DNA from: Pedobacter boryungensis
GTDB taxonomy: Bacteria > Bacteroidota > Bacteroidia > Sphingobacteriales > Sphingobacteriaceae
Direction of reading: 5' to 3'
NCBI RefSeq assembly: GCF_013204825.1
Contig: NZ_JABMKV010000001.1
Coordinates: forward strand, 434,001 to 498,000
DNA: 64,000 nucleotides
Shown: positions 1 through 64,000 of the stretch, in pieces
Numbering within the stretch: the first letter of the stretch is position 1
How the letters are laid out: the number at the start of each line of letters is the position of its first letter
Notes under the pieces: generated by a model
Told to the model about the DNA's origin: nothing
Databases searched by the model: none
What the model saw: the letters and a program-made list of their open reading frames with translations, nothing else
Made by a program: the position numbers and the translations under genes

Positions 1-24
1 CATATATTCTTTGAAAGTTATAAA

Positions 25-58
25 TAAAAAAGGCCGCTAAATGCGGCCTTTTTTATTT
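25..58. terminator. Bidirectional intrinsic terminator
   Basis: A GC-rich stem (AAGGCCGC / GCGGCCTT) with a four- to five-base loop is flanked by an A-run on the left and a T-run on the right. It can therefore end transcription from either direction. It lies 17 bases beyond the stop of the leftward M28 peptidase gene and may also end a gene to the left of the window. Confidence 0.85.
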
Positions 59-74
59 ATAAAAGTAAAATAGA

Positions 75-1022
75 TTACTGTTTTTTCATCTGCAATCTTT
101 CTCTAAAAATTGCTTGTATATCACGTTGGGTATCAATATTCACAATAACTTGTTGAATCGCATTTGCAGCATCAATAAAGAAAGTTTTGTTAATATTTTG
201 GTATTCGTCTGTAGCTTTGTGGTAATCTTTATGATCTTCTACTCCAAAATAAAGAAACGGAATATTTTTAGCGTTAAACGCTCCTTGGTCACTCTGGTTT
301 GTCCAGTCATCGTGACCAAGTTTAGGGTCATCATGCCCCATTAACAATTTTAAATTCGGATTAGTTGTCACTAAAAATGATTTCAGTTCTGGATATTTAA
401 AAGTCCCAGCCACATACAATTCTTGTTTATCATTATGGCTAATCATATCCATATTAATATTCAATTTAATTTTCTCTATTGCTACTGGAGGATTCGCAAC
501 AAATGCTTTTGCGCCTTGTAAGCCCATTTCTTCTGCGTCAAATAGTGCGAAGATTAGTGTGTTATTTGGTTTGTTTTTAGAAAAATACTTTGCAAACTGT
601 AATAATCCTGCAGTTCCAGAAGCATTATCATCAGCTCCATTATAAATTTCATTTTTAATCACCCCAATGTGATCATAATGTGCAGAAATTACAATTATAT
701 TATCGCTTTTGCCAGGAATATAAGAGATCAAATTTTTACCTTGAATGGCAGCAGCACCATTACGACCTTTAATTTCGAAATTTTGTTCATAACTACTCAT
801 ACCTGGATATGGTTTTAATCCTATTTCTTTTAAACGACCAACTAAATAAGTTCTAGCCATTTCTGAGCCTTTAGTTCCGGTTTTACGACCTTCATATTTA
901 TCTAAGGAAAGTGTTTCTACATCTTTAAGTAATTGTTCGCCAGTCTTAGGGTCACTTTGATTGTTTTTTACTGTACTACAGCTTAGTAAGAACGCTAGTG
1001 AAATTAAAAGTAATTTTTTCAT
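75..1022 (-). CDS. M28 family zinc aminopeptidase, lipoprotein
   Basis: This is a secreted peptidase of family M28 (Zn-dependent aminopeptidase fold), likely hydrolysing peptides at the cell envelope. The start at 1022 gives MKKLLLISLAFLLSCS, a lipoprotein signal with lipobox LLSC at about residue 15; a longer in-frame extension to 1109 would bury that signal and is rejected. The co-catalytic zinc ligands are visible: H115 in AHYDH, D131 in GADDNASG, E164-E165 in DAEEMGL, D192 in NMDM, and a final His in DYHKATDE. The length of 315 residues is normal for a one-domain M28 enzyme. It is a single gene with its own terminator at 25-58. The exact substrate cannot be told from sequence. Confidence 0.92.
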   Translation of the reverse strand: MKKLLLISLAFLLSCSTVKNNQSDPKTGEQLLKDVETLSLDKYEGRKTGTKGSEMARTYLVGRLKEIGLKPYPGMSSYEQNFEIKGRNGAAAIQGKNLISYIPGKSDNIIVISAHYDHIGVIKNEIYNGADDNASGTAGLLQFAKYFSKNKPNNTLIFALFDAEEMGLQGAKAFVANPPVAIEKIKLNINMDMISHNDKQELYVAGTFKYPELKSFLVTTNPNLKLLMGHDDPKLGHDDWTNQSDQGAFNAKNIPFLYFGVEDHKDYHKATDEYQNINKTFFIDAANAIQQVIVNIDTQRDIQAIFRERLQMKKQ

Positions 1023-1167
1023 TCGATTTTGATTTGTTTCTAAAATAAAGGTAAAGATATTGTCTGATAAAAGAAGAGTGTAAGTTTTGTAAAAACTTAA
1101 TGAACTCACAAAATGTTGTATTTTTAAATCTTAATTTGGAGCATAATTTTATTAAAAATAGACGAAA

Positions 1168-2151
1168 ATGGAATATAGACGTTTAGGAAAATCAGGCTTG
1201 CAGGTGAGCGCACTTTCTTTAGGGAGTTGGTTAACTTTTGGAAACCAAATTAGTGACAAAGTTGCTGATGAATTAATGGGAATTGCTTACGATGCAGGAG
1301 TGAATTTTTTTGACAATGCAGAAGGATACGCAGAAGGAAAATCGGAAGAAGTAATGGGAAAGATTTTAAAATCTCAGAAATGGGAAAGAGAATCTTTTAT
1401 CGTATCTAGTAAAGTGTTTTTTGGGACAGAAAATAAAGGGCCAAATAGAGTTGGATTATCACGTAAACATGTAATTGAGGCATGTAATGCGGCTTTGAAA
1501 CGTTTACAGGTTGATTATTTAGATCTTTATTTTTGTCACAGACCAGATAAGCAAACGCCAATTGAAGAAACGGTTTGGGCAATGAATACGCTTTTACAAC
1601 AAGGTAAAATCTTATATTGGGGCACATCAGAATGGAGTGCTGCAGAAATTATGGAAGCAATTGTTGTAGCCAAGCAATATAACTTGATTGGTCCGACAAT
1701 GGAACAACCTCAATATAACTTAATAGAACGAAACAAGTTAGAAAATGAATATTTGCATTTGTTTAAAGAACATGGTTTAGGTACTACTATTTGGTCACCT
1801 TTAGCATCGGGCTTGTTATCTGGCAAATATACCACAGGTGATACTAAAAATACTAGACTAGATTTGAATGGAATGGATTGGCTCAAAGATAGAGTAATGG
1901 CAGAAGAAAAAATGAAAAAGGTTGTTGAACTGCAAAAATTAGCTGATAAAATGAATTTACCTTTGGCCAAATTATCACTAGCATGGTGTCTTAAAAATCC
2001 GAATGTAAGTACAATGATTTTGGGTGCATCTAAAACATCACAGCTGAAAGAAAATTTAACAGTTTTAGAAGTAGTACCATTATTAACCGATAAAGTAATG
2101 GAAGATATCGATAAAATTATGGGAACAAAACCTGAATTGTCACCGTTTTAA
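1168..2151 (+). CDS. Aldo/keto reductase, Kv-beta/YghZ-like
   Basis: This is a cytosolic NADPH-dependent aldo/keto reductase of 327 residues. The catalytic tetrad is intact: D49 in FFDNAEGY, Y54, K82 in SSKVF and H124 in YFCHRP. The sequence most resembles the potassium-channel beta-subunit/YghZ branch, judged from the N-terminal MEYRRLGKSGLQVSALSLG pattern and the cofactor loop WSPLASGLLSGKY. It is divergent from the M28 peptidase and convergent with PhzF. The physiological substrate is unknown; detoxification of aldehydes is the usual role in this branch. Confidence 0.9.
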   Translation: MEYRRLGKSGLQVSALSLGSWLTFGNQISDKVADELMGIAYDAGVNFFDNAEGYAEGKSEEVMGKILKSQKWERESFIVSSKVFFGTENKGPNRVGLSRKHVIEACNAALKRLQVDYLDLYFCHRPDKQTPIEETVWAMNTLLQQGKILYWGTSEWSAAEIMEAIVVAKQYNLIGPTMEQPQYNLIERNKLENEYLHLFKEHGLGTTIWSPLASGLLSGKYTTGDTKNTRLDLNGMDWLKDRVMAEEKMKKVVELQKLADKMNLPLAKLSLAWCLKNPNVSTMILGASKTSQLKENLTVLEVVPLLTDKVMEDIDKIMGTKPELSPF

Positions 2152-2166
2152 GATATGATATTAATT

Positions 2167-2232
2167 GTCATTGCGAGGCACAAGCAATCCTGCAACTATA
2201 GCGCTTTAGATAGCTTCGTACCTCGCAATGAC
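2167..2232. repeat. Intergenic inverted-repeat element
   Basis: A 66-base element bounded by perfect 12-base inverted ends, GTCATTGCGAGG (2167-2178) and CCTCGCAATGAC (2221-2232). It sits between the convergent aldo/keto reductase and PhzF genes. It resembles the short dispersed palindromic repeats common between genes in Bacteroidota, and could also form a transcript-ending or stabilising hairpin. Confidence 0.7.
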
Positions 2233-2258
2233 TCTTTATGGTCTATCTCAAACTACAA

Positions 2259-3044
2259 TTAAATATAGATTTCTCCTCTTAAATACGTTACTGCATTTCC
2301 AGCCATTAACACACGATCAGCTTTTAATTCACACCACAATTCTCCTCTACGTTCCGAAATTTGGAAAGCATGTAATTTCGTCTTACCTAATTTTTCTGAC
2401 CAATAGGGAATTAAGTTGCAATGAGCAGATCCAGTTACTGGGTCTTCGTTTATACCGGCTGCAGGGGCAAAAAATCTTGAAACAAAATCACTATTATCGC
2501 CTTTTGAAGTTACAGTAATGGCAAATGCATCTACTTTCAGTAGCGCATTAAAATCTGGTTTTAAGTTGGCTATTTCTGCTTCTGTTTTATAGACAACCAC
2601 ATAATCTCTTAATTTCAAAACCTCAACAGCGTTGGTATTTCCTAATGCTTCTAATAATCCATTTGGTGCATCGCAGGTTTCTAATGGTCGTGATGGAAAA
2701 TCTAATGTATATACATCATCGGTTTTACTTACAGCTAACGTTCCAGCTTTTAAAGTATGGAAATGGATAATATCCTTTGTGTAGCCCAATTCTGTAAATA
2801 AAATATGTGCTGTAGCTAAAGTAGCATGGCCGCATAAATCTATTTCTACTTCAGGTGTAAACCAACGTAATTCAAAATTTTCACCCTGTGGAACGAAAAA
2901 AGCAGTTTCTGCTAAATTGTTTTCTGCTGCAATTTTTTGCATTAAAGGTGCCGATAACCATTCTTTTAAAGGCACAATTGCTGCAGGATTTCCACCAAAA
3001 AGTTGATCTGTAAAAGCATCTGCTTGATAAATTTGAAGTTTCAT
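2259..3044 (-). CDS. PhzF family isomerase/epimerase
   Basis: This 261-residue protein belongs to the PhzF family, whose members have a diaminopimelate-epimerase-like two-domain fold and act as isomerases. The family pattern is clear: an N-terminal QADAFTDQLFGGNPAAIV, the NNLAETAFF motif with the conserved catalytic glutamate (E46), DLCGHATLATA, and the second-half mirror NEDPVTGSAH. The well-known member makes phenazines, but no phenazine genes are nearby, so this is probably one of the many PhzF paralogues of unassigned substrate. It is preceded by a good TTTG-N22-TAAATTTG promoter. Confidence 0.9.
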   Translation of the reverse strand: MKLQIYQADAFTDQLFGGNPAAIVPLKEWLSAPLMQKIAAENNLAETAFFVPQGENFELRWFTPEVEIDLCGHATLATAHILFTELGYTKDIIHFHTLKAGTLAVSKTDDVYTLDFPSRPLETCDAPNGLLEALGNTNAVEVLKLRDYVVVYKTEAEIANLKPDFNALLKVDAFAITVTSKGDNSDFVSRFFAPAAGINEDPVTGSAHCNLIPYWSEKLGKTKLHAFQISERRGELWCELKADRVLMAGNAVTYLRGEIYI

Positions 3045-3061
3045 ATGGGCTAATTAATATT

Positions 3062-3095
3062 CAAATTTACGAATTATAAGCTTTGTCAATCCAAA
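3062..3095 (-). promoter_or_regulatory. Promoter of the PhzF gene
   Basis: Read on the minus strand, TTTG (3095-3092) is followed after 22 bases by TAAATTTG (3069-3062), matching the Bacteroidota -33/-7 consensus TTTG and TAnnTTTG. It is 17 bases before the start codon. The -33 part overlaps one arm of the inverted repeat 3081-3125. Confidence 0.6.
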
Positions 3096-3125
3096 TTAAT
3101 TACATGCTTATTAGGATTGACAAAG
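3081..3125. repeat. 12-bp perfect inverted repeat between gap and phzF
   Basis: CTTTGTCAATCC (3081-3092) and GGATTGACAAAG (3114-3125) form a perfect 12-bp stem around a 21-base loop. It starts 12 bases beyond the gap stop and overlaps the PhzF -33 box. There is no good T-run, so it may be a weak terminator for gap or an operator for PhzF. Confidence 0.6.
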
Positions 3126-3137
3126 TTAAGGTAGAAG

Positions 3138-4586
3138 TTAATAATATGTTAATCTTACAACTCCAGCCAATCTTTTTGCTAAACGAATAACCTGACGCGT
3201 ATAGCCGTATTCATTGTCATACCACGCATATAGAACAACAGATCTATTATCGCGTGAAATAATAGTTGCAGGACCATCAATAATGGAGGCATGGCTGTTT
3301 CCAATCAAATCGGTGCTTACCAATTCATTAGAAACCGAATATTCCAGTTGTTCAGATAAATCTCCAAATAATGAAGCTTGTTTTAAAACATTTTCAACTT
3401 CCTCTTTAGAGGTAATTTTATCAAGAGATAGATTTAAAATGGCTAGCGAAACGTTAGGTGTAGGTACGCGAACTGCATTTCCGGTAAGTTTTCCAGCTAA
3501 ATGAGGAATTACTTTTGCGACAGCTTTATCTGCTCCAGTTTCTGTAATGACTAAGTTCAATGCTGCAGAACGACCTCTGCGATATTTTTTATGGTAATTA
3601 TCTAATAAATTTTGATCATTAGTGTAAGAATGCACAGTCTCAATATGACCTTTATCGATACCAAAAGCAGTATCAATAACTTTTAATACAGGAATGATTG
3701 CATTTGTTGTACAAGAGGCATTTGAAAAGATAGTCTCGGTTTGATAATCGAAATCTCCATCATTTATTCCAGTAACAATATTTGGAATATCGCCTTTGGC
3801 TGGTGCAGTTAATAATACTTTACTAATTCCCTTTGCATTTAAATGCCTGCCCAAGCCTTCACGATCACGAAAAACGCCGGTATTGTCAATTAATAAAGCA
3901 TCTTCAATGCCGTATGAAGTGTAATCAACTTCTTCAGGGTTTTTAGCTACTATAAGATAAATGGTTTGTCCATTAATAATTAATGCCTTATTTTCAAAAT
4001 CTTCTATAATAGTGCCATTGAAAGGACCATGAATAGAGTCGGTACGTAATAACTCTGCTCTTTTTATCAATTCCTCATCACTATATGAACGTGTTACAAT
4101 AGCTCTCAAACGCAATTGTTCTCCTTTTCCAGCTTGCACAATTAATTCTCTGGCGGCAATTCTTCCAATCCTTCCAAAACCATATAAAACAACATCTTTG
4201 GGTTTTAAGCTAATTTTGTCCTTGCCTATGTGTTTACTAAGTTTGCTAATTACAAAATCTCGCATTGTAGAATGCTTATTGTTTTCATCTAGCCACTCAG
4301 CGGCTAAACGACCAACATCTACACGAGAAGGAGCTAGGCTACATTTTGCAATGGTAGAGGCTAATTCAAGAGTTTCGTAAATAGAAATGTCTTTACCACT
4401 TACATCTTTTGCATATTGGTGATAGGCGAGTATTTCGCTGCTACCAACATCGAATAAAGGTTTACGAAAAAGAACAAGTTCGATTGATCGATCAAACCAT
4501 AATTGTCCTACTACACTGATTAATTCAAGCGCTTTTTTTTCTTTTTCAATCCAGCTTTGAAACTCTGATTGATACTTATTTAACAT
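3138..4586 (-). CDS. gap: Glyceraldehyde-3-phosphate dehydrogenase with N-terminal extension
   Basis: This enzyme interconverts glyceraldehyde-3-phosphate and 1,3-bisphosphoglycerate using NAD(P). The Rossmann motif GFGRIGR lies at residues 136-142 and the catalytic cysteine is C292 in SNASCTTNAI, with the partner His in VHSYTNDQ. The C-terminal WYDNEYGYTRQV is typical. It is 482 residues, about 130-150 longer than canonical GAPDH: residues 1-130 precede the NAD-binding domain and are helical in character (SEFQSWIEKEKKALELI). Long forms occur in other Bacteroidota and are possibly used in a direction- or cofactor-specific way, which is inference. It has its own -7 box directly beside the sigma-factor terminator. 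Confidence 0.93.
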   Translation of the reverse strand: MLNKYQSEFQSWIEKEKKALELISVVGQLWFDRSIELVLFRKPLFDVGSSEILAYHQYAKDVSGKDISIYETLELASTIAKCSLAPSRVDVGRLAAEWLDENNKHSTMRDFVISKLSKHIGKDKISLKPKDVVLYGFGRIGRIAARELIVQAGKGEQLRLRAIVTRSYSDEELIKRAELLRTDSIHGPFNGTIIEDFENKALIINGQTIYLIVAKNPEEVDYTSYGIEDALLIDNTGVFRDREGLGRHLNAKGISKVLLTAPAKGDIPNIVTGINDGDFDYQTETIFSNASCTTNAIIPVLKVIDTAFGIDKGHIETVHSYTNDQNLLDNYHKKYRRGRSAALNLVITETGADKAVAKVIPHLAGKLTGNAVRVPTPNVSLAILNLSLDKITSKEEVENVLKQASLFGDLSEQLEYSVSNELVSTDLIGNSHASIIDGPATIISRDNRSVVLYAWYDNEYGYTRQVIRLAKRLAGVVRLTYY

Positions 4587-4615
4587 ACAAGAAAATTTAT
4601 TTGATTAGAATGGCA

Positions 4616-4623
4616 CAAAAGTA
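4616..4623 (-). promoter_or_regulatory. -7 box of gap
   Basis: TACTTTTG on the minus strand matches TAnnTTTG exactly, 29 bases before the gap start. No clear -33 TTTG is visible because the rpoD terminator occupies the neighbouring bases. Confidence 0.5.
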
Positions 4624-4653
4624 AAAAAGATCGGGTGAGTACCCAATCTTTTT
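4623..4653 (-). terminator. Intrinsic terminator of rpoD
   Basis: On the minus strand AAAGATTGGGT and ACCCGATCTTT pair with one G-U wobble around a four-base loop and are followed by a T-run. It lies 70 bases beyond the rpoD stop. Confidence 0.8.
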
Positions 4654-4722
4654 CTATTTATTTTCTTGTAAAAATCTATGTTACAAGGTGTTTAAAACAC
4701 ACTAAGTATCGTTTTTTTAGGA

Positions 4723-5583
4723 TTATCCTAAATAAGATTTTAAGATTTTACTACGTGAAGTATGACGTAAACGTTGTAATGCTTTGTCTTTAATCTGACG
4801 AACACGTTCACGAGTTAAGTTGAATTTCTCGCCAATTTCCTCTAGTGAAAGTGGGTGATTTGTACTTAAGCCAAAGAATAAAACAATAATTTCACGTTCA
4901 CGCTCTGTTAAAGTAGATAGAGAGCGTTTAATCTCTTCAGAAAGAGATTCGTTAATTAAGTTGCTGTCAGTATTTGGCTCGTGATTTTCAAGTACATCTA
5001 GTAGTGTATTTTCTTCACCTTGCACAAATGGTGCATCCATAGAAACATGACGGCCAGAATTACTTAAGGTGTCAGAGATTTTGTCAACTGTTGTTTCTAA
5101 AATATCTGCCAATTCTTCAGGAGAAGGTTCACGTTCATATTCCTGCTCTAATTTAGAGAAAGCTTTACTGATTTTACTTAATGAACCAACCTGATTAAGA
5201 GGTAAACGTACAATACGGCTTTGTTCTGCAATAGCTTGCAAAATTGACTGGCGGATCCACCAAACAGCATATGAAATGAATTTAAAACCCTTAGTTTCAT
5301 CAAAACGTTTAGCCGCTTTAATTAAACCTAAGTTTCCTTCATTAATTAAATCACCTAATGTTAAACCTTGATTTTGGTATTGTTTTGCTACAGATACAAC
5401 GAAACGTAAGTTGGTTTTAGTTAAACGCTCTAAAGCTGCTTGATCACCTTCACGTATCTTACGAGCTAATATTACTTCTTCTTCTGCGGTAATTAAATCT
5501 ACTTTTCCAATCTCGTGCAAGTATTTGTCTAACGATTGACTTTCGCGGTTGGTGATGGATTGGGTAATTTTGAGTTGTCTCAT
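4723..5583 (-). CDS. rpoD: RNA polymerase primary sigma factor (short Bacteroidota type)
   Basis: This is the group 1 sigma-70 factor that directs RNA polymerase to housekeeping promoters. At 286 residues it lacks the long region 1.1 of proteobacterial RpoD, as is normal in Bacteroidota. Region 1.2 ([18 protein letters not shown]), region 2 ([31 protein letters not shown], then [15 protein letters not shown]), region 3 ([20 protein letters not shown]) and region 4 ([15 protein letters not shown] and the helix-turn-helix [19 protein letters not shown]) are all present. It is transcribed alone from a strong promoter at 5621-5650. Confidence 0.96.
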
Positions 5584-5620
5584 TTATGTGTTTTAGTCCT
5601 GTGTGTTAATTTCGATTCTG

Positions 5621-5650
5621 CAAAAGTATGAATTTTTGTACAGAATGAAA
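5621..5650 (-). promoter_or_regulatory. Promoter of rpoD
   Basis: On the minus strand TTTC, an 18-base spacer and TACTTTTG fit the Bacteroidota consensus with one mismatch in the -33 box. The -7 box is 37 bases before the start codon. Confidence 0.6.
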
Positions 5651-5823
5651 GGGTAAATTGCTGAAAATGTTACGCTTTACGTCATATTTTTTAACAAAAA
5701 CTTAACTACAAAAATCATTCCAAATTAAGTTTGGCAGTGGTTTATGTATGATTTAATTTTTTCCAATGTTTACTGCATTCAAGTATGTTTAAAGAACAAA
5801 TAATAAGTTTATATACTGTGTTC

Positions 5824-6432
5824 TCAGAAATTTGCTTTCACTCCATATCCTAATTTAAAAATTTCATAAAATGGTGTACTTGTTCTGTTTTTAAACCAAC
5901 TAATCGCATATAAATCGTTTGTGTTTGCCTCCGCATATAAGCTTATTGATTTAATTTTTGCTTGTTTTTTGGACAATATCTTTACTTCAGAACCAGCACC
6001 CATGTGTATTCTAAACGCTGATGACCAAAAATAGTAATCTTTCCTATATTGAGGTTTCTCGAACTTAAAATCGAAATTTTTACCTAAAGTATAGGATGTG
6101 AAAATTACTGGATTTATAGGATGAATAATTAATTTGTCTTTAATGTTGATAGAAAATGGTTTGTAATCATATTTTATGGCGATAATAGTTAACTCCCCAC
6201 CTAAACTTTCTGGAACATATCCAATGTGAAAGCTCAAAGCTGTTTTTTCTTTAAAAAAATTATATCCAACACCAGCACTCAAGAAACCAATACTTCCGGC
6301 ATATTGCAAATTAATTTGATCTGGTTCCAGTCGTTGTAAGAAAGTTTTTTGAGCAAATAATTGCTGAGAAAAGCAGAGCGACAGGACTAATATAATTTTA
6401 AAAGTTAATTTCTTCTGCAGTAATTTGTCCAT
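5824..6432 (-). CDS. Probable outer-membrane beta-barrel protein, unknown
   Basis: I do not recognise the family. The protein starts with a cleavable signal peptide (hydrophobic IILVLSLCFSQQLFAQ, cut after FAQ) and then shows alternating polar and hydrophobic strands with Gly and aromatic residues (IGFLSAGVGYNFF, LSFHIGYVPE, FEIFKLGYGVKANF) ending in a terminal Phe, which suggests a small outer-membrane barrel. The ATG at 6432 is chosen over a TTG at 6444. It overlaps the 3' end of the phosphoesterase gene by 35 bases, so the two are probably translationally coupled. Confidence 0.7.
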   Translation of the reverse strand: MDKLLQKKLTFKIILVLSLCFSQQLFAQKTFLQRLEPDQINLQYAGSIGFLSAGVGYNFFKEKTALSFHIGYVPESLGGELTIIAIKYDYKPFSINIKDKLIIHPINPVIFTSYTLGKNFDFKFEKPQYRKDYYFWSSAFRIHMGAGSEVKILSKKQAKIKSISLYAEANTNDLYAISWFKNRTSTPFYEIFKLGYGVKANF

Positions 6433-7210
6433 TTTTAATTTCAACTAATGTATAAGCTCTGTTTACGATGGCATTGGTAATAATAAAAGGTATACCAGTC
6501 CCATTTTTGTAATAAAATTCTAATTTGCTATGTCTGTGAGAATGTATAGAGGCTAACAATCCAGGGGTTTGATTTAACAAATTTTCATAGGGTGCTACTA
6601 ATTTTGGGTCAAAATCTGCATCAGTAGGGGGTACATGAGATATAGCAACCAGATTAGAAATTCCAGCATCTAATTTTAAATTGCTTTTTAACCAAGTTAG
6701 GTTTGGTGTAGAGCCATCAAAGTTATATTCTCTACCATTAGTATCATGACAAACGAATTTAATTCCTGCATAGTTAAATGTAAAATTCAGAGGGCCAAAC
6801 ATTCGTTCATAAACGGCTCTACCATTTGCTACGAGATCATGGTTACCAATAACACTTATGAACGGAACATGTAACTTACTGTACAACTTATAAATACCAT
6901 CAAATTCAAGTAGTAAACCAAAATCAGAAATATCTCCATTTAAAATAACAAAGTCGATATCATTACGTTGGTTAATCTGATCTACAAAAATTCTAGTTTC
7001 CTCATAACTTCTTTGTGTATCACCAGAAATGATAACTTTTATCGGTGTGCCTGCTGGTTTTTGAGAGAGTAACGCGAGTTGTTTAGCGTTTACATCAGTT
7101 GCCGTGTTTCTATTAAATACTTGATTAGGGCTGTATTCGTCTGAATTACAGCTTAATGAAATGATATAAATAAAGAAAACACAATACGGTAAGAGATTTT
7201 TCACAAACAT
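6398..7210 (-). CDS. Calcineurin-like metallophosphoesterase, lipoprotein
   Basis: A secreted two-metal phosphoesterase of the calcineurin-like superfamily. The metal-binding blocks occur in the usual order: IISGDTQ, VILNGDISDFG, SVIGNHD, AISHVPP and SIHSHRHS. The ATG at 7210 gives a lipoprotein signal (FVKNLLPYCVFFIYIISLSC), whereas the longer frame to 7240 starts with TTG inside the -7 box. The length is 270 residues. It lies between an MBL-fold gene 39 bases upstream and a barrel-like protein overlapping its end. The substrate is unknown. Confidence 0.85.
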   Translation of the reverse strand: MFVKNLLPYCVFFIYIISLSCNSDEYSPNQVFNRNTATDVNAKQLALLSQKPAGTPIKVIISGDTQRSYEETRIFVDQINQRNDIDFVILNGDISDFGLLLEFDGIYKLYSKLHVPFISVIGNHDLVANGRAVYERMFGPLNFTFNYAGIKFVCHDTNGREYNFDGSTPNLTWLKSNLKLDAGISNLVAISHVPPTDADFDPKLVAPYENLLNQTPGLLASIHSHRHSKLEFYYKNGTGIPFIITNAIVNRAYTLVEIKNGQITAEEINF

Positions 7211-7237
7211 TAAACAATTATTTGCATAGAATGTTCG

Positions 7238-7245
7238 CAAAAATA
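7238..7245 (-). promoter_or_regulatory. -7 box of the metallophosphoesterase gene
   Basis: TATTTTTG on the minus strand matches TAnnTTTG, 27 bases before the ATG at 7210. It suggests internal transcription of the two downstream genes in addition to any read-through from the MBL gene. Confidence 0.4.
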
Positions 7246-7249
7246 AGTG

Positions 7250-8089
7250 TTAAATATCCGTCAGTTTAAAAGTCTCTTTTAACCTAATACCTTTATCCGT
7301 TTGCTGTACAGTACAGCATTCATGAATAGAGTCATGTTCTAAAAAAAGAATATATTCATTAGCCGCTGCTTCTTCCAAAAATTCTTTCTTCTCTTTTAAG
7401 GTTTGTAATGGGAACATGTCATATGCCATCACATAGGGAAGCGGAATATGTCCAACTGAAGGTAATAAATCTGCCATATACACAATGGTTTTATCTTTAT
7501 AATTCAATTGAGGTAACATCATTGCATCGGTATGTCCATATGCAAAGCGGATTTTAATATCCTCATGAAAAACCACTCCATTCTGCGAAGGGATAAATCT
7601 TAATTGTCCACTTTCTTGAATAGGAAGAATGTTTTCCTTTAAAAAAGAAGCTTTTTCCCTTGCGTTAGGATGCACAGCCCAGTCCCAATGTTGTTGATTA
7701 GTCCAATAAATGGCATTTTTAAACGCAGGGCGAAGTTTATCGCCAACTTTTTCAATTGAACCACCACAATGATCAAAATGTAAATGAGTTAAAAAAACAT
7801 CTGTAATATCATCTCTACTAAAACCTTGTGCTGCTAAAGATTTGTCCAAAGTATCATCGCCATGCAGAAAATAATGACTTAAAAATTTGTCATCTTGCTT
7901 GTTTCCAATCCCATTATCAACTAAAATTAATCTATTTCCATCTTCAATCAATAAACAACGCATTGCCCAGCTGCATAAATTGTTTGCATCTGCAGGATTG
8001 CTTTTTTGCCAAATAGATTTGGGCACAACGCCAAACATGGCGCCACCATCTAATTTAAAAAAGCCTGTATTTATTGTATAGAGTTTCAT
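7250..8089 (-). CDS. MBL-fold metallo-hydrolase
   Basis: A metallo-beta-lactamase-fold hydrolase of 279 residues, apparently cytosolic because no signal peptide is seen. The metal motif THLHFDHCGG is at residues 101-110 (H102, H104, D106, H107), with later ligands in YGHTDAMM, MADLLPS and LEHD. The overall pattern is that of the lactonase/YtnP-like branch. A lactonase activity is possible but cannot be established here. It is the first gene of a leftward group with the phosphoesterase and barrel protein. Confidence 0.88.
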   Translation of the reverse strand: MKLYTINTGFFKLDGGAMFGVVPKSIWQKSNPADANNLCSWAMRCLLIEDGNRLILVDNGIGNKQDDKFLSHYFLHGDDTLDKSLAAQGFSRDDITDVFLTHLHFDHCGGSIEKVGDKLRPAFKNAIYWTNQQHWDWAVHPNAREKASFLKENILPIQESGQLRFIPSQNGVVFHEDIKIRFAYGHTDAMMLPQLNYKDKTIVYMADLLPSVGHIPLPYVMAYDMFPLQTLKEKKEFLEEAAANEYILFLEHDSIHECCTVQQTDKGIRLKETFKLTDI

Positions 8090-8131
8090 CGTATTCTGAT
8101 TTTAGTTTTGCAAATAATCCGCTGTAAATGA

Positions 8132-8165
8132 AAATTGGTTAACTGTATTAACAATTAACCAATTT
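8132..8165 (-). terminator. Probable terminator of lpdA
   Basis: AAATTGGTTAA and TTAACCAATTT form an 11-bp perfect stem with a 12-base loop, 20 bases beyond the lpdA stop. It is AT-rich, and on the minus strand only a short T-rich tail follows. Confidence 0.5.
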
Positions 8166-8185
8166 AACAGTTTGTTATCTATATT

Positions 8186-9574
8186 TTATAAATGAATTAC
8201 TTCTCCATATGCATCAGCTGCAGCTTCCATAATCGCTTCACTCATAGTAGGGTGAGGATGTACAGCTTTAATCATTTCATGGCCAGTAGTTTCTAATTTA
8301 CGAGCAACTACAATTTCCGCAATCATTTCGGTTACGTTAGCACCAATCATGTGTGCGCCTAATAGCTCTCCGTATTTAGCATCGAAAATCAATTTTACAA
8401 AACCATCTTTTGCACCAGCAGCACTTGCTTTACCTGACGCAGAAAATGGGAATTTGCCAATTTTTAATTCATAACCCGCTGCTTTAGCGGCTTTCTCGGT
8501 ATAACCTACAGATGCAATTTCGGGAGTGCAGTAGGTACATCCTGGAATGTTGTTGTAATCTAAAGGTTCAACATGTTGACCCGCAATTTTTTCTACACAG
8601 ATAATGCCTTCGGCAGAAGCTACATGCGCTAAAGATTGACCGCCCACTACATCACCAATAGCATAATATCCTTTTACAGAAGTATTGTAAAATTCATCAG
8701 TTACGATTTTGCCTTTTTCAGTTTTAATACCAGTTTCTTCTAAACCAATATTTTCAATATTAGCTACAACGCCGGCAGCAGAAAGAACAATATCACATTC
8801 GATCGTTTGCATTCCTGAAGCTGTTTTAACTTGGACTTTACATCCATTTCCACTTGTGTCAACAGATTCAACACTTGAAGAGGTCATGATTTCAATTCCG
8901 GTTTTTTTCAAACTACGTAGTAATTGTTTAGAAACATCTTCATCCTCTACTGGCACAATATTTTCCATAAACTCCACAATGGTAACTTTCGTACCCATTG
9001 TTGCGTAGAAATACGCAAACTCTACACCTATAGCACCAGAACCTACAACTACCATAGATTTAGGTTGTTCAGGTAAAACCATTGCTTGGCGATAGCCAAT
9101 TATTTTTTTACCATCTTGCTTTAAGTTTGGTAATTCTCTTGAACGAGCGCCTGTTGCAATTACAATATTTTTGGCTGTTAATTCTTGTTGGGTTCCATCA
9201 GCAGCTTTCACATCCACTTTGTTGCCAGGTTTTACTTTGCCTGTACCCATAATAACGTCAATTTTATTTTTTTTCATTAAAAATTGAACGCCTTTACTCA
9301 TGCCATCTGCAACACCACGACTACGTTTAATTACAGCAGCAAAATCTGTCTTTGCCTCACCAACCTGTATGCCATAATCAGCAGCATGATTTATATATTC
9401 AAATACTTGTGCACTTTTTAATAAAGCTTTGGTTGGTATGCATCCCCAGTTAAGGCATATGCCTCCTAAAGATTCTCTTTCTACAATTGCAGTTTTTAAA
9501 CCCAATTGAGAAGCTCTTATCGCAGTTACATATCCGCCAGGACCGCTGCCTATAACAATTAAATCGTAGTTCAT
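8186..9574 (-). CDS. lpdA: Dihydrolipoyl dehydrogenase (E3)
   Basis: The flavin E3 component of the 2-oxo acid dehydrogenase complexes, which re-oxidises dihydrolipoamide with NAD. The FAD motif GSGPGGYVTAIRASQLG is at the N-terminus, the redox disulfide is C40/C45 in GGICLNWGCIPTKA, the NAD motif GSGAIGVEFA is mid-protein, and HPHPTMSEAIMEA near residue 439 supplies the catalytic His. The length of 462 is standard. E1 and E2 genes are not adjacent. Confidence 0.96.
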   Translation of the reverse strand: MNYDLIVIGSGPGGYVTAIRASQLGLKTAIVERESLGGICLNWGCIPTKALLKSAQVFEYINHAADYGIQVGEAKTDFAAVIKRSRGVADGMSKGVQFLMKKNKIDVIMGTGKVKPGNKVDVKAADGTQQELTAKNIVIATGARSRELPNLKQDGKKIIGYRQAMVLPEQPKSMVVVGSGAIGVEFAYFYATMGTKVTIVEFMENIVPVEDEDVSKQLLRSLKKTGIEIMTSSSVESVDTSGNGCKVQVKTASGMQTIECDIVLSAAGVVANIENIGLEETGIKTEKGKIVTDEFYNTSVKGYYAIGDVVGGQSLAHVASAEGIICVEKIAGQHVEPLDYNNIPGCTYCTPEIASVGYTEKAAKAAGYELKIGKFPFSASGKASAAGAKDGFVKLIFDAKYGELLGAHMIGANVTEMIAEIVVARKLETTGHEMIKAVHPHPTMSEAIMEAAADAYGEVIHL

Positions 9575-9903
9575 ATCTTTTTAAAGGAAAATTAACTTAA
9601 ACAATGGTCAAAATTAAAAAAAATGTTGATTAAAATTACCTTAAAGATGTTACACACTACAATTTGACAATTATAAGTTTTCTAATCTAGTTAATAATCA
9701 TGTATAGGTTGAAACACATAAATATCAAGCGATTGATAAAGTGTTAGTTAGAGGTTTTAATCTTTATGTTAAGTGTTAATAAGTTTTGGGATAATTAATA
9801 ATTATTTAACATTGGAAATAAGAATCAGAATGAAATAAATATTTACCTTTGCAGGCGATATTTTAACATATCTTAACAAAAACAAAAAAATAATTAAAAG
9901 AGT
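9575..9903. promoter_or_regulatory. Divergent promoter region lpdA / Oar-like receptor
   Basis: A 329-base AT-rich gap. On the minus strand TAATTTTG (9616-9609) is a -7 box for lpdA. On the plus strand TACCTTTG (9844-9851) is a -7 box for the receptor, leaving a leader of about 45-50 bases. Neither has a convincing -33 box. I see no ORF or repeat in the rest. Confidence 0.5.
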
Positions 9904-12900
9904 ATGAAGAAATCTTTACTATTAAAAGTTGTAGTAATTGTTTTTGCCTTTGTTGGTTTCACCTCTGTTGCTAATGCACAGATAACTACATCGTCAATGA
10001 CAGGTACAATTAAAGACTCTAAAGAGTCTTTGCCTGGTGCCAGCGTTAAAGCTACACATACGCCAACCGGAACGGTTTATGGCGTGATTACTAATGCTGA
10101 TGGACGTTACACTATTGGTAACATGCGTGTTGGTGGTCCTTACACCATTGAAGTTAGCTTTGTAGGTTACAAACCACAAAGATTTGATGATGTTTACCTA
10201 AAATTAGGTGAGCCATTTGTATTAAATGTGACATTATCAGACAATAGCTCAACTTTAGCTACTGTTAATATTATTGGTACAGGTACAAATGCTATTTTGA
10301 ACTCTAACAAAAGCGGAGCAAATACTGTAGTGAGTAGAGCGCAAATCCAAACTTTACCAACTATTTCACGTAGTGTAAACGATATTACTCGTTTAACACC
10401 TCAGTCTAATAGCAACAATGGAATTGGTGGTGGTAACTACCGTTCTAACAACTTTTCTGTAGATGGTGCTAACTACAATAACCAATTCGGTATTGGAGCT
10501 AATATTCCTGCAGGTGGTTCTCCAATTTCTATTGATGCATTAGAGCAAATCTCTATCAATGTAACTCCATATGATGTTCGTCAGACTGGTTTTACTGGTG
10601 GTTCTGTTAATGCAGTAACTCGTTCGGGTGGTAACAGGTTTTTTGGTAACGCATTTTACACCATGCGTGGTGATGATCAACAAGGTCGTAAAATTGGTGA
10701 TTACACTATCCAAAATTTACAGAAATTAGATGAGAAAAACTATGGTGCTAGTTTTGGTGGTCCAATCATTAAAGATAAATTATTCTTTTTTGTGAACTAT
10801 GAGAGAAAAATTACTAAAGCTCCAGGAACATCTAGAATTGCGGCTACTCCAGCTTTACCTTATGGTTCAATTTCAACAGTTACCAAAACAACTGCTGATT
10901 TCATGAATACAGTTAGTTCGTATTTAGATGCTAAGTATGGTTACAAAACAGGTCCTTATCAGAATTATGAAAATATTAGTGAGAATGAAAAATTCTTTGC
11001 TCGTTTAGATTGGAATATTGCAAAAAATCACCGTTTTAGCATTCGTTATAACCAAGTAGAAAGCCAAAGTCCAAGTCCAGCAAGTACTTCAGTTACAGGT
11101 TCGGCAGTTGCTGGCTCTTTAGGGTATGGAAACGTTAGATCTGGTAATGCTTCAACTGCAGGTTTACCTTTCTTTAATTCAAACTATTATCAAGCTGCAA
11201 ACTTATATTCAGCAACTGCTGAGTTAAACTCTTCATTTGGAAATAAAGTAACTAACACTTTACGTGTTGCCTATTCTCACCAAAATGATCCAAGAAACTC
11301 TGATAGTGCTCCATTCCCTTTAGTTGATATTTTAGATAACACTCAAACAGGAACAAGTGCAGGTAACGTATTAACTACGTTTGGTTACGAAGCTTTCACA
11401 TATGGTAACTTAAGAGACGTTACTTCGTATACTTATAGTGATGATTTAAGTTTAGCTTTAGGCAAACATAATTTAACTTTAGGTTTACAAGCAGAATTTA
11501 GTACTACCAAAAATGGTTTCCAGCGTTTTGGTACTGGTTTCTATACCTTTAAATCATGGGATGATTTCGTGAATAATGCTAGACCATTACAATATTCAGT
11601 TACTTATCCTTTAACTGCTGATGGTTCGCAAGCATTCCCTTCATTCAAATTTGCTCAATATTCAGCTTATTTACAAGACGAGTTTAATGTTTCTGATCGT
11701 TTAAAATTAACTGCAGGTATTAGATTTGAACAAGCAACATATCCAGGTGTAGATGAAATTAAAACTCATCCATTGGTTGCTGCACAAACTTTTGCTAATG
11801 GTGAAAAAATCAATACTGGCGAATTACCAGAAAATAAAATGACTTATTCTCCTCGTTTCGGTTTTAACTGGGATGTAAATGGTGATCGTTCTTTACAAGT
11901 TAGAGGTGGTACAGGTATCTTTACAGGTAGAGTTCCATTTGTATGGATTGTTTCTCAATCTGGTGATGCTGGTTTAATCCAGTATACTCAAGCTTATTCT
12001 GGTGCAACTACTCCATTCTTTAACCCAAGCATTGCACCTAATTTAGTAGGTCCAAAAGGTGTTGCGGGTACAACTATACCAAGTACAATTAGTGCAATGT
12101 CTAAAGACTTAAGATTCCCTTCTACTTGGAAATCTAGTTTGGCAGTTGATGCTAAATTACCATGGGGTATCGTTGGTACATTAGAAGGAATTTATGGTAA
12201 AGATTTGTATTCGGCAGTTGCGGTTAACGTTAACTTAAAAGATCCAACTCCATTAAATATTGCTGGTTACCCAGATAACAGACCTTTCTTCGCTGCTACA
12301 GCATTTGATAAACAAGCAGTTCCATTGACTTCAGGTGGTTTAGTTGCAGCTAGTTCTGCAACAACTTCAAACACTTTGTTCAATGCAATTAAAATGAAAA
12401 ATGCTAAAGGCGGATACAATTGGAGTTTAACAGGTCAGTTAAGCAAACAATTTAGTAGAGGTTTGGGCTTAATGGTTGCATATACAAAATCAGATCAACG
12501 TAACTTTGGAGATGGAAGTGGTGATCAATTGTTAAACTTATGGTCAATTCCTCAAACATCTTCAAACCCTAATGTTGCATCTTTAAGCTATTCATCTAAC
12601 TTGAATCCTGATCGTGTAATTGCATCGGTTTCTTACAAAAAAGAATACTTCAAAAACTTAGCGACTTCAATCGCATTATTCTATGAAGGTTCTCAACAAG
12701 GAAGATTCTCTTATACCTATTCAGCAGATTTTAACCGCGATGGACAAACAAACGATTTGATTTATGTGCCGAAAGATGCATCTGAAATTACTTTCAGTGG
12801 AAATGTTGTTATTGCAGCTACTGCAACAACTCCTGCTAAAACCTATACACCTCAACAACAAAGTGATATTTTCATGGCTTACATTGAGCAAGATGATTAC

Positions 12901-13266
12901 TTGAAAACACGCAAAGGTCAATATGCAGAGCGCAATGGTGCTAAATCTCCATGGAGAAATCAAGTTGATTTTAGATTAACACAAGAAGTTTTCAAAAATG
13001 TTGGAAATACTAAAAATTCAGTACAGTTCTCTGTTGATATTTTCAACGTAGGTAACATGTTGAACAAAAATTGGGGTAACATTAATTTCGTAAATAATGC
13101 TGCAATTTTAGTTCCTCAAAATGTGACAGCAATTAATGCTACTACTAAACCAACATTTAGAATGAACACTGCAAATGGTGATATTGTAAGAACTACTTTT
13201 GGTACTTCTCAAACTATTTCATCTACATTTTATATGCAATTTGGCTTACGTTATAACTTTAACTAA
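9904..13266 (+). CDS. Oar-like TonB-dependent receptor
   Basis: A 1120-residue outer-membrane TonB-dependent transporter. Residues 1-25 are a signal peptide (ending VANAQ). Residues 30-120 form a carboxypeptidase-regulatory-like domain (MTGTIKDSKESLPGASVKAT, GRYTIGNMRVGGPYTIEVSFVGY). A plug follows (residues about 125-240, with GGNYRSNNFSVDGANYNNQFG and FTGGSVNAVTRSGGN), then a large beta-barrel ending in a terminal aromatic strand. The lack of a SusD partner and the FTGGSVNAVTRSGGNRFFGN pattern place it with Oar-like rather than SusC receptors. The ligand is unknown. It is monocistronic, with a strong terminator. Confidence 0.9.
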   Translation: MKKSLLLKVVVIVFAFVGFTSVANAQITTSSMTGTIKDSKESLPGASVKATHTPTGTVYGVITNADGRYTIGNMRVGGPYTIEVSFVGYKPQRFDDVYLKLGEPFVLNVTLSDNSSTLATVNIIGTGTNAILNSNKSGANTVVSRAQIQTLPTISRSVNDITRLTPQSNSNNGIGGGNYRSNNFSVDGANYNNQFGIGANIPAGGSPISIDALEQISINVTPYDVRQTGFTGGSVNAVTRSGGNRFFGNAFYTMRGDDQQGRKIGDYTIQNLQKLDEKNYGASFGGPIIKDKLFFFVNYERKITKAPGTSRIAATPALPYGSISTVTKTTADFMNTVSSYLDAKYGYKTGPYQNYENISENEKFFARLDWNIAKNHRFSIRYNQVESQSPSPASTSVTGSAVAGSLGYGNVRSGNASTAGLPFFNSNYYQAANLYSATAELNSSFGNKVTNTLRVAYSHQNDPRNSDSAPFPLVDILDNTQTGTSAGNVLTTFGYEAFTYGNLRDVTSYTYSDDLSLALGKHNLTLGLQAEFSTTKNGFQRFGTGFYTFKSWDDFVNNARPLQYSVTYPLTADGSQAFPSFKFAQYSAYLQDEFNVSDRLKLTAGIRFEQATYPGVDEIKTHPLVAAQTFANGEKINTGELPENKMTYSPRFGFNWDVNGDRSLQVRGGTGIFTGRVPFVWIVSQSGDAGLIQYTQAYSGATTPFFNPSIAPNLVGPKGVAGTTIPSTISAMSKDLRFPSTWKSSLAVDAKLPWGIVGTLEGIYGKDLYSAVAVNVNLKDPTPLNIAGYPDNRPFFAATAFDKQAVPLTSGGLVAASSATTSNTLFNAIKMKNAKGGYNWSLTGQLSKQFSRGLGLMVAYTKSDQRNFGDGSGDQLLNLWSIPQTSSNPNVASLSYSSNLNPDRVIASVSYKKEYFKNLATSIALFYEGSQQGRFSYTYSADFNRDGQTNDLIYVPKDASEITFSGNVVIAATATTPAKTYTPQQQSDIFMAYIEQDDYLKTRKGQYAERNGAKSPWRNQVDFRLTQEVFKNVGNTKNSVQFSVDIFNVGNMLNKNWGNINFVNNAAILVPQNVTAINATTKPTFRMNTANGDIVRTTFGTSQTISSTFYMQFGLRYNFN

Positions 13267-13286
13267 GATTAAATACATTTAATGTA

Positions 13287-13325
13287 AAATCCCGCTAACC
13301 TGAATTGGTTAGCGGGATTTTTTTT
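13287..13325 (+). terminator. Strong intrinsic terminator
   Basis: AATCCCGCTAACC and GGTTAGCGGGATT pair perfectly around a six-base loop and are followed by a T-run. It is about 20 bases after the receptor stop. Confidence 0.93.
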
Positions 13326-13384
13326 GGATTGCAGTTTAAACAATTCACAATTCGTATCTTGTGATGAAAACAAACCTCAAAACC

Positions 13385-14236
13385 ATGGATCAAAAAATTA
13401 TTACACTTTACGATTCGTATACTCACAGTCAACTAAGTAGAAAAGAGTTTATGAAAAAACTAGCTATTTTAACAGGTAGTACTGCTTTAGCTTTAACTGT
13501 TTTGCCTTTATTAGAAAATAACTATGTAGCTGCAGCTCCATTTAATAATGAGAATGTGATGAGTGAAAACATTACTTATCCAGGTGTTGATGGAGATATG
13601 AAAGCTGTTTTAGCGCAACCAAAAGGTAAAAATAAATTAGGGAGCGTTCTAGTTATACATGAGAATAGGGGGCTTAATCCGCATATTATTGATGTAACTA
13701 AAAGGGTGGCTGCTGAAGGTTTCTTGGCTTTAGGTGTTGATGCTTTGTCGCCATTTGGTGGTACACCTACTGATGAAGATAAGGGAAGGGAATTGATTGG
13801 AAAGCTGGATGCTGAAAAAAATCTTCAAAACTATTTGAAAGGATTAGAATTTTTAAGAGACCATAAAAATAGCAATGGAAAAACAGCTTGCATTGGTTTT
13901 TGTTGGGGTGGAGGCATGGCTAATAAATTAGCTGTAAATGATTCTAAATTACAAGCCGCTGTTGCCTACTATGGAGCTCAGCCAAAAGCAGAAGATGTAT
14001 CTAAAATTAAAGCAAGTATTATGCTCCATTATGGTGGGTTGGATGAACGTATTAATGCTGGAATTCCTGCTTATGAAGCCGCATTAAAGCAAAACAACGT
14101 AGAGTATAAAATCTTTATTTATGATGATGTAAATCATGCATTTAATAACAATACTTCACCAACAAGGTACAATGAAGCAGCCGCTAAACTAGCTTGGCAA
14201 AGGACTATTGATTTATTTAAAGCAAAAATAGGATAA
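13385..14236 (+). CDS. Dienelactone hydrolase family alpha/beta hydrolase
   Basis: An alpha/beta hydrolase of the dienelactone hydrolase family with the catalytic Cys in GFCWGGG, Asp in GGLDERI and His in NHAF, and the ion-pair Glu in HENRGLNPH. The N-terminus has LSRKEFMKKLAILTGSTALALTVLPLL, a signal of Tat-like layout with only one arginine, suggesting export. ATG at 13385 is preferred; GTG 13361 and ATG 13364 are in-frame alternatives. The length is 283 residues. The true substrate is unlikely to be dienelactone, as no catechol pathway genes are present. Confidence 0.88.
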   Translation: MDQKIITLYDSYTHSQLSRKEFMKKLAILTGSTALALTVLPLLENNYVAAAPFNNENVMSENITYPGVDGDMKAVLAQPKGKNKLGSVLVIHENRGLNPHIIDVTKRVAAEGFLALGVDALSPFGGTPTDEDKGRELIGKLDAEKNLQNYLKGLEFLRDHKNSNGKTACIGFCWGGGMANKLAVNDSKLQAAVAYYGAQPKAEDVSKIKASIMLHYGGLDERINAGIPAYEAALKQNNVEYKIFIYDDVNHAFNNNTSPTRYNEAAAKLAWQRTIDLFKAKIG

Positions 14237-14240
14237 TGCT

Positions 14241-14345
14241 CGTCATTTCGCCCTTGTGGAGAAATCTTTCTACTAATTAAAATTACATCGAGTACGAGGC
14301 ACCTTAAGGATCTCTCCGTTACGCTGCGCTCCAGTCGAGATGACA
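14241..14345. repeat. Dispersed intergenic palindromic element
   Basis: Ends GTCATTTCG (14242-14250) and CGAGATGAC (14336-14344) are inverted repeats with one wobble. The right part carries GGAGAGA-type and GCGCAGCG-type sequence that recurs in the opposite orientation at 26019-26054. It separates the convergent hydrolase and purM genes. Confidence 0.75.
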
Positions 14346-14351
14346 ATTTGT

Positions 14352-15539
14352 TTAATTATAAACAAATTCTCCAAACTCACTCGTTAATGTAACTTGTTTT
14401 TGGTTTCCTTTTTCTACTCGACCAATTATCTGCGCATCAATATTAAAGCTTTTAGAGATTGCAATAATATCATCAGCAATTGCTTGAGGAATATAAATCT
14501 CCATTCTATGCCCCATATTAAATACTTTGTACATTTCTTTCCAGTCGGTGCCAGATTGTTCCTGTATCAATTTAAATAAAGGTGGAATAGGGAATAGGTT
14601 GTCTTTAATTACATGAACATCATTATTAATGAAATGCAATACTTTGGTTTGTGCACCACCACTGCAATGAACTAAACCATGAATATCTTTGCGATATGCA
14701 TCTAAAATCTTTTTAATCACCGGAGCGTAAGTGCGTGTAGGAGAGAGCACTAATTTTCCAATCGTTATGCTTAGCGAAGTCGAAGCATCTATTTCAATTG
14801 TATCTGTTAATCGCTTACCCCCAGAAAAAACCAAATCTAAAGGTACAGCTGGATCAAAACTTTCAGGGTACTTATTCGCAATAGATTTTTCAAATACATC
14901 GTGACGAGCGGATGTTAATCCGTTAGAGCCCATTCCTCCATTGTATTCAGTTTCATAAGTTGATTGACCATATGAAGCTAAACCAACAATTACATTACCA
15001 TCTTGAATAGTATGGTTACTGATAATTTCCTCCCGCTTAATACGACAAGTAACGGTAGAATCAACAATAATAGTTCTTACTAAATCACCAACATCAGCAG
15101 TTTCTCCGCCAGTAGAAAAAATGGAAATTCCTAAAGCTCTTAAATCTGCTAAAATTTCTTCAGTGCCATTAATAATTGCTGCAATAACTTCCCCAGGAAT
15201 AAGGTTTTTATTACGTCCAATGGTTGAGGATAATAGGATGTTTTCGGTAGCACCAACACAAATTAAATCATCTAAATTCATGATAATTGCATCTTGAGCT
15301 ATGCCTTTCCAAACCGAAATATCACCAGTTTCTTTCCAATAGGTATAAGCTAAGGAAGATTTGGTTCCAGCGCCATCGGCATGCATAATGTTGCAGTAGG
15401 TTTCATCATTTCCTAAAATATCTGGAATAATTTTACAAAATGCTTGTGGGAAAATACCTTTATCAATGTTTTTGATAGCAGCATGAACATCTTCTTTTGA
15501 TGCAGAAACACCACGCTGGTTATACCTGTTATCGCTCAT
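14352..15539 (-). CDS. purM: Phosphoribosylformylglycinamidine cyclo-ligase (AIR synthase)
   Basis: PurM closes the imidazole ring of AIR in purine synthesis, using ATP. The AIRS N-terminal part has HADGAGTKSS and DAIIMNLDDLICVGA; the C-terminal part has LVLSPTRTYAPVIKK, GLVHCSGG and FNMGHRMEI. At 395 residues it is the Bacteroidota-type long form. The stretch DASTSLSIT (encoded around 14763-14790) matches the coding of an intergenic-repeat-like palindrome and looks like an in-frame insertion just before IGKLVLSPTRTY. The reading frame is otherwise intact, so the protein is probably functional. The start codon is only 8 bases after a perfect -7 box. Confidence 0.93.
   Translation of the reverse strand: MSDNRYNQRGVSASKEDVHAAIKNIDKGIFPQAFCKIIPDILGNDETYCNIMHADGAGTKSSLAYTYWKETGDISVWKGIAQDAIIMNLDDLICVGATENILLSSTIGRNKNLIPGEVIAAIINGTEEILADLRALGISIFSTGGETADVGDLVRTIIVDSTVTCRIKREEIISNHTIQDGNVIVGLASYGQSTYETEYNGGMGSNGLTSARHDVFEKSIANKYPESFDPAVPLDLVFSGGKRLTDTIEIDASTSLSITIGKLVLSPTRTYAPVIKKILDAYRKDIHGLVHCSGGAQTKVLHFINNDVHVIKDNLFPIPPLFKLIQEQSGTDWKEMYKVFNMGHRMEIYIPQAIADDIIAISKSFNIDAQIIGRVEKGNQKQVTLTSEFGEFVYN
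14767..14788. repeat. Repeat-like palindrome inside purM
   Basis: A 22-base segment with ends ATGCTT and AAGCAT that, on the coding strand, contains CTTCGACTTCGCTAAGCAT. This looks like the CTTCGACTTCGCT arm of dispersed intergenic repeats. It keeps the purM frame open. Confidence 0.6.
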
Positions 15540-15547
15540 ATTGCTTG

Positions 15548-15555
15548 CAAAGATA
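15548..15555 (-). promoter_or_regulatory. -7 box of purM
   Basis: TATCTTTG on the minus strand is a perfect TAnnTTTG. Only 8 bases separate it from the ATG, so the transcript would have almost no leader. Confidence 0.55.
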
Positions 15556-15602
15556 ATGTTTTAGTCAGAAAGTATATAGTTAGAATGTTCGAAAGTATGC
15601 AT

Positions 15603-15640
15603 AAAAAAAGCGTCCAAATTTATATCTGAACGCTTTTAGT
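15603..15640 (-). terminator. Terminator of glutamine synthetase gene
   Basis: On the minus strand AAAAGCGTTCAGAT and ATTTGGACGCTTTT pair over 14 bp with two wobbles, followed by Ts. It is 18 bases beyond the glnN stop. Confidence 0.85.
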
Positions 15641-15657
15641 ATTAAAACTGGAAAAAA

Positions 15658-17841
15658 CTATTTTAAGAAAAGTAATTCTCTGAATTTAGGCAATGGCCAA
15701 ACGCTATCGTCAACAATTTGCTCTAATTTATCAGTATGGTAACGAATAGTGTCAAAGTAAACTTTCACTTTTTCGTCATAACCTATCGCTTTCTCACGGC
15801 TATCCTCAATCGCATTAGTTTTCTTGCGTTCTTCTAACATTGCATCGATATTAGTTTTAACAATATTAATGTGCTCAGATAGTTTGCTGATAATTGCTAA
15901 TGGAGTAGCGATAGCTTCTTTGCTTAAACCAAGTTCTTTTAATCCTTTTGCATTTTCAATTAATACATTTTGATAAGCGATAGCGGCAGGTAAAATTTGG
16001 CTGTTTGCCACATCACCCATTACACGAGCTTCAATTTGTAATTTTCTGAAGAAACTTTCTAATAAAATCTCATGACGAGCGTGTAATTCGCGTTTGCTGA
16101 AGATATTAGTTTTAGTAAATAATTCAGTCGATTTATCGCTTACATAAGCATCTAAAGCTTTTGGTGTAGTTTTAATGTTTGATAAACCGCGTTTTGCAGC
16201 TTCATCAGCCCATTCTTGACTGTAACCATTTCCTTCAAAACGAATGTCTTTAGATTCTTTGATATATCTTTTGATAACCGTTAATAAGGCAACATCTTTT
16301 TTATCGCCTTTTTTAATCAATTTATCTACATCGGTTTTAAATTTAACCAATTGATCTGCAACGATCGCATTTAAAACCGTCATTGGAGCAGATGAATTCG
16401 CTGTAGAACCTACAGCTCTTAATTCGAATTTGTTACCTGTAAATGCGAAGGGAGAAGTACGGTTACGATCTGTATTATCCAAAGTAATTTGCGGAATTTT
16501 AGGAATACCTAACCATAAACCATTATCTTCTTTGGTTTTTTTGCTGATGCGAGAATGCTCAATTTCATCTAATATTTCATCTAATTGTTGACCTAGGAAG
16601 ATAGAAATAATTGCTGGTGGAGCTTCGTTAGCGCCTAAACGGTGATCGTTGCTTACTGAAGTGATGCTTGCTCTTAATAAATCTGCATGTTCATGAACAG
16701 CTTTAATGGTGTTCACGAAAAATGCTAAGAACATCAAGTTGTTTTTTGGTGTTTTTCCTGGTGCTAATAAATTTTTACCAGTATCTGTGATTAAAGACCA
16801 GTTATTGTGTTTCCCAGAACCGTTGATGCCTGCGTATGGTTTCTCGTGTAATAAAACTTTAAAGTTATGACGGCGGGCAACTTTTTCCATTAAATCCATC
16901 AACAACTGATTGTGATCAATCGCTAAGTTGATTTCTTCGTAAATAGGAGCACATTCAAATTGAGAAGGAGCAACCTCATTATGACGAGTTTTTAAAGGAA
17001 TACCTAATTTTAAAGCTTCATTTTCGAAATCTACCATGTAAGCAAATACACGCTCAGGAATAGAACCAAAATAATGATCTTCTAATTGTTGACCTTTAGC
17101 AGACATATGTCCGAATAAGGTACGGCCAGTCATTACTAAATCTGGACGAGCATTAAATAAAGCGAGGTCAACTAAGAAATATTCTTGCTCTATACCTAAT
17201 GAAGCAGTTACTTTAGTAATACCTTTATCGAAATATTGACAAACATCAACAGCTGCTTTATCCATAGCAGCTAATGCTTTTAATAAAGGTGCTTTATAAT
17301 CTAAAGATTCCCCTGTATATGAAATAAATACAGTTGGAATACAAAGTGTTTTTCCAGCTTTGCTCTCCATAATAAATGCAGGAGAAGAAGGATCCCAAGC
17401 TGTATAACCACGAGCTTCGAATGTATTACGGATACCACCATTTGGGAAACTTGAAGCATCTGGTTCTTGTTGAACTAGTGCGCTACCAGCAAATTTTTCA
17501 ATTGCTCCGTCGCCACTAGGTTCAAAGAATGAATCATGTTTCTCTGCAGTAGATCCAGTTAAAGGTTGAAACCAATGTGTATAATGAGTAGCGCCTTTAC
17601 TCATTGCCCAAGTTTTCATTGCAGAGGCAATTTGATTTGCATCGTCTTGATTAATTAATTCTCCTTGACCTATTGTAGAAATTAATTTTTCATAAACTTC
17701 TTTAGATAAGAAGTCTCTCATTTTTTTCTTATCAAAAACATTCGAACCAAAAAATTCAGAAATTTTCGATGATGGTGCATGAACTTCTGGTGAAATTCTA
17801 TTTTGCGCCTCTTTTAGAGCAATTGTTCTTAGACTTTTCAT
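15658..17841 (-). CDS. glnN: Type III glutamine synthetase
   Basis: This enzyme assimilates ammonia by ATP-dependent amidation of glutamate. At 727 residues it is of the GSIII class, much longer than GSI, with the family landmarks GIEQEYFLVD, FENEALKLGIPLKTRHNEVAPSQFECAP, NGSGKHNNWSL and FRKLQIEARVMGDVA. The N-terminal half-domain around FGSNVFDKKKMRDFLS is also GSIII-specific. It is monocistronic with its own terminator. The 5' leader, from a -7 box at 17945-17952, holds a 17-bp hairpin, which suggests regulation at the leader. Confidence 0.96.
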   Translation of the reverse strand: MKSLRTIALKEAQNRISPEVHAPSSKISEFFGSNVFDKKKMRDFLSKEVYEKLISTIGQGELINQDDANQIASAMKTWAMSKGATHYTHWFQPLTGSTAEKHDSFFEPSGDGAIEKFAGSALVQQEPDASSFPNGGIRNTFEARGYTAWDPSSPAFIMESKAGKTLCIPTVFISYTGESLDYKAPLLKALAAMDKAAVDVCQYFDKGITKVTASLGIEQEYFLVDLALFNARPDLVMTGRTLFGHMSAKGQQLEDHYFGSIPERVFAYMVDFENEALKLGIPLKTRHNEVAPSQFECAPIYEEINLAIDHNQLLMDLMEKVARRHNFKVLLHEKPYAGINGSGKHNNWSLITDTGKNLLAPGKTPKNNLMFLAFFVNTIKAVHEHADLLRASITSVSNDHRLGANEAPPAIISIFLGQQLDEILDEIEHSRISKKTKEDNGLWLGIPKIPQITLDNTDRNRTSPFAFTGNKFELRAVGSTANSSAPMTVLNAIVADQLVKFKTDVDKLIKKGDKKDVALLTVIKRYIKESKDIRFEGNGYSQEWADEAAKRGLSNIKTTPKALDAYVSDKSTELFTKTNIFSKRELHARHEILLESFFRKLQIEARVMGDVANSQILPAAIAYQNVLIENAKGLKELGLSKEAIATPLAIISKLSEHINIVKTNIDAMLEERKKTNAIEDSREKAIGYDEKVKVYFDTIRYHTDKLEQIVDDSVWPLPKFRELLFLK

Positions 17842-17868
17842 TGATTAATAATTATTTTTATCTGTTAT

Positions 17869-17922
17869 GAAGCTATCATGAGTTTTTTTTGTGGTTTTAA
17901 AATGTAAACTCATGATGGTTTC
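17869..17922 (-). promoter_or_regulatory. Long hairpin in the glnN 5' leader
   Basis: GAAGCTATCATGAGTTT (17869-17885) and AAACTCATGATGGTTTC (17906-17922) form a 17-bp stem with two wobbles and a 20-base loop. It lies between the predicted transcription start and the glnN ATG, ending 27 bases before the ATG. No T-run follows on the minus strand, so it is not a simple terminator. It could be an operator or an RNA control element. Confidence 0.6.
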
Positions 17923-17944
17923 ATTGATTTATTTAAATTTTATT

Positions 17945-17952
17945 CAAAAATA
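17945..17952 (-). promoter_or_regulatory. -7 box of glnN
   Basis: TATTTTTG on the minus strand matches TAnnTTTG. It predicts a leader of about 95-100 bases. The rest of the 296-base gap towards tonB is very AT-rich, with no other clear motif. Confidence 0.45.
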
Positions 17953-18137
17953 TAATTTTTAATCTATTTTTTTCGATCAATTTTAAATTTTTATGTTGAT
18001 TTTTCAATTTTTTTAGTGAAAACATGATTTTTTTGTTGAAAATTCAAAAAATGTTTAGAAATACATCCTAAAAATATTTTTTCAGAAACTTATGGAATAG
18101 TTCGATACCTAACATCATAGTTAAAAAACTTAAAACT

Positions 18138-18977
18138 ATGTTTAACAACTCATCAAATTTATATGGTAGCGAGTGGCTCGCTCTCGTATTTAGTAACAGA
18201 AACAAAAATTATGGAGCTTATGAGTTAAGATCTCAATCTTCATCAATTTTAACCAAGTCTTTGTTTATCGCCGGTGCTGTGTTTATTTCCATGTTTGTTA
18301 TTCCATTGTTATATGCGCATTTTAAACCAGCACCTGAGGTTTTAACAACTAGGGTAATTGAAATTGCAAATCCTGAGGCTATTCATGAAATGAAAAAAGA
18401 AGAGCCCAAAAAAGAAGAACCGATTAAAAAAGCAGAGCCGGTTAAACAACAAGTTGCTGCTAAGAGTGTAAGTATTAGTGTTAAAGTAGTTGCTGATCCA
18501 GTTGATAATACTCCTCCACCAACAACTGCACAAATACAAAACTCAGTTATCAGTAGTACTCCACAAGAGGGGGCAGAAGGAAAAGGAAATATTGAACCTA
18601 TATCGAATACTGGTGGAAGTGGTTTGGGTACCGCTCCAGATGGAGCTAACGATACTAAAATATATGAAGGTGGAGTTGAAAACTATCCAGAATTCCCAGG
18701 TGGAATGGCGGCTTGGTCTAAATTTATTCAGAAGAATTTAAAATACCCATATATGGCTCAGGATGCTGGAATTCAGGGAAAGGTATTTTTAAGTTTTGTA
18801 GTGGAGAAAGATGGATCTATTACTGATGTTCAAGTTACAAGAGGTATTGGATATGGTTGTGATGATGAGGCGGTAAGGGTAATTAAGAAATCACCTAGAT
18901 GGAAAGCTGGCTCGCAAAATAACCAAACGGTTAGAGTTCGTTATAGTATGCCTATTAGTTATATGCTAAGTCAATAG
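18138..18977 (+). CDS. tonB: Energy transducer TonB
   Basis: TonB couples inner-membrane proton motive force to outer-membrane receptors. Residues 1-40 are cytosolic (with EWLALVFSNRNKNYGAYELR, a motif of Bacteroidota TonBs), a single transmembrane segment spans about 41-61, a Lys/Glu/Pro-rich spacer covers about 85-110, and the C-terminal TonB domain covers about 190-279 (YPEFPGGMAAWSKFIQKNL, GKVFLSFVVEKDGSI). It could energise the receptors in this window, which is inference. A terminator follows. Confidence 0.92.
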   Translation: MFNNSSNLYGSEWLALVFSNRNKNYGAYELRSQSSSILTKSLFIAGAVFISMFVIPLLYAHFKPAPEVLTTRVIEIANPEAIHEMKKEEPKKEEPIKKAEPVKQQVAAKSVSISVKVVADPVDNTPPPTTAQIQNSVISSTPQEGAEGKGNIEPISNTGGSGLGTAPDGANDTKIYEGGVENYPEFPGGMAAWSKFIQKNLKYPYMAQDAGIQGKVFLSFVVEKDGSITDVQVTRGIGYGCDDEAVRVIKKSPRWKAGSQNNQTVRVRYSMPISYMLSQ

Positions 18978-18997
18978 TTTTTGTAATACTCATTTAT

Positions 18998-19046
18998 AAA
19001 TCCATAATCTTGAATTATTAATCAATTAAAGGTTATGGATTTTTTG
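18998..19046 (+). terminator. Terminator of tonB
   Basis: AAATCCATAATCTT and AAGGTTATGGATTT pair with one wobble, followed by a T-run. It lies between the convergent tonB and asnB genes. Confidence 0.8.
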
Positions 19047-19058
19047 ATCCAAACTAAT

Positions 19059-20900
19059 TTAAGCCATCCATTTTTGATACCACATTTGAAATTGTAGTAA
19101 TAACCAGACCTTTTGAGCATTATGTGCAGTTGAATTTGCATAAAAGGCAGATTTAATTCTTAAAACTTCATCAGTTTTTAAAAAATCATGCTGATTTAAA
19201 TTTTCTGGAGATAAGTGATGCGCTATTAAAGGAGCAAAAGTTGTTTTGAGCCACGATGCTAAAGGAATAACAAATCCTTTTTTAGGTTTATTCATCAAGC
19301 TTTTTGGGATGTATTTATTGGTAATCTTTTTAAGCAGATATTTTTGCTCACCATCTTTAATAAACCATTTGGAATCAAGCGTGGTTAAATAAGCTATTAA
19401 ATCCGTTTTTAATAACGCGTCTCTATTGTCAATACCATAATGCATAAAGCATTTGTCACTGATAGAAAGAATGTTATTAGGTAAATAATCATGTAAATCG
19501 TGAATTAAAAGATCTTTTATGTTTTGCGCTTTATTATTAGATCGAGTAGAAAAATTGTACTCGCCATTTAACAACCTATTAATTTCTACTGTGGTAAAAC
19601 AGGCATTAATTGCAAGGTATTTATTTAGTAAACCGTCAGCTTCTAAAACTTCTTCCATTTTCGGCTGAGTTTTCTTCAAGAAACTGATGTAAGTGTCTTT
19701 TAAAAACTTTGGAATACGTTTATGTACTAATTCCTCTAATTTAATTGCTTTGGCATATGTTCTATAACCTCCAAATAATTCATCTCCACCTTCGGCTCCT
19801 AACAAAACCTTAACCTCTTTCTTTGCTTTTTCTGCTATAAAAAGTAAGGGAAGAACTACGCTATCTCCAACTGGTTCATCAAAAATATGAGGCAAATTTT
19901 TAACTATTGTTAAAGCCTCATCTTTGTTAAGGTAATATTCGTGATGATTAGTTTTTAAATATTCAGCAATTTTACTCGCTTGCGGAGCTTCGTCTAGTTT
20001 TTCATTTTTAAAGCCAACTGTAAAAGTCTTTATGCGCTTCGTTTGATTTTTTTGTAAAATGGCAGCTACGGTAGAACTATCATATCCACCACTTAATAAA
20101 ACGCCTACAGGTACATCAGCAACATTTCTTTTCAAAATAGACTCTGTTAAATGTTCCTCTATTTTTTCTGAAATTTGAGTTTCATTTTCTACATCAGATT
20201 TTACTACAGGAGGGAAGTTTAACTTAAGAAGACTATCATAACTATTTCCACTATGTAAATCTAAAGTTGTAAACGTTCCTTTTTTAAATTTGAAAATATG
20301 TTCGTAAACTGTTTCATCATTTGTAAAATACCCATACCTAAAAAAGGATGCTAGTGCATTTTTATTGATGCTTTTCTGAACTACATTATAGGCAAATAAT
20401 GCGCTAATTTCTGAAGCAAATATGTAGCAACCCTTATTTTTATAATAGTATATGGGTTTGGCGCCAATTTCATCTTTAGCAATAATTAATTGATTTAATT
20501 TTCTATCTATTAACGCAAAAGCAAAAGAACCATCCAGTTTTTCAAATGATTTTGTGCCCCATTTCTTATAACTCTCTATAATAACTTCAGTATCTGTTAA
20601 GGTAGAAAATATAACGCCGTACTTGATTAGCGTTTCCCTTAACTCTAAATAATTATAAATGGTGCCGTTAAACGTAATGCTGTAATTGCCACAGGTTGAT
20701 GTTAAGGGCTGTAATGCTTTTTCACTTAAATCTATTGTAGCCAGGCGCTCATTAGCTATGCCTAGGGTGTAATGTTCTTTTTGGTCGAAAATAAGGCCGC
20801 TACCATTACCACCTCGATGGATTAAAGCTGCAGAGGCTTTTTTAAGATTAGCTTCACTTATGCTATGGTTATGATCAATAAATCCCGTTATTCCACACAT
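19059..20900 (-). CDS. asnB: Asparagine synthase (glutamine-hydrolysing)
   Basis: This enzyme makes asparagine from aspartate, using glutamine as nitrogen donor and ATP. The class II glutaminase domain begins at Cys2 (MCGITGFID), with RLATIDLS and the FNGTIYNY loop. The synthetase domain has the PP-loop GVLLSGGYDSSTVAA, and GAEGGDELFGGY downstream. It is 613 residues. Some family members instead modify peptidoglycan or exopolysaccharide precursors; nothing nearby favours that. A TAAGTTTG box on the minus strand at 21049-21042 could be its -7, with a leader of about 140 bases. Confidence 0.9.
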   Translation of the reverse strand: MCGITGFIDHNHSISEANLKKASAALIHRGGNGSGLIFDQKEHYTLGIANERLATIDLSEKALQPLTSTCGNYSITFNGTIYNYLELRETLIKYGVIFSTLTDTEVIIESYKKWGTKSFEKLDGSFAFALIDRKLNQLIIAKDEIGAKPIYYYKNKGCYIFASEISALFAYNVVQKSINKNALASFFRYGYFTNDETVYEHIFKFKKGTFTTLDLHSGNSYDSLLKLNFPPVVKSDVENETQISEKIEEHLTESILKRNVADVPVGVLLSGGYDSSTVAAILQKNQTKRIKTFTVGFKNEKLDEAPQASKIAEYLKTNHHEYYLNKDEALTIVKNLPHIFDEPVGDSVVLPLLFIAEKAKKEVKVLLGAEGGDELFGGYRTYAKAIKLEELVHKRIPKFLKDTYISFLKKTQPKMEEVLEADGLLNKYLAINACFTTVEINRLLNGEYNFSTRSNNKAQNIKDLLIHDLHDYLPNNILSISDKCFMHYGIDNRDALLKTDLIAYLTTLDSKWFIKDGEQKYLLKKITNKYIPKSLMNKPKKGFVIPLASWLKTTFAPLIAHHLSPENLNQHDFLKTDEVLRIKSAFYANSTAHNAQKVWLLLQFQMWYQKWMA

Positions 20901-21093
20901 AAGTTTAATTAGAATTTGAGCATAATTGCTCCTCTATCTTCCGTTAATATTTGGTTATTTGTTATAAAATTCTATTCGTCAATTCTAAAATAATTTAAAT
21001 AGTATTCTATGAAATGTTTTAGTTTGAGGTTTTATTAGCATCAAACTTACAAATATTGAGCCAAGTTAGTTATTTTAAAAATGGCTAAATATT

Positions 21094-21123
21094 AAAAAAG
21101 CTACCCTAATTATGGATAGCTTT
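21094..21123 (-). terminator. Terminator of purL
   Basis: On the minus strand AAAGCTATCC and GGGTAGCTTT pair with one wobble around a seven-base loop, followed by a T-run. It starts a few bases beyond the purL stop. Confidence 0.88.
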
Positions 21124-21129
21124 CAGGTT

Positions 21130-24100
21130 TTATTTACTGTGTTGCTCTACCCATTTTCTAGCGTTTACAAAAGCTTCCATCCAAGGGGAAACTTCATCTT
21201 TTCTTCCCTTAGGGTAATTGGCCCAATGCCATTGAAACAACGAACGCTCAATATGTGGCATCATCACTAAGTGCCTACCTGTTTCATCACATAACATAGC
21301 TGTATTGTAGTCAGATCCGTTAGGGCTAGCAGGATAACTTTCATATGCATATTTAGAAACGATCTGATATTGATCTTCGCTGTAAGGCAATTGAAATCTT
21401 CCTTCACCATGTGATACCCAAACGCCTAATGTATTTCCTGCTAGTGTAGAAAGCATTACCGAATTGTTTTTTTGTATGGTTAAGGATGTGAAAATACTTT
21501 CGTGTTTGCCACTTTTGTTATGCAACATTTTTGGTTTTTCTGCGTGGTTTTTATTAATTAATCCAAGCTCTACAAATAATTGACACCCATTACAAACCCC
21601 CACAGACAGTGTATCTTCACGGTTAAAGAAGTTTTCTAAGGCAACTCTTGCTTTTTCATTGTACATAAATGCACCAGCCCAGCCTTTCGCAGAGCCTAAC
21701 ACATCAGAGTTAGAGAAACCGCCAACTGCACCGATAAACTTAATGTCTTCTAATGTTTCTCTGCCAGAAATTAAATCCGTCATGTGCACATCTTTCACGT
21801 CAAAACCTGCTAAATACATCGCATTAGCTAATTCACGCTCAGAATTACTTCCTTTTTCGCGAATAATCGCAGCTTTAGGTCTTGGTTTAGTACTGTCAAT
21901 TACTGGTTTTTTCCCATCAAATTGCTGTGGAAACGTATAATTTAAAACCTGATTTTTATAGTTGTCAAAACGTTCTTTTGCTAAACCGTTTCCAGTCTGT
22001 TTGCTGTCTAATAAATAAGAAGTTTTGAACCAGACATCACGTAAATGGTCTATTTCAAAAGAGAAATTGTCAGTTGCATTTTTTATTTCTAGCGCAGCTG
22101 AAGTAGTAACGTTACCAATTTTGTGTAATGTTATATTGTGCTGAGCAAAAACACTTTCTACTGTAGCATCAGCTTGGAAAACGATCCCTATATTTTCTGA
22201 GAATAATAATTTAACACTATCAGCTTCGCCTAAAGAGGTTAAATCTAATGTTGCACCCAAATTGCGATCGGCAAAACACATTTCTAGTAAAGTAGTAATT
22301 AAACCACCGCTACCAATATCATGTCCTGCTTGAATTTTCTCTTCCTTAATTAACTGTTGGATGAGATTAAATGACTGTTTAAATGCTTCGGCATCCTTAA
22401 CATCTGGAGTTTCTGCACCGATTTTATTTAAAATTTGTGCAAAAGAAGAACCTCCTAGTTTATAACTGTCGTTAGAAAGGTTGATGTAATAAATTGAGCC
22501 GCCATCTTTTTGTAAAACAGGTTCAACAACTTTCGTAATATCATCGCAATTGCCACCTGCAGAAATAATCACAGTTCCTGGCGCAATTACATCACCATCC
22601 TTGTATTTTTGCTTCATTGAGAGTGAATCTTTTCCCGTTGGGATATTGATTCCAAGTTCAATAGCAAAATCTGAGCAAGCTTTTACAGCTTCGTATAATC
22701 TTGCGTCCTCGCCTTCATTTTTACAAGCCCACATCCAGTTTGCCGAAAGAGAAACGGATTTTAACCCATCTTTTAATGGTGCCCAAACTATATTTGAAAG
22801 CGCTTCTGAAATGGCAATTCTACTTCCTGCGCCTGCGTCAATTAATGCAGATAGGGGAGCATGACCAATTGAAGTTGCAATGCCTTCTTTTCCTTGAAAA
22901 TCTAATGCCATTACCCCGCAATTGTTTAATGGTAATTGTAATGGTCCTGCGCATTGTTGTTTGGCAACCCTACCACCCACACATCTATCAACTTTGTTCG
23001 TTAACCAATCTTTACTTGCAACAGCTTCTAATTGTAGAACCTGTTCTAAATAATTGTTTAATAGTGTGTTATTATAGGTAATCGTTTGATAATTCTGGAC
23101 GATTTTTTTGTCCTCCATTACTACTTTCGGAGAACTACCAAACATATCCGCTAAAGCCAAATCCATTGGTTTAGCGCCAGAAGTAGCAGATTTGAAAGTA
23201 AAACGATGATTGCCTGTTACTTTCCCAACAGTATACATTGGCGAACGTTCACGGTCGGCAATCTTTTGCAAAGTTTCAATATGTTCGTTGTCAATCACCA
23301 ATCCCAAACGTTCTTGAGATTCGTTTCCAATAATTTCTTTTGCAGATAGTGTTGGATCACCTACTGGAAGATTATCTAAATTGATCAATCCTCCAGTTTC
23401 TTCAACCAATTCAGAAAGACAGTTTAAATGTCCACCAGCTCCATGATCGTGAATGGAAATAATCGAATTGTGATCGCTTTCTATCATTCCACGAACTGCA
23501 TTAGCAGCACGTTTTTGCATTTCTGGATTAGAGCGTTGAATCGCATTTAATTCGATTCCAGTTCCATGTTCGCCAGTATCAGCAGATGAAACTGCCGCTC
23601 CGCCCATTCCAATTCTATAATTTTCACCACCAAGAACGACAATGTTATCGCCCTCTTGTGGCTTTTTCTTCTTCGCCTGACTAGCTTTTCCGTAACCTAC
23701 ACCACCAGCCAACATAATTACTTTGTCGAAACCTAACTTACGGTTGTTCTCCTCGTGTTCAAAAGTTAAAACAGAACCTGTAATTAAAGGCTGACCAAAC
23801 TTATTGCCGAAATCAGTAGCACCGTTAGATGCTTTGATCAAAATATCCATTGGTGTTTGGTACAACCATTTTCTTTCCTCTACACCATTTTCCCAAGGAC
23901 GGCCTTCCTCTAAACGAGAAAGTGCTGTCATGTAAACTGCAGTTCCGGCTAAAGGCAATGAGCCTTGTCCGCCTGCCAAACGATCTCTAATTTCACCACC
24001 AGAACCAGTAGCTGCGCCATTAAAAGGTTCAACGGTTGTTGGGAAATTATGTGTTTCTGCTTTTAATGAAATTACAGATTCGAAATCGCTTGTGGCATAA

Positions 24101-24795
24101 TAATCTGGTTCATCGGCACGTTTTGGTGCAAATTGCTGTACAACCGGACCTTTAATAAATGCAACGTTATCTTTATAGGCAGAAACAATATCATTTGGAT
24201 TTGTTTCTGATGTTTTACGAATTAATTTGAATAAAGATGTAGGTTGTTCTACGCCATCAATGACAAATTTCCCATTAAAAATTTTATGACGGCAATGCTC
24301 CGAATTCACTTGAGAAAAACCGAACACCTCTGAGTCTGTTAATGGGCGTTCAAGTTTTTTAGCTAATGAATTTAAATAATCAACTTCTTCATCACTTAAA
24401 GAAAGCCCTTCTTGTTTATTATAGGCTGCAATATCTGTAATCTCTAAAATGGGCTCAGGTTTAATGTTAATGGTATAAACATCTTGATCTAAAACTTCAT
24501 ATTTTTGAGAAAGCATTGGGTCATAATCAGAAAAATCTTTAGTAACCTTTTTAAATTCTTCTATTCTGATTATACCTGTGATACTCATATTCTGAGTAAT
24601 TTCTACAGCGTTAGTACTCCAAGGCGTAATCATAGCCGCACGAGGGCCAACAAAATATCCAGTTAATTGGTCTTCATTTTGTTTTTTAGCACCGCCAAAT
24701 AACCATTCAAGTTTTGTAATATCAGTTGCAGATAAGGTTTGTTCTGTTTGTAAAACAAAAACCGCCTCAGATTGACTTAAGAAGAAATGAATCAT
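21130..24795 (-). CDS. purL: Phosphoribosylformylglycinamidine synthase, single chain
   Basis: Large-type PurL/FGAM synthase, converting FGAR to FGAM with ATP and glutamine. The PurS-like N-terminal region, linker (SQVNSEHCRHKIFNG) and first synthetase half (ETHNFPTTVEPFNGAATGSGGEIRD) are followed by a second half with GSGGLITTLLEMCFA. The C-terminal class I glutaminase domain has catalytic Cys in VGVCNGCQL and a His/Glu pair in WVSHGEGRF. The ATG at 24795 (MIHFFLS) gives 1221 residues; the longer frame starts with TTG at 24816 inside the -7 box. It is separated from purM by other genes. Confidence 0.97.
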   Translation of the reverse strand: MIHFFLSQSEAVFVLQTEQTLSATDITKLEWLFGGAKKQNEDQLTGYFVGPRAAMITPWSTNAVEITQNMSITGIIRIEEFKKVTKDFSDYDPMLSQKYEVLDQDVYTINIKPEPILEITDIAAYNKQEGLSLSDEEVDYLNSLAKKLERPLTDSEVFGFSQVNSEHCRHKIFNGKFVIDGVEQPTSLFKLIRKTSETNPNDIVSAYKDNVAFIKGPVVQQFAPKRADEPDYYATSDFESVISLKAETHNFPTTVEPFNGAATGSGGEIRDRLAGGQGSLPLAGTAVYMTALSRLEEGRPWENGVEERKWLYQTPMDILIKASNGATDFGNKFGQPLITGSVLTFEHEENNRKLGFDKVIMLAGGVGYGKASQAKKKKPQEGDNIVVLGGENYRIGMGGAAVSSADTGEHGTGIELNAIQRSNPEMQKRAANAVRGMIESDHNSIISIHDHGAGGHLNCLSELVEETGGLINLDNLPVGDPTLSAKEIIGNESQERLGLVIDNEHIETLQKIADRERSPMYTVGKVTGNHRFTFKSATSGAKPMDLALADMFGSSPKVVMEDKKIVQNYQTITYNNTLLNNYLEQVLQLEAVASKDWLTNKVDRCVGGRVAKQQCAGPLQLPLNNCGVMALDFQGKEGIATSIGHAPLSALIDAGAGSRIAISEALSNIVWAPLKDGLKSVSLSANWMWACKNEGEDARLYEAVKACSDFAIELGINIPTGKDSLSMKQKYKDGDVIAPGTVIISAGGNCDDITKVVEPVLQKDGGSIYYINLSNDSYKLGGSSFAQILNKIGAETPDVKDAEAFKQSFNLIQQLIKEEKIQAGHDIGSGGLITTLLEMCFADRNLGATLDLTSLGEADSVKLLFSENIGIVFQADATVESVFAQHNITLHKIGNVTTSAALEIKNATDNFSFEIDHLRDVWFKTSYLLDSKQTGNGLAKERFDNYKNQVLNYTFPQQFDGKKPVIDSTKPRPKAAIIREKGSNSERELANAMYLAGFDVKDVHMTDLISGRETLEDIKFIGAVGGFSNSDVLGSAKGWAGAFMYNEKARVALENFFNREDTLSVGVCNGCQLFVELGLINKNHAEKPKMLHNKSGKHESIFTSLTIQKNNSVMLSTLAGNTLGVWVSHGEGRFQLPYSEDQYQIVSKYAYESYPASPNGSDYNTAMLCDETGRHLVMMPHIERSLFQWHWANYPKGRKDEVSPWMEAFVNARKWVEQHSK

Positions 24796-24813
24796 GCTTG
24801 TTTTTTGAAGATG

Positions 24814-24821
24814 CAAATTTA
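24814..24821 (-). promoter_or_regulatory. -7 box of purL
   Basis: TAAATTTG on the minus strand matches TAnnTTTG, 18 bases before the ATG at 24795. Confidence 0.5.
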
Positions 24822-24867
24822 GCTTTAAAATTTTAAAAACACCAGTTAAAGCAGGGAATATATTCGA

Positions 24868-24875
24868 TACTTTTG
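24868..24875 (+). promoter_or_regulatory. -7 box of the VOC gene
   Basis: TACTTTTG matches TAnnTTTG, 24 bases before the ATG at 24900. Its existence rules out the upstream TTG at 24873 as the start. Confidence 0.5.
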
Positions 24876-24899
24876 TTTAAAAAATCATCATATTTAAAA

Positions 24900-25283
24900 A
24901 TGTTCAAGCGCATTCATCACATTGCTATTATTTGTGCAGATTATAAAGTTTCTAAAGATTTTTATGTCAATAAATTAGGCTTTGAGATCATAGCAGAAGT
25001 GTATCGAGCAGAGCGGAAATCTTATAAATTAGATTTAGCTGTAAATGGCACTTATCAAATTGATCTTTTTTCTTTTGAAAGTCCAGCAGACAGACCATCA
25101 AGACCAGAAGCTACAGGTTTAAGGCATTTAGCTTTTGAAGTTGACAATGTTGAAGCAACAAGTTTAGTACTTAACCAAAAAGGAATAACAACTGAGCCTA
25201 TTCGTGTGGATGAATTTACAGGGAAGAAATTTACTTTTTTTACAGATCCTGATGGATTGCCTTTAGAGATTTATCAACAATAA
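24900..25283 (+). CDS. VOC family (glyoxalase-like) protein
   Basis: A 127-residue protein of the vicinal oxygen chelate superfamily, the fold of glyoxalase I. It has the betaalphabetabetabeta pattern in two halves: RIHHIAIICADYKVSKDFYVNKLGFEI, then GLRHLAFEVDNVEATSLVLNQKGI, ending DPDGLPLEIYQ with the last metal-ligand Glu. It resembles the GloA2/SMU1112c-like subgroup. The stop is one base from the start of the tRNA methyltransferase gene, so the two are co-transcribed. Confidence 0.85.
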   Translation: MFKRIHHIAIICADYKVSKDFYVNKLGFEIIAEVYRAERKSYKLDLAVNGTYQIDLFSFESPADRPSRPEATGLRHLAFEVDNVEATSLVLNQKGITTEPIRVDEFTGKKFTFFTDPDGLPLEIYQQ

Positions 25284-25284
25284 A

Positions 25285-25989
25285 ATGAGTTCACTTTTTA
25301 AGTTTAAACAGTTTGAAGTGGACCAGCAGGGCTGTGCCATGAAAATAAACACAGATGGCGTACTGCTAGCAGCATTAGTAGAAAGCGACCAACCACATTG
25401 CATTTTAGATATTGGTACTGGAACAGGAGTTATCGCCTTAATGTTAGCGCAAAGATTTAATAATGCTTACGTTGAAGCGATAGAGATTGATGACGAAGCC
25501 TCAAAAACCGCAGATAGAAACTTCAAATCCTCAATTTTTAGCAATAGATTAAATAATAACAATATTTCAATAGAACAATATACCAGTGCTCATCAATTCG
25601 ATTTGATTGTTTCTAATCCACCTTATTTTACTAATGATTTAAAAAATACAGAAGAAAAGAAGGGAATTGCTAGACATACAAATGAAGAGTTTTTTAATGA
25701 CTTAATTATAAAAGTAAATGCATTATTGACTGAGAATGGGAGTTTTTGGTTTGTATTGCCAATTAAACAAACAGAACTTCTGATCGATAATGGAGCGAAG
25801 TGTGGTTTATCGGTCGCTAAACAAATTCATTTGCATTCTGATGAAAGCAAACCAGAATTTCGACGCATAGTTTGTTTAAAAAGAACTTCGAAAGTTCCTA
25901 TTTACGAACACTTTTATATTTATGAAAGTGAAAAAGTGTACACTAAAGCTTATAAGAATTTACTAAAGGATTTCTTTTTAGGATATTAA
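25285..25989 (+). CDS. trmN6: tRNA1(Val) (adenine-37-N6)-methyltransferase
   Basis: This S-adenosylmethionine-dependent enzyme (YfiC/TrmN6 family) methylates A37 of tRNA-Val. The AdoMet motif is ILDIGTGTGVIALMLAQR, and the N6-adenine catalytic motif NPPY is in IVSNPPYFTND, followed by the family block IARHTNEEFFNDL. The length of 234 is typical. It is second in an operon with the VOC protein. Confidence 0.88.
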   Translation: MSSLFKFKQFEVDQQGCAMKINTDGVLLAALVESDQPHCILDIGTGTGVIALMLAQRFNNAYVEAIEIDDEASKTADRNFKSSIFSNRLNNNNISIEQYTSAHQFDLIVSNPPYFTNDLKNTEEKKGIARHTNEEFFNDLIIKVNALLTENGSFWFVLPIKQTELLIDNGAKCGLSVAKQIHLHSDESKPEFRRIVCLKRTSKVPIYEHFYIYESEKVYTKAYKNLLKDFFLGY

Positions 25990-25997
25990 CACCTTTT

Positions 25998-26055
25998 TCG
26001 TCATCTCATTGTTTTCCCGTCATCTCGACTGCAGCGCAGCGAAATGGAGAGACCT
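25998..26055. repeat. Dispersed intergenic repeat element
   Basis: It has CGTCATCTC twice (25999 and 26018). The part 26019-26054 is, in reverse orientation, the same sequence as the right end of the element at 14241-14345, sharing GTCATCTCGACTG, AGCGCAGCG and GGAGAGA blocks. The rest of the 217-base gap to 26210 shows no feature. Confidence 0.75.
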
Positions 26056-26209
26056 TTTACAAATGGTTTCTTTTTAGCAAACTTCCTTGCGTTAAATTAG
26101 AATTGCTGAATTCGCTTTTCTATCTATAAATTTGATCGATGAAACATCAAAGCATACAGCAATGTTATGTTCATGTTAGTTTCATCTCATTAAAACAAAC
26201 GATATATTG

Positions 26210-26701
26210 ATGAAAAAGATAGGCCTACTTTCTGATACACATGGTTTTTTAGACGATGCAGTATTTAAATATTTTGATGAATGTGATGAAATATGGCATG
26301 CTGGAGATTTTGGTGCAAATGTAGCTGAGCCTTTAGCGGCGTTTAAACCATTGCGTGGAGTATATGGTAATATCGATGGAAAGGATATTCGGTCGACCTA
26401 TCCCGAAAATTTACGGTTTATGTGTGAGGATGTGGATGTTTGGATGACGCACATTGGCGGTTATCCTAATCATTACGCTCCACAAGTAAAAGCGGAAATA
26501 TACACTAAGCCGCCAATGCTATTTATCAGCGGCCACTCACATATTTTAAAAGTGATTTTTGATGAAAAAATAAAATGTTTACATATTAACCCCGGTGCGG
26601 CTGGAAAACATGGCTGGCATAAAGTAAGAACTTTGATTCGTTTTTGCATTTCGGCAGAAAAAATACATACCTTAGAGGCCATAGAGTTAGGGAATAGATA
26701 A
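26210..26701 (+). CDS. YfcE/MJ0936-type phosphodiesterase
   Basis: A small cytosolic metallophosphoesterase. The metal-binding motifs are LLSDTHGFLDD, IWHAGDFG, VYGNIDGKDI and ISGHSHILKV, with NPGAAGKHGWH at the end. The length is 163 from ATG 26210; a TTG at 26207 is the alternative. These enzymes hydrolyse simple phosphodiesters in vitro, and the biological substrate is usually unknown. It is 24 bases upstream of fbp and probably co-transcribed. Confidence 0.88.
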   Translation: MKKIGLLSDTHGFLDDAVFKYFDECDEIWHAGDFGANVAEPLAAFKPLRGVYGNIDGKDIRSTYPENLRFMCEDVDVWMTHIGGYPNHYAPQVKAEIYTKPPMLFISGHSHILKVIFDEKIKCLHINPGAAGKHGWHKVRTLIRFCISAEKIHTLEAIELGNR

Positions 26702-26725
26702 CGTAACAAATACACTAAGTAAAAT

Positions 26726-27802
26726 ATGTCGGGTATAAAAACATTAGGTCAATTCATTATTGAAAAACAGTTAGACTTTCCTTATGCAAAAGGCGAACTT
26801 TCAAGATTATTAAGAGACATTGGTATCGCTTCAAAAATTGTAAATAGAGAAGTAAATAAAGCAGGTTTGGTAGATATTTTGGGCGATGCCGGCACAACAA
26901 ATATCCAAGGAGAAGGACAAAAAAAGTTAGATGTATACGCTAATGAGCAATTTATATCTGCCTTAACCAGTGGCGGGGAATGTTGTATTGTTGCGACAGA
27001 GGAAGAAGATGAGTTCGTCCCAATCGACTCACCGGTTTCTAAAAATGCCAAATATATTGTGTGTATCGATCCTTTAGATGGGTCATCAAACATTGATTGT
27101 AATGTTGCCGTTGGTACCATATTTTCAATTTATCGCAGAAAATCAGTAGATGGCAATGCTACATTAGCCGATGTTTTACAAAAAGGAACAGAACAAGTTG
27201 CAGCAGGTTATGTAATTTACGGTTCCTCAACCATGCTGGTGTACACCACAGGCAAAGGGGTAAATGGTTTCACCTTAGATCCATCCATCGGTGAATTTTG
27301 TTTATCACATCCTAACATGAAAATACCAGAGGATGGTATTATCTACTCTATAAATGAAGGTAATTATGTGCATTTTCCAGATGGTGTAAAGAAATACCTT
27401 AAATATGCTCAGGTAGAAGATTTAGCTACGAAAAGACCCTATACATCAAGGTATATTGGTTCGATGGTTGCTGATATTCACCGTAATTTAATAAAAGGCG
27501 GTATTTATATTTACCCAACCACTGCAGCTTCACCAAATGGAAAGTTGAGATTATTGTATGAATGTAACCCGATGGCTTTTATTATTGAACAAGCTGGCGG
27601 TATAGCCTCAGATGGTTTAAATCGAATTTTAGACATCGAGCCTACAGAATTGCACCAGCGTACTTCGATCTTTATCGGCTCAGCAAAAATGGTGAGAATG
27701 GCAGAGGCCTTAATGGCCGAATATTCCCCAGTTAAAAGCTTATCGAACGAAAGATCCGAAGAAAAATTACAGCAAATGGGTGTTGTAGGAGGGATAGATT
27801 AA
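26726..27802 (+). CDS. fbp: Fructose-1,6-bisphosphatase class I
   Basis: The gluconeogenic enzyme that dephosphorylates fructose-1,6-bisphosphate. The metal-binding signature [20 protein letters not shown] is intact, with EEEDEF upstream and the substrate-binding [23 protein letters not shown] and [21 protein letters not shown] later. The length of 358 is slightly above the usual 330-340. It is second in a two-gene unit with the phosphodiesterase. Confidence 0.95.
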
Positions 27803-27876
27803 TCCAATTTTATATTAACCTCATTTTTACAAATACAGTTTATTCATCCTTTACTAGGAAAAAGAATTTGCTGTCT

Positions 27877-27884
27877 TATCTTTG
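27877..27884 (+). promoter_or_regulatory. -7 box upstream of unknown gene
   Basis: TATCTTTG is a perfect TAnnTTTG, 15 bases before the ATG at 27900. Confidence 0.5.
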
Positions 27885-27899
27885 CAAAAAAAGAACGAG

Positions 27900-28490
27900 A
27901 TGAAAAAGACAGAGGAATTTCCAGCATTAGATTATATAGTTAAGACATTAACGAAAGCCATAGCTGATTCGAAAGTGGAGCAAAAATCAGCAACTGCATA
28001 TACCATTAAGGATGGAAATGATGAAATCGTTTTGGAACAAACATCAAGTGTTAACGATAATCCTAATGCCATATTAATCACCGATAAAAGGAATATTATT
28101 TTCAGTGAAGACTTATTAGAAACCTTACAAAACCTTCATGACAATGTAAGGGGAGATGAAAAGCTTAAAACTTCTTTAAAGGAAACACTCATTATTATCA
28201 ACGGATTAGATATTGAAACTGACTTTGTATTCCAAGCTGTTAAAGACTTTCTTGATCAGGTAAGTAATAGCTATGAATTTGTGCAAACTGTTGAAACGAA
28301 TGTCACTAAAATAGGAGCAGGCTTTAAATTTGGTAAGCACATTTTTAGATTAAATATTACAAACGAACCAACTGCAATTATTTTGGAACCAAGGTTTGTA
28401 GCTTCTTTTGATGCAGGTATTCAGAAAACGATTACCGATGATATTGCCAAAGTCCAACTTGCTATCAATAAGATGTTTAAAAAGGCATAA
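27900..28490 (+). CDS. Conserved-looking protein of unknown function
   Basis: I do not recognise this 196-residue protein. It has no signal peptide or membrane segment, so it is probably cytosolic, with mixed alpha/beta character and many charged residues. The C-terminal half (FKFGKHIFRLNITNEPTAIILEPRF) reads as beta-strands and the last 25 residues as a helix. The ATG at 27900 is chosen because the longer frame begins with TTG inside the -7 box. It has its own promoter and terminator. Confidence 0.75.
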   Translation: MKKTEEFPALDYIVKTLTKAIADSKVEQKSATAYTIKDGNDEIVLEQTSSVNDNPNAILITDKRNIIFSEDLLETLQNLHDNVRGDEKLKTSLKETLIIINGLDIETDFVFQAVKDFLDQVSNSYEFVQTVETNVTKIGAGFKFGKHIFRLNITNEPTAIILEPRFVASFDAGIQKTITDDIAKVQLAINKMFKKA

Positions 28491-28505
28491 TATCATTTTA
28501 TATAT

Positions 28506-28552
28506 AAAAAAATGCTCTACATGGTATTAATTACTTCGTAGGGCTTTTTTTA
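28506..28552 (+). terminator. Terminator of the unknown gene
   Basis: GCTCTAC and GTAGGGC pair with one wobble, followed by seven Ts, about 20 bases after the stop. Confidence 0.7.
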
Positions 28553-28572
28553 TTGTTAACAAATCGGATGAG

Positions 28573-29211
28573 TTATACCACAATCACCTTACCCAAGTAC
28601 TGGCTATCAGATTGAGAGCTACGGTCGGCAGCAACAAAACCTATATACACATGAACTGCTACACTTGAAAAATCAGAATCCAGTTGGAGCTTTAATTCTC
28701 CATCCCTTCTAAAGGCACCGTTAAATATCCTTTTAATCGTATTTCCTTTTAAAGGATCATAAACCAATACCATCAGTTGATCTGACTCATGTTCGTAACC
28801 TACATCAGTGATGTCCCAGGTAATACGCATTTCTAAACCACTACATACTACAGCAGGATTTATAGCCTGGGGCAATGTGCCACCACTTATTTTAAATAGG
28901 GCAGGGTCGATATGGAAATTCCCATCAGCATCAATAGCCAAAGCTTCTCTTCTGGTATGGGCCAAGGCCGCACGAAAGCCTCCTGTTTTGGTGTAATAAT
29001 TAGCAAAGCCAACTTGTACTAAATCTTTTAACGGCTTGAGATAGGCTTGCACCATTGCCATTTTCTGCTGGTTGATGAGTTCGTTAGAGGTGAAGTGTGT
29101 TCTCTTTTTAGGCACCGACCTGATCAGACAGTCCCCATCCCTGATCACACCTACCACTGTGCCCACCTTGCCAGAAAAGCCGCCCAAAATCCCGTTAATT
29201 AACCTTGCCAT
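28573..29211 (-). CDS. DUF6266 family protein
   Basis: A 212-residue protein of the DUF6266 family, recognised by the N-terminus MARLINGILGGFSGKVGTVVG with the following RSVPKKRTHFTSNELINQQKM. Such proteins are frequent, often multi-copy, in Sphingobacteriaceae, and their function is unknown. There is no signal peptide. The gene looks richer in G and C than its neighbours. It has one of the best promoters in the window and a repeat array about 100 bases upstream. Confidence 0.85.
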   Translation of the reverse strand: MARLINGILGGFSGKVGTVVGVIRDGDCLIRSVPKKRTHFTSNELINQQKMAMVQAYLKPLKDLVQVGFANYYTKTGGFRAALAHTRREALAIDADGNFHIDPALFKISGGTLPQAINPAVVCSGLEMRITWDITDVGYEHESDQLMVLVYDPLKGNTIKRIFNGAFRRDGELKLQLDSDFSSVAVHVYIGFVAADRSSQSDSQYLGKVIVV

Positions 29212-29227
29212 ATTGTTTCGTTTTGAC

Positions 29228-29259
29228 CAAATGTAGATGATGCATCTCGCTAATCCAAA
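29228..29259 (-). promoter_or_regulatory. Promoter of the DUF6266 gene
   Basis: On the minus strand TTTG (29259-29256), a 20-base spacer and TACATTTG (29235-29228) match both boxes of the Bacteroidota consensus. Confidence 0.7.
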
Positions 29260-29291
29260 TCAGGAAAAGTTATAAAATGTTAATAATTAGA

Positions 29292-29390
29292 TGTTTACAC
29301 GTATATAATTAGGTGAACGATATAGTTCGCACCCTGTTATCACCTTGTTTGCACCCTGTGAACTCCCTGTTAAAATTAGATGTGTAAACA
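29292..29390. repeat. Four 11-bp direct repeats inside an inverted repeat
   Basis: Four contiguous 11-bp units start at 29330, 29341, 29352 and 29363: CACCCTGTTAT, CACCTTGTTTG, CACCCTGTGAA and CTCCCTGTTAA. They are flanked by TGTTTACACGT (29292-29302) and ATGTGTAAACA (29380-29390), which are inverted copies with one wobble. The array lies between the rnhA stop and the DUF6266 promoter. An 11-bp period is close to one helical turn, so stacked protein binding on one face is plausible. Confidence 0.75.
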
Positions 29391-29441
29391 ACTAAACCAC
29401 TCCAAAAGAAGGTCGAATTATTTTTAAGGAAAGATTTTGGA

Positions 29442-29906
29442 TTAAGCGTTTTTGCGCTCTGCTTCAAAAAAAGCATCAATAGCGAGTTCGCCCTTATTTT
29501 GCGAAGCTGCTACCGCTAAGCGATCGCACCGTTCGTTTTCTGGATGTTCATTGTGGCCTTTGATCCATATAAATTTAATTTGATGGATTTTGTGGAGGGC
29601 TAAATATTGCAACCAAAGATCTTTGTTCTTTTTATCTTTAAAGGCTTTTTTTACCCAGCCAAATACCCAACCTTTTTCTACAGAATCAACTACATATTTT
29701 GAATCGGAATAGATGGTGACTTGTTGCCCCGGCTTCTTGATTGCTTTTAAACCTTCTATGACAGCCAATAACTCCATTCGGTTATTGGTGGTTAAACGAA
29801 AACCACCGCTTAATTCTTTATAATGTGCACCAGCACGCAAAATTACACCATAACCACCTGGGCCAGGGTTGCCGCTTGCTGCGCCGTCTGTATAAATTTC
29901 TATCAT
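29442..29906 (-). CDS. rnhA: Ribonuclease HI
   Basis: RNase HI degrades RNA in RNA-DNA hybrids. The four acidic active-site residues are D7 (IYTDGAASGNPGPGG), E45 (NNRMELLAV), D68 (YSDSKYVVD) and D128 (ERCDRLAV), with the catalytic His in KGHNEHPEN. The length of 154 is normal. A perfect -7 box (29915-29922) ends 8 bases before the ATG, so the transcript should be almost leaderless. Confidence 0.96.
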   Translation of the reverse strand: MIEIYTDGAASGNPGPGGYGVILRAGAHYKELSGGFRLTTNNRMELLAVIEGLKAIKKPGQQVTIYSDSKYVVDSVEKGWVFGWVKKAFKDKKNKDLWLQYLALHKIHQIKFIWIKGHNEHPENERCDRLAVAASQNKGELAIDAFFEAERKNA

Positions 29907-29914
29907 AAACAGAG

Positions 29915-29922
29915 CAAAGCTA
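29915..29922 (-). promoter_or_regulatory. -7 box of rnhA
   Basis: TAGCTTTG on the minus strand matches TAnnTTTG, with 8 bases to the ATG. Confidence 0.5.
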
Positions 29923-30033
29923 GCTTTTTAGCATTAAAATCAGCTATGTTGAATTTTTTTAATCGGCAAATAGCCTTTCAAATAATTGAATGCTAATCGA
30001 TTAAAAAATTTTAATAAAGCTTTGTCAAAAATA

Positions 30034-30064
30034 TTTGCAATAAATATTAAAAATCGTACTTTTG
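30034..30064 (+). promoter_or_regulatory. Promoter of tRNA-His
   Basis: TTTG (30034-30037), a 19-base spacer and TACTTTTG (30057-30064) are a perfect match to the Bacteroidota consensus, 16 bases before the tRNA. Confidence 0.8.
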
Positions 30065-30080
30065 TGACACTAAAAAACAC

Positions 30081-30155
30081 GGTGGCTGTAGCTCAGTTGG
30101 TTAGAGTATTGGTTTGTGGTGCCGAGGGTCGTGGGTTCGAGCCCCATCAGCCACC
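30081..30155 (+). tRNA. tRNA-His (GTG)
   Basis: The cloverleaf folds: acceptor GTGGCTG with CAGCCAC, a D-arm GCTC...GAGT, an anticodon stem with loop TTGTGGT (anticodon GTG), and a T-arm GTGGG-TTCGAGC-CCCAT. The extra G at 30081 opposite C at 30155 is the G-1:C73 identity pair of tRNA-His. The 3' CCA is not fully encoded (CC then T). Confidence 0.95.
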
Positions 30156-30164
30156 CCTAGTTTT

Positions 30165-30196
30165 AAAAGCAGTTCTGAAAAGACCTGCTTTTTTTG
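30165..30196 (+). terminator. Terminator of tRNA-His
   Basis: AAAAGCAG and CTGCTTTT pair around a 12-base loop, with a T-run after. The 286 bases from here to the next gene show nothing else clear. Confidence 0.75.
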
Positions 30197-30482
30197 TTTA
30201 AATAGTTTATTTTTAATAAGTTGAAGAATATTCAATCATGGAAAAGTGGTTCTATGCTTTAATGTCAAAATATAGCTTTAAAAAATGCCTTTGTAGGCTG
30301 ATCTAGATTGTTTTTGTTGGAGCTCCATCATCGAGTTGCGTTATAATCATTTTTTTTATATAGAACCGCTCTTTCTATTCATGATGACACATATCTCAGA
30401 AGTAAATGATTGAAATTCGTCCATCTATATTACACTTTGCATTTTAACTATTCTCACTATATTTAGTTAAATTTTACCGTTT

Positions 30483-32216
30483 ATGCGCTCTTGCCAGATA
30501 TTATTACTCATAATGCTAAGTTCTTTTTTGTTTTCCTGCAAAAAAAGCAGACAAGAACCTGAGCAGCCTCCCACCCCTAAGGAATCAGAAGTATCTTTTT
30601 ATAAAGATTTAAAGATTGATAGTATACAAATGCTTTCTGTTGTGGTTTCTTTTCAACTTACCAAACCAGCAAAGATAGTAGGTATATTAACTTCGCTAGA
30701 TTCTCTATCACTTGTAAATCGTGTAGAAGATTATATGAAACGAGATTTAGTTTTTCGAGATAACAGGTATTACGGGAAAATCGAATGGCCATACAATCTG
30801 CCTCCTACTAACGACAATTTTTGGTTTCGTCTATACATGAATAATGAAGATGGTACCAGAACATATTCACCAGTATTTCGACAAGCAATAGCGACTTATC
30901 AAATAAAGAATGTCAATATTGTTAATGGTAAGGGATCCTTCAATAAGCATCCCAAAGATTTTTTCATGAATTATGAAGGTGTTGCTATTGGGACTTATGA
31001 TAATTCGCTTATGGTAGAAGCAGTTACATCTGATGTAAATTCTCAAAACTATAAGGGAACCTTAAATGATGTCAATGTTTCCATAAATAAAGTCGATCTA
31101 ATGGTATATCCAGCCAGCCATAAACAGGTAGTTTTTGATGTTCCTGACGATTATCCGCTTGGGCAGGCAATTTTCAAATTGTACCATTTAAATAAACTGG
31201 TCTTAACTCAGCAGGTGAACATTGTAAACGGAGGATTATTGACTAAGGATCAACATGTGTTAAACTCTTCGGCTTGGCAGAGCATTTTTGTTCATAATAA
31301 CGAACTTTATACATTTTTCAATGGATTTATTCCTAGTGAAAGTAAATTTTATAAATGGAATACAGACACAAAAACATTATCCACGCTTTCAATTCCAAAT
31401 TTTACACTACACATAGGCAATATTGATAGGGCTTTTTCTTTAAATGGGATAGTTTATTTTCCTCCTGCCAACATTCGTCCGTGGGGCATTTTCAGTCAAT
31501 ATAATCCATACTACTACAAAGAAGTAATAACAACTTACGAACTGGCAACCAATACCTGGAGTGAGATTGAGTTGCTGAATACCAAAGATATAAATCTCGA
31601 TAGGGGGCTCGATGTATTGGAAAGTTTTGTAATTGGTGATAATATCTATAGTATCATTAGGGAAACACCTCAAAACACAAACATAGTTCGCTGTGTGCTT
31701 AAAGTATTCAATGTAAAGGATAAAAGCTGGAAGGAATACATGGAGCTTCCAAATAAATTATATAAAGCTACAGTATTGGATGGTAAAGTCTATGTTTTGA
31801 CCAGTGGTTATGACGTTCAGGAAGGTGCGACAGATACTTTCAAAAATGAATTCATGATTTTGGACCTGCAAAGCAAGTCATTCTCTAAAAAGAGCTGGAT
31901 CTCTAATAAAAACGCTGGCACCCAAAAGCCATATCTAACAGCTTTTGGGAATAAGATCTATGTATATGGCGGACAGTATTCTTCCGGTTATAGCAGTCTA
32001 TATTCATCACTTTTTGCAGTGTATGATCCTTCGATAGATAAATGGAGCCCAGTAAGCGGTTATAGTTACTTTACGGCTTGGGTAAGTCAAACTAATGGAT
32101 TCATGCTGCCAATCAATAATAAGCTCTATATAGGACTAGGTTTAGATAGGTATACTAATGGCAATATATATGGAAGCGTAAGGAATTTTACTATTTCTCA
32201 ACTTTCAATAAAATAG
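30483..32216 (+). CDS. Surface lipoprotein with Kelch-like propeller
   Basis: A 577-residue predicted lipoprotein (signal with lipobox LFSC at about residue 19, followed by KKS). Residues about 40-260 look like beta-sandwich material. Residues about 270-570 contain repeated blades of Kelch character (WQSIFVHNNELYTFFNG, SFVIGDNIYSII, ATVLDGKVYVLTSGYD, LTAFGNKIYVYGGQYSSG, LPINNKLYIGLGLD). Binding of protein or glycan at the surface is the likely role. No partner gene is evident. Confidence 0.75.
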   Translation: MRSCQILLLIMLSSFLFSCKKSRQEPEQPPTPKESEVSFYKDLKIDSIQMLSVVVSFQLTKPAKIVGILTSLDSLSLVNRVEDYMKRDLVFRDNRYYGKIEWPYNLPPTNDNFWFRLYMNNEDGTRTYSPVFRQAIATYQIKNVNIVNGKGSFNKHPKDFFMNYEGVAIGTYDNSLMVEAVTSDVNSQNYKGTLNDVNVSINKVDLMVYPASHKQVVFDVPDDYPLGQAIFKLYHLNKLVLTQQVNIVNGGLLTKDQHVLNSSAWQSIFVHNNELYTFFNGFIPSESKFYKWNTDTKTLSTLSIPNFTLHIGNIDRAFSLNGIVYFPPANIRPWGIFSQYNPYYYKEVITTYELATNTWSEIELLNTKDINLDRGLDVLESFVIGDNIYSIIRETPQNTNIVRCVLKVFNVKDKSWKEYMELPNKLYKATVLDGKVYVLTSGYDVQEGATDTFKNEFMILDLQSKSFSKKSWISNKNAGTQKPYLTAFGNKIYVYGGQYSSGYSSLYSSLFAVYDPSIDKWSPVSGYSYFTAWVSQTNGFMLPINNKLYIGLGLDRYTNGNIYGSVRNFTISQLSIK

Positions 32217-32540
32217 GCTGTTACCAAAGAATTATTGCAGTCTCTGAACCTCGTTTAACTAAGATAACCCTAATAAGTGATATATCTATTGGAACCATGA
32301 TGGGCCATTTCAGCTATGGAATAAGTACAACCGTAAAAGAATTCGTATAAAAAATAGGAAATCAATCTTTATAATGCCCAGAAAGGTGAAGAATTTGCAT
32401 AACTAAACTAAAAAGTGTGGAAATAATCTTAGTAAGTATCGTAAGAAATTAACACCATATTATATGGACATAGAACATTTCATCTTAGAATTTGTTAAGT
32501 TATTAGATTAAATACACACTATGACCAATTCCAGCTGTAT
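32217..32540. other. Intergenic region, no feature seen
   Basis: These 324 bases between the propeller lipoprotein and the FAD protein show no ORF of note, no repeat, no clear terminator and no good TAnnTTTG box. Confidence 0.5.
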
Positions 32541-34277
32541 ATGAGAGTTGCTATAATCGGAGCGGGGCCAACTGGCTTATTGATGTTCAAAAAACTCATC
32601 GCAAAAAATATTCCCGACCTATCCATTAGCATTTTTGAGCGCAAAAGTATTTTGGGTGCTGGTATGCCCTATAGTTCCGAAGGCGCATGCAAGGAACATA
32701 TTACCAATGTTTCGGGCAATGAGATACCAGAACTGGTAACCAGCGTGCGCCAGTGGACGCTAGATTGCAAGGACAGTTTACTCCAGCGATTTGACCTTGA
32801 TAGCGCAAATTTTAATGACTACAAAGTCTTGCCAAGGCTGCTTTTCGGAGCATACCTGTCCGATCAGTTTGCACTGCTATTGGAACAGGCCAAAGCTTTA
32901 GGTTTAAAGGTTGAAGTACATTTGAATACAGAGATTGCAGATATCATTGATATGGAAGCAGAGAATTCTACATGCATAGTGACAAGTATGGGGGACAGCT
33001 ATAGTTTTGAGCGGGTGATTATTTGTTCGGGCCATTACTGGCCCAAAAAAATGGAACTTTCCCACGCTGGTTATTTCGATTCGCCTTACCCTCCGCAGAA
33101 GATAGCATTTAGAACCAATCACAGTGTAGCGATAAGGGGTTCCTCTTTAACTGCAATTGATGCTATAAGGACGCTTGCCCGCAGTAATGGGCGATTTGAA
33201 AAGGAGCCCAACGAAAAACTAGTTTACAAGCTAGATACCCAGAACCCTGCATTCAAAATGACCATTCATTCGCGTAATGGCCTGCTGCCTGCGGTACGTT
33301 TTCACCTAGAAGATTCCATGTTAGCTAAGGATTCAGTACTAAGTGCTAGTGAGGTAGATCAGGTAAGGGCGGCCAACAATGGATTTGTGCCACTGGACTA
33401 TATTTACAAACGTAATTTTTTAGATAGGCTTGAAAGATCGCATCCCATCTTTCATGCACTGGTTAAACATTTACCGTTAGAGAAATTTGTGCAGATGATG
33501 ATGGAAAGAAGGGAAAATACACCTGCCTTTGAACTGCTGCGTAACGAATTTGCCGAGGCCAGGATTTCGATTGAAAATCAGGAGCCGATCTATTGGAAGG
33601 AAATGCTTGCGGTTCTCAGTTTTGCGATGAATTATCCAGCCAAGTACTTCTCGGCAGAGGACATGAAAAGATTAAAGGGTTCACTTATGCCACTGATCTC
33701 GGTGGTTATTGCTTTTGTTCCACAGAGTTCGGTGAGCGAACTGCTTGCGCTGCATCAGGCCGGTGTTCTAGATATCCAAAGTGTAGGAAACGATAGCGAA
33801 ATAAGCACTTGTAAAGAAGGAGGAATCAATTACCATTTCAAGGATGACAATGGTCAGCAAAGATCTGTTCACTATCCTATGTTTATCGATTGCATAGGCC
33901 AGCCCCATCTTGAAATTGATGATCTGCCTTATCCAAGCCTTGTTAGCTCAGGCACTGTTGCTATAGCAAAATTACGCTTTGCAGATCAAAAAAATGCAGC
34001 TATAGCGTATGCAAATGGAAGTAATGATATAATTAAGGAAGGGCAGGTTTACTATCTTCGTGTGCCAGGGATATCGATTAATGATAATTTTCAGGTTCTT
34101 GATGCAAAGGGAACGGCTAATAAAAGAATACACATGCTAGGGGTTCCCTTCATTGGCGGTTATAATCCAGATTATTCTGGCCTTGATTTTGGAGATGCAG
34201 CCTCGGAGAAAGTAATGGATTCCATATGCGCTGGTTTAGATGAGGATGAGCGTTTTTCGCAACAGATATCGGCTTGA
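32541..34277 (+). CDS. FAD/NAD(P)-binding protein
   Basis: A 578-residue flavoprotein of the FAD-NAD(P)-binding family (NAD_binding_9 type). The N-terminal dinucleotide fold is VAIIGAGPTGLLMFKKLI followed by the acidic FERK; the central IICSGHYWP and the later block GVPFIGGYNPDYSGLDFGDAASEKV are typical. The reaction is unknown; relatives include putative oxidoreductases near secondary metabolism genes. Codon use differs from the neighbours, with more CTG/CTT leucine and GCC/GGC codons, which hints at acquisition. It is convergent with the oxidoreductase at 34314. Confidence 0.78.
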   Translation: MRVAIIGAGPTGLLMFKKLIAKNIPDLSISIFERKSILGAGMPYSSEGACKEHITNVSGNEIPELVTSVRQWTLDCKDSLLQRFDLDSANFNDYKVLPRLLFGAYLSDQFALLLEQAKALGLKVEVHLNTEIADIIDMEAENSTCIVTSMGDSYSFERVIICSGHYWPKKMELSHAGYFDSPYPPQKIAFRTNHSVAIRGSSLTAIDAIRTLARSNGRFEKEPNEKLVYKLDTQNPAFKMTIHSRNGLLPAVRFHLEDSMLAKDSVLSASEVDQVRAANNGFVPLDYIYKRNFLDRLERSHPIFHALVKHLPLEKFVQMMMERRENTPAFELLRNEFAEARISIENQEPIYWKEMLAVLSFAMNYPAKYFSAEDMKRLKGSLMPLISVVIAFVPQSSVSELLALHQAGVLDIQSVGNDSEISTCKEGGINYHFKDDNGQQRSVHYPMFIDCIGQPHLEIDDLPYPSLVSSGTVAIAKLRFADQKNAAIAYANGSNDIIKEGQVYYLRVPGISINDNFQVLDAKGTANKRIHMLGVPFIGGYNPDYSGLDFGDAASEKVMDSICAGLDEDERFSQQISA

Positions 34278-34293
34278 TGAATTGATCTGTTCC

Positions 34294-34319
34294 TTTTAGG
34301 TATAAGCTAACACCTAAAA
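34294..34319. terminator. Possible bidirectional terminator
   Basis: TTTTAGGT and ACCTAAAA pair over 8 bp with a 10-base loop, between two convergent stops and overlapping the leftward one. It is weak, with no long T-run. Confidence 0.35.
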
Positions 34320-35291
34320 TTTATTACCTGTAAGCTGATCAATTATTGCCATCGTATTTATTCCTTCTTTAGCGGGGCAGGGGTTTGTTGCGATCTCATT
34401 TGTAAAGTATTTGACAACTTCCGCAATCATAGGTTCTTGTATATGTTTGGAATGAATAAAAGGGAAGTGTGTAATTTCACCATCTTTAGTTAGGACAATC
34501 TTACTGCCATGAAAGGCAAATTGGATACTTCCTCTAGCGCCAACAATTTCACACAAATCTTCCTTCATCGGCGCATCAAAACACCAAATGCCTGTAACGG
34601 GTAATGTATTATAGGTTAGCAGAGCTGAAACAATATCATCGGCTTTGCTTTGTTGGGACTGGTTAGCTGAAAATCCATTGACTCTTGTAGGCTCTCCAAA
34701 AAACCAATTGAGCAGATCGATATGATGAGGAGCTAAATCATGGAAAAGACCACCTCCTGAAATTTCGGGATTTACACGCCAATTTTCTTCGGAACTTGCT
34801 ATTATAGATGAAAACGGAGGTTGATAAAATTTAATATTTACAAAACGTAGATCACCAATTTCAGTAATCAATTCTTTAATCTTAATGAAATAAGGCATTG
34901 CTCGCCTGTAGTGTGCAACAGTTAGTTTAACATTGTATGTTTCGGCTGCTTTGGCCATAAGCTGACAGCTCTCTGCAGATAACGCCATTGGCTTTTCTAC
35001 ATAAACTGGCTTTCCAGCCTTAAGTGCCTCAATAGTATAAAATTCATGACTTGAAGGAGGAGTGGCAATATAAATAGCATTTACTTGAGGATCATGAATT
35101 AACTCATGCGCTGATGAATACCAAACTGGAACGTCATGACGCCTAGCATAATCTGCTGCTTTTTCGGCATTTCTCCGCATTACAGCGTAAAGTTTGGAGT
35201 TTGGAACTTGATTAAAGGCTGGCCCACTTTTTACTTCTGTAACATCGCCACAGCCAATAATACCCCAATTTAATAGTTGTTCAGTATGCAT
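34314..35291 (-). CDS. Gfo/Idh/MocA family oxidoreductase
   Basis: An NAD(P)-dependent sugar or inositol dehydrogenase-like enzyme. The Rossmann motif WGIIGCGDVTE is followed by the family motif EKPMALSAESC, and by GGGLFHDLAPHHIDLLNWFFG carrying the catalytic His region. The start is ATG 35291; the frame can be extended only by a TTG codon. The length is 325. The substrate is unknown. Confidence 0.9.
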   Translation of the reverse strand: MHTEQLLNWGIIGCGDVTEVKSGPAFNQVPNSKLYAVMRRNAEKAADYARRHDVPVWYSSAHELIHDPQVNAIYIATPPSSHEFYTIEALKAGKPVYVEKPMALSAESCQLMAKAAETYNVKLTVAHYRRAMPYFIKIKELITEIGDLRFVNIKFYQPPFSSIIASSEENWRVNPEISGGGLFHDLAPHHIDLLNWFFGEPTRVNGFSANQSQQSKADDIVSALLTYNTLPVTGIWCFDAPMKEDLCEIVGARGSIQFAFHGSKIVLTKDGEITHFPFIHSKHIQEPMIAEVVKYFTNEIATNPCPAKEGINTMAIIDQLTGNKF

Positions 35292-35401
35292 GATCAAATG
35301 TATCTATTCTGCTTAATTTAGAAAATACCTAATCACAGCAAATTGAAACAAAGTTATTCAACCAGCTGTTAATTAAAAGATTATTATTACGATTAAAGGT
35401 T

Positions 35402-35686
35402 ATGGAAAACGACAGAAAAAGAGATACCTCGCTTGTAATTAAAGAGAGTGACATTAAAGGCGAGAAAATCATTTTTGATATCCTCATTAAAGAAACGTTG
35501 GCTCATGTAATTGTCATTAAAGATGGGCAACAATACCATCTCAACTTAGATGGTGAAGATTTTGGTAGTTTTTGCAGAGACGACAATGGAGACATTCAAC
35601 GTTTTGAGCAACCAAAAGGTGCGCATCGTGATGATGAAAATTACTTTAAACCTATTCTAGAGAAACTTGAGCAATTGAACAAATAA
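35402..35686 (+). CDS. Small conserved-looking hypothetical protein
   Basis: A 94-residue acidic protein without signal or membrane segment (MENDRKRDTSLVIKESDIKGEKI at the start, then a beta-hairpin-like HVIVIKDGQQYHLNLDGEDFGSF). I do not recognise a family. It is divergent from the Gfo gene. The start follows a purine-rich stretch ending AAAGGTT. Confidence 0.65.
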   Translation: MENDRKRDTSLVIKESDIKGEKIIFDILIKETLAHVIVIKDGQQYHLNLDGEDFGSFCRDDNGDIQRFEQPKGAHRDDENYFKPILEKLEQLNK

Positions 35687-35817
35687 GTTCTAAATGTTAG
35701 AGAAACAATATTATAATTCAATATTTATATGATCTCCAGCAATGGAACTGTTATTTCATAAAAAAAGTTATTCTAACAGGTTGAGGGTAAAACAATAGAA
35801 TGCAGAGTAGTTAATAA

Positions 35818-36378
35818 TTATTCAATGCTATCAATGAGCCATTTACCTTTTCCTTGTGATAAACTAAATACTAAAAAATCTTCAGAGTCAAATGTAAATC
35901 TCACTTTGTTTTTAGTTAACCGGGTAATTTTTCCTTGATTGAGCAACTTAATGTTGCTTTCATAATCTTGGGTTAATAATATCATATCCATATCAAAGCC
36001 TTCTGGCGGACCTTCTATTTGTTTTGTCTTTAACAAATTTTCATTACACATACCGATGTAATGTTCAATAGAATTCAAAAATTTATTGCTTAAAAAACCG
36101 CTCTTTTTTAATTCTGCGAGATATATGGCTACGTTAGCCTTATTAACATAGTATGGTTTGGCCGGTGCTTGAAGCTGATTTACAAGCTGAATATTGTTGA
36201 GCCTTTGCATATTTTTACTATACCAAAATATAAAAGAACGTACCGTTTGTTCTGGTGTTACAGTAGCTTGATTTTGGATTTTATTTTGCTCCTTTTGTAT
36301 TTTTCCTATTGTAATAGCTGTCGGATTATTGAATAGCACGGAAAAAGATAAGGCAATGATTAGGATGTTGGTTTTCAT
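35818..36378 (-). CDS. Secreted protein, DUF3828-like
   Basis: A 186-residue exported protein with a signal peptide (TNILIIALSFSVLF). The mature part has TVRSFIFWYSKNMQRLNN, FLSNKFLNSIEHYIGMCNENLL and DMDMILLTQDYESN, ending in a KGKWLIDSIE strand; this layout resembles DUF3828/YbjP-like domains, but the match is by eye. ATG 36378 is preferred to 36396. It is divergent from the DUF1343 gene across 259 bases holding no clear motif. Confidence 0.6.
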   Translation of the reverse strand: MKTNILIIALSFSVLFNNPTAITIGKIQKEQNKIQNQATVTPEQTVRSFIFWYSKNMQRLNNIQLVNQLQAPAKPYYVNKANVAIYLAELKKSGFLSNKFLNSIEHYIGMCNENLLKTKQIEGPPEGFDMDMILLTQDYESNIKLLNQGKITRLTKNKVRFTFDSEDFLVFSLSQGKGKWLIDSIE

Positions 36379-36637
36379 AAGGTAATTGTTGATCATAATT
36401 TAATTATCGCTCTGCGAAATTATATATAGGAATATGAACAGTATATCGTCTTTTAGGATGATTAAGTAAATAGTGATATCACAACTGACGAATTAACTTG
36501 GGTAATTTATAAGACCCGAATTCACAGATTCTTTATTAATATCATCTCAATCCTTATTTTTATTTCAGAATAAGTATAACTTTAAATTATGGTGTCATAA
36601 TTAATAATGCTCCATAACACACAATCACATATAAGAA

Positions 36638-37873
36638 ATGAAAACAAAAGTATTGATTTGGTCTTTCGGGTTACTTAGTACCTGTTTACCCACACTATTT
36701 TTTAAAAACGCTAATCCTATAGCTGAAAAACCAACAGCTTATGCAAAGGTGATCACTACCGGTGCAGATCAGACTAAAAAATACCTTCCATATTTGAAAG
36801 GAAAGCGGATTGGTTTAGTAGCAAACCAGAGTTCGATGATTGGTAAAAAAAGTAGCGTAGATAGTTTAATTAGCCTTGGAATTAAAATTGTAAAGGTGTT
36901 TGGACCAGAGCATGGTTTTAGGGGTAATGCAAGTAATGGGGCTCCAGTAAGCAATGAGATAGATGCTAAAACAGGAATTCCAATTGTTTCTTTATATGGT
37001 AAAAATGAAAAGCCAAGTAAAGAGCAGCTAGCAGATATTGATTTGATGGTTTTCGACATCCAGGATGTAGGTTGTCGTTATTATACCAATATTAATACCT
37101 TGCAATATGTGATGGAAGCCTGCGCAGAAAACAACAAAGAACTGCTTATTCTAGATAGGCCAAATCCAAATGCCTATGTGGTAGATGGACCAGTACTCAC
37201 TGATGATAAATTTAAATCGGGTATTGGTATACATTATACACCAATGACCCATGGTATGACTATTGGAGAGTTTGCTCAATATCTTAACGGAGAAGGTTAT
37301 TTGAAGCAGCCTTGCAAACTAAAAATTATAAAAGTGGCTAATTATGATCACAATATGTCTTATGAACTACCAATTCATCCATCACCCAATTTAAATACGC
37401 AACAAGCGGTAATGCTTTTCCCAAGCCTATGTATGTTTGAAGGAACAACGATTAATGAGGGTAGGGGAACTTATATGCCATTTACTATTTTAGGATCGCC
37501 TGCATTAAAAGGTAAATATGCTTTCTCTTACAAGCCTGTAAGTATTCCTGGCATGAGCGAACGTCCAATTAATAAAGATTCTGTTTGTTATGGTCTTGAT
37601 CTTCGTCAGTATGATATCAAAGAGCTTATGCAGAAACGCCAGATTAATTTGTCCTGGGTAATTGAATTGTACAAAGCTTCTCCTGATAAAGATAAATTCT
37701 TTAGTCCAGTTAGGGCGAATGGAGTTTCTGCCTTTGATTTGCGCATAGGTACAGATCAGTTAAGGAAGCAAATTATAGCAGGAGTTTCTGAAGCTGATAT
37801 TAGAAAAAGTTGGGAACCAGGTTTATCGAAATTTAAAGCGATACGTGCAAAGTATCTTTTATATCCAGATTGA
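36638..37873 (+). CDS. DUF1343 protein, NamZ-like exo-muramidase
   Basis: A secreted 411-residue protein of the DUF1343 family, whose characterised member NamZ is an exo-beta-N-acetylmuramidase (GH171) acting in cell-wall recycling. Family blocks are GKRIGLVANQSS, VKVFGPEHGFRGNASNGA, VSLYGKNEKPS, MVFDIQDVGCRYYTNINT, ILDRPNPNA and MFEGTTINEGRGT. The N-terminus carries a signal peptide. The role in peptidoglycan turnover is inferred from the family. Confidence 0.87.
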   Translation: MKTKVLIWSFGLLSTCLPTLFFKNANPIAEKPTAYAKVITTGADQTKKYLPYLKGKRIGLVANQSSMIGKKSSVDSLISLGIKIVKVFGPEHGFRGNASNGAPVSNEIDAKTGIPIVSLYGKNEKPSKEQLADIDLMVFDIQDVGCRYYTNINTLQYVMEACAENNKELLILDRPNPNAYVVDGPVLTDDKFKSGIGIHYTPMTHGMTIGEFAQYLNGEGYLKQPCKLKIIKVANYDHNMSYELPIHPSPNLNTQQAVMLFPSLCMFEGTTINEGRGTYMPFTILGSPALKGKYAFSYKPVSIPGMSERPINKDSVCYGLDLRQYDIKELMQKRQINLSWVIELYKASPDKDKFFSPVRANGVSAFDLRIGTDQLRKQIIAGVSEADIRKSWEPGLSKFKAIRAKYLLYPD

Positions 37874-37896
37874 TTTTGCTTTCGCTATAAATAATT

Positions 37897-37927
37897 TAAG
37901 CAGTTCTTTTAAGGGCTGCTTTTTTTG
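37897..37927 (+). terminator. Terminator of the DUF1343 gene
   Basis: AAGCAGTTCTT and AAGGGCTGCTT pair with two wobbles, followed by seven Ts. Confidence 0.85.
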
Positions 37928-37970
37928 TTTGTGCTGCTTTATTTCTCCTGATAATATAGTCCCTTTCTTT

Positions 37971-37978
37971 TATCTTTG
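37971..37978 (+). promoter_or_regulatory. -7 box of the ABC-F gene
   Basis: TATCTTTG is a perfect TAnnTTTG, 23 bases before the GTG start. No good -33 box is seen. Confidence 0.5.
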
Positions 37979-38001
37979 CGCCTCAATTAATATTCCAATT
38001 T

Positions 38002-39636
38002 GTGATTAATGTAAATAATATCTCCGTTTCATTTGGAGGAACAACGCTATTTAGCGACGTAACGTTTTCTATTAATGAGAACGATAAAATAGCCCTAATG
38101 GGCAAAAATGGTGCTGGTAAATCTACCATTCTTAAAATTATTGCTGATGCAGCTAAACCTACTTCTGGTAATGTAACTGGTCCTAAAGATGCTGTGATTG
38201 CCTATTTACCTCAACATTTGCTTACCCAAGATGACGTGACCGTTTTTGAAGAGACAATGAAGGCTTTTCAAGAGGTGAACCAAATGCAAAAGGAACTCGA
38301 CGAGCTGAATGAGCAGTTGACTATTCGTACAGATTACGAAACCGATGACTATATGAAGCTGATTGAACGCGTATCGGAGTTGAGTGAAAAGTTTTATTCG
38401 ATTGAAGAAACTAATTATGATGCAGAAGTAGAGAAGGTATTGAAAGGTTTAGGCTTTGATCGTAAAGATTTTGACCGGAAAACTTCTGAATTTTCAGGGG
38501 GCTGGCGGATGCGAATCGAATTAGCTAAAATATTATTACAGAAACCTGATTTAATTTTATTAGATGAACCTACCAACCACATGGATATTGAAAGTATACA
38601 GTGGCTGGAAGATTTCTTGATTAATTCGGCTAAAGCGGTAATGGTGATTTCTCACGATCGTGCTTTTGTAGATAATATTACCAATCGTACCATTGAGGTA
38701 ACAATGGGTAGAATTTATGATTATAAAGCTAAATACACGCATTATTTGCAGTTGCGAGCGGATAGACGAGTACATCAATTAAAGGCTTATGAAGAGCAAC
38801 AACGTTTTATAGCTGATAACCAAGAATTTATAGATCGATTTAGAGGAACTTATTCTAAAACTTTGCAGGTGCAGTCGCGAGTTAAAATGCTCGAAAAACT
38901 GGAAGTGATTGAGATTGATGAAGTCGATACTTCGGCACTACGCTTAAAATTTCCACCCTCACCACGTTCGGGTCAATATCCAGTAATGGTAGAAGAGTTA
39001 ACAAAAGTTTATGGCGATCATGTAGTGTTTGAAAAAGCATCCATGGTGATTGAACGAGGAGAAAAGGTAGCTTTTGTAGGTAAAAATGGAGAAGGTAAGT
39101 CGACGATGATTAAAGCTATTATGGGCGAGATTGATTTTGAAGGCGGTTTAAAGGTGGGGCACAATGCTAAAATTGGCTATTTCGCTCAAAATCAGGCAGC
39201 ATTGTTAGATGAAAATTTAACTGTATTTGATACTATCGACCAAATTCCATTAAGTGATGGCACCATTAAAATCAAAGATCTTTTAGGAGCCTTTATGTTT
39301 AGTGGCGATGATGTAACTAAAAAGGTTAAAGTTCTTTCTGGTGGCGAAAAGACCCGCTTGGCTATGATTAAATTGTTATTGGAGCCAGTAAATGTATTGA
39401 TCCTCGATGAGCCTACCAATCACTTGGACATGAAAACCAAAGATATTATTAAAGATGCACTAAAAGATTTTGATGGTACTTTGATTTTGGTATCACACGA
39501 TCGTGATTTCTTAGATGGATTGGCTCAAAAGGTATTTGAATTTGGTAACAAGCGTGTTCGTGAACATTTTGAAGATATCAAAGGATTTTTGGCCTACAAA
39601 AAAGTGAACAGCTTAAAAGAAATTGAGCAAAACTAA
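38002..39636 (+). CDS. ABC-F family ATPase
   Basis: A 544-residue soluble protein with two ABC ATPase domains and no membrane segments, the ABC-F layout of ribosome-associated translation factors. Walker A motifs are GKNGAGKST (about residue 35) and GKNGEGKST (about residue 358); both signature/Walker B pairs are present (SGGWRMRIELAKILL...LLDEPTNHMD and SGGEKTRLAMIKLL...ILDEPTNHLD). The P-site linker lies between (RFRGTYSKTLQVQSRVKMLEK). It starts with GTG. It is likely housekeeping rather than a resistance type, but this cannot be settled by eye. Confidence 0.93.
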   Translation: MINVNNISVSFGGTTLFSDVTFSINENDKIALMGKNGAGKSTILKIIADAAKPTSGNVTGPKDAVIAYLPQHLLTQDDVTVFEETMKAFQEVNQMQKELDELNEQLTIRTDYETDDYMKLIERVSELSEKFYSIEETNYDAEVEKVLKGLGFDRKDFDRKTSEFSGGWRMRIELAKILLQKPDLILLDEPTNHMDIESIQWLEDFLINSAKAVMVISHDRAFVDNITNRTIEVTMGRIYDYKAKYTHYLQLRADRRVHQLKAYEEQQRFIADNQEFIDRFRGTYSKTLQVQSRVKMLEKLEVIEIDEVDTSALRLKFPPSPRSGQYPVMVEELTKVYGDHVVFEKASMVIERGEKVAFVGKNGEGKSTMIKAIMGEIDFEGGLKVGHNAKIGYFAQNQAALLDENLTVFDTIDQIPLSDGTIKIKDLLGAFMFSGDDVTKKVKVLSGGEKTRLAMIKLLLEPVNVLILDEPTNHLDMKTKDIIKDALKDFDGTLILVSHDRDFLDGLAQKVFEFGNKRVREHFEDIKGFLAYKKVNSLKEIEQN

Positions 39637-39730
39637 TCCATTATAAGGTTAGCAGGAAAACTAAATATAATAAATCTCGTTTATATTGGGGAAGATTTTT
39701 GGCTTCCCATAATTAACAAAAAAATAAGTT

Positions 39731-40579
39731 ATGAAAGCATTTTTAGGAATGGGCCTTTTGGGTTCGAATTTTGTAAAAGCAATGCTCGCTAAAGGAGATC
39801 AGGTTCAAGTTTGGAACAGGACTTTTTCAAAAGCAAAAGCATTGGAAAACGATGGAGCGAGGGTTATGGAAGATATTGTTGATGCTGTTAAGGGAGTAGA
39901 TCTTATCCATCTTACTTTAAAGGATGATGAAACTGTAAACGAAGTGTTGGAGGCTGCAAGCTCAGGGTTTAAACCTGGTGTTATCATCATAGATCATACA
40001 ACAACTTCTGCTAAAGGAGCTATCCAAAGAACAGCAGACTGGAAAGCAAAGGGATTTACCTATTTGCATGCGCCAGTATTTATGGGGCCACCCAATGCAT
40101 TAGAAAGTAGTGGAAGCATGCTCGTTTCGGGCGATCAACAAGTAATTACAAAAGTAGAAGCAGAGTTGTCGAAAATGACGGGTAAGCTTATTAACCTTGG
40201 ACCAGAAGAAGGTAAGGCAGCAGGGTTAAAACTTGTAGGCAATTCTTTCTTGTTGGCCATGACTACTGGGCTTTCTGATACCTTATCTCTGGCAAAGGCT
40301 CAGGGAATTCCCTCTAGCGATGTAGCTGCATTATTTAATACCTGGAATCCTGGTGCAGGAATGCCAGCGAGGTTAGGTAGAATTCTAGAAGGGAATTTTA
40401 ACAATCCATCATGGGAATTGGATATGGCTCGTAAGGATGCTGTATTAATGATTAAAGCAGCGGAAGACGGAAACACAAAACTTACTGTTATTCCAGCAAT
40501 AGCTAAAGAAATGGATAACTGGATTGCAAAAGGACATGGCAGTCAAGATTGGAGCATTATTGCAAAGGATAACCTATAG
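39731..40579 (+). CDS. Beta-hydroxyacid dehydrogenase / imine reductase-like
   Basis: A 282-residue NAD(P)-dependent enzyme of the 3-hydroxyisobutyrate dehydrogenase-related family. The N-terminal GMGLLGSNFVKAMLAKG is the dinucleotide motif, then VWNRTFSKAKAL suggests NADP preference, DHTTTSAKGA replaces the usual substrate loop, and GLKLVGNSFLLAM includes the catalytic Lys region (K in the GxxxKLxxN motif). The substrate is unknown. Confidence 0.87.
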   Translation: MKAFLGMGLLGSNFVKAMLAKGDQVQVWNRTFSKAKALENDGARVMEDIVDAVKGVDLIHLTLKDDETVNEVLEAASSGFKPGVIIIDHTTTSAKGAIQRTADWKAKGFTYLHAPVFMGPPNALESSGSMLVSGDQQVITKVEAELSKMTGKLINLGPEEGKAAGLKLVGNSFLLAMTTGLSDTLSLAKAQGIPSSDVAALFNTWNPGAGMPARLGRILEGNFNNPSWELDMARKDAVLMIKAAEDGNTKLTVIPAIAKEMDNWIAKGHGSQDWSIIAKDNL

Positions 40580-40655
40580 CAGTTATTGCTGAATATAGTA
40601 TTTTAAATGGCTTTATTGCTTACTGAAATTTTGACAATCTAAACTGCAAAATTTT

Positions 40656-40686
40656 CATTTCAGCTGAAATTTTTTCAGCTGAAATG
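40656..40686. promoter_or_regulatory. Paired palindromes upstream of hsp20
   Basis: CATTTCAGCTGAA and TTCAGCTGAAATG are inverted copies around a short T-run, and each half contains the palindrome TTCAGCTGAA. Two adjacent dimer sites for a regulator, or a hairpin, are possible. Confidence 0.55.
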
Positions 40687-40700
40687 TTTCTTAAATGCAT

Positions 40701-40740
40701 TGGTATAGCACTTGTTCCCTGATTTTTGGGAACAGTTCCC
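40701..40740 (+). promoter_or_regulatory. Sigma-54-like box and GGGAAC palindromes before hsp20
   Basis: At 40701-40716 TGGTATAGCACTTGTT aligns with the sigma-54 pattern TGGCACR-N4-TTGCW at the right spacing, but has GT for GC at -12. Immediately after, TGTTCCC (40713-40719), GGGAACA (40728-40734) and GTTCCC (40735-40740) can form two competing hairpins. Confidence 0.35.
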
Positions 40741-40779
40741 AACTTTAATTAATCATAGTTTTAATCATTAAAAAAAATT

Positions 40780-40786
40780 AAGGAGG
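40780..40786 (+). promoter_or_regulatory. Strong Shine-Dalgarno of hsp20
   Basis: AAGGAGG is located 8 bases before the ATG. Such a perfect site stands out, because most genes in this window have only A-rich leaders. Confidence 0.7.
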
Positions 40787-40794
40787 AAAAACCA

Positions 40795-41244
40795 ATGACA
40801 CTGGTTAAATTCAATTCAGACAAATCAAATAACAACCAAAGAGGTTTGGTGCCAACATTCGGTGATGTATTTGATTCTATTTTTACCGACAATTTCTTTA
40901 CAAGAGCAGACATGAGTTTGGTACCTGCGGTAAACATTTGCGAAACTACAGATCATTATCATGTAGAACTTGCAGCGCCAGGTCTTAGTAAAGAGGACTT
41001 CAAGATAAACTTAGAACGCAAGATGTTGACCATATCTGTACAAAGAGAACAGTCAAACGAACAAGAAGACAAAAATTATTCAAGAAAAGAATTTAGTTAT
41101 AACTCGTTTACCCGTTCGTTTACATTACCTGACAGCGCAGACGAAAACAACATTGTCGCAAAATACAATAACGGCGTACTTAGTGTAGATATTCCGAAAA
41201 GGGAAGAGGCTAAGCATGTTAGTCGTCAGATTTCTATCAGTTAA
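40795..41244 (+). CDS. Small heat-shock protein, Hsp20/alpha-crystallin
   Basis: A 149-residue ATP-independent chaperone. The alpha-crystallin domain runs from about residue 42 (VPAVNICETTDHYHVELAAPGLSKEDFKINLE) to NNGVLSVDIPKRE, with the typical C-terminal I-x-I motif as ISIS. It is monocistronic, with an unusually structured upstream region, a strong Shine-Dalgarno and a strong terminator, consistent with stress-induced high expression. Confidence 0.94.
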   Translation: MTLVKFNSDKSNNNQRGLVPTFGDVFDSIFTDNFFTRADMSLVPAVNICETTDHYHVELAAPGLSKEDFKINLERKMLTISVQREQSNEQEDKNYSRKEFSYNSFTRSFTLPDSADENNIVAKYNNGVLSVDIPKREEAKHVSRQISIS

Positions 41245-41260
41245 TTAATAAAAACTAAAG

Positions 41261-41294
41261 TAAAAGGGCTGCTAGGTATGAGCAGCCCTTTTTG
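41261..41294 (+). terminator. Terminator of hsp20
   Basis: AAAAGGGCTGCT and AGCAGCCCTTTT form a perfect 12-bp stem with a seven-base loop, then Ts. Confidence 0.93.
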
Positions 41295-41368
41295 TTTGTA
41301 GTTATTGTTATTCGTAGGTAAATACGTTAATTGTATACAGAGTGTAAGCAGAATAAATCTGCGAAGAA

Positions 41369-42229
41369 TTACTTCCCGAATATTTCATGAAATCTATTGA
41401 AATTAATACCGTTCGTACCTCTCCATGCACCATAAGGTAATGGGATATTAGAACGATGAGAAGTTCTCACGTTTTTTAAGGCATGGGAAATATCCATTTG
41501 AGTTGTAAACTCATCATATTTTGATTGAATAAAATCATTTTCAAGAATACCACACTCTGCAAGTGTTTGTAATATTCCATATCTTTTATCTCTATCAGCA
41601 TCTGGGATGACACTATTTTTTGCTATTCTTTTTTCAAGCTCCCATGGAACGTCTGAATTTTCACTTGCCAAAATTACCTCTAAAAGCTCAGCAGCCTTTT
41701 GATTATCTGCTTGATTTCTTTGAACAGTATCAAATTTTCTAATTTCTTCAAGATCTATTAAGAAATTAATGGGATCTTGGTTAGTTGATTCTCCTCTGTA
41801 ATAGGTGTAAAGCTGGTAGGTTTTATCAATTGTTTGCTTCTTTGGAAGTCCGCAAATTACACAGTGCGTATCTCCAGTAAAAGCGTGTGGTTTTAGATTT
41901 TTAATGTAAGTAAAACTCATCAACGGTTGACGACCCCGTAATAACTCACCAGTTAAACCTTTAAGAAAAAGAGAAGCAACATAGTCTAAAGTTACCTTAC
42001 TGTCGTATTGAAAGGTTAATAATCTTTCAAGTGCATTATCATGTTCAAAAGTTTCAAATCGATTAGGAATAAGTCCTCTGCTTTCTAACAAATCAAACTC
42101 ACTTCTTGAACATGTTGGTTTAATTATTCTTTCAATTCTTTGACTTTTTGAATTAAATACACCCTCATCTTCTATGTAAATTTTTTTCAGAATGGATTGT
42201 ATTTTCTTTTCAATTTCAATTTCTTTCAT
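41369..42229 (-). CDS. Unknown protein with CxxC motif
   Basis: I do not recognise this 286-residue, soluble-looking protein. It has GDTHCVICGLPKKQ at about residue 118-131, a CxxC knuckle that might bind zinc if a second pair exists (none obvious), a Lys/Glu-rich N-terminus, and a conserved-looking C-terminal end with LPYGAWRGTNGINFNRFHEIFG. It stands alone between Hsp20 and a lipoprotein. A defence or regulatory role is possible, but nothing in the sequence establishes it. Confidence 0.65.
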   Translation of the reverse strand: MKEIEIEKKIQSILKKIYIEDEGVFNSKSQRIERIIKPTCSRSEFDLLESRGLIPNRFETFEHDNALERLLTFQYDSKVTLDYVASLFLKGLTGELLRGRQPLMSFTYIKNLKPHAFTGDTHCVICGLPKKQTIDKTYQLYTYYRGESTNQDPINFLIDLEEIRKFDTVQRNQADNQKAAELLEVILASENSDVPWELEKRIAKNSVIPDADRDKRYGILQTLAECGILENDFIQSKYDEFTTQMDISHALKNVRTSHRSNIPLPYGAWRGTNGINFNRFHEIFGK

Positions 42230-42372
42230 CTGATTGATTTAAGTAGATTATCAGTTATTTAATAGTGCAGCATCACTTGCTAATTCAAAGTTATTGCTGT
42301 ATTAAAATCAAAAAAATAATCTTTTTGGGTGATTTTTGTAACGTTAAACTGTAGCGATTTTTAAGGCTATGG

Positions 42373-43194
42373 TTATATAGATTCGTAGATATAACAAGTT
42401 TTTGATTTTGCGCCTACTTGATATGGATAGGTTGTTTCCACTGAAATTACCCTTCCTTTAACATCTGTTTTATAGTTTTGGATAAATTTCCCAGTAATAT
42501 CTGATGTATAAGCAAAATCTCTAGTAAGTAAGGTGCTTGGTTTTGCTGCTCCAGGGATAAAAATTGATGAAGGATCTGCGATATCTCCATAAAACTCTGT
42601 TGCAAATCTTTCTTCAGGTTGGCCAGGCTGTTTATTGGTTCCTGTAAGGATAGTATTTTTACCATTATGTTTGTAATTGTAAGTGCTTTCCATTACAATT
42701 TCACCAACACCATTACTGATAGAATAGCTAGCTAAATGTCCATTTGAGTAGCGGTAACTATAACTGAAATTTAATGTTAAAATCGGCTGATTAGGGTTCT
42801 GAATGTTCATTGTAGAAAGTGTATAGTTAGTAAGTTGATTGCCTATGTAACTATATTGATAGACGTTCAAATTCTTCTTATCATACTGGTTTTCTACAAC
42901 TGTCTTAATTAAACGACCTTGTTTATCATAACTAAATGTTCTAATACAACTAAGTGATCTATTTGATTTAGTGCTAGAAGTATATTGAAGTGTACGTTTA
43001 AGTTTTTCATCATCATTATACTGTAATACGGTAACATCGCCCATAGAATTGACAATTTGAGTGAGACGGGAACCAACGTAAGAATGATTATTTAAAGTTG
43101 CTGTCTGTGTTTCTGATTTACGAAAGATGTTCTTTTTGCATGATGAAAATATAGCAGCGGTTGCCAATAGACAATAAATGGCTTTTTGTTTCAT
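42373..43194 (-). CDS. Lipoprotein with YD-repeat-like strands
   Basis: A 273-residue predicted lipoprotein (lipobox FSSC at about residue 19, followed by KK). The mature part has repeats of the form FSYDKQGRLIKTV, YQYSYIGNQLTNYT, YSYRYSNGHLASYSI and YNYKHNGKNTIL, resembling YD/RHS-like strands seen in many Bacteroidota lipoproteins. The function is unknown. Confidence 0.72.
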   Translation of the reverse strand: MKQKAIYCLLATAAIFSSCKKNIFRKSETQTATLNNHSYVGSRLTQIVNSMGDVTVLQYNDDEKLKRTLQYTSSTKSNRSLSCIRTFSYDKQGRLIKTVVENQYDKKNLNVYQYSYIGNQLTNYTLSTMNIQNPNQPILTLNFSYSYRYSNGHLASYSISNGVGEIVMESTYNYKHNGKNTILTGTNKQPGQPEERFATEFYGDIADPSSIFIPGAAKPSTLLTRDFAYTSDITGKFIQNYKTDVKGRVISVETTYPYQVGAKSKTCYIYESI

Positions 43195-43488
43195 TTTTTA
43201 GGGATTAAATGTTTGTTTAGAAATTTGGATGATTTTGTTAACTATTTATAAAACAAAGGTATAGCTAGCTAAAGGTTTAAAAAATCGTCTTTAAGGTGCG
43301 TTTTTTCGTGCCCTTATGTATAATCCTAAAGCTAGATCACTCTTATGGGTGATTTTTTTGAATTATAGTTTCTTTAAAAGAAAATTATTTTCCTCTTTTT
43401 CCATTCATAAACCGAGATTTCGATAATTGAAAGAAGAATAACATAGTTTTAAGGCGATTTGATTAATAGTTATGCAATTTATTGGGAA

Positions 43489-43500
43489 ACAAACGTTTGC
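43489..43500. promoter_or_regulatory. LacI-type operator-like palindrome 1
   Basis: ACAAACGTTTGC, with the perfect palindrome CAAACGTTTG. The central CG with A/T arms is characteristic of LacI-family operators. Confidence 0.5.
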
Positions 43501-43707
43501 ACTCAGTTTTTGAAATCAATTTGTTGATTTATTTTAACTGCTAATCATATAGGGGAAAGGCTATAAATAAACCTTTTCGAAGAATTAATAATTTATGTTG
43601 GAATTTTTGCTTGTCATATAGCAAGATAGAGATGATGAAATAAGAAGAAGGGGATGGTTTCTGGGTCATTTCTTCTTTTATACTTTATGAAAGTTGCTAT
43701 ATTTTAA

Positions 43708-43719
43708 ACAAACGTTTGC
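43708..43719. promoter_or_regulatory. LacI-type operator-like palindrome 2
   Basis: An identical ACAAACGTTTGC, 219 bases after the first. The pair could support DNA looping. Confidence 0.5.
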
Positions 43720-43810
43720 GCTATAAAAAATAAAATCTGTGCTTTTTGAATATATATCTTGCATTAACAAACTAGAAACGATAAGACAAAGTTTGAGCTA
43801 TAAAAGAAGC

Positions 43811-43966
43811 ATGAAGAAGAAGAAATCTTTAACCAAGGTAGAATAAAATACAATTACCGTTCTTGCTCTATTTTTTATGGCAAGGATTAAACAACTTAAA
43901 TTTAACACAAATGATCAAAAAAATTACATTGTATTCCAGAGAATATTCTCTTTAAATCTAAAGTAG
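43811..43966 (+). pseudogene. Possible relic of a secreted (SusC-like?) protein gene
   Basis: From ATG 43811 the frame reads MKKKKSLTKVE, stop (TAA 43844), then in the same frame NTITVLALFFMARIKQL and about 20 further residues to TAG 43964. Basic residues followed by a hydrophobic stretch make a signal-peptide pattern interrupted by one stop codon, downstream of two operators. SusC genes usually follow such promoters, but no SusC sequence remains, so the identity is a guess. Confidence 0.3.
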
Positions 43967-44065
43967 ATAAGAATTTTAGCTATTAAGATTCTTATCAATA
44001 GATACTACATTTTGAAAAACACAGCATTCGAGTTCTTAAATAATAGTTTTAATTGGTTGCATACT

Positions 44066-44091
44066 CCCTTTGCTATCTTGATAGCAAAGGG
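44066..44091. terminator. Perfect hairpin before the kinase gene
   Basis: CCCTTTGCTATC and GATAGCAAAGGG form a perfect 12-bp stem with a two-base loop, followed by TTT only. It may be a terminator of the lost gene or an intra-operon processing hairpin. Confidence 0.5.
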
Positions 44092-44149
44092 TTTAGCATA
44101 ATATTACTATAATTTGCTCAATTAAACTTTTTATACCACACTAAATAAT

Positions 44150-45214
44150 ATGTTTCAAGAAATCTTAGCTAGCTATGGTTTGCAATTCGATGATTATAAA
44201 ATAGAACTTCACGGTTCTGGGCTAATTAATTACACCTGGAAAGTTTCAGGTGTTGAAAATGACTATCTGTTACAGAAAATAAATACAACTGTTTTTAAGG
44301 ACCCCATACATATAGATGAAAATCTAGTAGAATTGAGAAAATTTCTGGACAAATATTCGCCAGATTACTTATTTGTATCTCCATTGCCTAATTTAAAAAA
44401 TGAAACGATGGTGGTGGTTAACGAAGAATATTACCGAATTTTCCCTTTTATTAAAAACTCTAAATCAGCTGATTATGTAAAGTATGCAGATGAGGCGTAT
44501 CAGGCCTCAAGACAATTTGGGCAATTTGCCAAAGAATTAGATGGATTTGATACGAGAAAATTAAAGTATACACTTGCCGACTTCCATAACCTTTCACTTC
44601 GTGTGGAGCAATTTAAAAGTGCTTTAAAAAATGCAAGTATAGATCGTCTGCAACAAGCAACAGCGGAAATAGAGGAACTAACTCATCTTGATTATATCGC
44701 AATAAAATATCAAGAACTTATTCAAAATGGAAAACTTAAAGAAAGAGTAGTTCATCATGATACAAAAATTAATAATGTTCTGCTTCACGATGAAACAGGT
44801 GAAGGAATTTGTGTAATAGATTTGGATACGGTAATGCCTGGTTATTACATCAGCGATGTAGGAGATATGATGCGAACTTACTTATCTGAGGCAAATGAGG
44901 AGGAAAAAGAGTTAACTAAAGTTTTTGTGAGGGAAGAAATGTTTTTTGCTATTTATAGAGGGTATATGGAAGAAATGGGAGAGGTGTTATCAATTTCTGA
45001 AAAAGAACAATTTATTTTTAGTGGTAAGTTTATGATTTATATGCAGGCACTAAGATTTTTAACTGATTTCTTAAATGACGATATCTATTATCACACTACT
45101 TATAGTGAACATAATTTAGTGAGAGCAAAAAATCAGGTTCAACTATTGAAGTCATATTTAGCTTCAGAGTATATTTTTGAAAAGATTTTTCAAGAAAACT
45201 CATTGGTAAAATAA
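44150..45214 (+). CDS. Phosphotransferase, N-acetylhexosamine 1-kinase-like
   Basis: A 354-residue aminoglycoside-phosphotransferase-fold kinase. The N-terminal INYTWKVSGVENDYLLQKIN is the nucleotide-binding sheet, HHDTKINNVLLHD carries the catalytic Asp, and VIDLDTVMPGYYISDVGDMMRT the metal-binding Asp. These motifs match NahK-like sugar 1-kinases most closely. Use on hexosamine or another sugar is inference. It follows a decayed promoter-like region and has a strong terminator. Confidence 0.82.
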   Translation: MFQEILASYGLQFDDYKIELHGSGLINYTWKVSGVENDYLLQKINTTVFKDPIHIDENLVELRKFLDKYSPDYLFVSPLPNLKNETMVVVNEEYYRIFPFIKNSKSADYVKYADEAYQASRQFGQFAKELDGFDTRKLKYTLADFHNLSLRVEQFKSALKNASIDRLQQATAEIEELTHLDYIAIKYQELIQNGKLKERVVHHDTKINNVLLHDETGEGICVIDLDTVMPGYYISDVGDMMRTYLSEANEEEKELTKVFVREEMFFAIYRGYMEEMGEVLSISEKEQFIFSGKFMIYMQALRFLTDFLNDDIYYHTTYSEHNLVRAKNQVQLLKSYLASEYIFEKIFQENSLVK

Positions 45215-45227
45215 GCAACTTCAAATG

Positions 45228-45270
45228 AATAGATTTAATTTGTTTAAACAAATTAAATCTATTTTCTTTT
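45228..45270. terminator. Bidirectional terminator
   Basis: AATAGATTTAATTTGTTT is directly followed by its exact reverse complement, making a 36-base perfect palindrome, then TTCTTTT. It is shared by the convergent kinase and small-protein genes and overlaps the stop codon of the latter. Confidence 0.85.
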
Positions 45271-45483
45271 AAATGTTAGGTAGGTACTTATGGCGCCCAT
45301 TGCTGCAAATGCAAACCAAACATCGCCACGTAAAGGCAAATTTTTGTTTTCATGATTTACCTTTTCTTTAACTGGTAAAGTTGAGGTAGATTTATTTTTA
45401 GCTAATAACACACTATGGCTAGATGCTACTGTAACAGCTAAAGCTAAAAAAAGAATGCTGATAAATAATTTCGAATATTTCAT
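45259..45483 (-). CDS. Small exported protein with C-terminal membrane anchor
   Basis: A 74-residue protein with an N-terminal signal peptide (LFISILFLALAVTVASSHS), a polar middle, and a C-terminal LPLRGDVWFAFAAMGAISTYLTFKRK: a short motif, a hydrophobic helix and a basic end. This tripartite tail looks like Bacteroidota C-terminal sorting signals of the PID-CTERM kind, but the match is by eye only. Confidence 0.6.
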   Translation of the reverse strand: MKYSKLFISILFLALAVTVASSHSVLLAKNKSTSTLPVKEKVNHENKNLPLRGDVWFAFAAMGAISTYLTFKRK

Positions 45484-45990
45484 TAGGGATTGATTTATTA
45501 TATTACCAACTAGGCAAGAGCAATGCCATTTGCCTTTCTAAGTGTGCTGTATTGATTATAACCCCGAAAATTAGATGTTTAACCATGTTTTTTTATAAAT
45601 TATAAAAAAGGCAGCTATAAGTGGGAAGTGTGGACTTTTTTAAAGGTTAGGAAAAATCGGGGAATTATGGGGAAATCACTTCTTGGTTCTTGATAAAAAA
45701 TATATACAATTATAACACTTGGTTAATGGGAATTAATTCCTCAATTTTAATATATTTTACACATTTTGTGGAAAATATTCTACTATTTATATAAAATCAA
45801 TAACAGGCAGTGATTATAAAACTAAAATGTTACACTCTTAAAAACACGATTTTAGCATTAAATTTAAAACTTCATTACAAAGTATCCATCTTTTACTGGC
45901 TGTATTATAAATAAAAATAGTATGGCGTTTATTTTGTCTATAATTTAATATGCTGGTCATGTTTTAGGAACAGTAAAGCAATAATTAGTA
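45484..45990. other. Intergenic region, 507 bases
   Basis: AT-rich, with no ORF. The only structure I see is the 12-bp palindrome GGAATTAATTCC at 45729-45740. Promoters for the divergent small-protein and response-regulator genes must lie here, but no clear -33/-7 pair is visible. Confidence 0.4.
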
Positions 45991-45993
45991 TTG

Positions 45994-46383
45994 ATGGAGC
46001 AAAGGAATAGGATAATGGTGGTCGATGATAACCTCATAGATCAGATGATCACTGCACATGTGTTGAAGAATGTCAATACTAATGGAGAAGTAATAGTAAT
46101 GGAGAGTGCCATGAAAGCACTTGAATATCTTTACGAAAACCAAAATAACCCATTAGCGATGCCATCACTTATAGTGCTTGATTTGGATATGCCAGAACTA
46201 AATGGATTAGGGTTCTTAAGGAAATTTGAAAAATTTAGTAGAGAAGTGAAAAGTATATGTCGTATTGTAGTGCTTACTGCTTCAGAAATACAAGCTGATA
46301 TTGAACATATCCAAGCGCATCCAAATGTATCAAAACTTATTTTAAAGCCATTAGATAAAAATGCTTTTGCTCCGATTATATAG
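45994..46383 (+). CDS. Stand-alone response-regulator receiver protein
   Basis: A 129-residue single receiver domain. The acidic pair D11-D12 (VVDDN), phospho-acceptor D63 in VLDLDMPELNG, the switch Thr in VVLTAS and the conserved Lys in LKPLD are intact. There is no output domain, so it acts by protein contacts, as in CheY-like or phosphorelay proteins. No kinase is adjacent. ATG 45994 is chosen over TTG 45991. A terminator follows. Confidence 0.92.
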   Translation: MEQRNRIMVVDDNLIDQMITAHVLKNVNTNGEVIVMESAMKALEYLYENQNNPLAMPSLIVLDLDMPELNGLGFLRKFEKFSREVKSICRIVVLTASEIQADIEHIQAHPNVSKLILKPLDKNAFAPII

Positions 46384-46420
46384 AATTTTTTAAGTTAAGC
46401 TCCTCATAATTTTTTGTAGA

Positions 46421-46449
46421 AACCCCTTATAATATGAGGGGTTTTTTTA
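46421..46449 (+). terminator. Terminator of the receiver gene
   Basis: AACCCCTTAT and ATGAGGGGTT pair with a short loop and one wobble, followed by a T-run. Confidence 0.88.
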
Positions 46450-46567
46450 TGGCAAAACATTAATAGAAAATCTTTTGCTGATTATTCCTTCTCTTTGCAT
46501 TTTTAAAAATGATGCTAAAAACTGTATATTGGGGAAATATAACAGTGACGGAATTCAATTTATAAGT

Positions 46568-46996
46568 ATGAAAAAGTATATTATTCTCTTTTTATTTCTA
46601 AGTATAAATGTGATGGCAAAAGCTCAAACTATTGAAGAAAAAAGAGTGCTTAATGCTGTAGAGAATCTAAGGCTAGCATTAATTAGTGGGGAAAAATTGG
46701 CTTTAGAAAATATTGCAGCAGATGATTTAAGCTATGGACATTCTAGCGGGAAAATACAAGATAAAGCTGCTTTTGTAGAAGGAATAGTTAGCGGTGCTTC
46801 AGATTTTGTAAGTATAGAATTTAAAAATCAAACTGTAAAAGTTACTGGCAAAACCGCAATAGTACGTCATGAGTTACATGCGAAAACTAATGATGGTGGA
46901 AAGCCTGGTGAAGTTCATTTGGGTATTCTTTTAGTATGGCAAAAGCAAGGTAAGGATTGGAAATTATTAGGCAGACAGGCTTATAAAATACCTTAA
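46568..46996 (+). CDS. Secreted DUF4440 / NTF2-like protein
   Basis: A 142-residue exported protein with a signal peptide (IILFLFLSINVMAKAQ) and one SnoaL/NTF2-like domain of the DUF4440 type: VLNAVENLRLALISGEKLALENIAADDLSYGHSSG at the front, then KTAIVRHELHAKT and ILLVWQKQGKDWKLLGRQAYK as the sheet. The start at 46568 (ATG) is preferred; the longer frame begins with TTG 46475 and would mask the signal peptide. The function is unknown. Confidence 0.82.
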   Translation: MKKYIILFLFLSINVMAKAQTIEEKRVLNAVENLRLALISGEKLALENIAADDLSYGHSSGKIQDKAAFVEGIVSGASDFVSIEFKNQTVKVTGKTAIVRHELHAKTNDGGKPGEVHLGILLVWQKQGKDWKLLGRQAYKIP

Positions 46997-47098
46997 GTTT
47001 CTATTCATAGTTTTAAATCATTTCAATGTTAAGTTAATGTTAACAAAAAATAACTTTAACTTCATATAAATTTAACATTGGCTTTTTACTTTTAACTC

Positions 47099-47329
47099 AT
47101 GAATTATCCAGTGTTTATATTCCATGAATTAGTACTTAGGTTTTCTGATGTTAATAGAGGAATTGGAAGGTACATCTCTGCCACAATTGATAATGGTGAG
47201 TGTTTAATTAATACAACAACAGGACATATCAAAGTAGCATTGTCTATGTTGGAAAAACAATACAATAACCCTAAATTAATTTCTAAAGAAGAATTACAGC
47301 AATTAGCTAGTGGTTTTGAAATAGGATAG
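47099..47329 (+). CDS. Small hypothetical protein
   Basis: A 76-residue protein without signal or membrane segment and with no recognised family. It is convergent with the LacI gene, only two bases apart. The upstream 47024-47080 has nested inverted repeats (CAATGTTAA with TTAACATTG, and AAGTTAA with TTAACTT), which may be a control site or the end of the DUF4440 transcript. Confidence 0.55.
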   Translation: MNYPVFIFHELVLRFSDVNRGIGRYISATIDNGECLINTTTGHIKVALSMLEKQYNNPKLISKEELQQLASGFEIG

Positions 47330-47331
47330 TC

Positions 47332-48348
47332 CTAACTATTTCGTACAAATAAACTGGTGTCTAATATTTTTTTCTCAAATTCTTCTACCGGATATTTAGC
47401 TTCAATTAATTGTAAAAGCATTTGTGTTGCGAGCTGACCAATTTCAAAAGCAGGTTGTCGAACTGAAGTTAAAGAAGGATTAAACAAGTCTAATACATCA
47501 GAGTTGCTGAAGCCAGCAATGGCCATATCTTTTGGAACGCTAATTTTAAGGTTTTTAAATACACTTAAACATCCAGTACTTAATCTGTCGCCAGCAACAA
47601 AAATGGCATCTGGTTTTTCATCTAAAGCCATTAACTCTTTAATTGCATTTTCAGTTTCTTCATAAATCATTCCACCATGTGGACAATGTTTGATGTAAGA
47701 TGGATTGATTGTTATGTTATTGGCCTTTAAAGCACCTTCATATCCTTTTAATCGCTCTATACTAATTGATAATTGAGTTGAACTTGTTAAATGAGCAATC
47801 CGTTTATAACCTGATTTGATGAGATGACTAGTTGCTTCAAAAGCGCCTTTTTCATTGTTTGCAATAACCTTATGCGTTTCAATTTCATCTGCTACTCGAT
47901 CAAAAAAAACAATAGGTAAGCCCTTTTCATGTAAATAACTAAGATGTGAAATGTCGTTAGTTTGAGACGATAAAGAAACTAATAAGCCATCTACAGATCT
48001 TGAAGCTAAATGCTGAACATTGATTACTTCACGATCATAAGACTCATGAGTTTGTGTAAGAATAACATGGTAACCTCTGTCATATGCAATGGATTCTATG
48101 CCATTAATTGCTTGAGAAAAGTAACTGTTTGCAACCTCGCTCACTATAACTCCAATGGATTTGCTGCGGCGTTCCTTGAGACTTAAAGCAATTGGATTTG
48201 GTTGATAATTAATCTCTTTTGCATAGGCTAGAACAATTTGTTTAGTTGCAGCGCTTATTTCATGTGTATCTCTTAGTGCTCTTGAAACAGTAGAAGTGGA
48301 TAAGCCTAGGGCCTTTGCAATATCTTTTATGGTTACGGGCTCAAACAT
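47332..48348 (-). CDS. LacI-family transcriptional regulator of the pectin locus
   Basis: A 338-residue LacI/GalR regulator. The helix-turn-helix is VTIKDIAKALGLSTSTVSRALRDTHEIS with the hinge INYQPNPIALSLKERRSKSIGVIV, followed by a periplasmic-binding-protein-like effector domain (FFDRVADEIETHKVIANNEKGA, AIAGFSNSDVLDLFNPSLTSVRQP). It is divergent from SusC, and two LacI-type palindromes lie in the shared gap, so it probably controls the pectin genes in response to a uronic or oligosaccharide signal (inference). Confidence 0.92.
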   Translation of the reverse strand: MFEPVTIKDIAKALGLSTSTVSRALRDTHEISAATKQIVLAYAKEINYQPNPIALSLKERRSKSIGVIVSEVANSYFSQAINGIESIAYDRGYHVILTQTHESYDREVINVQHLASRSVDGLLVSLSSQTNDISHLSYLHEKGLPIVFFDRVADEIETHKVIANNEKGAFEATSHLIKSGYKRIAHLTSSTQLSISIERLKGYEGALKANNITINPSYIKHCPHGGMIYEETENAIKELMALDEKPDAIFVAGDRLSTGCLSVFKNLKISVPKDMAIAGFSNSDVLDLFNPSLTSVRQPAFEIGQLATQMLLQLIEAKYPVEEFEKKILDTSLFVRNS

Positions 48349-48450
48349 GGTTCAACGCTATATTTTGACAAGTAGAAGGAATAAAAAGCTAAGTTAATAA
48401 TAGTAGTATTTGTTTATGATTTTAAATATAACTTTTTAGATTGAATTTTT

Positions 48451-48534
48451 GGCAACGTTGTCGGGAACGATTGCACAAATTTAGTGTCATGTACTGATAT
48501 GCTTTATAAAAAAAACAATGTAGACTTGTTAATA
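48451..48534 (+). promoter_or_regulatory. SusC promoter with LacI-like operators
   Basis: GGCAACGTTGTC (48451-48462) is palindromic and is followed directly by GGGAACGATTGCAC (48463-48476). ATGTAGACTTGTTAATA lies at 48518-48534, with TAGACTTG resembling the -7 box TAnnTTTG. The second and third elements recur at 59654-59724. Confidence 0.65.
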
Positions 48535-48581
48535 GATGACTTAATACGTCGTCATAACCAACCAAAATATAACCTAATTGT

Positions 48582-51500
48582 ATGAAAAAAATTTTACTGT
48601 TCTTTTGTGTGCTTGCTATGGGCATAAATATAGCTAAAGCACAAACTAGGCAAATTACAGGAAAGGTAACCGATAAGGCAACTAAAATGTCAATTCCAGG
48701 TGCCTCTGTTACCTTAAAAGGTACTTCAACTGTAGCAAGTACCGATGCAAATGGTCAATTCTCAATTACTGTTCCTACAGCTGGTACTGTTGTTTTACAA
48801 GCCAAATATTTAGGTTTTAAAATGCTTGAAATGACTGTTGGTAATGAGACCAGACTAAACTTTGCACTTGAAGAAGAGGTTTCAAATTTAAATGAAGTTG
48901 TAATTAATGTAGGTTATGGAACAGTCCGTAAAAAGGATTTAACCGCTTCAGTATCATCAGTTAGTGCTGATGTGATTGCTGCTGCACCAGTTTCTTCTGC
49001 ACTGGAGGCCATCCAAGGCCGTGTACCTGGAATTATCATTTCTTCAACAGAAGGATCGCCTGATGCACAAATAAATGTGAGAGTTAGGGGAGGAGGTTCA
49101 ATTACTGGCGACAATGCACCATTATATATTGTAGATGGTTTTACTGTTAGTTCAATTGCAGATATTGCCCCTCAAGATATAGAAAGCATAGATATTTTGA
49201 AAGATGCTTCTTCAACGGCCATTTATGGCGCTAGAGGTGCGTATGGTGTGGTTTTGGTAACCACAAAAAGTGGTAAGGCTGGCAAAACTAGCATTAGCTA
49301 TAATGTTTTTGCAGGTACAAGAGAAATGGCAAATAAGTTAAATGTACTTACTCCGTTAGATTATGTTACCTGGCAATACGAAAGATCTCTCTTGGATAAA
49401 TCCCCAACAGATTACACTCAGTATTTCGGGAATTATCAGGATATTGATTTATATGCCAATGTACAACCAAACGATTGGCAAGACATCATATTCGGACGTA
49501 CGGGAACAACTTTTAATAGTAATATAAGTATTAGTGGTGGAAGTGATAAAACTAAATATAGTTTAAGCCATAATTTTGTTAAAGATAAGGCGATTATGCA
49601 GATGTCTGATTTTCAAAGACATAATGTTAATTTTAAGCTTAATCATAAATTGTTTGATAACCTGACATTAGATTTTGGAGTTCGTTATTCTGATACTAAA
49701 ACCAATGGCGGTGGTGCAAATGAGCAAAATGAAAAATCTTCTGCAGATTCCCGCTTAAAGAATGCCATGTTATTTCCTCCATTTCCAGTGGCCGGCTTAA
49801 CATCATCTACAGAAACCAATGATGAGTTTAACTTATATAGCCCTTTAACATCCATTACCGATAATGATCAAAACATTCACCGTAAAACTTACAACTTAAA
49901 CGGAGCGGTAACTTATGAGATAATTGATAATCTGAAGCTCCGTTCTGAAGTAGGTTATGATGGTTTAAGAAATGATCAAGATCGTTTTTACGGGCTTACA
50001 ACATATTATGTGAAAAACCTTTCTGATTTCCCTAATCTACCTGTTCTCAATAGCATGAATACAAATAGAAATGGGATAAGAAATACCAATACCTTAAATT
50101 ATAGCTTTGGTAAAATTTTAAATAAAGATCATAACCTAAATGTGTTATTGGGTCATGAATACAATAAAACTGAATTAAATGTTTTAACAAATGAGGTTCG
50201 TGGTTATCCGAAAACTTTCGGATTTGATCAAACAAGAGTATTAACAACTCAAGGCAAGGCTTCTATTATTGCTAATATTTACGAACCTGACGATAAATTA
50301 CTATCGTTTTTCGGAAGGGCCAATTATGATTATAAAGGAAAGTATTTATTAAGCTTAGCCTTAAGGGCAGATGGTTCCTCAAGATTCGCTCCTGGTAATC
50401 AATGGGGATATTTTCCTTCAGCTTCTGGAGCCTGGAGAGTATCTCAAGAAGATTTCATGAGTAGTACAAAATCTTGGTTAAGCGATTTGAAAATAAGAGC
50501 AAGTTATGGTGCTGCCGGAAACAATAATATTCCTACCGGTCAAATGACCCAATCTTTTTTAAATTCTAATACTGTTTGGATAAATGGAGCTAGCAATTAT
50601 TGGGCAGCTTCAAAAACAATGGCAAATCCAGATTTAAAATGGGAAACAAACGTAACTAGAAATATAGGTTTAGATTTTGCTTTACTTGATTCTAAAATCA
50701 CAGGGACAATAGATGCCTATTTAAATAAAACTAAAGATCTATTGCTTGCGGTTCAAACTCCAGGTACGGGGTATGATATACAATATCGTAATGTGGGCCA
50801 AACAGAAAATAAAGGTTTAGAGTTTTCTGTGAGTTGGAATGCTGTGAAAAAAACAAACTTTGATCTTTCTGTAAACGCCAATATTAGTTTCAATAGAAAT
50901 AAAGTAATTTCATTGGGTCCTCTTAAAAATCTTAATGGTACTTCTAATTGGGCATCAACTGAAATTGGTATAGATTATTTGGTAGAGACAGGAGCATCAA
51001 TTGGTCGAATTTATGGTTATAAAAATGCTGGTAGATATGAGGTTTCAGATTTTTCTGGATATAATTCAGTAACAGATACTTGGACATTAAAAGCTGGTGT
51101 TGTTGATGGCAAAGAATTTTTAGGAACCATTCGTCCTGGTACAATGAAAATCCAGGATATTTCTGGTGATGGTAAAATTGACCAATCAGACAGATCTGTT
51201 ATTGGTAATGCTAATCCACTAAATACAGGAGGATTCTCATTAAACTCTCGAATTTATAATTTTGATATTGGCGCTTATTTTAACTGGAGTTATGGAAATG
51301 ATATTTATAATGCCAACAAAATTGAATATACATCAACTAGTAAGTACAGCTCTAGAAATATGATCGATATCATGGCAACAGGTAAGCGTTGGACAAATCT
51401 ACGTGCCGATGGTACAATTAGTAATGATCCAGCAGAATTATCAGCAATGAATGCCAATACTACATTATGGTCACCATACATGAAGTCATTTGTACTGAGT

Positions 51501-51764
51501 GATTGGGCAGTAGAAGATGGTTCGTTTTTAAGGTTATCTACTGTTACTTTAGGTTATACACTTCCCGCTAAAATCTCTGAAAAATTGAAGATGAAAAAAT
51601 TGAGAGTTTATGCTTCTGGATATAACTTGTGGTTATGGACAAATTATACAGGTTTTGATCCCGAAGTATCTACAAGAAGAAAAGATAATTTAACACCTGG
51701 AGTAGATTATTCTGCTTACCCAAGAAGCAAATCATTCATTTTTGGGCTAAATGTTAATTTTTAA
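48582..51764 (+). CDS. SusC/RagA-family TonB-linked outer-membrane transporter
   Basis: A 1060-residue SusC-type transporter, likely importing pectic oligosaccharides. The signal peptide ends AKAQ (about residue 21). A carboxypeptidase-D-like domain covers about 25-100 (ITGKVTDKATKMSIPGASVTLKGT). The plug has LQGRVPGIIIS-like LEAIQGRVPGIIIS, YIVDGF and the SusC signature DILKDASSTAIYGARGAYGVVLVTTKSG. The barrel ends in a Phe. It is first of an operon with SusD 19 bases downstream. Confidence 0.95.
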   Translation: MKKILLFFCVLAMGINIAKAQTRQITGKVTDKATKMSIPGASVTLKGTSTVASTDANGQFSITVPTAGTVVLQAKYLGFKMLEMTVGNETRLNFALEEEVSNLNEVVINVGYGTVRKKDLTASVSSVSADVIAAAPVSSALEAIQGRVPGIIISSTEGSPDAQINVRVRGGGSITGDNAPLYIVDGFTVSSIADIAPQDIESIDILKDASSTAIYGARGAYGVVLVTTKSGKAGKTSISYNVFAGTREMANKLNVLTPLDYVTWQYERSLLDKSPTDYTQYFGNYQDIDLYANVQPNDWQDIIFGRTGTTFNSNISISGGSDKTKYSLSHNFVKDKAIMQMSDFQRHNVNFKLNHKLFDNLTLDFGVRYSDTKTNGGGANEQNEKSSADSRLKNAMLFPPFPVAGLTSSTETNDEFNLYSPLTSITDNDQNIHRKTYNLNGAVTYEIIDNLKLRSEVGYDGLRNDQDRFYGLTTYYVKNLSDFPNLPVLNSMNTNRNGIRNTNTLNYSFGKILNKDHNLNVLLGHEYNKTELNVLTNEVRGYPKTFGFDQTRVLTTQGKASIIANIYEPDDKLLSFFGRANYDYKGKYLLSLALRADGSSRFAPGNQWGYFPSASGAWRVSQEDFMSSTKSWLSDLKIRASYGAAGNNNIPTGQMTQSFLNSNTVWINGASNYWAASKTMANPDLKWETNVTRNIGLDFALLDSKITGTIDAYLNKTKDLLLAVQTPGTGYDIQYRNVGQTENKGLEFSVSWNAVKKTNFDLSVNANISFNRNKVISLGPLKNLNGTSNWASTEIGIDYLVETGASIGRIYGYKNAGRYEVSDFSGYNSVTDTWTLKAGVVDGKEFLGTIRPGTMKIQDISGDGKIDQSDRSVIGNANPLNTGGFSLNSRIYNFDIGAYFNWSYGNDIYNANKIEYTSTSKYSSRNMIDIMATGKRWTNLRADGTISNDPAELSAMNANTTLWSPYMKSFVLSDWAVEDGSFLRLSTVTLGYTLPAKISEKLKMKKLRVYASGYNLWLWTNYTGFDPEVSTRRKDNLTPGVDYSAYPRSKSFIFGLNVNF

Positions 51765-51783
51765 GACATATTAAATTAAGAAC

Positions 51784-53580
51784 ATGAAAAAGATAATATA
51801 TATACTATTTGTTTTCGCTGGATTTGCTGCAATTAGTAGTTGTAAAAATGCTTTGGATGCTCCAGCAAAATCTACATTAGATGAATCAGTGATTTTTTCT
51901 ACACCAGGTTTAGCTGAAGGTGCAATTGCAGGGGTACTTCAGTCATTCGGGGAAACTAATTCTTATAGAGGTCGCTTTTTGGTTTACTACGGAATTAATA
52001 ATGATACCGAAGTAAATAACTCTTTAAAATCAACTGGTGATGATAAGGCGAGATTGAGTAATTATAACACCAACGTAAACAATAGCCAAATGAATACATT
52101 GGATAATGCCTATGCTAAATTTTATGAAGGTATTGAAAGGGCAAATTTAGCAATTAGAGGAATTAGAACTTATGGGAAGATAGAGAGTAACCCGCAAATG
52201 GCACAAATTTTAGGTCAAATCTTAACGTTAAGAGCGGTTGTATATAATGATTTAATCAAAGGCTGGGGTGATGTTCCTGCAAGATTTGAACCAGTTACTA
52301 GCGAAACAAGTTATTTGCCAAGAAGTGATAGAGACGTTATTTACAAACAGTTGTTGGCAGATTTGAATGAAGCAGCAGGTTATTTGCCTTGGCCAAATGA
52401 AAATTCAAGTGTTACCAGTGTAGAAAAAGTGAATAAAGCATTTGCCAAAGGTTTAAGAGCTCGTTTAGCATTAGCAGCGGGTGGCTACGCACAACGTTTA
52501 GATGGTACTGTAAGATTAAGTACAGATCCAGAATTATCTCATGATAAAATGTATGCCATAGCTAAAAAAGAATGTTTAGAAATTATAGCTAGTAATAAGT
52601 TGAAACTGCTCGGATATGAAGAAGTATTTAGGAAATTAAATGAAGAGACTGGGGCTGCAGGGTTGGAATCTATGTGGGAAATTCCATTTAGTGAGGGTAG
52701 AGGAAGGGTAATTTTTGATTTAGGTGTAAGACATTTAAAAACAGATCAATATACAGGTCAAAATAAAGGTGGCACAAATGGTCCTAATCCAATCATGTTG
52801 TATGAATATGAAAAAGAAGATGTTCGTAGAGATGTGAGCATTGTTCCTTATAATTGGGATGGTGGAGATGGTACAAAAGGTGCTGCTCAAGTTCCATCGA
52901 ATTTAAATGCCTTATATTTTGGTAAATATCGTTACGAATGGATGAAACGCAGAGTTACTTCTACTAACGACGATGGCTTAAATTGGATGTACATGCGTTA
53001 TGCAGATGTGATCTTAATGGCTGCTGAAGCAGTTAATGATATTGATGGCCCTACAGCCGCTGCTCCATATTTAAAAATGATTCGTGATAGAGCATATCCA
53101 ACAGCTCCGGCAAAAGTTACGACATTTATGGCGGCTGCTACAGCTTCCAAAGCAACTTTCTTTGATGCAATTGTAAACGAAAGAGCTTTAGAATTTACAG
53201 GAGAAATGTTAAGAAAAGCTGATTTAATTCGTTGGAATCTATTAGATACAAAATTGGCAGAAGCTAAAGTTAAATTACAACAACTAGAAAACAGAACAGG
53301 GAAATATGCTAATCTTCCTGCTAAGATTTACTATAAAACTTTAGCTAATGGAGAAACTGTCGAAATTTATGGATTAAATTTTGGAGATACAGATGCAATT
53401 GGTGCGGCCGCTGGCTATACTGCCAACAAAACCTGGGCATTAGGCACAACAACAGAGACAATAAAATATTGGGATGCATTATATGTAAAGCAGCCTAATC
53501 TTCAACAATATTGGCCAATATGGCAAGTATTTTTAGATGCTTCGAACGGAATGTTAAACAATAAACCTCTAAACTTATAA
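51784..53580 (+). CDS. SusD/RagB-family glycan-binding lipoprotein
   Basis: The surface partner of SusC, 598 residues, lipoprotein (lipobox ISSC at about residue 20). The TPR-rich SusD body is recognisable from FYEGIERANLAIRGI, LRAVVYNDLIKGWGDVPARFEP, ARLALAAGGYAQ and the C-terminal IVNERALEFTGEMLRKADLIRWNLL. It probably captures oligogalacturonides or rhamnogalacturonan pieces (inference from locus). Confidence 0.95.
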   Translation: MKKIIYILFVFAGFAAISSCKNALDAPAKSTLDESVIFSTPGLAEGAIAGVLQSFGETNSYRGRFLVYYGINNDTEVNNSLKSTGDDKARLSNYNTNVNNSQMNTLDNAYAKFYEGIERANLAIRGIRTYGKIESNPQMAQILGQILTLRAVVYNDLIKGWGDVPARFEPVTSETSYLPRSDRDVIYKQLLADLNEAAGYLPWPNENSSVTSVEKVNKAFAKGLRARLALAAGGYAQRLDGTVRLSTDPELSHDKMYAIAKKECLEIIASNKLKLLGYEEVFRKLNEETGAAGLESMWEIPFSEGRGRVIFDLGVRHLKTDQYTGQNKGGTNGPNPIMLYEYEKEDVRRDVSIVPYNWDGGDGTKGAAQVPSNLNALYFGKYRYEWMKRRVTSTNDDGLNWMYMRYADVILMAAEAVNDIDGPTAAAPYLKMIRDRAYPTAPAKVTTFMAAATASKATFFDAIVNERALEFTGEMLRKADLIRWNLLDTKLAEAKVKLQQLENRTGKYANLPAKIYYKTLANGETVEIYGLNFGDTDAIGAAAGYTANKTWALGTTTETIKYWDALYVKQPNLQQYWPIWQVFLDASNGMLNNKPLNL

Positions 53581-53590
53581 TATCAAGGTG

Positions 53591-55144
53591 ATGAATAGAA
53601 AAAATATATATATCAGCATTTTCTTTCTGTTAACCTTAGTTGGTTTTTCAGGCTGTAAAGATGACATGATGACTGAAATAACAAAGCTCGATGTTGACAG
53701 AGCTTTTTCTCCAACTGGTTTAACGGCTAGTGTTGTCAATAAAACAGGGGTTAAATTAACTTGGAATGCAGTTAATAATGCAAAAACATATACAATAGAA
53801 GTTTTTGAAAATGCAGATTTTTCAGGCACTGCAAGTAAAACAATTAAAGACATTAACTTTCTGCAAGTTCCTTACACAATTACAGGATTAAGTGGGGATA
53901 CACAATACTCAATTAGAGTTAAAGCTGTTGGAGATGGTGTAGATGATTCGAAATGGATTTCTGCAACTGTAAAAACTGATTCAGAACAAATTTTTCAAAC
54001 CGTAAATCCTGCTAAACTAACCTCAAATTCTGTGGTGCTAAATTGGCCAGCTGGACAAACTGCCACAACAATTACTTTAGCTCCAGGTAATATAACACAT
54101 ACAGTTACTGCTGCAGAAATTACCGCAGGTGAGGCTACAATAACTGGATTAACTGGCGAAACCTTATATACGGCTAAATTACTCAATGGAACCAAAGTTA
54201 GAGGTACAATTACTTTTACAACTTTATTAGATTTAGGTGGTGCCCTTCCCGTTTATCCAACAGATAATTTAGCTACCTTAATTGCAAATGCTAATACAGG
54301 CGATGTATTTGCGTTGTTCCCGGGTACCTATACAATTAATGCGGATTTAACAATACCTAAATCGATTTCGATTAAAGGTGCAAGACCAACTGATAAGCCT
54401 AAAATAGTAGGAGCTGCCTTTAAAATTAGAGGTGCTGCTGGCTTAGAATTAAAAGATTTAGTCCTTGATGGAACTGGTTCTATAGCTGCACAAACTATTA
54501 TCTATGATGAAGCCCTTCCAGCTAGTACTTACGGTGCTTTATCGGTAAAGGATAGTGAAATTAAAAATTATGTGAAAGGTATATTATACATTAATGTTGC
54601 GGCATTAGCAGAATCCATTACTTATAGTGGAAACCTCATTCACGACATATCATGTACTGGAGCAGGCTTTATAGATTTTAGAACTGGATTTGCTAAAACA
54701 TTCTTGTTTGAAAATAATACAGTGTATAACATAATAGAAGATGGTAGTAGAGATTTATTCCGTATGGATGCTGCTTCTTCTTTTACAAGTACTACAAGTG
54801 TAATTACAATTAGAACAAATACTTTTTACAACGCACTGAATAGGGCAGCTGGTAGATACTTGTATATTCGTATAGCTTCAAATCAAATTAATTTTACTAA
54901 AAATATAATTGCAGAAAGCTTAAATTATTATACAAATCAGGCGGCAACCACACTTACCTCAGTTTCAGGCAATAATTACTATAATGCCCCTAACTTTACG
55001 GCTAGTGCCACATCTGGAGCTAAAAATGATACTGGAACATTCACAACTTTAAATCCAGGTTTTGCAGCCCCAACTACGGGTAATTTTACCATTAGTGAAA
55101 GCACATTGAAAGCAAATGGAATAGGTGATCCAAGATGGAGATAA
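53591..55144 (+). CDS. Surface lipoprotein with FN3 and DUF5123-like beta-helix
   Basis: A 517-residue lipoprotein (lipobox FSGC). Two fibronectin type III-like domains (about residues 35-125 and 130-205: PTGLTASVVNKTGVKLTWNAV, NPAKLTSNSVVLNWP) are followed by a DUF4957/DUF5123-type right-handed parallel beta-helix (LATLIANANTGDVFALFPGTY, FLFENNTVYNI, ITIRTNTFYN). Such proteins accompany pectin SusCD pairs and may bind or cut pectin. ATG 53591 is used; GTG 53588 is the alternative. It is 10 bases after SusD and followed by a terminator. Confidence 0.85.
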   Translation: MNRKNIYISIFFLLTLVGFSGCKDDMMTEITKLDVDRAFSPTGLTASVVNKTGVKLTWNAVNNAKTYTIEVFENADFSGTASKTIKDINFLQVPYTITGLSGDTQYSIRVKAVGDGVDDSKWISATVKTDSEQIFQTVNPAKLTSNSVVLNWPAGQTATTITLAPGNITHTVTAAEITAGEATITGLTGETLYTAKLLNGTKVRGTITFTTLLDLGGALPVYPTDNLATLIANANTGDVFALFPGTYTINADLTIPKSISIKGARPTDKPKIVGAAFKIRGAAGLELKDLVLDGTGSIAAQTIIYDEALPASTYGALSVKDSEIKNYVKGILYINVAALAESITYSGNLIHDISCTGAGFIDFRTGFAKTFLFENNTVYNIIEDGSRDLFRMDAASSFTSTTSVITIRTNTFYNALNRAAGRYLYIRIASNQINFTKNIIAESLNYYTNQAATTLTSVSGNNYYNAPNFTASATSGAKNDTGTFTTLNPGFAAPTTGNFTISESTLKANGIGDPRWR

Positions 55145-55159
55145 TACTTTATTAATATT

Positions 55160-55190
55160 AAAATGGGCAGATTACTCTGCCCATTTTTTA
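55160..55190 (+). terminator. Terminator after the SusCD unit
   Basis: AAATGGGCAG and CTGCCCATTT pair perfectly, then a T-run. It separates the SusCD unit from the enzyme unit. Confidence 0.92.
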
Positions 55191-55297
55191 TGAAATCAAT
55201 TGGCGGCTTTGCCTAATTAATTATCGTAAATGCTATGAAAGTTAATTAATTTGCTTTCTAAATTTAAAATAATGTTAATTAAATCTTCAAGTATAGC

Positions 55298-56032
55298 ATG
55301 CACAAAAATTTTTTAATAGGATTAGGATTTGTTCTAATCTCATCATTTACTGCAATAAAAAGAGAACCTATTACACTTTACATTATAGGTGATTCTACTG
55401 CAGCCAATAAACAACCTAAGGCTTTTCCAGAAACTGGATGGGGAATGGAGTTACAATCTTTTTTTGATACAAATGTTAAAGTTGATAATCGAGCCCTAAA
55501 TGGAAGAAGTACAAAATCTTTCATCAATGAAAAAAGATGGGATGCTATTTTAACAACTTTAAAAGAAGGTGATTATGTTTTAGTTGAGTTTGGTCATAAC
55601 GATGAAAAAATAGACAAACCTGAAATCGGAACATCATTAAATGAATTTAAAATCAATTTGATAAAATATATCCAAGAAACCCAGGCAAAAAAAGCAACTC
55701 CAATTTTATTAACTCCAATAGCTCGTCGAAATTTTAAAAATGGAATTTTAGTAGATACACACAAGGGTTATCCTAACGTGGTGAGAAAATTAGCTGATTC
55801 ATTGCATATTCCATTAATTGATATGGAACTTAAAACAAAAAAGCTATTGACTGGATTGGGTGATGAACCATCAAAAAGGTTATTTAATTATGTAGATTCT
55901 GGGAATGTGAACTATCCTGCTGGAAAAAAAGACGATACACATTTAAGTCCAGATGGAGCTAAGGTTGTTGCAGGCTTGGTTGTTGCAGGAATTAAAGAAA
56001 TTAAAGTCAATCTATCTAAGTATTTGAAATAA
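55298..56032 (+). CDS. Rhamnogalacturonan acetylesterase (CE12-like, SGNH)
   Basis: A 244-residue exported SGNH hydrolase that removes acetyl groups from rhamnogalacturonan. The nucleophile is S33 in IIGDSTAAN, block II is LNGRSTKSF, block III is EFGHNDEK, and DDTHLSPDGA gives the catalytic Asp-His. The N-terminus is a signal peptide (FLIGLGFVLISSFTA). It leads the operon RGAE, CE8, CE8, GH43, with a one-base gap to the next gene. Confidence 0.9.
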   Translation: MHKNFLIGLGFVLISSFTAIKREPITLYIIGDSTAANKQPKAFPETGWGMELQSFFDTNVKVDNRALNGRSTKSFINEKRWDAILTTLKEGDYVLVEFGHNDEKIDKPEIGTSLNEFKINLIKYIQETQAKKATPILLTPIARRNFKNGILVDTHKGYPNVVRKLADSLHIPLIDMELKTKKLLTGLGDEPSKRLFNYVDSGNVNYPAGKKDDTHLSPDGAKVVAGLVVAGIKEIKVNLSKYLK

Positions 56033-56033
56033 G

Positions 56034-57002
56034 ATGAAAAAGATATTGTTTTATTGCTCGATTGTTCTACTGTTGAATTCTTCTGTTATTAAGGCATCAA
56101 ACTTCAGATCTGCATACGATATTATAGTTGCACAAGATGGTTCAGGTAATTACAAAACAGTGCAAGAAGCAATTAATGCAGTACCCGATTTCAGAAAAGT
56201 TGTAACCACTATTTTTATTAAGAACGGAATTTACAAAGAAAAATTAAACCTTTCTGCTTCTAAGCAACTCGTGAAAATGATTGGAGAAAACGTAGAAAAA
56301 ACTATTTTAACATTTGATGATTGGGCACAACGAAAAAATAATTTTGGAGAAGAGAAAGGAACATCAGGCTCAGCAAGTTTTTATATTTACGGACCACAAT
56401 TCTCTGCAGAAAATATAACTTTTCAAAATACAGCTGGCCCTGTCGGACAGGCAGTTGCTTTATTCGTAGCAGGCGATAAAGCTAAGTTTGTGAACTGCAG
56501 AATGTTGGGTTTCCAAGATACATTGTATACTTATGGTTACGCAAGTCGTCAATATTATTATAAATGCTATATAGAAGGTACAGTTGATTTTATTTTTGGT
56601 TCGTCTACTGCTGTTTTTGAAGAATGCGAAATATTCTGTAAAAATGCAGGATATATTACTGCGTCATCTTCTCCAGATACCTCAAAATATGGATATGTTT
56701 TTCTAAATAGTAAGGTTTTAGGTAATGCTCCAGCAAACTCCTTTTATTTAGGTCGTCCTTGGCGCCCATTTGCAAAATCCGTTTTTATCAATTGCGATTT
56801 GGGTAAAATAATTAAAGCAGAAGGATGGGACAATTGGGGAAAAGAAACAAATGAAAAAACTGCATTTTATGCCGAATACAATAATACAGGTGCAGGTGCA
56901 AATCCTAAAGCTAGAGTAGCTTGGTCGCATCAATTAAATGAAAAAACGATAAAAGAATATACATTGGATCAAATTTTTAACGGATGGAATCCAAAAGAGT
57001 AG
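56034..57002 (+). CDS. Pectin methylesterase, CE8, copy 1
   Basis: A 322-residue exported pectinesterase, removing methyl esters from homogalacturonan and thereby preparing it for lyases and hydrolases. The beta-helix motifs are GPVGQAVAL, the catalytic Asp in LGFQDTLYT, the second Asp in GTVDFIFGSSTAVFEEC, and LGRPWRPFAKSVF. It has a signal peptide ending near VIKASN. It is paralogous to the next gene over its whole length. Confidence 0.93.
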   Translation: MKKILFYCSIVLLLNSSVIKASNFRSAYDIIVAQDGSGNYKTVQEAINAVPDFRKVVTTIFIKNGIYKEKLNLSASKQLVKMIGENVEKTILTFDDWAQRKNNFGEEKGTSGSASFYIYGPQFSAENITFQNTAGPVGQAVALFVAGDKAKFVNCRMLGFQDTLYTYGYASRQYYYKCYIEGTVDFIFGSSTAVFEECEIFCKNAGYITASSSPDTSKYGYVFLNSKVLGNAPANSFYLGRPWRPFAKSVFINCDLGKIIKAEGWDNWGKETNEKTAFYAEYNNTGAGANPKARVAWSHQLNEKTIKEYTLDQIFNGWNPKE

Positions 57003-57004
57003 TT

Positions 57005-57040
57005 TGTCACTCAGAGCGAAGAAGAATCCAAAAAGTAAAA
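57005..57040. repeat. Fragment of a dispersed repeat between CE8 genes
   Basis: GTCACTCAGAGCGAAGAAG followed by AATCC resembles the 'GTCA...GAGCG...GAA...' arms of intergenic palindromes such as that at 14241-14345. It lies in the 54-base gap between the two CE8 genes, and no clear second arm is present. Confidence 0.4.
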
Positions 57041-57056
57041 GCATAAAAAACGATAA

Positions 57057-58004
57057 ATGAAAACTATAGTAACTTCCCTTTTCCTACTTACCATTATATC
57101 TGCTCATGCGCAAACATATCCAAAATCTTTTACTGTAGCTAAAGATGGTAGTGGCGATTTTAAAACTATCCAAGAAGCGGTAAATGCTGTCCGAGATTTA
57201 TCTGAAGTTCAAGTACCTATCTATATTAAAAAAGGAATTTATAAAGAGAAGTTAGTTGTTCCAGCTCAAAAATCTAAAATATCCTTAATTGGAGAAGACA
57301 AAAACCAAACGATCATTACTTTTGATGATTATTCTGGTAAAAATGGAATTAATACTTATACCTCTCATTCTGTTTTAATTCAGGGAAACGATTTTAAAGC
57401 CGAAAACCTAACGTTTGAAAACTCAGCTGGTCCTGTTGGACAAGCAGTGGCATTGCATGTAGAAGCAGATAGAGTAATCATCAAAAACTGCAGAATTTTA
57501 GGTAATCAAGATACACTTTTCCCATCTGTGGATACCAGCAGGCAGTACTATGTTGATTGCTATATTGAAGGCACAACCGATTTTATATTTGGTGCAGCAA
57601 CTGTAGTTTTTGAGCATTGTCATATTCATAGCAAGAAAAATTCATACATCACAGCAGCATCAACTACACAAGCTCAACCTTATGGCTTTGTATTTTTGGA
57701 TTGTAAACTTACCGCTGATCTTGAGTTTCAAAAAGTGTATTTAGGTAGACCATGGAGACCTTATGCCAAAACGGTTTTTATTCGTACAGAAATGGGTGCG
57801 CATATTTTACCAGAGGGATGGCATGTTTGGAATGAAAATAAAAACCATGAAACTACTTTTTATGGAGAATATGGCTCTTTCGGACCCGGTTTTGTGAAAG
57901 AAAGTAGGGTGAATTGGTCTAAACAGCTCACTAAAAAAGAAGTAAAACAATATACGTTAACAAATATTTTCAAGGGAAATATAGCATGGATTCCTATTAA
58001 GTAG
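57057..58004 (+). CDS. Pectin methylesterase, CE8, copy 2
   Basis: A 315-residue exported pectinesterase with GPVGQAVALHV, LGNQDTLFPS, EGTTDFIFGAATVVFEHC and LGRPWRPYAKTVF. The signal peptide ends AHAQT. Roughly half the residues match the preceding CE8 by eye, indicating an old tandem duplication. The two copies may differ in processivity or pattern of de-esterification (inference). Confidence 0.93.
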   Translation: MKTIVTSLFLLTIISAHAQTYPKSFTVAKDGSGDFKTIQEAVNAVRDLSEVQVPIYIKKGIYKEKLVVPAQKSKISLIGEDKNQTIITFDDYSGKNGINTYTSHSVLIQGNDFKAENLTFENSAGPVGQAVALHVEADRVIIKNCRILGNQDTLFPSVDTSRQYYVDCYIEGTTDFIFGAATVVFEHCHIHSKKNSYITAASTTQAQPYGFVFLDCKLTADLEFQKVYLGRPWRPYAKTVFIRTEMGAHILPEGWHVWNENKNHETTFYGEYGSFGPGFVKESRVNWSKQLTKKEVKQYTLTNIFKGNIAWIPIK

Positions 58005-58010
58005 AATATA

Positions 58011-59627
58011 ATGAAGAAATTATTCACCATTTTATTTACTTTTTCTACGCTAATTGTAAGTGCTCAACAAATAATTTCAAAAGTGTGGGTACCAGACTTA
58101 GGCAATGGGAAATATAAAAATCCAGTAATAGACGCTGACTATTCCGATCCAGATGTAGTCCGTGTAGGTGATGATTTCTATTTAGTAGCTTCAAGTTTTG
58201 ATGCCGTTCCGGGTTTGCCAATTTTACATTCTAAAGATTTGGTGAATTGGACAATTATCAGCCATGCCTTAAAAACACAATTACCTTTTGAGCATTTTTC
58301 TAAAACACAACATGGCAATGGTGTTTGGGCGCCAGCAATTCGTTTCCATAATGGCGAATTTTATATTTATTATCCTGATCCGGATTTTGGCATTTATTTA
58401 ACTAAAGCTAAAAATGCAGCAGGGCCATGGTCTGAACCTATTTTAGTAGAAAAAGGAAAAGGATTAATTGATCCTTGTCCCCTTTGGGATGAAGACGGAA
58501 AAGCTTATTTGGTTCATGCATATGCAGGTAGTAGGGCTGGGGTTAAAAGCATTATCGTAGTAAAAAAAATGAATGCCACAGGCGATAAAGTAATAGATGA
58601 AGGCAAATTGGTATACGATGGACACGAATTAGACCCAACAATAGAAGGGCCTAAATTTTATAAACGCAATGGTTTTTATTACATTTTTGCTCCTGCTGGT
58701 GGAGTAAGTACCGGTTGGCAATTGGTTTTACGTTCAAAAAATATTTACGGACCATATGAACGTAAAGTTGTGATGAATCAAGGGAAGTCTCCAATAAACG
58801 GTCCACATCAAGGTGCATGGGTTAATACGCCGGCTGGGGAGAATTGGTTTTTGCATTTTCAAGATAAAAACGCTTATGGCAGAGTTGTGCATTTGCAACC
58901 TATGAAATGGATAAACAATTGGCCAGTAATTGGAATTGATGCTGATGGTGATGGAATTGGTGAACCCGTTTTAACATATAAAAAACCTTTGGTTTCAAAA
59001 CCTATAGCATTATCTACGCCTGCAGAAAGTGATGAATTTAATGGTATAAATTTAGGCCTCCAATGGCAATGGCAGGCTAATCCATCTGCAACTTGGTCTT
59101 TTTTAAATCCATCAACAGGTTCGTTAAGATTATATTCTGTAAAAATTTCTGATAGTGCCAAAAACTATTGGGAAGTACCAAATTTACTGCTACAAAAGTT
59201 TCCGACTGAGAAATTTACAGTAACTACAAAATTGAATTTTACTCCTAATACTAAACTTGAAAACGAAAAATCGGGATTAATAGTAACAGGATTAAGTTAT
59301 GCTAACCTAGCTGTTAAAAGCAAAAAAGATGGAATTTATTTGGTTTACACAACTTGCAAAAATGCAGATAAAGGGAAAGCAGAAGATGAAAAGGTATTAG
59401 TAAAAATTAGTAAATCTCAAATTTATCTTCGTGTAAAAGTAAGTGAAGGAGCGAAATGTCAATTCAGTTATAGTTTAAATGGCGATGAGTTTATTGAGGT
59501 AAATGATGTTTTTCAAGCTGAGCCTGGCAAATGGATTGGTGCTAAAGTAGGTTTGTTTTGTGTTAGAGAACAACAAACTAACGATTCTGGTTATGCAGAT
59601 TTTGACTGGTTTACAATAGATCAGTAA
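58011..59627 (+). CDS. Glycoside hydrolase family 43 with C-terminal sandwich
   Basis: A 538-residue exported GH43 enzyme (beta-xylosidase/arabinofuranosidase type). The five-bladed propeller has the catalytic Asp in YSDPDVVRVGDDFY, the pKa-modulating Asp in IDPCPLWDEDGKAYLV and the acid Glu in TIEGPKFYKRNG. A C-terminal concanavalin-like domain covers about 345-538 (DEFNGINLGLQWQWQANP, GSLRLYS, YADFDWFTI). It likely removes arabinose, xylose or galactose side groups of pectin; the subfamily was not determined. It is six bases after CE8 copy 2. Confidence 0.9.
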   Translation: MKKLFTILFTFSTLIVSAQQIISKVWVPDLGNGKYKNPVIDADYSDPDVVRVGDDFYLVASSFDAVPGLPILHSKDLVNWTIISHALKTQLPFEHFSKTQHGNGVWAPAIRFHNGEFYIYYPDPDFGIYLTKAKNAAGPWSEPILVEKGKGLIDPCPLWDEDGKAYLVHAYAGSRAGVKSIIVVKKMNATGDKVIDEGKLVYDGHELDPTIEGPKFYKRNGFYYIFAPAGGVSTGWQLVLRSKNIYGPYERKVVMNQGKSPINGPHQGAWVNTPAGENWFLHFQDKNAYGRVVHLQPMKWINNWPVIGIDADGDGIGEPVLTYKKPLVSKPIALSTPAESDEFNGINLGLQWQWQANPSATWSFLNPSTGSLRLYSVKISDSAKNYWEVPNLLLQKFPTEKFTVTTKLNFTPNTKLENEKSGLIVTGLSYANLAVKSKKDGIYLVYTTCKNADKGKAEDEKVLVKISKSQIYLRVKVSEGAKCQFSYSLNGDEFIEVNDVFQAEPGKWIGAKVGLFCVREQQTNDSGYADFDWFTIDQ

Positions 59628-59653
59628 TATTTATATTTTTTAACTCCCAAAAC

Positions 59654-59724
59654 GGTAACGATTGCATAGTTATTTTCAGTCATTTTGTTTCATTCCTGTT
59701 TAAAACTATGTAGACTTGTTAATA
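59654..59724 (+). promoter_or_regulatory. GH28 promoter sharing boxes with the SusC promoter
   Basis: GGTAACGATTGCAT (59654-59667) and ATGTAGACTTGTTAATA (59708-59724) correspond to 48463-48476 and 48518-48534, and their starts are 54 bases apart here versus 55 there. The 17-base box is identical. Its TAGACTTG resembles a -7 box, and a TTTG at 59684 is a possible -33 (23-base spacer). Confidence 0.7.
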
Positions 59725-59762
59725 TAAAGCTCCAAAAACCAATATAAATTGTAATTACAAAC

Positions 59763-61433
59763 ATGAAAAAAATAGCTTATACTATCGCTTTCTTCATATT
59801 TAATGCCTCTCTCTTTGCAAATGCCCAGTCTGGTGCTAAACCAAATTATTCATTTAGTAACCTTCCAGTTATTGCTAAAACTTCATTTAGAGCAGACACT
59901 ATTACGATTGTAAAATATGGTGCTAAAAGCGATGGATTGACTTTAAATACGAAAGCTATTAACGAAGCTATTATTGCTTGTAATAGAAAAGGTGGTGGGG
60001 TGGTTGTTATTCCAAAAGGATTATGGTTAACTGGACCAATTGAGTTAAAAAGCAATGTAAATTTACATCTCCAAAAAAATGCAATTCTTCAGTTTACAAA
60101 AGATTTTGATCAATATCCATTAGTAGCTGGAAATTGGGAAGGATTGCCACAAATGCGAAATCAATCTCCTATATCTGCAAGTAAACAAGAAAACATTGCT
60201 ATTACAGGTTATGGAATTATTGATGGTGGTGGAGATGCTTGGCGAATGGTTAAAAAAGATAAATTAACAGAAAGTCAATGGAAGAAATTAACAGCATCTG
60301 GTGGATTAACTAGTGAGGATAAAAAAACATGGTATCCTTCAGAAAAAACTTTTAAAGGTTCATCGTTAAAAAATCCAGGAGAAATTACTTCAGATAAAAC
60401 ACCTGATTTTTATGCATCAATTAAGGATTTTTTACGCCCCAATTTATTGGTATTTACTTCTTGCAAAAAAATATTATTAGAAGGAGTTACTTTTCAAAAT
60501 TCGCCTGCTTGGAATCTTCATCCACTGATGTGTGAAGATTTAACGGTTAGAAATGTATATGTTAAAAATCCATGGTATGCACAAAATGGTGATGGAATTG
60601 ATATAGAATCTTGTAAAAACGTATTAATTGAGGGGAGTACTTTTGATGTGGGAGATGATGGGATTTGTATTAAATCTGGTCGTGATGCTGCAGGTAGGAA
60701 ACGTGGAATGCCAACCGAAAATGTAATTATCCGAAATAGTACAGTTTATCATGCCCATGGTGGATTTGTAATTGGAAGTGAAATGTCTGGAGGTGCAAGA
60801 AATATTTTCGTTTCAGATTGTTCATTTATTGGTACTGACATTGGACTTCGTTTTAAAACCACTCGTGGTAGAGGCGGTGTTGTTGAAAAAATCTTTGTTA
60901 AAAATATCAATATGAAAGATATTGTAGGGGAAGCAGTTTTGTTTGATATGTATTATGCAGCCGTAGATCCTGTTCCTTTAACTGGCGAAAAAAGAGACGC
61001 ACCTAAAATTCAATTATTGCCAATAACTGAAGAAACTCCAGTATTTAAAGATTTCCACATTAGTAATTTAGTATGCGATGGCGCCACAAAAGCAGTCTTT
61101 ATTAGAGGTTTGCCCGAATTGAGCATTAGCAATATTACCATTGATAATTTTAGCGTTAAAGCTACTGAGGGTATTGATATTCAGGAAGCTAAAAACGTAA
61201 GCTTAAGTAGAATAAATTTAGTGGTTGATAAAGCTAATCCATTAATTAATGTCCAAAATGGAAATAATATCAACTTTTCGACTATAAATTATAATACAGC
61301 ACAATTGCTTTTCCGCATAAGCGGAGATAGAAATAGCGCTATTAAGTCATCTGGTTTAGACGTCTCGAAAGCGATAAATAAGACAGAATTTTTAGCTGGG
61401 GCAACAGAAACATCATTACAGATTAATAAATAG
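59763..61433 (+). CDS. Polygalacturonase, GH28
   Basis: A 556-residue exported GH28 hydrolase that cuts galacturonan. The catalytic motifs are all present: NGDGIDIES (first Asp), GDDGICIKSG (two Asp), HGGFVIGSEMSGG (His) and RFKTTRGRGG (Arg-Phe-Lys). The signal peptide ends NAQS. An N-terminal domain precedes the beta-helix starting near ITIVKYGAKSDGLTLNT. A one-base gap to the GH105 gene indicates co-transcription. Confidence 0.95.
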   Translation: MKKIAYTIAFFIFNASLFANAQSGAKPNYSFSNLPVIAKTSFRADTITIVKYGAKSDGLTLNTKAINEAIIACNRKGGGVVVIPKGLWLTGPIELKSNVNLHLQKNAILQFTKDFDQYPLVAGNWEGLPQMRNQSPISASKQENIAITGYGIIDGGGDAWRMVKKDKLTESQWKKLTASGGLTSEDKKTWYPSEKTFKGSSLKNPGEITSDKTPDFYASIKDFLRPNLLVFTSCKKILLEGVTFQNSPAWNLHPLMCEDLTVRNVYVKNPWYAQNGDGIDIESCKNVLIEGSTFDVGDDGICIKSGRDAAGRKRGMPTENVIIRNSTVYHAHGGFVIGSEMSGGARNIFVSDCSFIGTDIGLRFKTTRGRGGVVEKIFVKNINMKDIVGEAVLFDMYYAAVDPVPLTGEKRDAPKIQLLPITEETPVFKDFHISNLVCDGATKAVFIRGLPELSISNITIDNFSVKATEGIDIQEAKNVSLSRINLVVDKANPLINVQNGNNINFSTINYNTAQLLFRISGDRNSAIKSSGLDVSKAINKTEFLAGATETSLQINK

Positions 61434-61434
61434 C

Positions 61435-63369
61435 ATGAAAGCGTCCATTTTTAAATATTTAAGCATAGCAACTTTCTTAGGTCTAACTTTACATGTTAAG
61501 GCACAACAACCTTTATCGCAACAAATGGCAAGTACGGTAATGGAAATTTGGAAAGATTCATTAAATCTAGACCCAGCTAATCCAAAACCTGTAAAATGGG
61601 CATACGATCAAGGTGTAATTTTAGAAGGAATAAATGGCATTTGGAAAAGAACGGGAAATGGCGACTACTTTAAATACATGCAAAAAAGCATGGATTTTTT
61701 TGTAACTAAAGAAGGAACAATTAACCGCTATAAACAAGCAGACTATAATATTGATAATGTCAAAAATGGTCGTTCGCTGCTCACATTATATAAAGTAACT
61801 GGTCAGCAAAAATATTTTAAAGCTGCAACCTTATTGTGGGATCAATTACAACAACAACCCAGAACAAAAGAAGGAGGTTTTTGGCATAAGAAAGTTTATC
61901 CAAATCAGATGTGGTTAGATGGATTATATATGGGCGAACCATTTTATGCAGAATATGCCGCATTGATTAAAAATGAAAAAGCATTTGATGATATCGCAAA
62001 CCAGTTTATATGGATGGAAAAAAATGCGAGAGATGCTAAAACAGGATTGCTTTACCACGGCTGGGATGAGTCTAAAACCGAACAATGGGCAAATAAAACA
62101 ACAGGAAAATCACCTAATTTTTGGGCTAGAGCAATGGGCTGGTATGGAATGGCATTAGTTGATGTGTTAGATAATTTTCCAAAAAACCATCCTAAACGTG
62201 ATGCTTTATTAGGTATTTTAAATCGTTATGCATTAGCTGTTCAAAAAGTACAAGATCCAAAATCGGGTTTATGGTACGATGTTTTAGATCAGCCAAATGG
62301 CAAAGGCAATTATCACGAAGCATCTGCAGCGAATATGTTTGTGTACACCTTTGCAAAAGCTGTGCGCATGGGTTATTTGCCTTCATCGTATTTCACAGTT
62401 GCAGCCAAAGGATATAAAGGCATTAAAACTGAATTTGTTGAACAAGCGTCTACAGGTAAAATCAATTTAAAAGGAACAGTGAATGTGTCTGGTTTAGGTG
62501 GTAAACCTTATCGTGATGGGAGTTATGCCTATTATTTAAGTGAAAAAGTAATTACAAATGATCCCAAAGGTGTTGGTGCATTTTTATTAGCGGCCAATGA
62601 AATGGAAATTGCTGCATTACCAAAACCTGGCTTAGGAAAAACCGTGACCTTAGATTCTTATTTCAATAATGAAACTAAACAAGATCAAAGCAATAATACA
62701 ATTTCATGGCATTATAAATGGGATGAACTCGCGAATGGTGGTTTTTCTTTTTGGGGAGATCAATTCAATAATGCAGGTTTTAAAACTAATACCTTATATC
62801 AAGCACCAACAACGGCAAACTTAAAAAAATCATCTATTTATATTATTGTAGATCCAGATTTTGAAAAGGAAAATCCAAAACCAAATTTTGTAATAAGCGC
62901 ACATATTAAAGCAATTACTGAGTGGGTAAAAGCAGGTGGGGTTTTAGTATTAATGGCAAACGATGCGCCAAATTGCGAGTTAGATCATTTTAATGAATTG
63001 GCCATAAAATTTGGTGTTCAATTTAATAAAGATAGTAAGGGAACAGTACCAGTACCTTCAAATTTTGAAACTGCAAAAGTTGTAGTTCCGCCAGGAAATC
63101 TAATTTTTAAAAATGCGACTAATCTTTTTATTAAAGAATACAGCAGTTTAAAACTTTCAGGCAATGCGAAATCAATTTTAAAAGATAAAGATGGAGATAA
63201 TGTAATGTCGGTGACTAAGTTTGGCAAAGGTACAGTATATGCAATTGGCGACCCTTGGTTATATAATGAATATGTTGATGGTAGAAAATTACCATCAAGC
63301 TACGATAATTTAAAAGCAGCAGCTGATTTAATGAATTGGCTAGCAAAACAAACAAGCCAAAAGAAATAA
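61435..63369 (+). CDS. GH105 unsaturated rhamnogalacturonyl hydrolase with C-terminal domain
   Basis: A 644-residue exported enzyme. Residues about 25-390 form the GH88/GH105 alpha/alpha barrel (KWAYDQGVILEGINGIWKRTG, MWLDGLYMGEPFYAEYA with the catalytic Asp, FWARAMGWYGMALVDVL, HEASAANMFVYTFAKAVRMGYL), which removes the unsaturated uronic residue made by pectin lyases. Residues about 415-644 add a second domain (ISWHYKWDELANGGFSFWGDQ, AITEWVKAGGVLVLMANDAPN) reminiscent of DUF4350 or a class I amidotransferase-like fold. The role of the second domain is unknown. Confidence 0.9.
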   Translation: MKASIFKYLSIATFLGLTLHVKAQQPLSQQMASTVMEIWKDSLNLDPANPKPVKWAYDQGVILEGINGIWKRTGNGDYFKYMQKSMDFFVTKEGTINRYKQADYNIDNVKNGRSLLTLYKVTGQQKYFKAATLLWDQLQQQPRTKEGGFWHKKVYPNQMWLDGLYMGEPFYAEYAALIKNEKAFDDIANQFIWMEKNARDAKTGLLYHGWDESKTEQWANKTTGKSPNFWARAMGWYGMALVDVLDNFPKNHPKRDALLGILNRYALAVQKVQDPKSGLWYDVLDQPNGKGNYHEASAANMFVYTFAKAVRMGYLPSSYFTVAAKGYKGIKTEFVEQASTGKINLKGTVNVSGLGGKPYRDGSYAYYLSEKVITNDPKGVGAFLLAANEMEIAALPKPGLGKTVTLDSYFNNETKQDQSNNTISWHYKWDELANGGFSFWGDQFNNAGFKTNTLYQAPTTANLKKSSIYIIVDPDFEKENPKPNFVISAHIKAITEWVKAGGVLVLMANDAPNCELDHFNELAIKFGVQFNKDSKGTVPVPSNFETAKVVVPPGNLIFKNATNLFIKEYSSLKLSGNAKSILKDKDGDNVMSVTKFGKGTVYAIGDPWLYNEYVDGRKLPSSYDNLKAAADLMNWLAKQTSQKK

Positions 63370-63370
63370 G

Positions 63371-64000
63371 ATGAAAAGATTAGTAACAATAATTTATACT
63401 TTTATTTGCCTGTGTTTGTTTTCATGCGCTTCAGCTCAAAATGCTACAAATGCAACTGTACAAACAGATTCACTAGCAGAGAAAATGTTGATCTATCAAT
63501 TAAGTAATGGTGCTTGGCCAAAACAATTGGAAGATGGGAGTGTGGTAAAATATGAAACTCCAATAAGTGATGCATTAATGGCTAAAATTAAAGCCACAAC
63601 AGATAAACATGCTACAATTGATAACAAAGCAACAAGTAGAGAAATCAATTTCTTAGTAAAAGCTTATAAAACCACAAACAACAAAAAATATTTACAAGCA
63701 GCAAAAAAAGGGATAGATTATTTATTAGAAGCTCAATATGCAAATGGTGGTTGGCCACAATATTATCCAGATAAAAGCATTTACAGAGCTGAAATAACAT
63801 ATAATGATGATGCAATTGTAAATGTGCTGAACATTATGCAAGATATCGCTACACAAACTAATGATTTTGATGTTGTTGACCAAAATTATAGAAGCAAAGC
63901 TGAAAATGCTGTTAAACGGGGAGTAGACTGTATTTTAAAAACTCAGGTTTTACAAAATGGCAAACCAACTATTTGGGCTGCACAATACGATCAAAATACA
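63371..64000 (+). CDS. Pectate lyase PL10, 5' part only
   Basis: The window ends within this gene; 210 residues are visible. The protein begins MKRLVTIIYTFICLCLFSCAS, a lipoprotein-type signal, then NGAWPKQLEDGS, NGGWPQYYPDKSIYRAEITYNDDAIVNVL, typical of family 10 polysaccharide lyases that cleave de-esterified homogalacturonan. The catalytic region lies beyond the window. It begins one base after the GH105 stop and belongs to the same operon. Confidence 0.9.
   Translation, partial: MKRLVTIIYTFICLCLFSCASAQNATNATVQTDSLAEKMLIYQLSNGAWPKQLEDGSVVKYETPISDALMAKIKATTDKHATIDNKATSREINFLVKAYKTTNNKKYLQAAKKGIDYLLEAQYANGGWPQYYPDKSIYRAEITYNDDAIVNVLNIMQDIATQTNDFDVVDQNYRSKAENAVKRGVDCILKTQVLQNGKPTIWAAQYDQNT

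Follow-up and report, generated by a model that had tools for sequence, protein, structure and literature searches.

Arrays of 11-bp direct repeats upstream of DUF6266 genes and at scattered sites in Pedobacter: candidate binding sites of DUF6266 proteins

Direct-repeat arrays with an 11-bp period were found upstream, and in no case downstream, of DUF6266 genes, and also at scattered places in the same genomes, where their units resemble those of the array linked to that genome's own DUF6266 gene. On balance, and from comparison of the sequences, we favour the explanation that each DUF6266 protein would bind cooperatively to a set of 11-bp iteron arrays of its own, both at its gene and at the scattered sites.

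Results

The window analysed here is a stretch of 64,000 nucleotides from Pedobacter boryungensis, in which positions 29330-29373 consist of four 11-bp units that fill exactly 44 bases in the CACCCTGTTAN register and read, in order, CACCCTGTTAT, CACCTTGTTTG, CACCCTGTGAA and CTCCCTGTTAA. On the plus strand they are of the ACCCTGTTAtc type, which is ACAGGGTgatA on the strand of the adjacent DUF6266 gene. Tandem Repeats Finder placed the repeat at 29325-29372, with a period of 11 and 4.4 copies. When the intergenic region (29212-29441) was matched against itself, lag 11 scored 16 and no other lag between 6 and 23 exceeded 8, the harmonic 22 excepted. Dinucleotide shuffling of this region never gave a lag-11 score of 16 in 2000 trials, nor a score of 16 at any of the lags 7-21 in 1000. 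The original prediction had claimed an exact 11-bp period over 44 bases, which the analysis confirmed. With at most one mismatch, the two-unit motif matched three times in the 64-kb window, always within the array, against 0.04 matches expected.

An inverted unit, AGGTGAAC, is located at 29311-29318 on the minus strand, on the gene-proximal side and head-to-head with the array, and orthologues are arranged similarly. The array is also enclosed, as had been predicted, by an inverted repeat, whose 19-nt arms (29287-29305 and 29377-29395) are 84% complementary and separated by 71 nt. The right arm is conserved at locus L143 and largely so at L115; the 19-nt inverted repeat as such was confined to the window DUF6266 gene and its orthologues.

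Between array and gene lies the likely DUF6266 promoter, TTTG-N20-TACATTTG, of the Bacteroidetes type, which occupies 29228-29259 on the minus strand (TTTG at 29259-29256, TACATTTG at 29235-29228). It was assigned by the Bacteroidetes consensus of TTTG, about 20 bp and TAnnTTTG. The TACATTTG element is also present in L143 and L115, and TAnnTTTG precedes 33 of 131 DUF6266 genes, an enrichment over the 5.9% seen in shuffled sequence. Read from the window sequence, promoter and array are 65 bp apart, which fits the 70 bases proposed earlier. Since the promoter sits between the array and the gene, the array is probably outside the DUF6266 transcript, and a role as part of that transcript is disfavoured.

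This arrangement also counts against the view that the arrays act as RNA, either as a periodic hairpin or as an antitoxin-like repeat RNA bound by DUF6266, which we consider very improbable. The period equals the 11 bp of an A-form turn, and the plus strand folds better than its shuffles (z -3.35). However, on the gene strand the advantage over shuffles is slight (z -1.51), mismatches between the arms show no consistent G-T excess (41 vs. 23 in one set and 83 vs. 120 in the other), and the array stays below the gathering score of every Rfam family. An RNA stem was accordingly rejected, given the inconsistent G-T bias and a dyad symmetry above the 95% null level in just 19 of 64 arrays from the Pedobacter family. 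The one feature of the window that reached an Rfam gathering score was a tRNA gene (RF00005) at 30082-30155 on the plus strand, shortly past the RNase HI gene.

The DUF6266 gene itself (28573-29211, minus strand) encodes a 212-residue protein, the proposed array-binding protein, with a basic N-terminal domain (residues 1-110) and a fibronectin-III domain (residues 111-212), and it matches the DUF6266 profile PF19781 with an E-value of 2e-27 and 96.5 bits (curated cut-off, 23.4). Genes for RNase HI, FBPase and a Kelch-repeat protein and one ORF without a Pfam match are its neighbours in the window. In parC of plasmid R1, clusters of 11-bp iterons surround the promoter of the linked operon and are bound by ParR. 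The window array is similar to parC in that 11-bp iterons are clustered near the promoter of a linked gene. It differs from type II (parMRC) partition in that neither ParM nor ParR genes were recognised near it, by ORF list and Pfam, and in that the arrays are scattered on the chromosome.

In the 3.5-Mb P. boryungensis genome, the motif ACCYTGTNNNNACCYTGT had 20 matches at seven places, while its reversed control had none. These genome-wide counts, together with the shuffles, ruled out a chance tandem repeat. The copy on contig C5 belongs to a duplicated segment of some 400 bp (80% identity), which includes a broken DUF6266 start with two stops; the other five genomic copies have only the array region in common with the window copy. 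A palindrome, TTAACTATNAGTTAA, occurs seven times in the genome, five of them at most 70 bp from an ACCYTGT array; at four of the seven arrays it stands on one side or both. As for its remaining copies, one has a GGTCGGGG array nearby and the other is flanked by genes that are presumably hisD-like and hisG-like. Another repeat, TCATCTCGACTGCAGCGCAGCGAAATGGAGAGA, about 45 bp long and likewise dispersed, is present at 26017-26064 and 14304-14352 of the window and in many copies at L113, directly adjoining the C5 array copy.

The genome encodes further DUF6266 proteins. Upstream of the second gene, the units read GGGGTTTGGTC; the unit GGTCGGGGTTT, which adjoins this gene, was found at ten places in the genome, two of them contig ends, with 19 matches vs. 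one in the control. The third gene (L051) has two 2-unit arrays only.

To place these observations in the family, 399 genomes were searched. A three-unit pattern was found in 16 of them, belonging to four of the 25 genera, and the control gave a single match in all. By tblastn with the window protein, 16 genomes were assigned to a close DUF6266 group (at least 46% identity and at least 196 bits), the cut being placed at a visible gap after the scores had been viewed. Twelve genomes had both the close gene and arrays, four the gene only, four arrays only and 379 neither. Arrays were thus present in 12 of the 16 genomes with a close DUF6266 gene vs. 4 of the 383 without (Fisher P = 1e-16, species relatedness not being modelled).

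In all 12 genomes with both, one array is situated 95-129 bp upstream of DUF6266, and the gene strand reads ACAGGGT in 11 of these linked arrays, G215 being the exception. The four gene-only genomes have 11-bp arrays upstream of the gene too, with altered units such as TAACTATATGC. The four genomes with arrays and no close DUF6266 relative (G394, G229, G204 and G078) count against DUF6266 as the binder. No DUF6266 gene at all was detected in G394, and none lies beside the fetched arrays of G394, G229, G204 and G025. Arrays were also found in G035.

The surroundings of 64 arrays were analysed, comprising the window and 63 loci with up to 8 kb per side among the matches listed, to which G283, G078 and G035 did not contribute. 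Eleven of the 64, each from a different genome, have the start of a DUF6266 gene at a distance of 95-129 bp, and the coordinates add G283 as a twelfth. When the ORFs around the 64 arrays were clustered, DUF6266 was the sole gene recurring close to the array, and other conserved neighbours were discarded as partners on that basis. SusC/SusD, response-regulator-domain and large paralogous clusters were also detected, at varied distances, and no DNA-binding regulator gene recurred close beside these arrays. All but one of the 64 (63/64) are intergenic.

Genes flanking the 64 arrays were arranged in tandem at 36, divergently at 20 and convergently at 8. Such mixed orientations argue against a plain promoter regulon, which was rejected as the arrays hold no fixed place before genes, and speak for docking or marking sites. 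They likewise weaken the alternative in which another regulator family, such as the OmpR/PhoB type, is encoded elsewhere and uses the arrays as its operators, with DUF6266 as one target and the promoters near the scattered arrays as others; in our judgement this is rather unlikely. According to the available text of PMC4832192, PhoP sites consist of a 7-bp motif with a 4-bp spacer, and tri- and tetra-repeats are bound better. The arrays described here have this same 7+4 geometry, with ACCYTGT 7-bp cores directly repeated every 11 bp across a 4-bp spacer, and the window array is just upstream of a promoter. Nevertheless, no response regulator is linked to the arrays, no DNA-binding regulator gene recurs near them, and the DUF6266 model contains neither a winged-helix nor a receiver domain. 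Moreover, the units change from gene to gene, and because the DUF6266 genes of a single genome differ in this respect, a separate regulator would be needed for each paralogue.

DUF6266 was detected in 75 of 99 genomes of the genus, with up to 28 genes counted per genome. Copy numbers of 25-28 or more were seen in G014, G338, G405, G442, G443 and G449, some copies being close neighbours, and many of the sampled copies had no upstream array. In an array-blind sample of 74 DUF6266 genes, picked by profile score and scored for self-match of at least 12 within 500 bp upstream, lag 11 qualified in 29, lag 10 in 11 and none of the remaining lags between 7 and 21 in more than four. The corresponding control, upstream regions of other ORFs at the same loci, gave 10 of 131, and some of these ORFs may lie on the other side of the same array. 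Within 400 bp, a lag-11 score of at least 12 was reached upstream of 64 of 126 DUF6266 genes and downstream of none (0/126), in a set that includes array-selected genes. Arrays lay a median of 119 bp from the start codon. Outside the family, 12 of 24 DUF6266 genes with a placeable start have an array, the 24 being derived from 28 loci after two in-family loci and two without a clear start were removed. In roughly half of the DUF6266 genes no array could be detected, which weighs against the explanation we favour. A 10-bp period was observed upstream of DUF6266 at L231, L319 and L329, with lag-10 scores of 24, 18 and 27, respectively.

The objection that such an array might occur at no other DUF6266 gene therefore fails, since other DUF6266 genes carry arrays, among them 29 of the 74 chosen blind to arrays; in addition, the orthologous array is kept in two other Pedobacter species. 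The iteron-like reading of the original prediction is partly supported, in that arrays recur at other DUF6266 genes. The prediction missed the copies in trans, the variation of units by gene and the limited occurrence of the flanking inverted repeat.

Unit sequences vary between DUF6266 genes, including genes within one genome. Two further unit types, GGTCGGGGTTT and TTACCY, are each located beside their own DUF6266 gene and each scattered too; TTACCY arrays were found in 18 of 99 genomes (control, 0) and, by coordinates, beside DUF6266 in eight. Across 68 genes, similarity of units tracked similarity of proteins (r = 0.53), a correlation that could reflect co-inheritance of neighbouring DNA. 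A stronger sign came from matching in trans: scattered arrays were closer to the gene-linked array of their own genome than to those of other genomes, a result reached in 0 of 20000 permutations over 11 genomes. After the divergent G215 was omitted and one of four related species kept, the match persisted (P = 1e-4). The effect is modest, as only 4 of the 11 genomes rank first individually.

Orthologous arrays keep their position, while their unit number shifts by exact 11-bp steps and single units change. Compared with G360, three of the seven P. boryungensis loci had an orthologous array among those fetched, which indicates both retention and turnover. An empty-site comparison at L154 recovered the flanks in 12 of 12 genomes, with an intergenic part that could not be aligned.

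These patterns are relevant to the proposal that DUF6266 or an unknown enzyme spreads the arrays as non-autonomous mobile or foldback elements, similar to REP/RAYT, which seems improbable to us. It would account for their multi-copy, intergenic (63/64) and patchy (16/399 genomes) occurrence, for the approximately 92 bp that array copies have in common, for the duplicated C5 copy with its broken DUF6266 start (80% identity over about 400 bp), and for near-perfect palindromic copies in Prolixibacteraceae (L395 and L436). On the other hand, DUF6266 has no conserved catalytic residues, arrays are missing downstream of the gene (0/126), and many copies are orthologous across species, so that any movement must be slow.

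In the available text of PMC2817692, REP/RAYT is described as dispersed intergenic repeats with an adjacent protein gene whose presence goes with that of the repeats. The arrays share the dispersed intergenic location, the gene adjoining the same repeat and the joint change of repeats and gene, and gene presence correlates with the cognate repeats, as given by the 12/4/4/379 distribution and its P of 1e-16, which does not model species relatedness. Nevertheless, DUF6266 is not a Y1/HUH tyrosine transposase, with neither an HUH nor a tyrosine motif conserved among 68 proteins. The units are direct and 11 bp long, whereas REPs are palindromes of 20-40 bp; DUF6266 arrays are one-sided (64/126 upstream, 0/126 downstream), whereas inverted REP copies stand on both sides; and about 1-10 places per genome are occupied here vs. 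over 100. Because the system has no transposase, no palindromic repeat and no flanking copies on both sides, we did not file it under REP/RAYT.

Beyond the family, a collection-wide scan detected ACCYTGT arrays mainly in Pedobacter and Bacteroidales-type genomes (80 loci listed of 113 stretches), and single matches in unrelated phyla were among the loci listed. At least nine ACCYTGT arrays among them belong to UBA6029 of the Prolixibacteraceae, with no DUF6266 gene within the stretches examined, which also counts against DUF6266 as the binder. L395 and L436, from UBA6029 and UBA10471, are the near-perfect palindromes mentioned above, with arms of 66-67 nt, five 11-bp units in forward and about five in inverted orientation, and longer flanking inverted repeats. 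The stretches examined around these two loci also contained no DUF6266 gene, and the palindromes may represent recently made copies of a foldback-like element, or else sites of another protein.

The AlphaFold2 model of DUF6266, built from 68 sequences, had a pLDDT of 94.9. Residues 111-212 are predicted to adopt a fibronectin-III fold (VIA Z 11.4, 2.0 Å over 91 residues, with 5mya_A), to which the sequence gave a weak match (E 0.096); fibronectin III domains are usually extracellular, a point against the favoured explanation. Residues 1-110, modelled alone with a pLDDT of 89.2, gave no PDB match of note (Foldseek E 0.32 and VIA Z 2.8 at best), and the absence of a recognisable DNA-binding fold from the model speaks against DUF6266 as the binder. 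The N-terminal 95 residues have a mean net charge of +9.7, positive in 127 of 127 proteins, while the remainder averages -3.9. No conserved catalytic residues were found among the 68 aligned proteins, in all of which M1, G7, G111, W132 and R168 are invariant. Helix 2 (residues 76-86) was the segment that tracked the unit, weakly so (r = 0.23 vs. a permutation maximum of 0.184). No tblastn match to the window protein was obtained in 50,697 phage and 72,556 plasmid records. PHROGs and NCBIfam gave just scattered, weak single-member matches, and a viral structure library gave only fibronectin-like and other weak ones.

Discussion

The pattern of the arrays calls for a recogniser that is encoded with DUF6266 or is DUF6266, the latter being the simplest case. 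According to the mechanism we favour, DUF6266 protomers, probably via their basic N-terminal domain, would line up head to tail along one face of the DNA, each occupying the 7-bp core of a unit, with the 4-bp spacers between cores giving the 11-bp period, much like PhoP on its 7+4 repeats (PMC4832192). An array just upstream of the DUF6266 promoter would allow the gene to sense its own product, that is, to be autoregulated, and the scattered arrays may serve as extra docking sites that direct the protein to fixed chromosomal positions.

Open-licence PubMed Central literature contained no mention of DUF6266 or PF19781 and nothing relevant on 11-bp repeats in Bacteroidetes or on intergenic repeats in Pedobacter. 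Short intergenic direct repeats scattered through the genome, formed by the heptamer TAACTGA, are described for Beggiatoaceae and also for five Bacteroidetes in the available text of PMC4679880. The arrays resemble them in these respects, but the TAACTGA 7-mers lie close to start codons and, as far as that text goes, have no linked protein family; it mentions neither 11-bp repeats nor Pedobacter.

As a wider and tentative proposal, which we regard as possible rather than probable, DUF6266 proteins and their arrays may constitute paired DNA address systems throughout the phylum. DUF6266 would then be a new kind of DNA-binding protein, in which fibronectin III is joined to a basic domain of no known fold, each paralogue having a private 11-bp code that marks several chromosomal sites, with independent codes in one genome and with code and protein diversifying together.

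A gene family with up to 28 or more copies per genome would thereby gain its first testable function, and the dispersed repeats of Bacteroidota a candidate partner. Should every paralogue prove to read an 11-bp code of its own, the 68 natural protein-unit pairs would be a data set for a new recognition code, and the scattered sites would map the places at which the protein acts.
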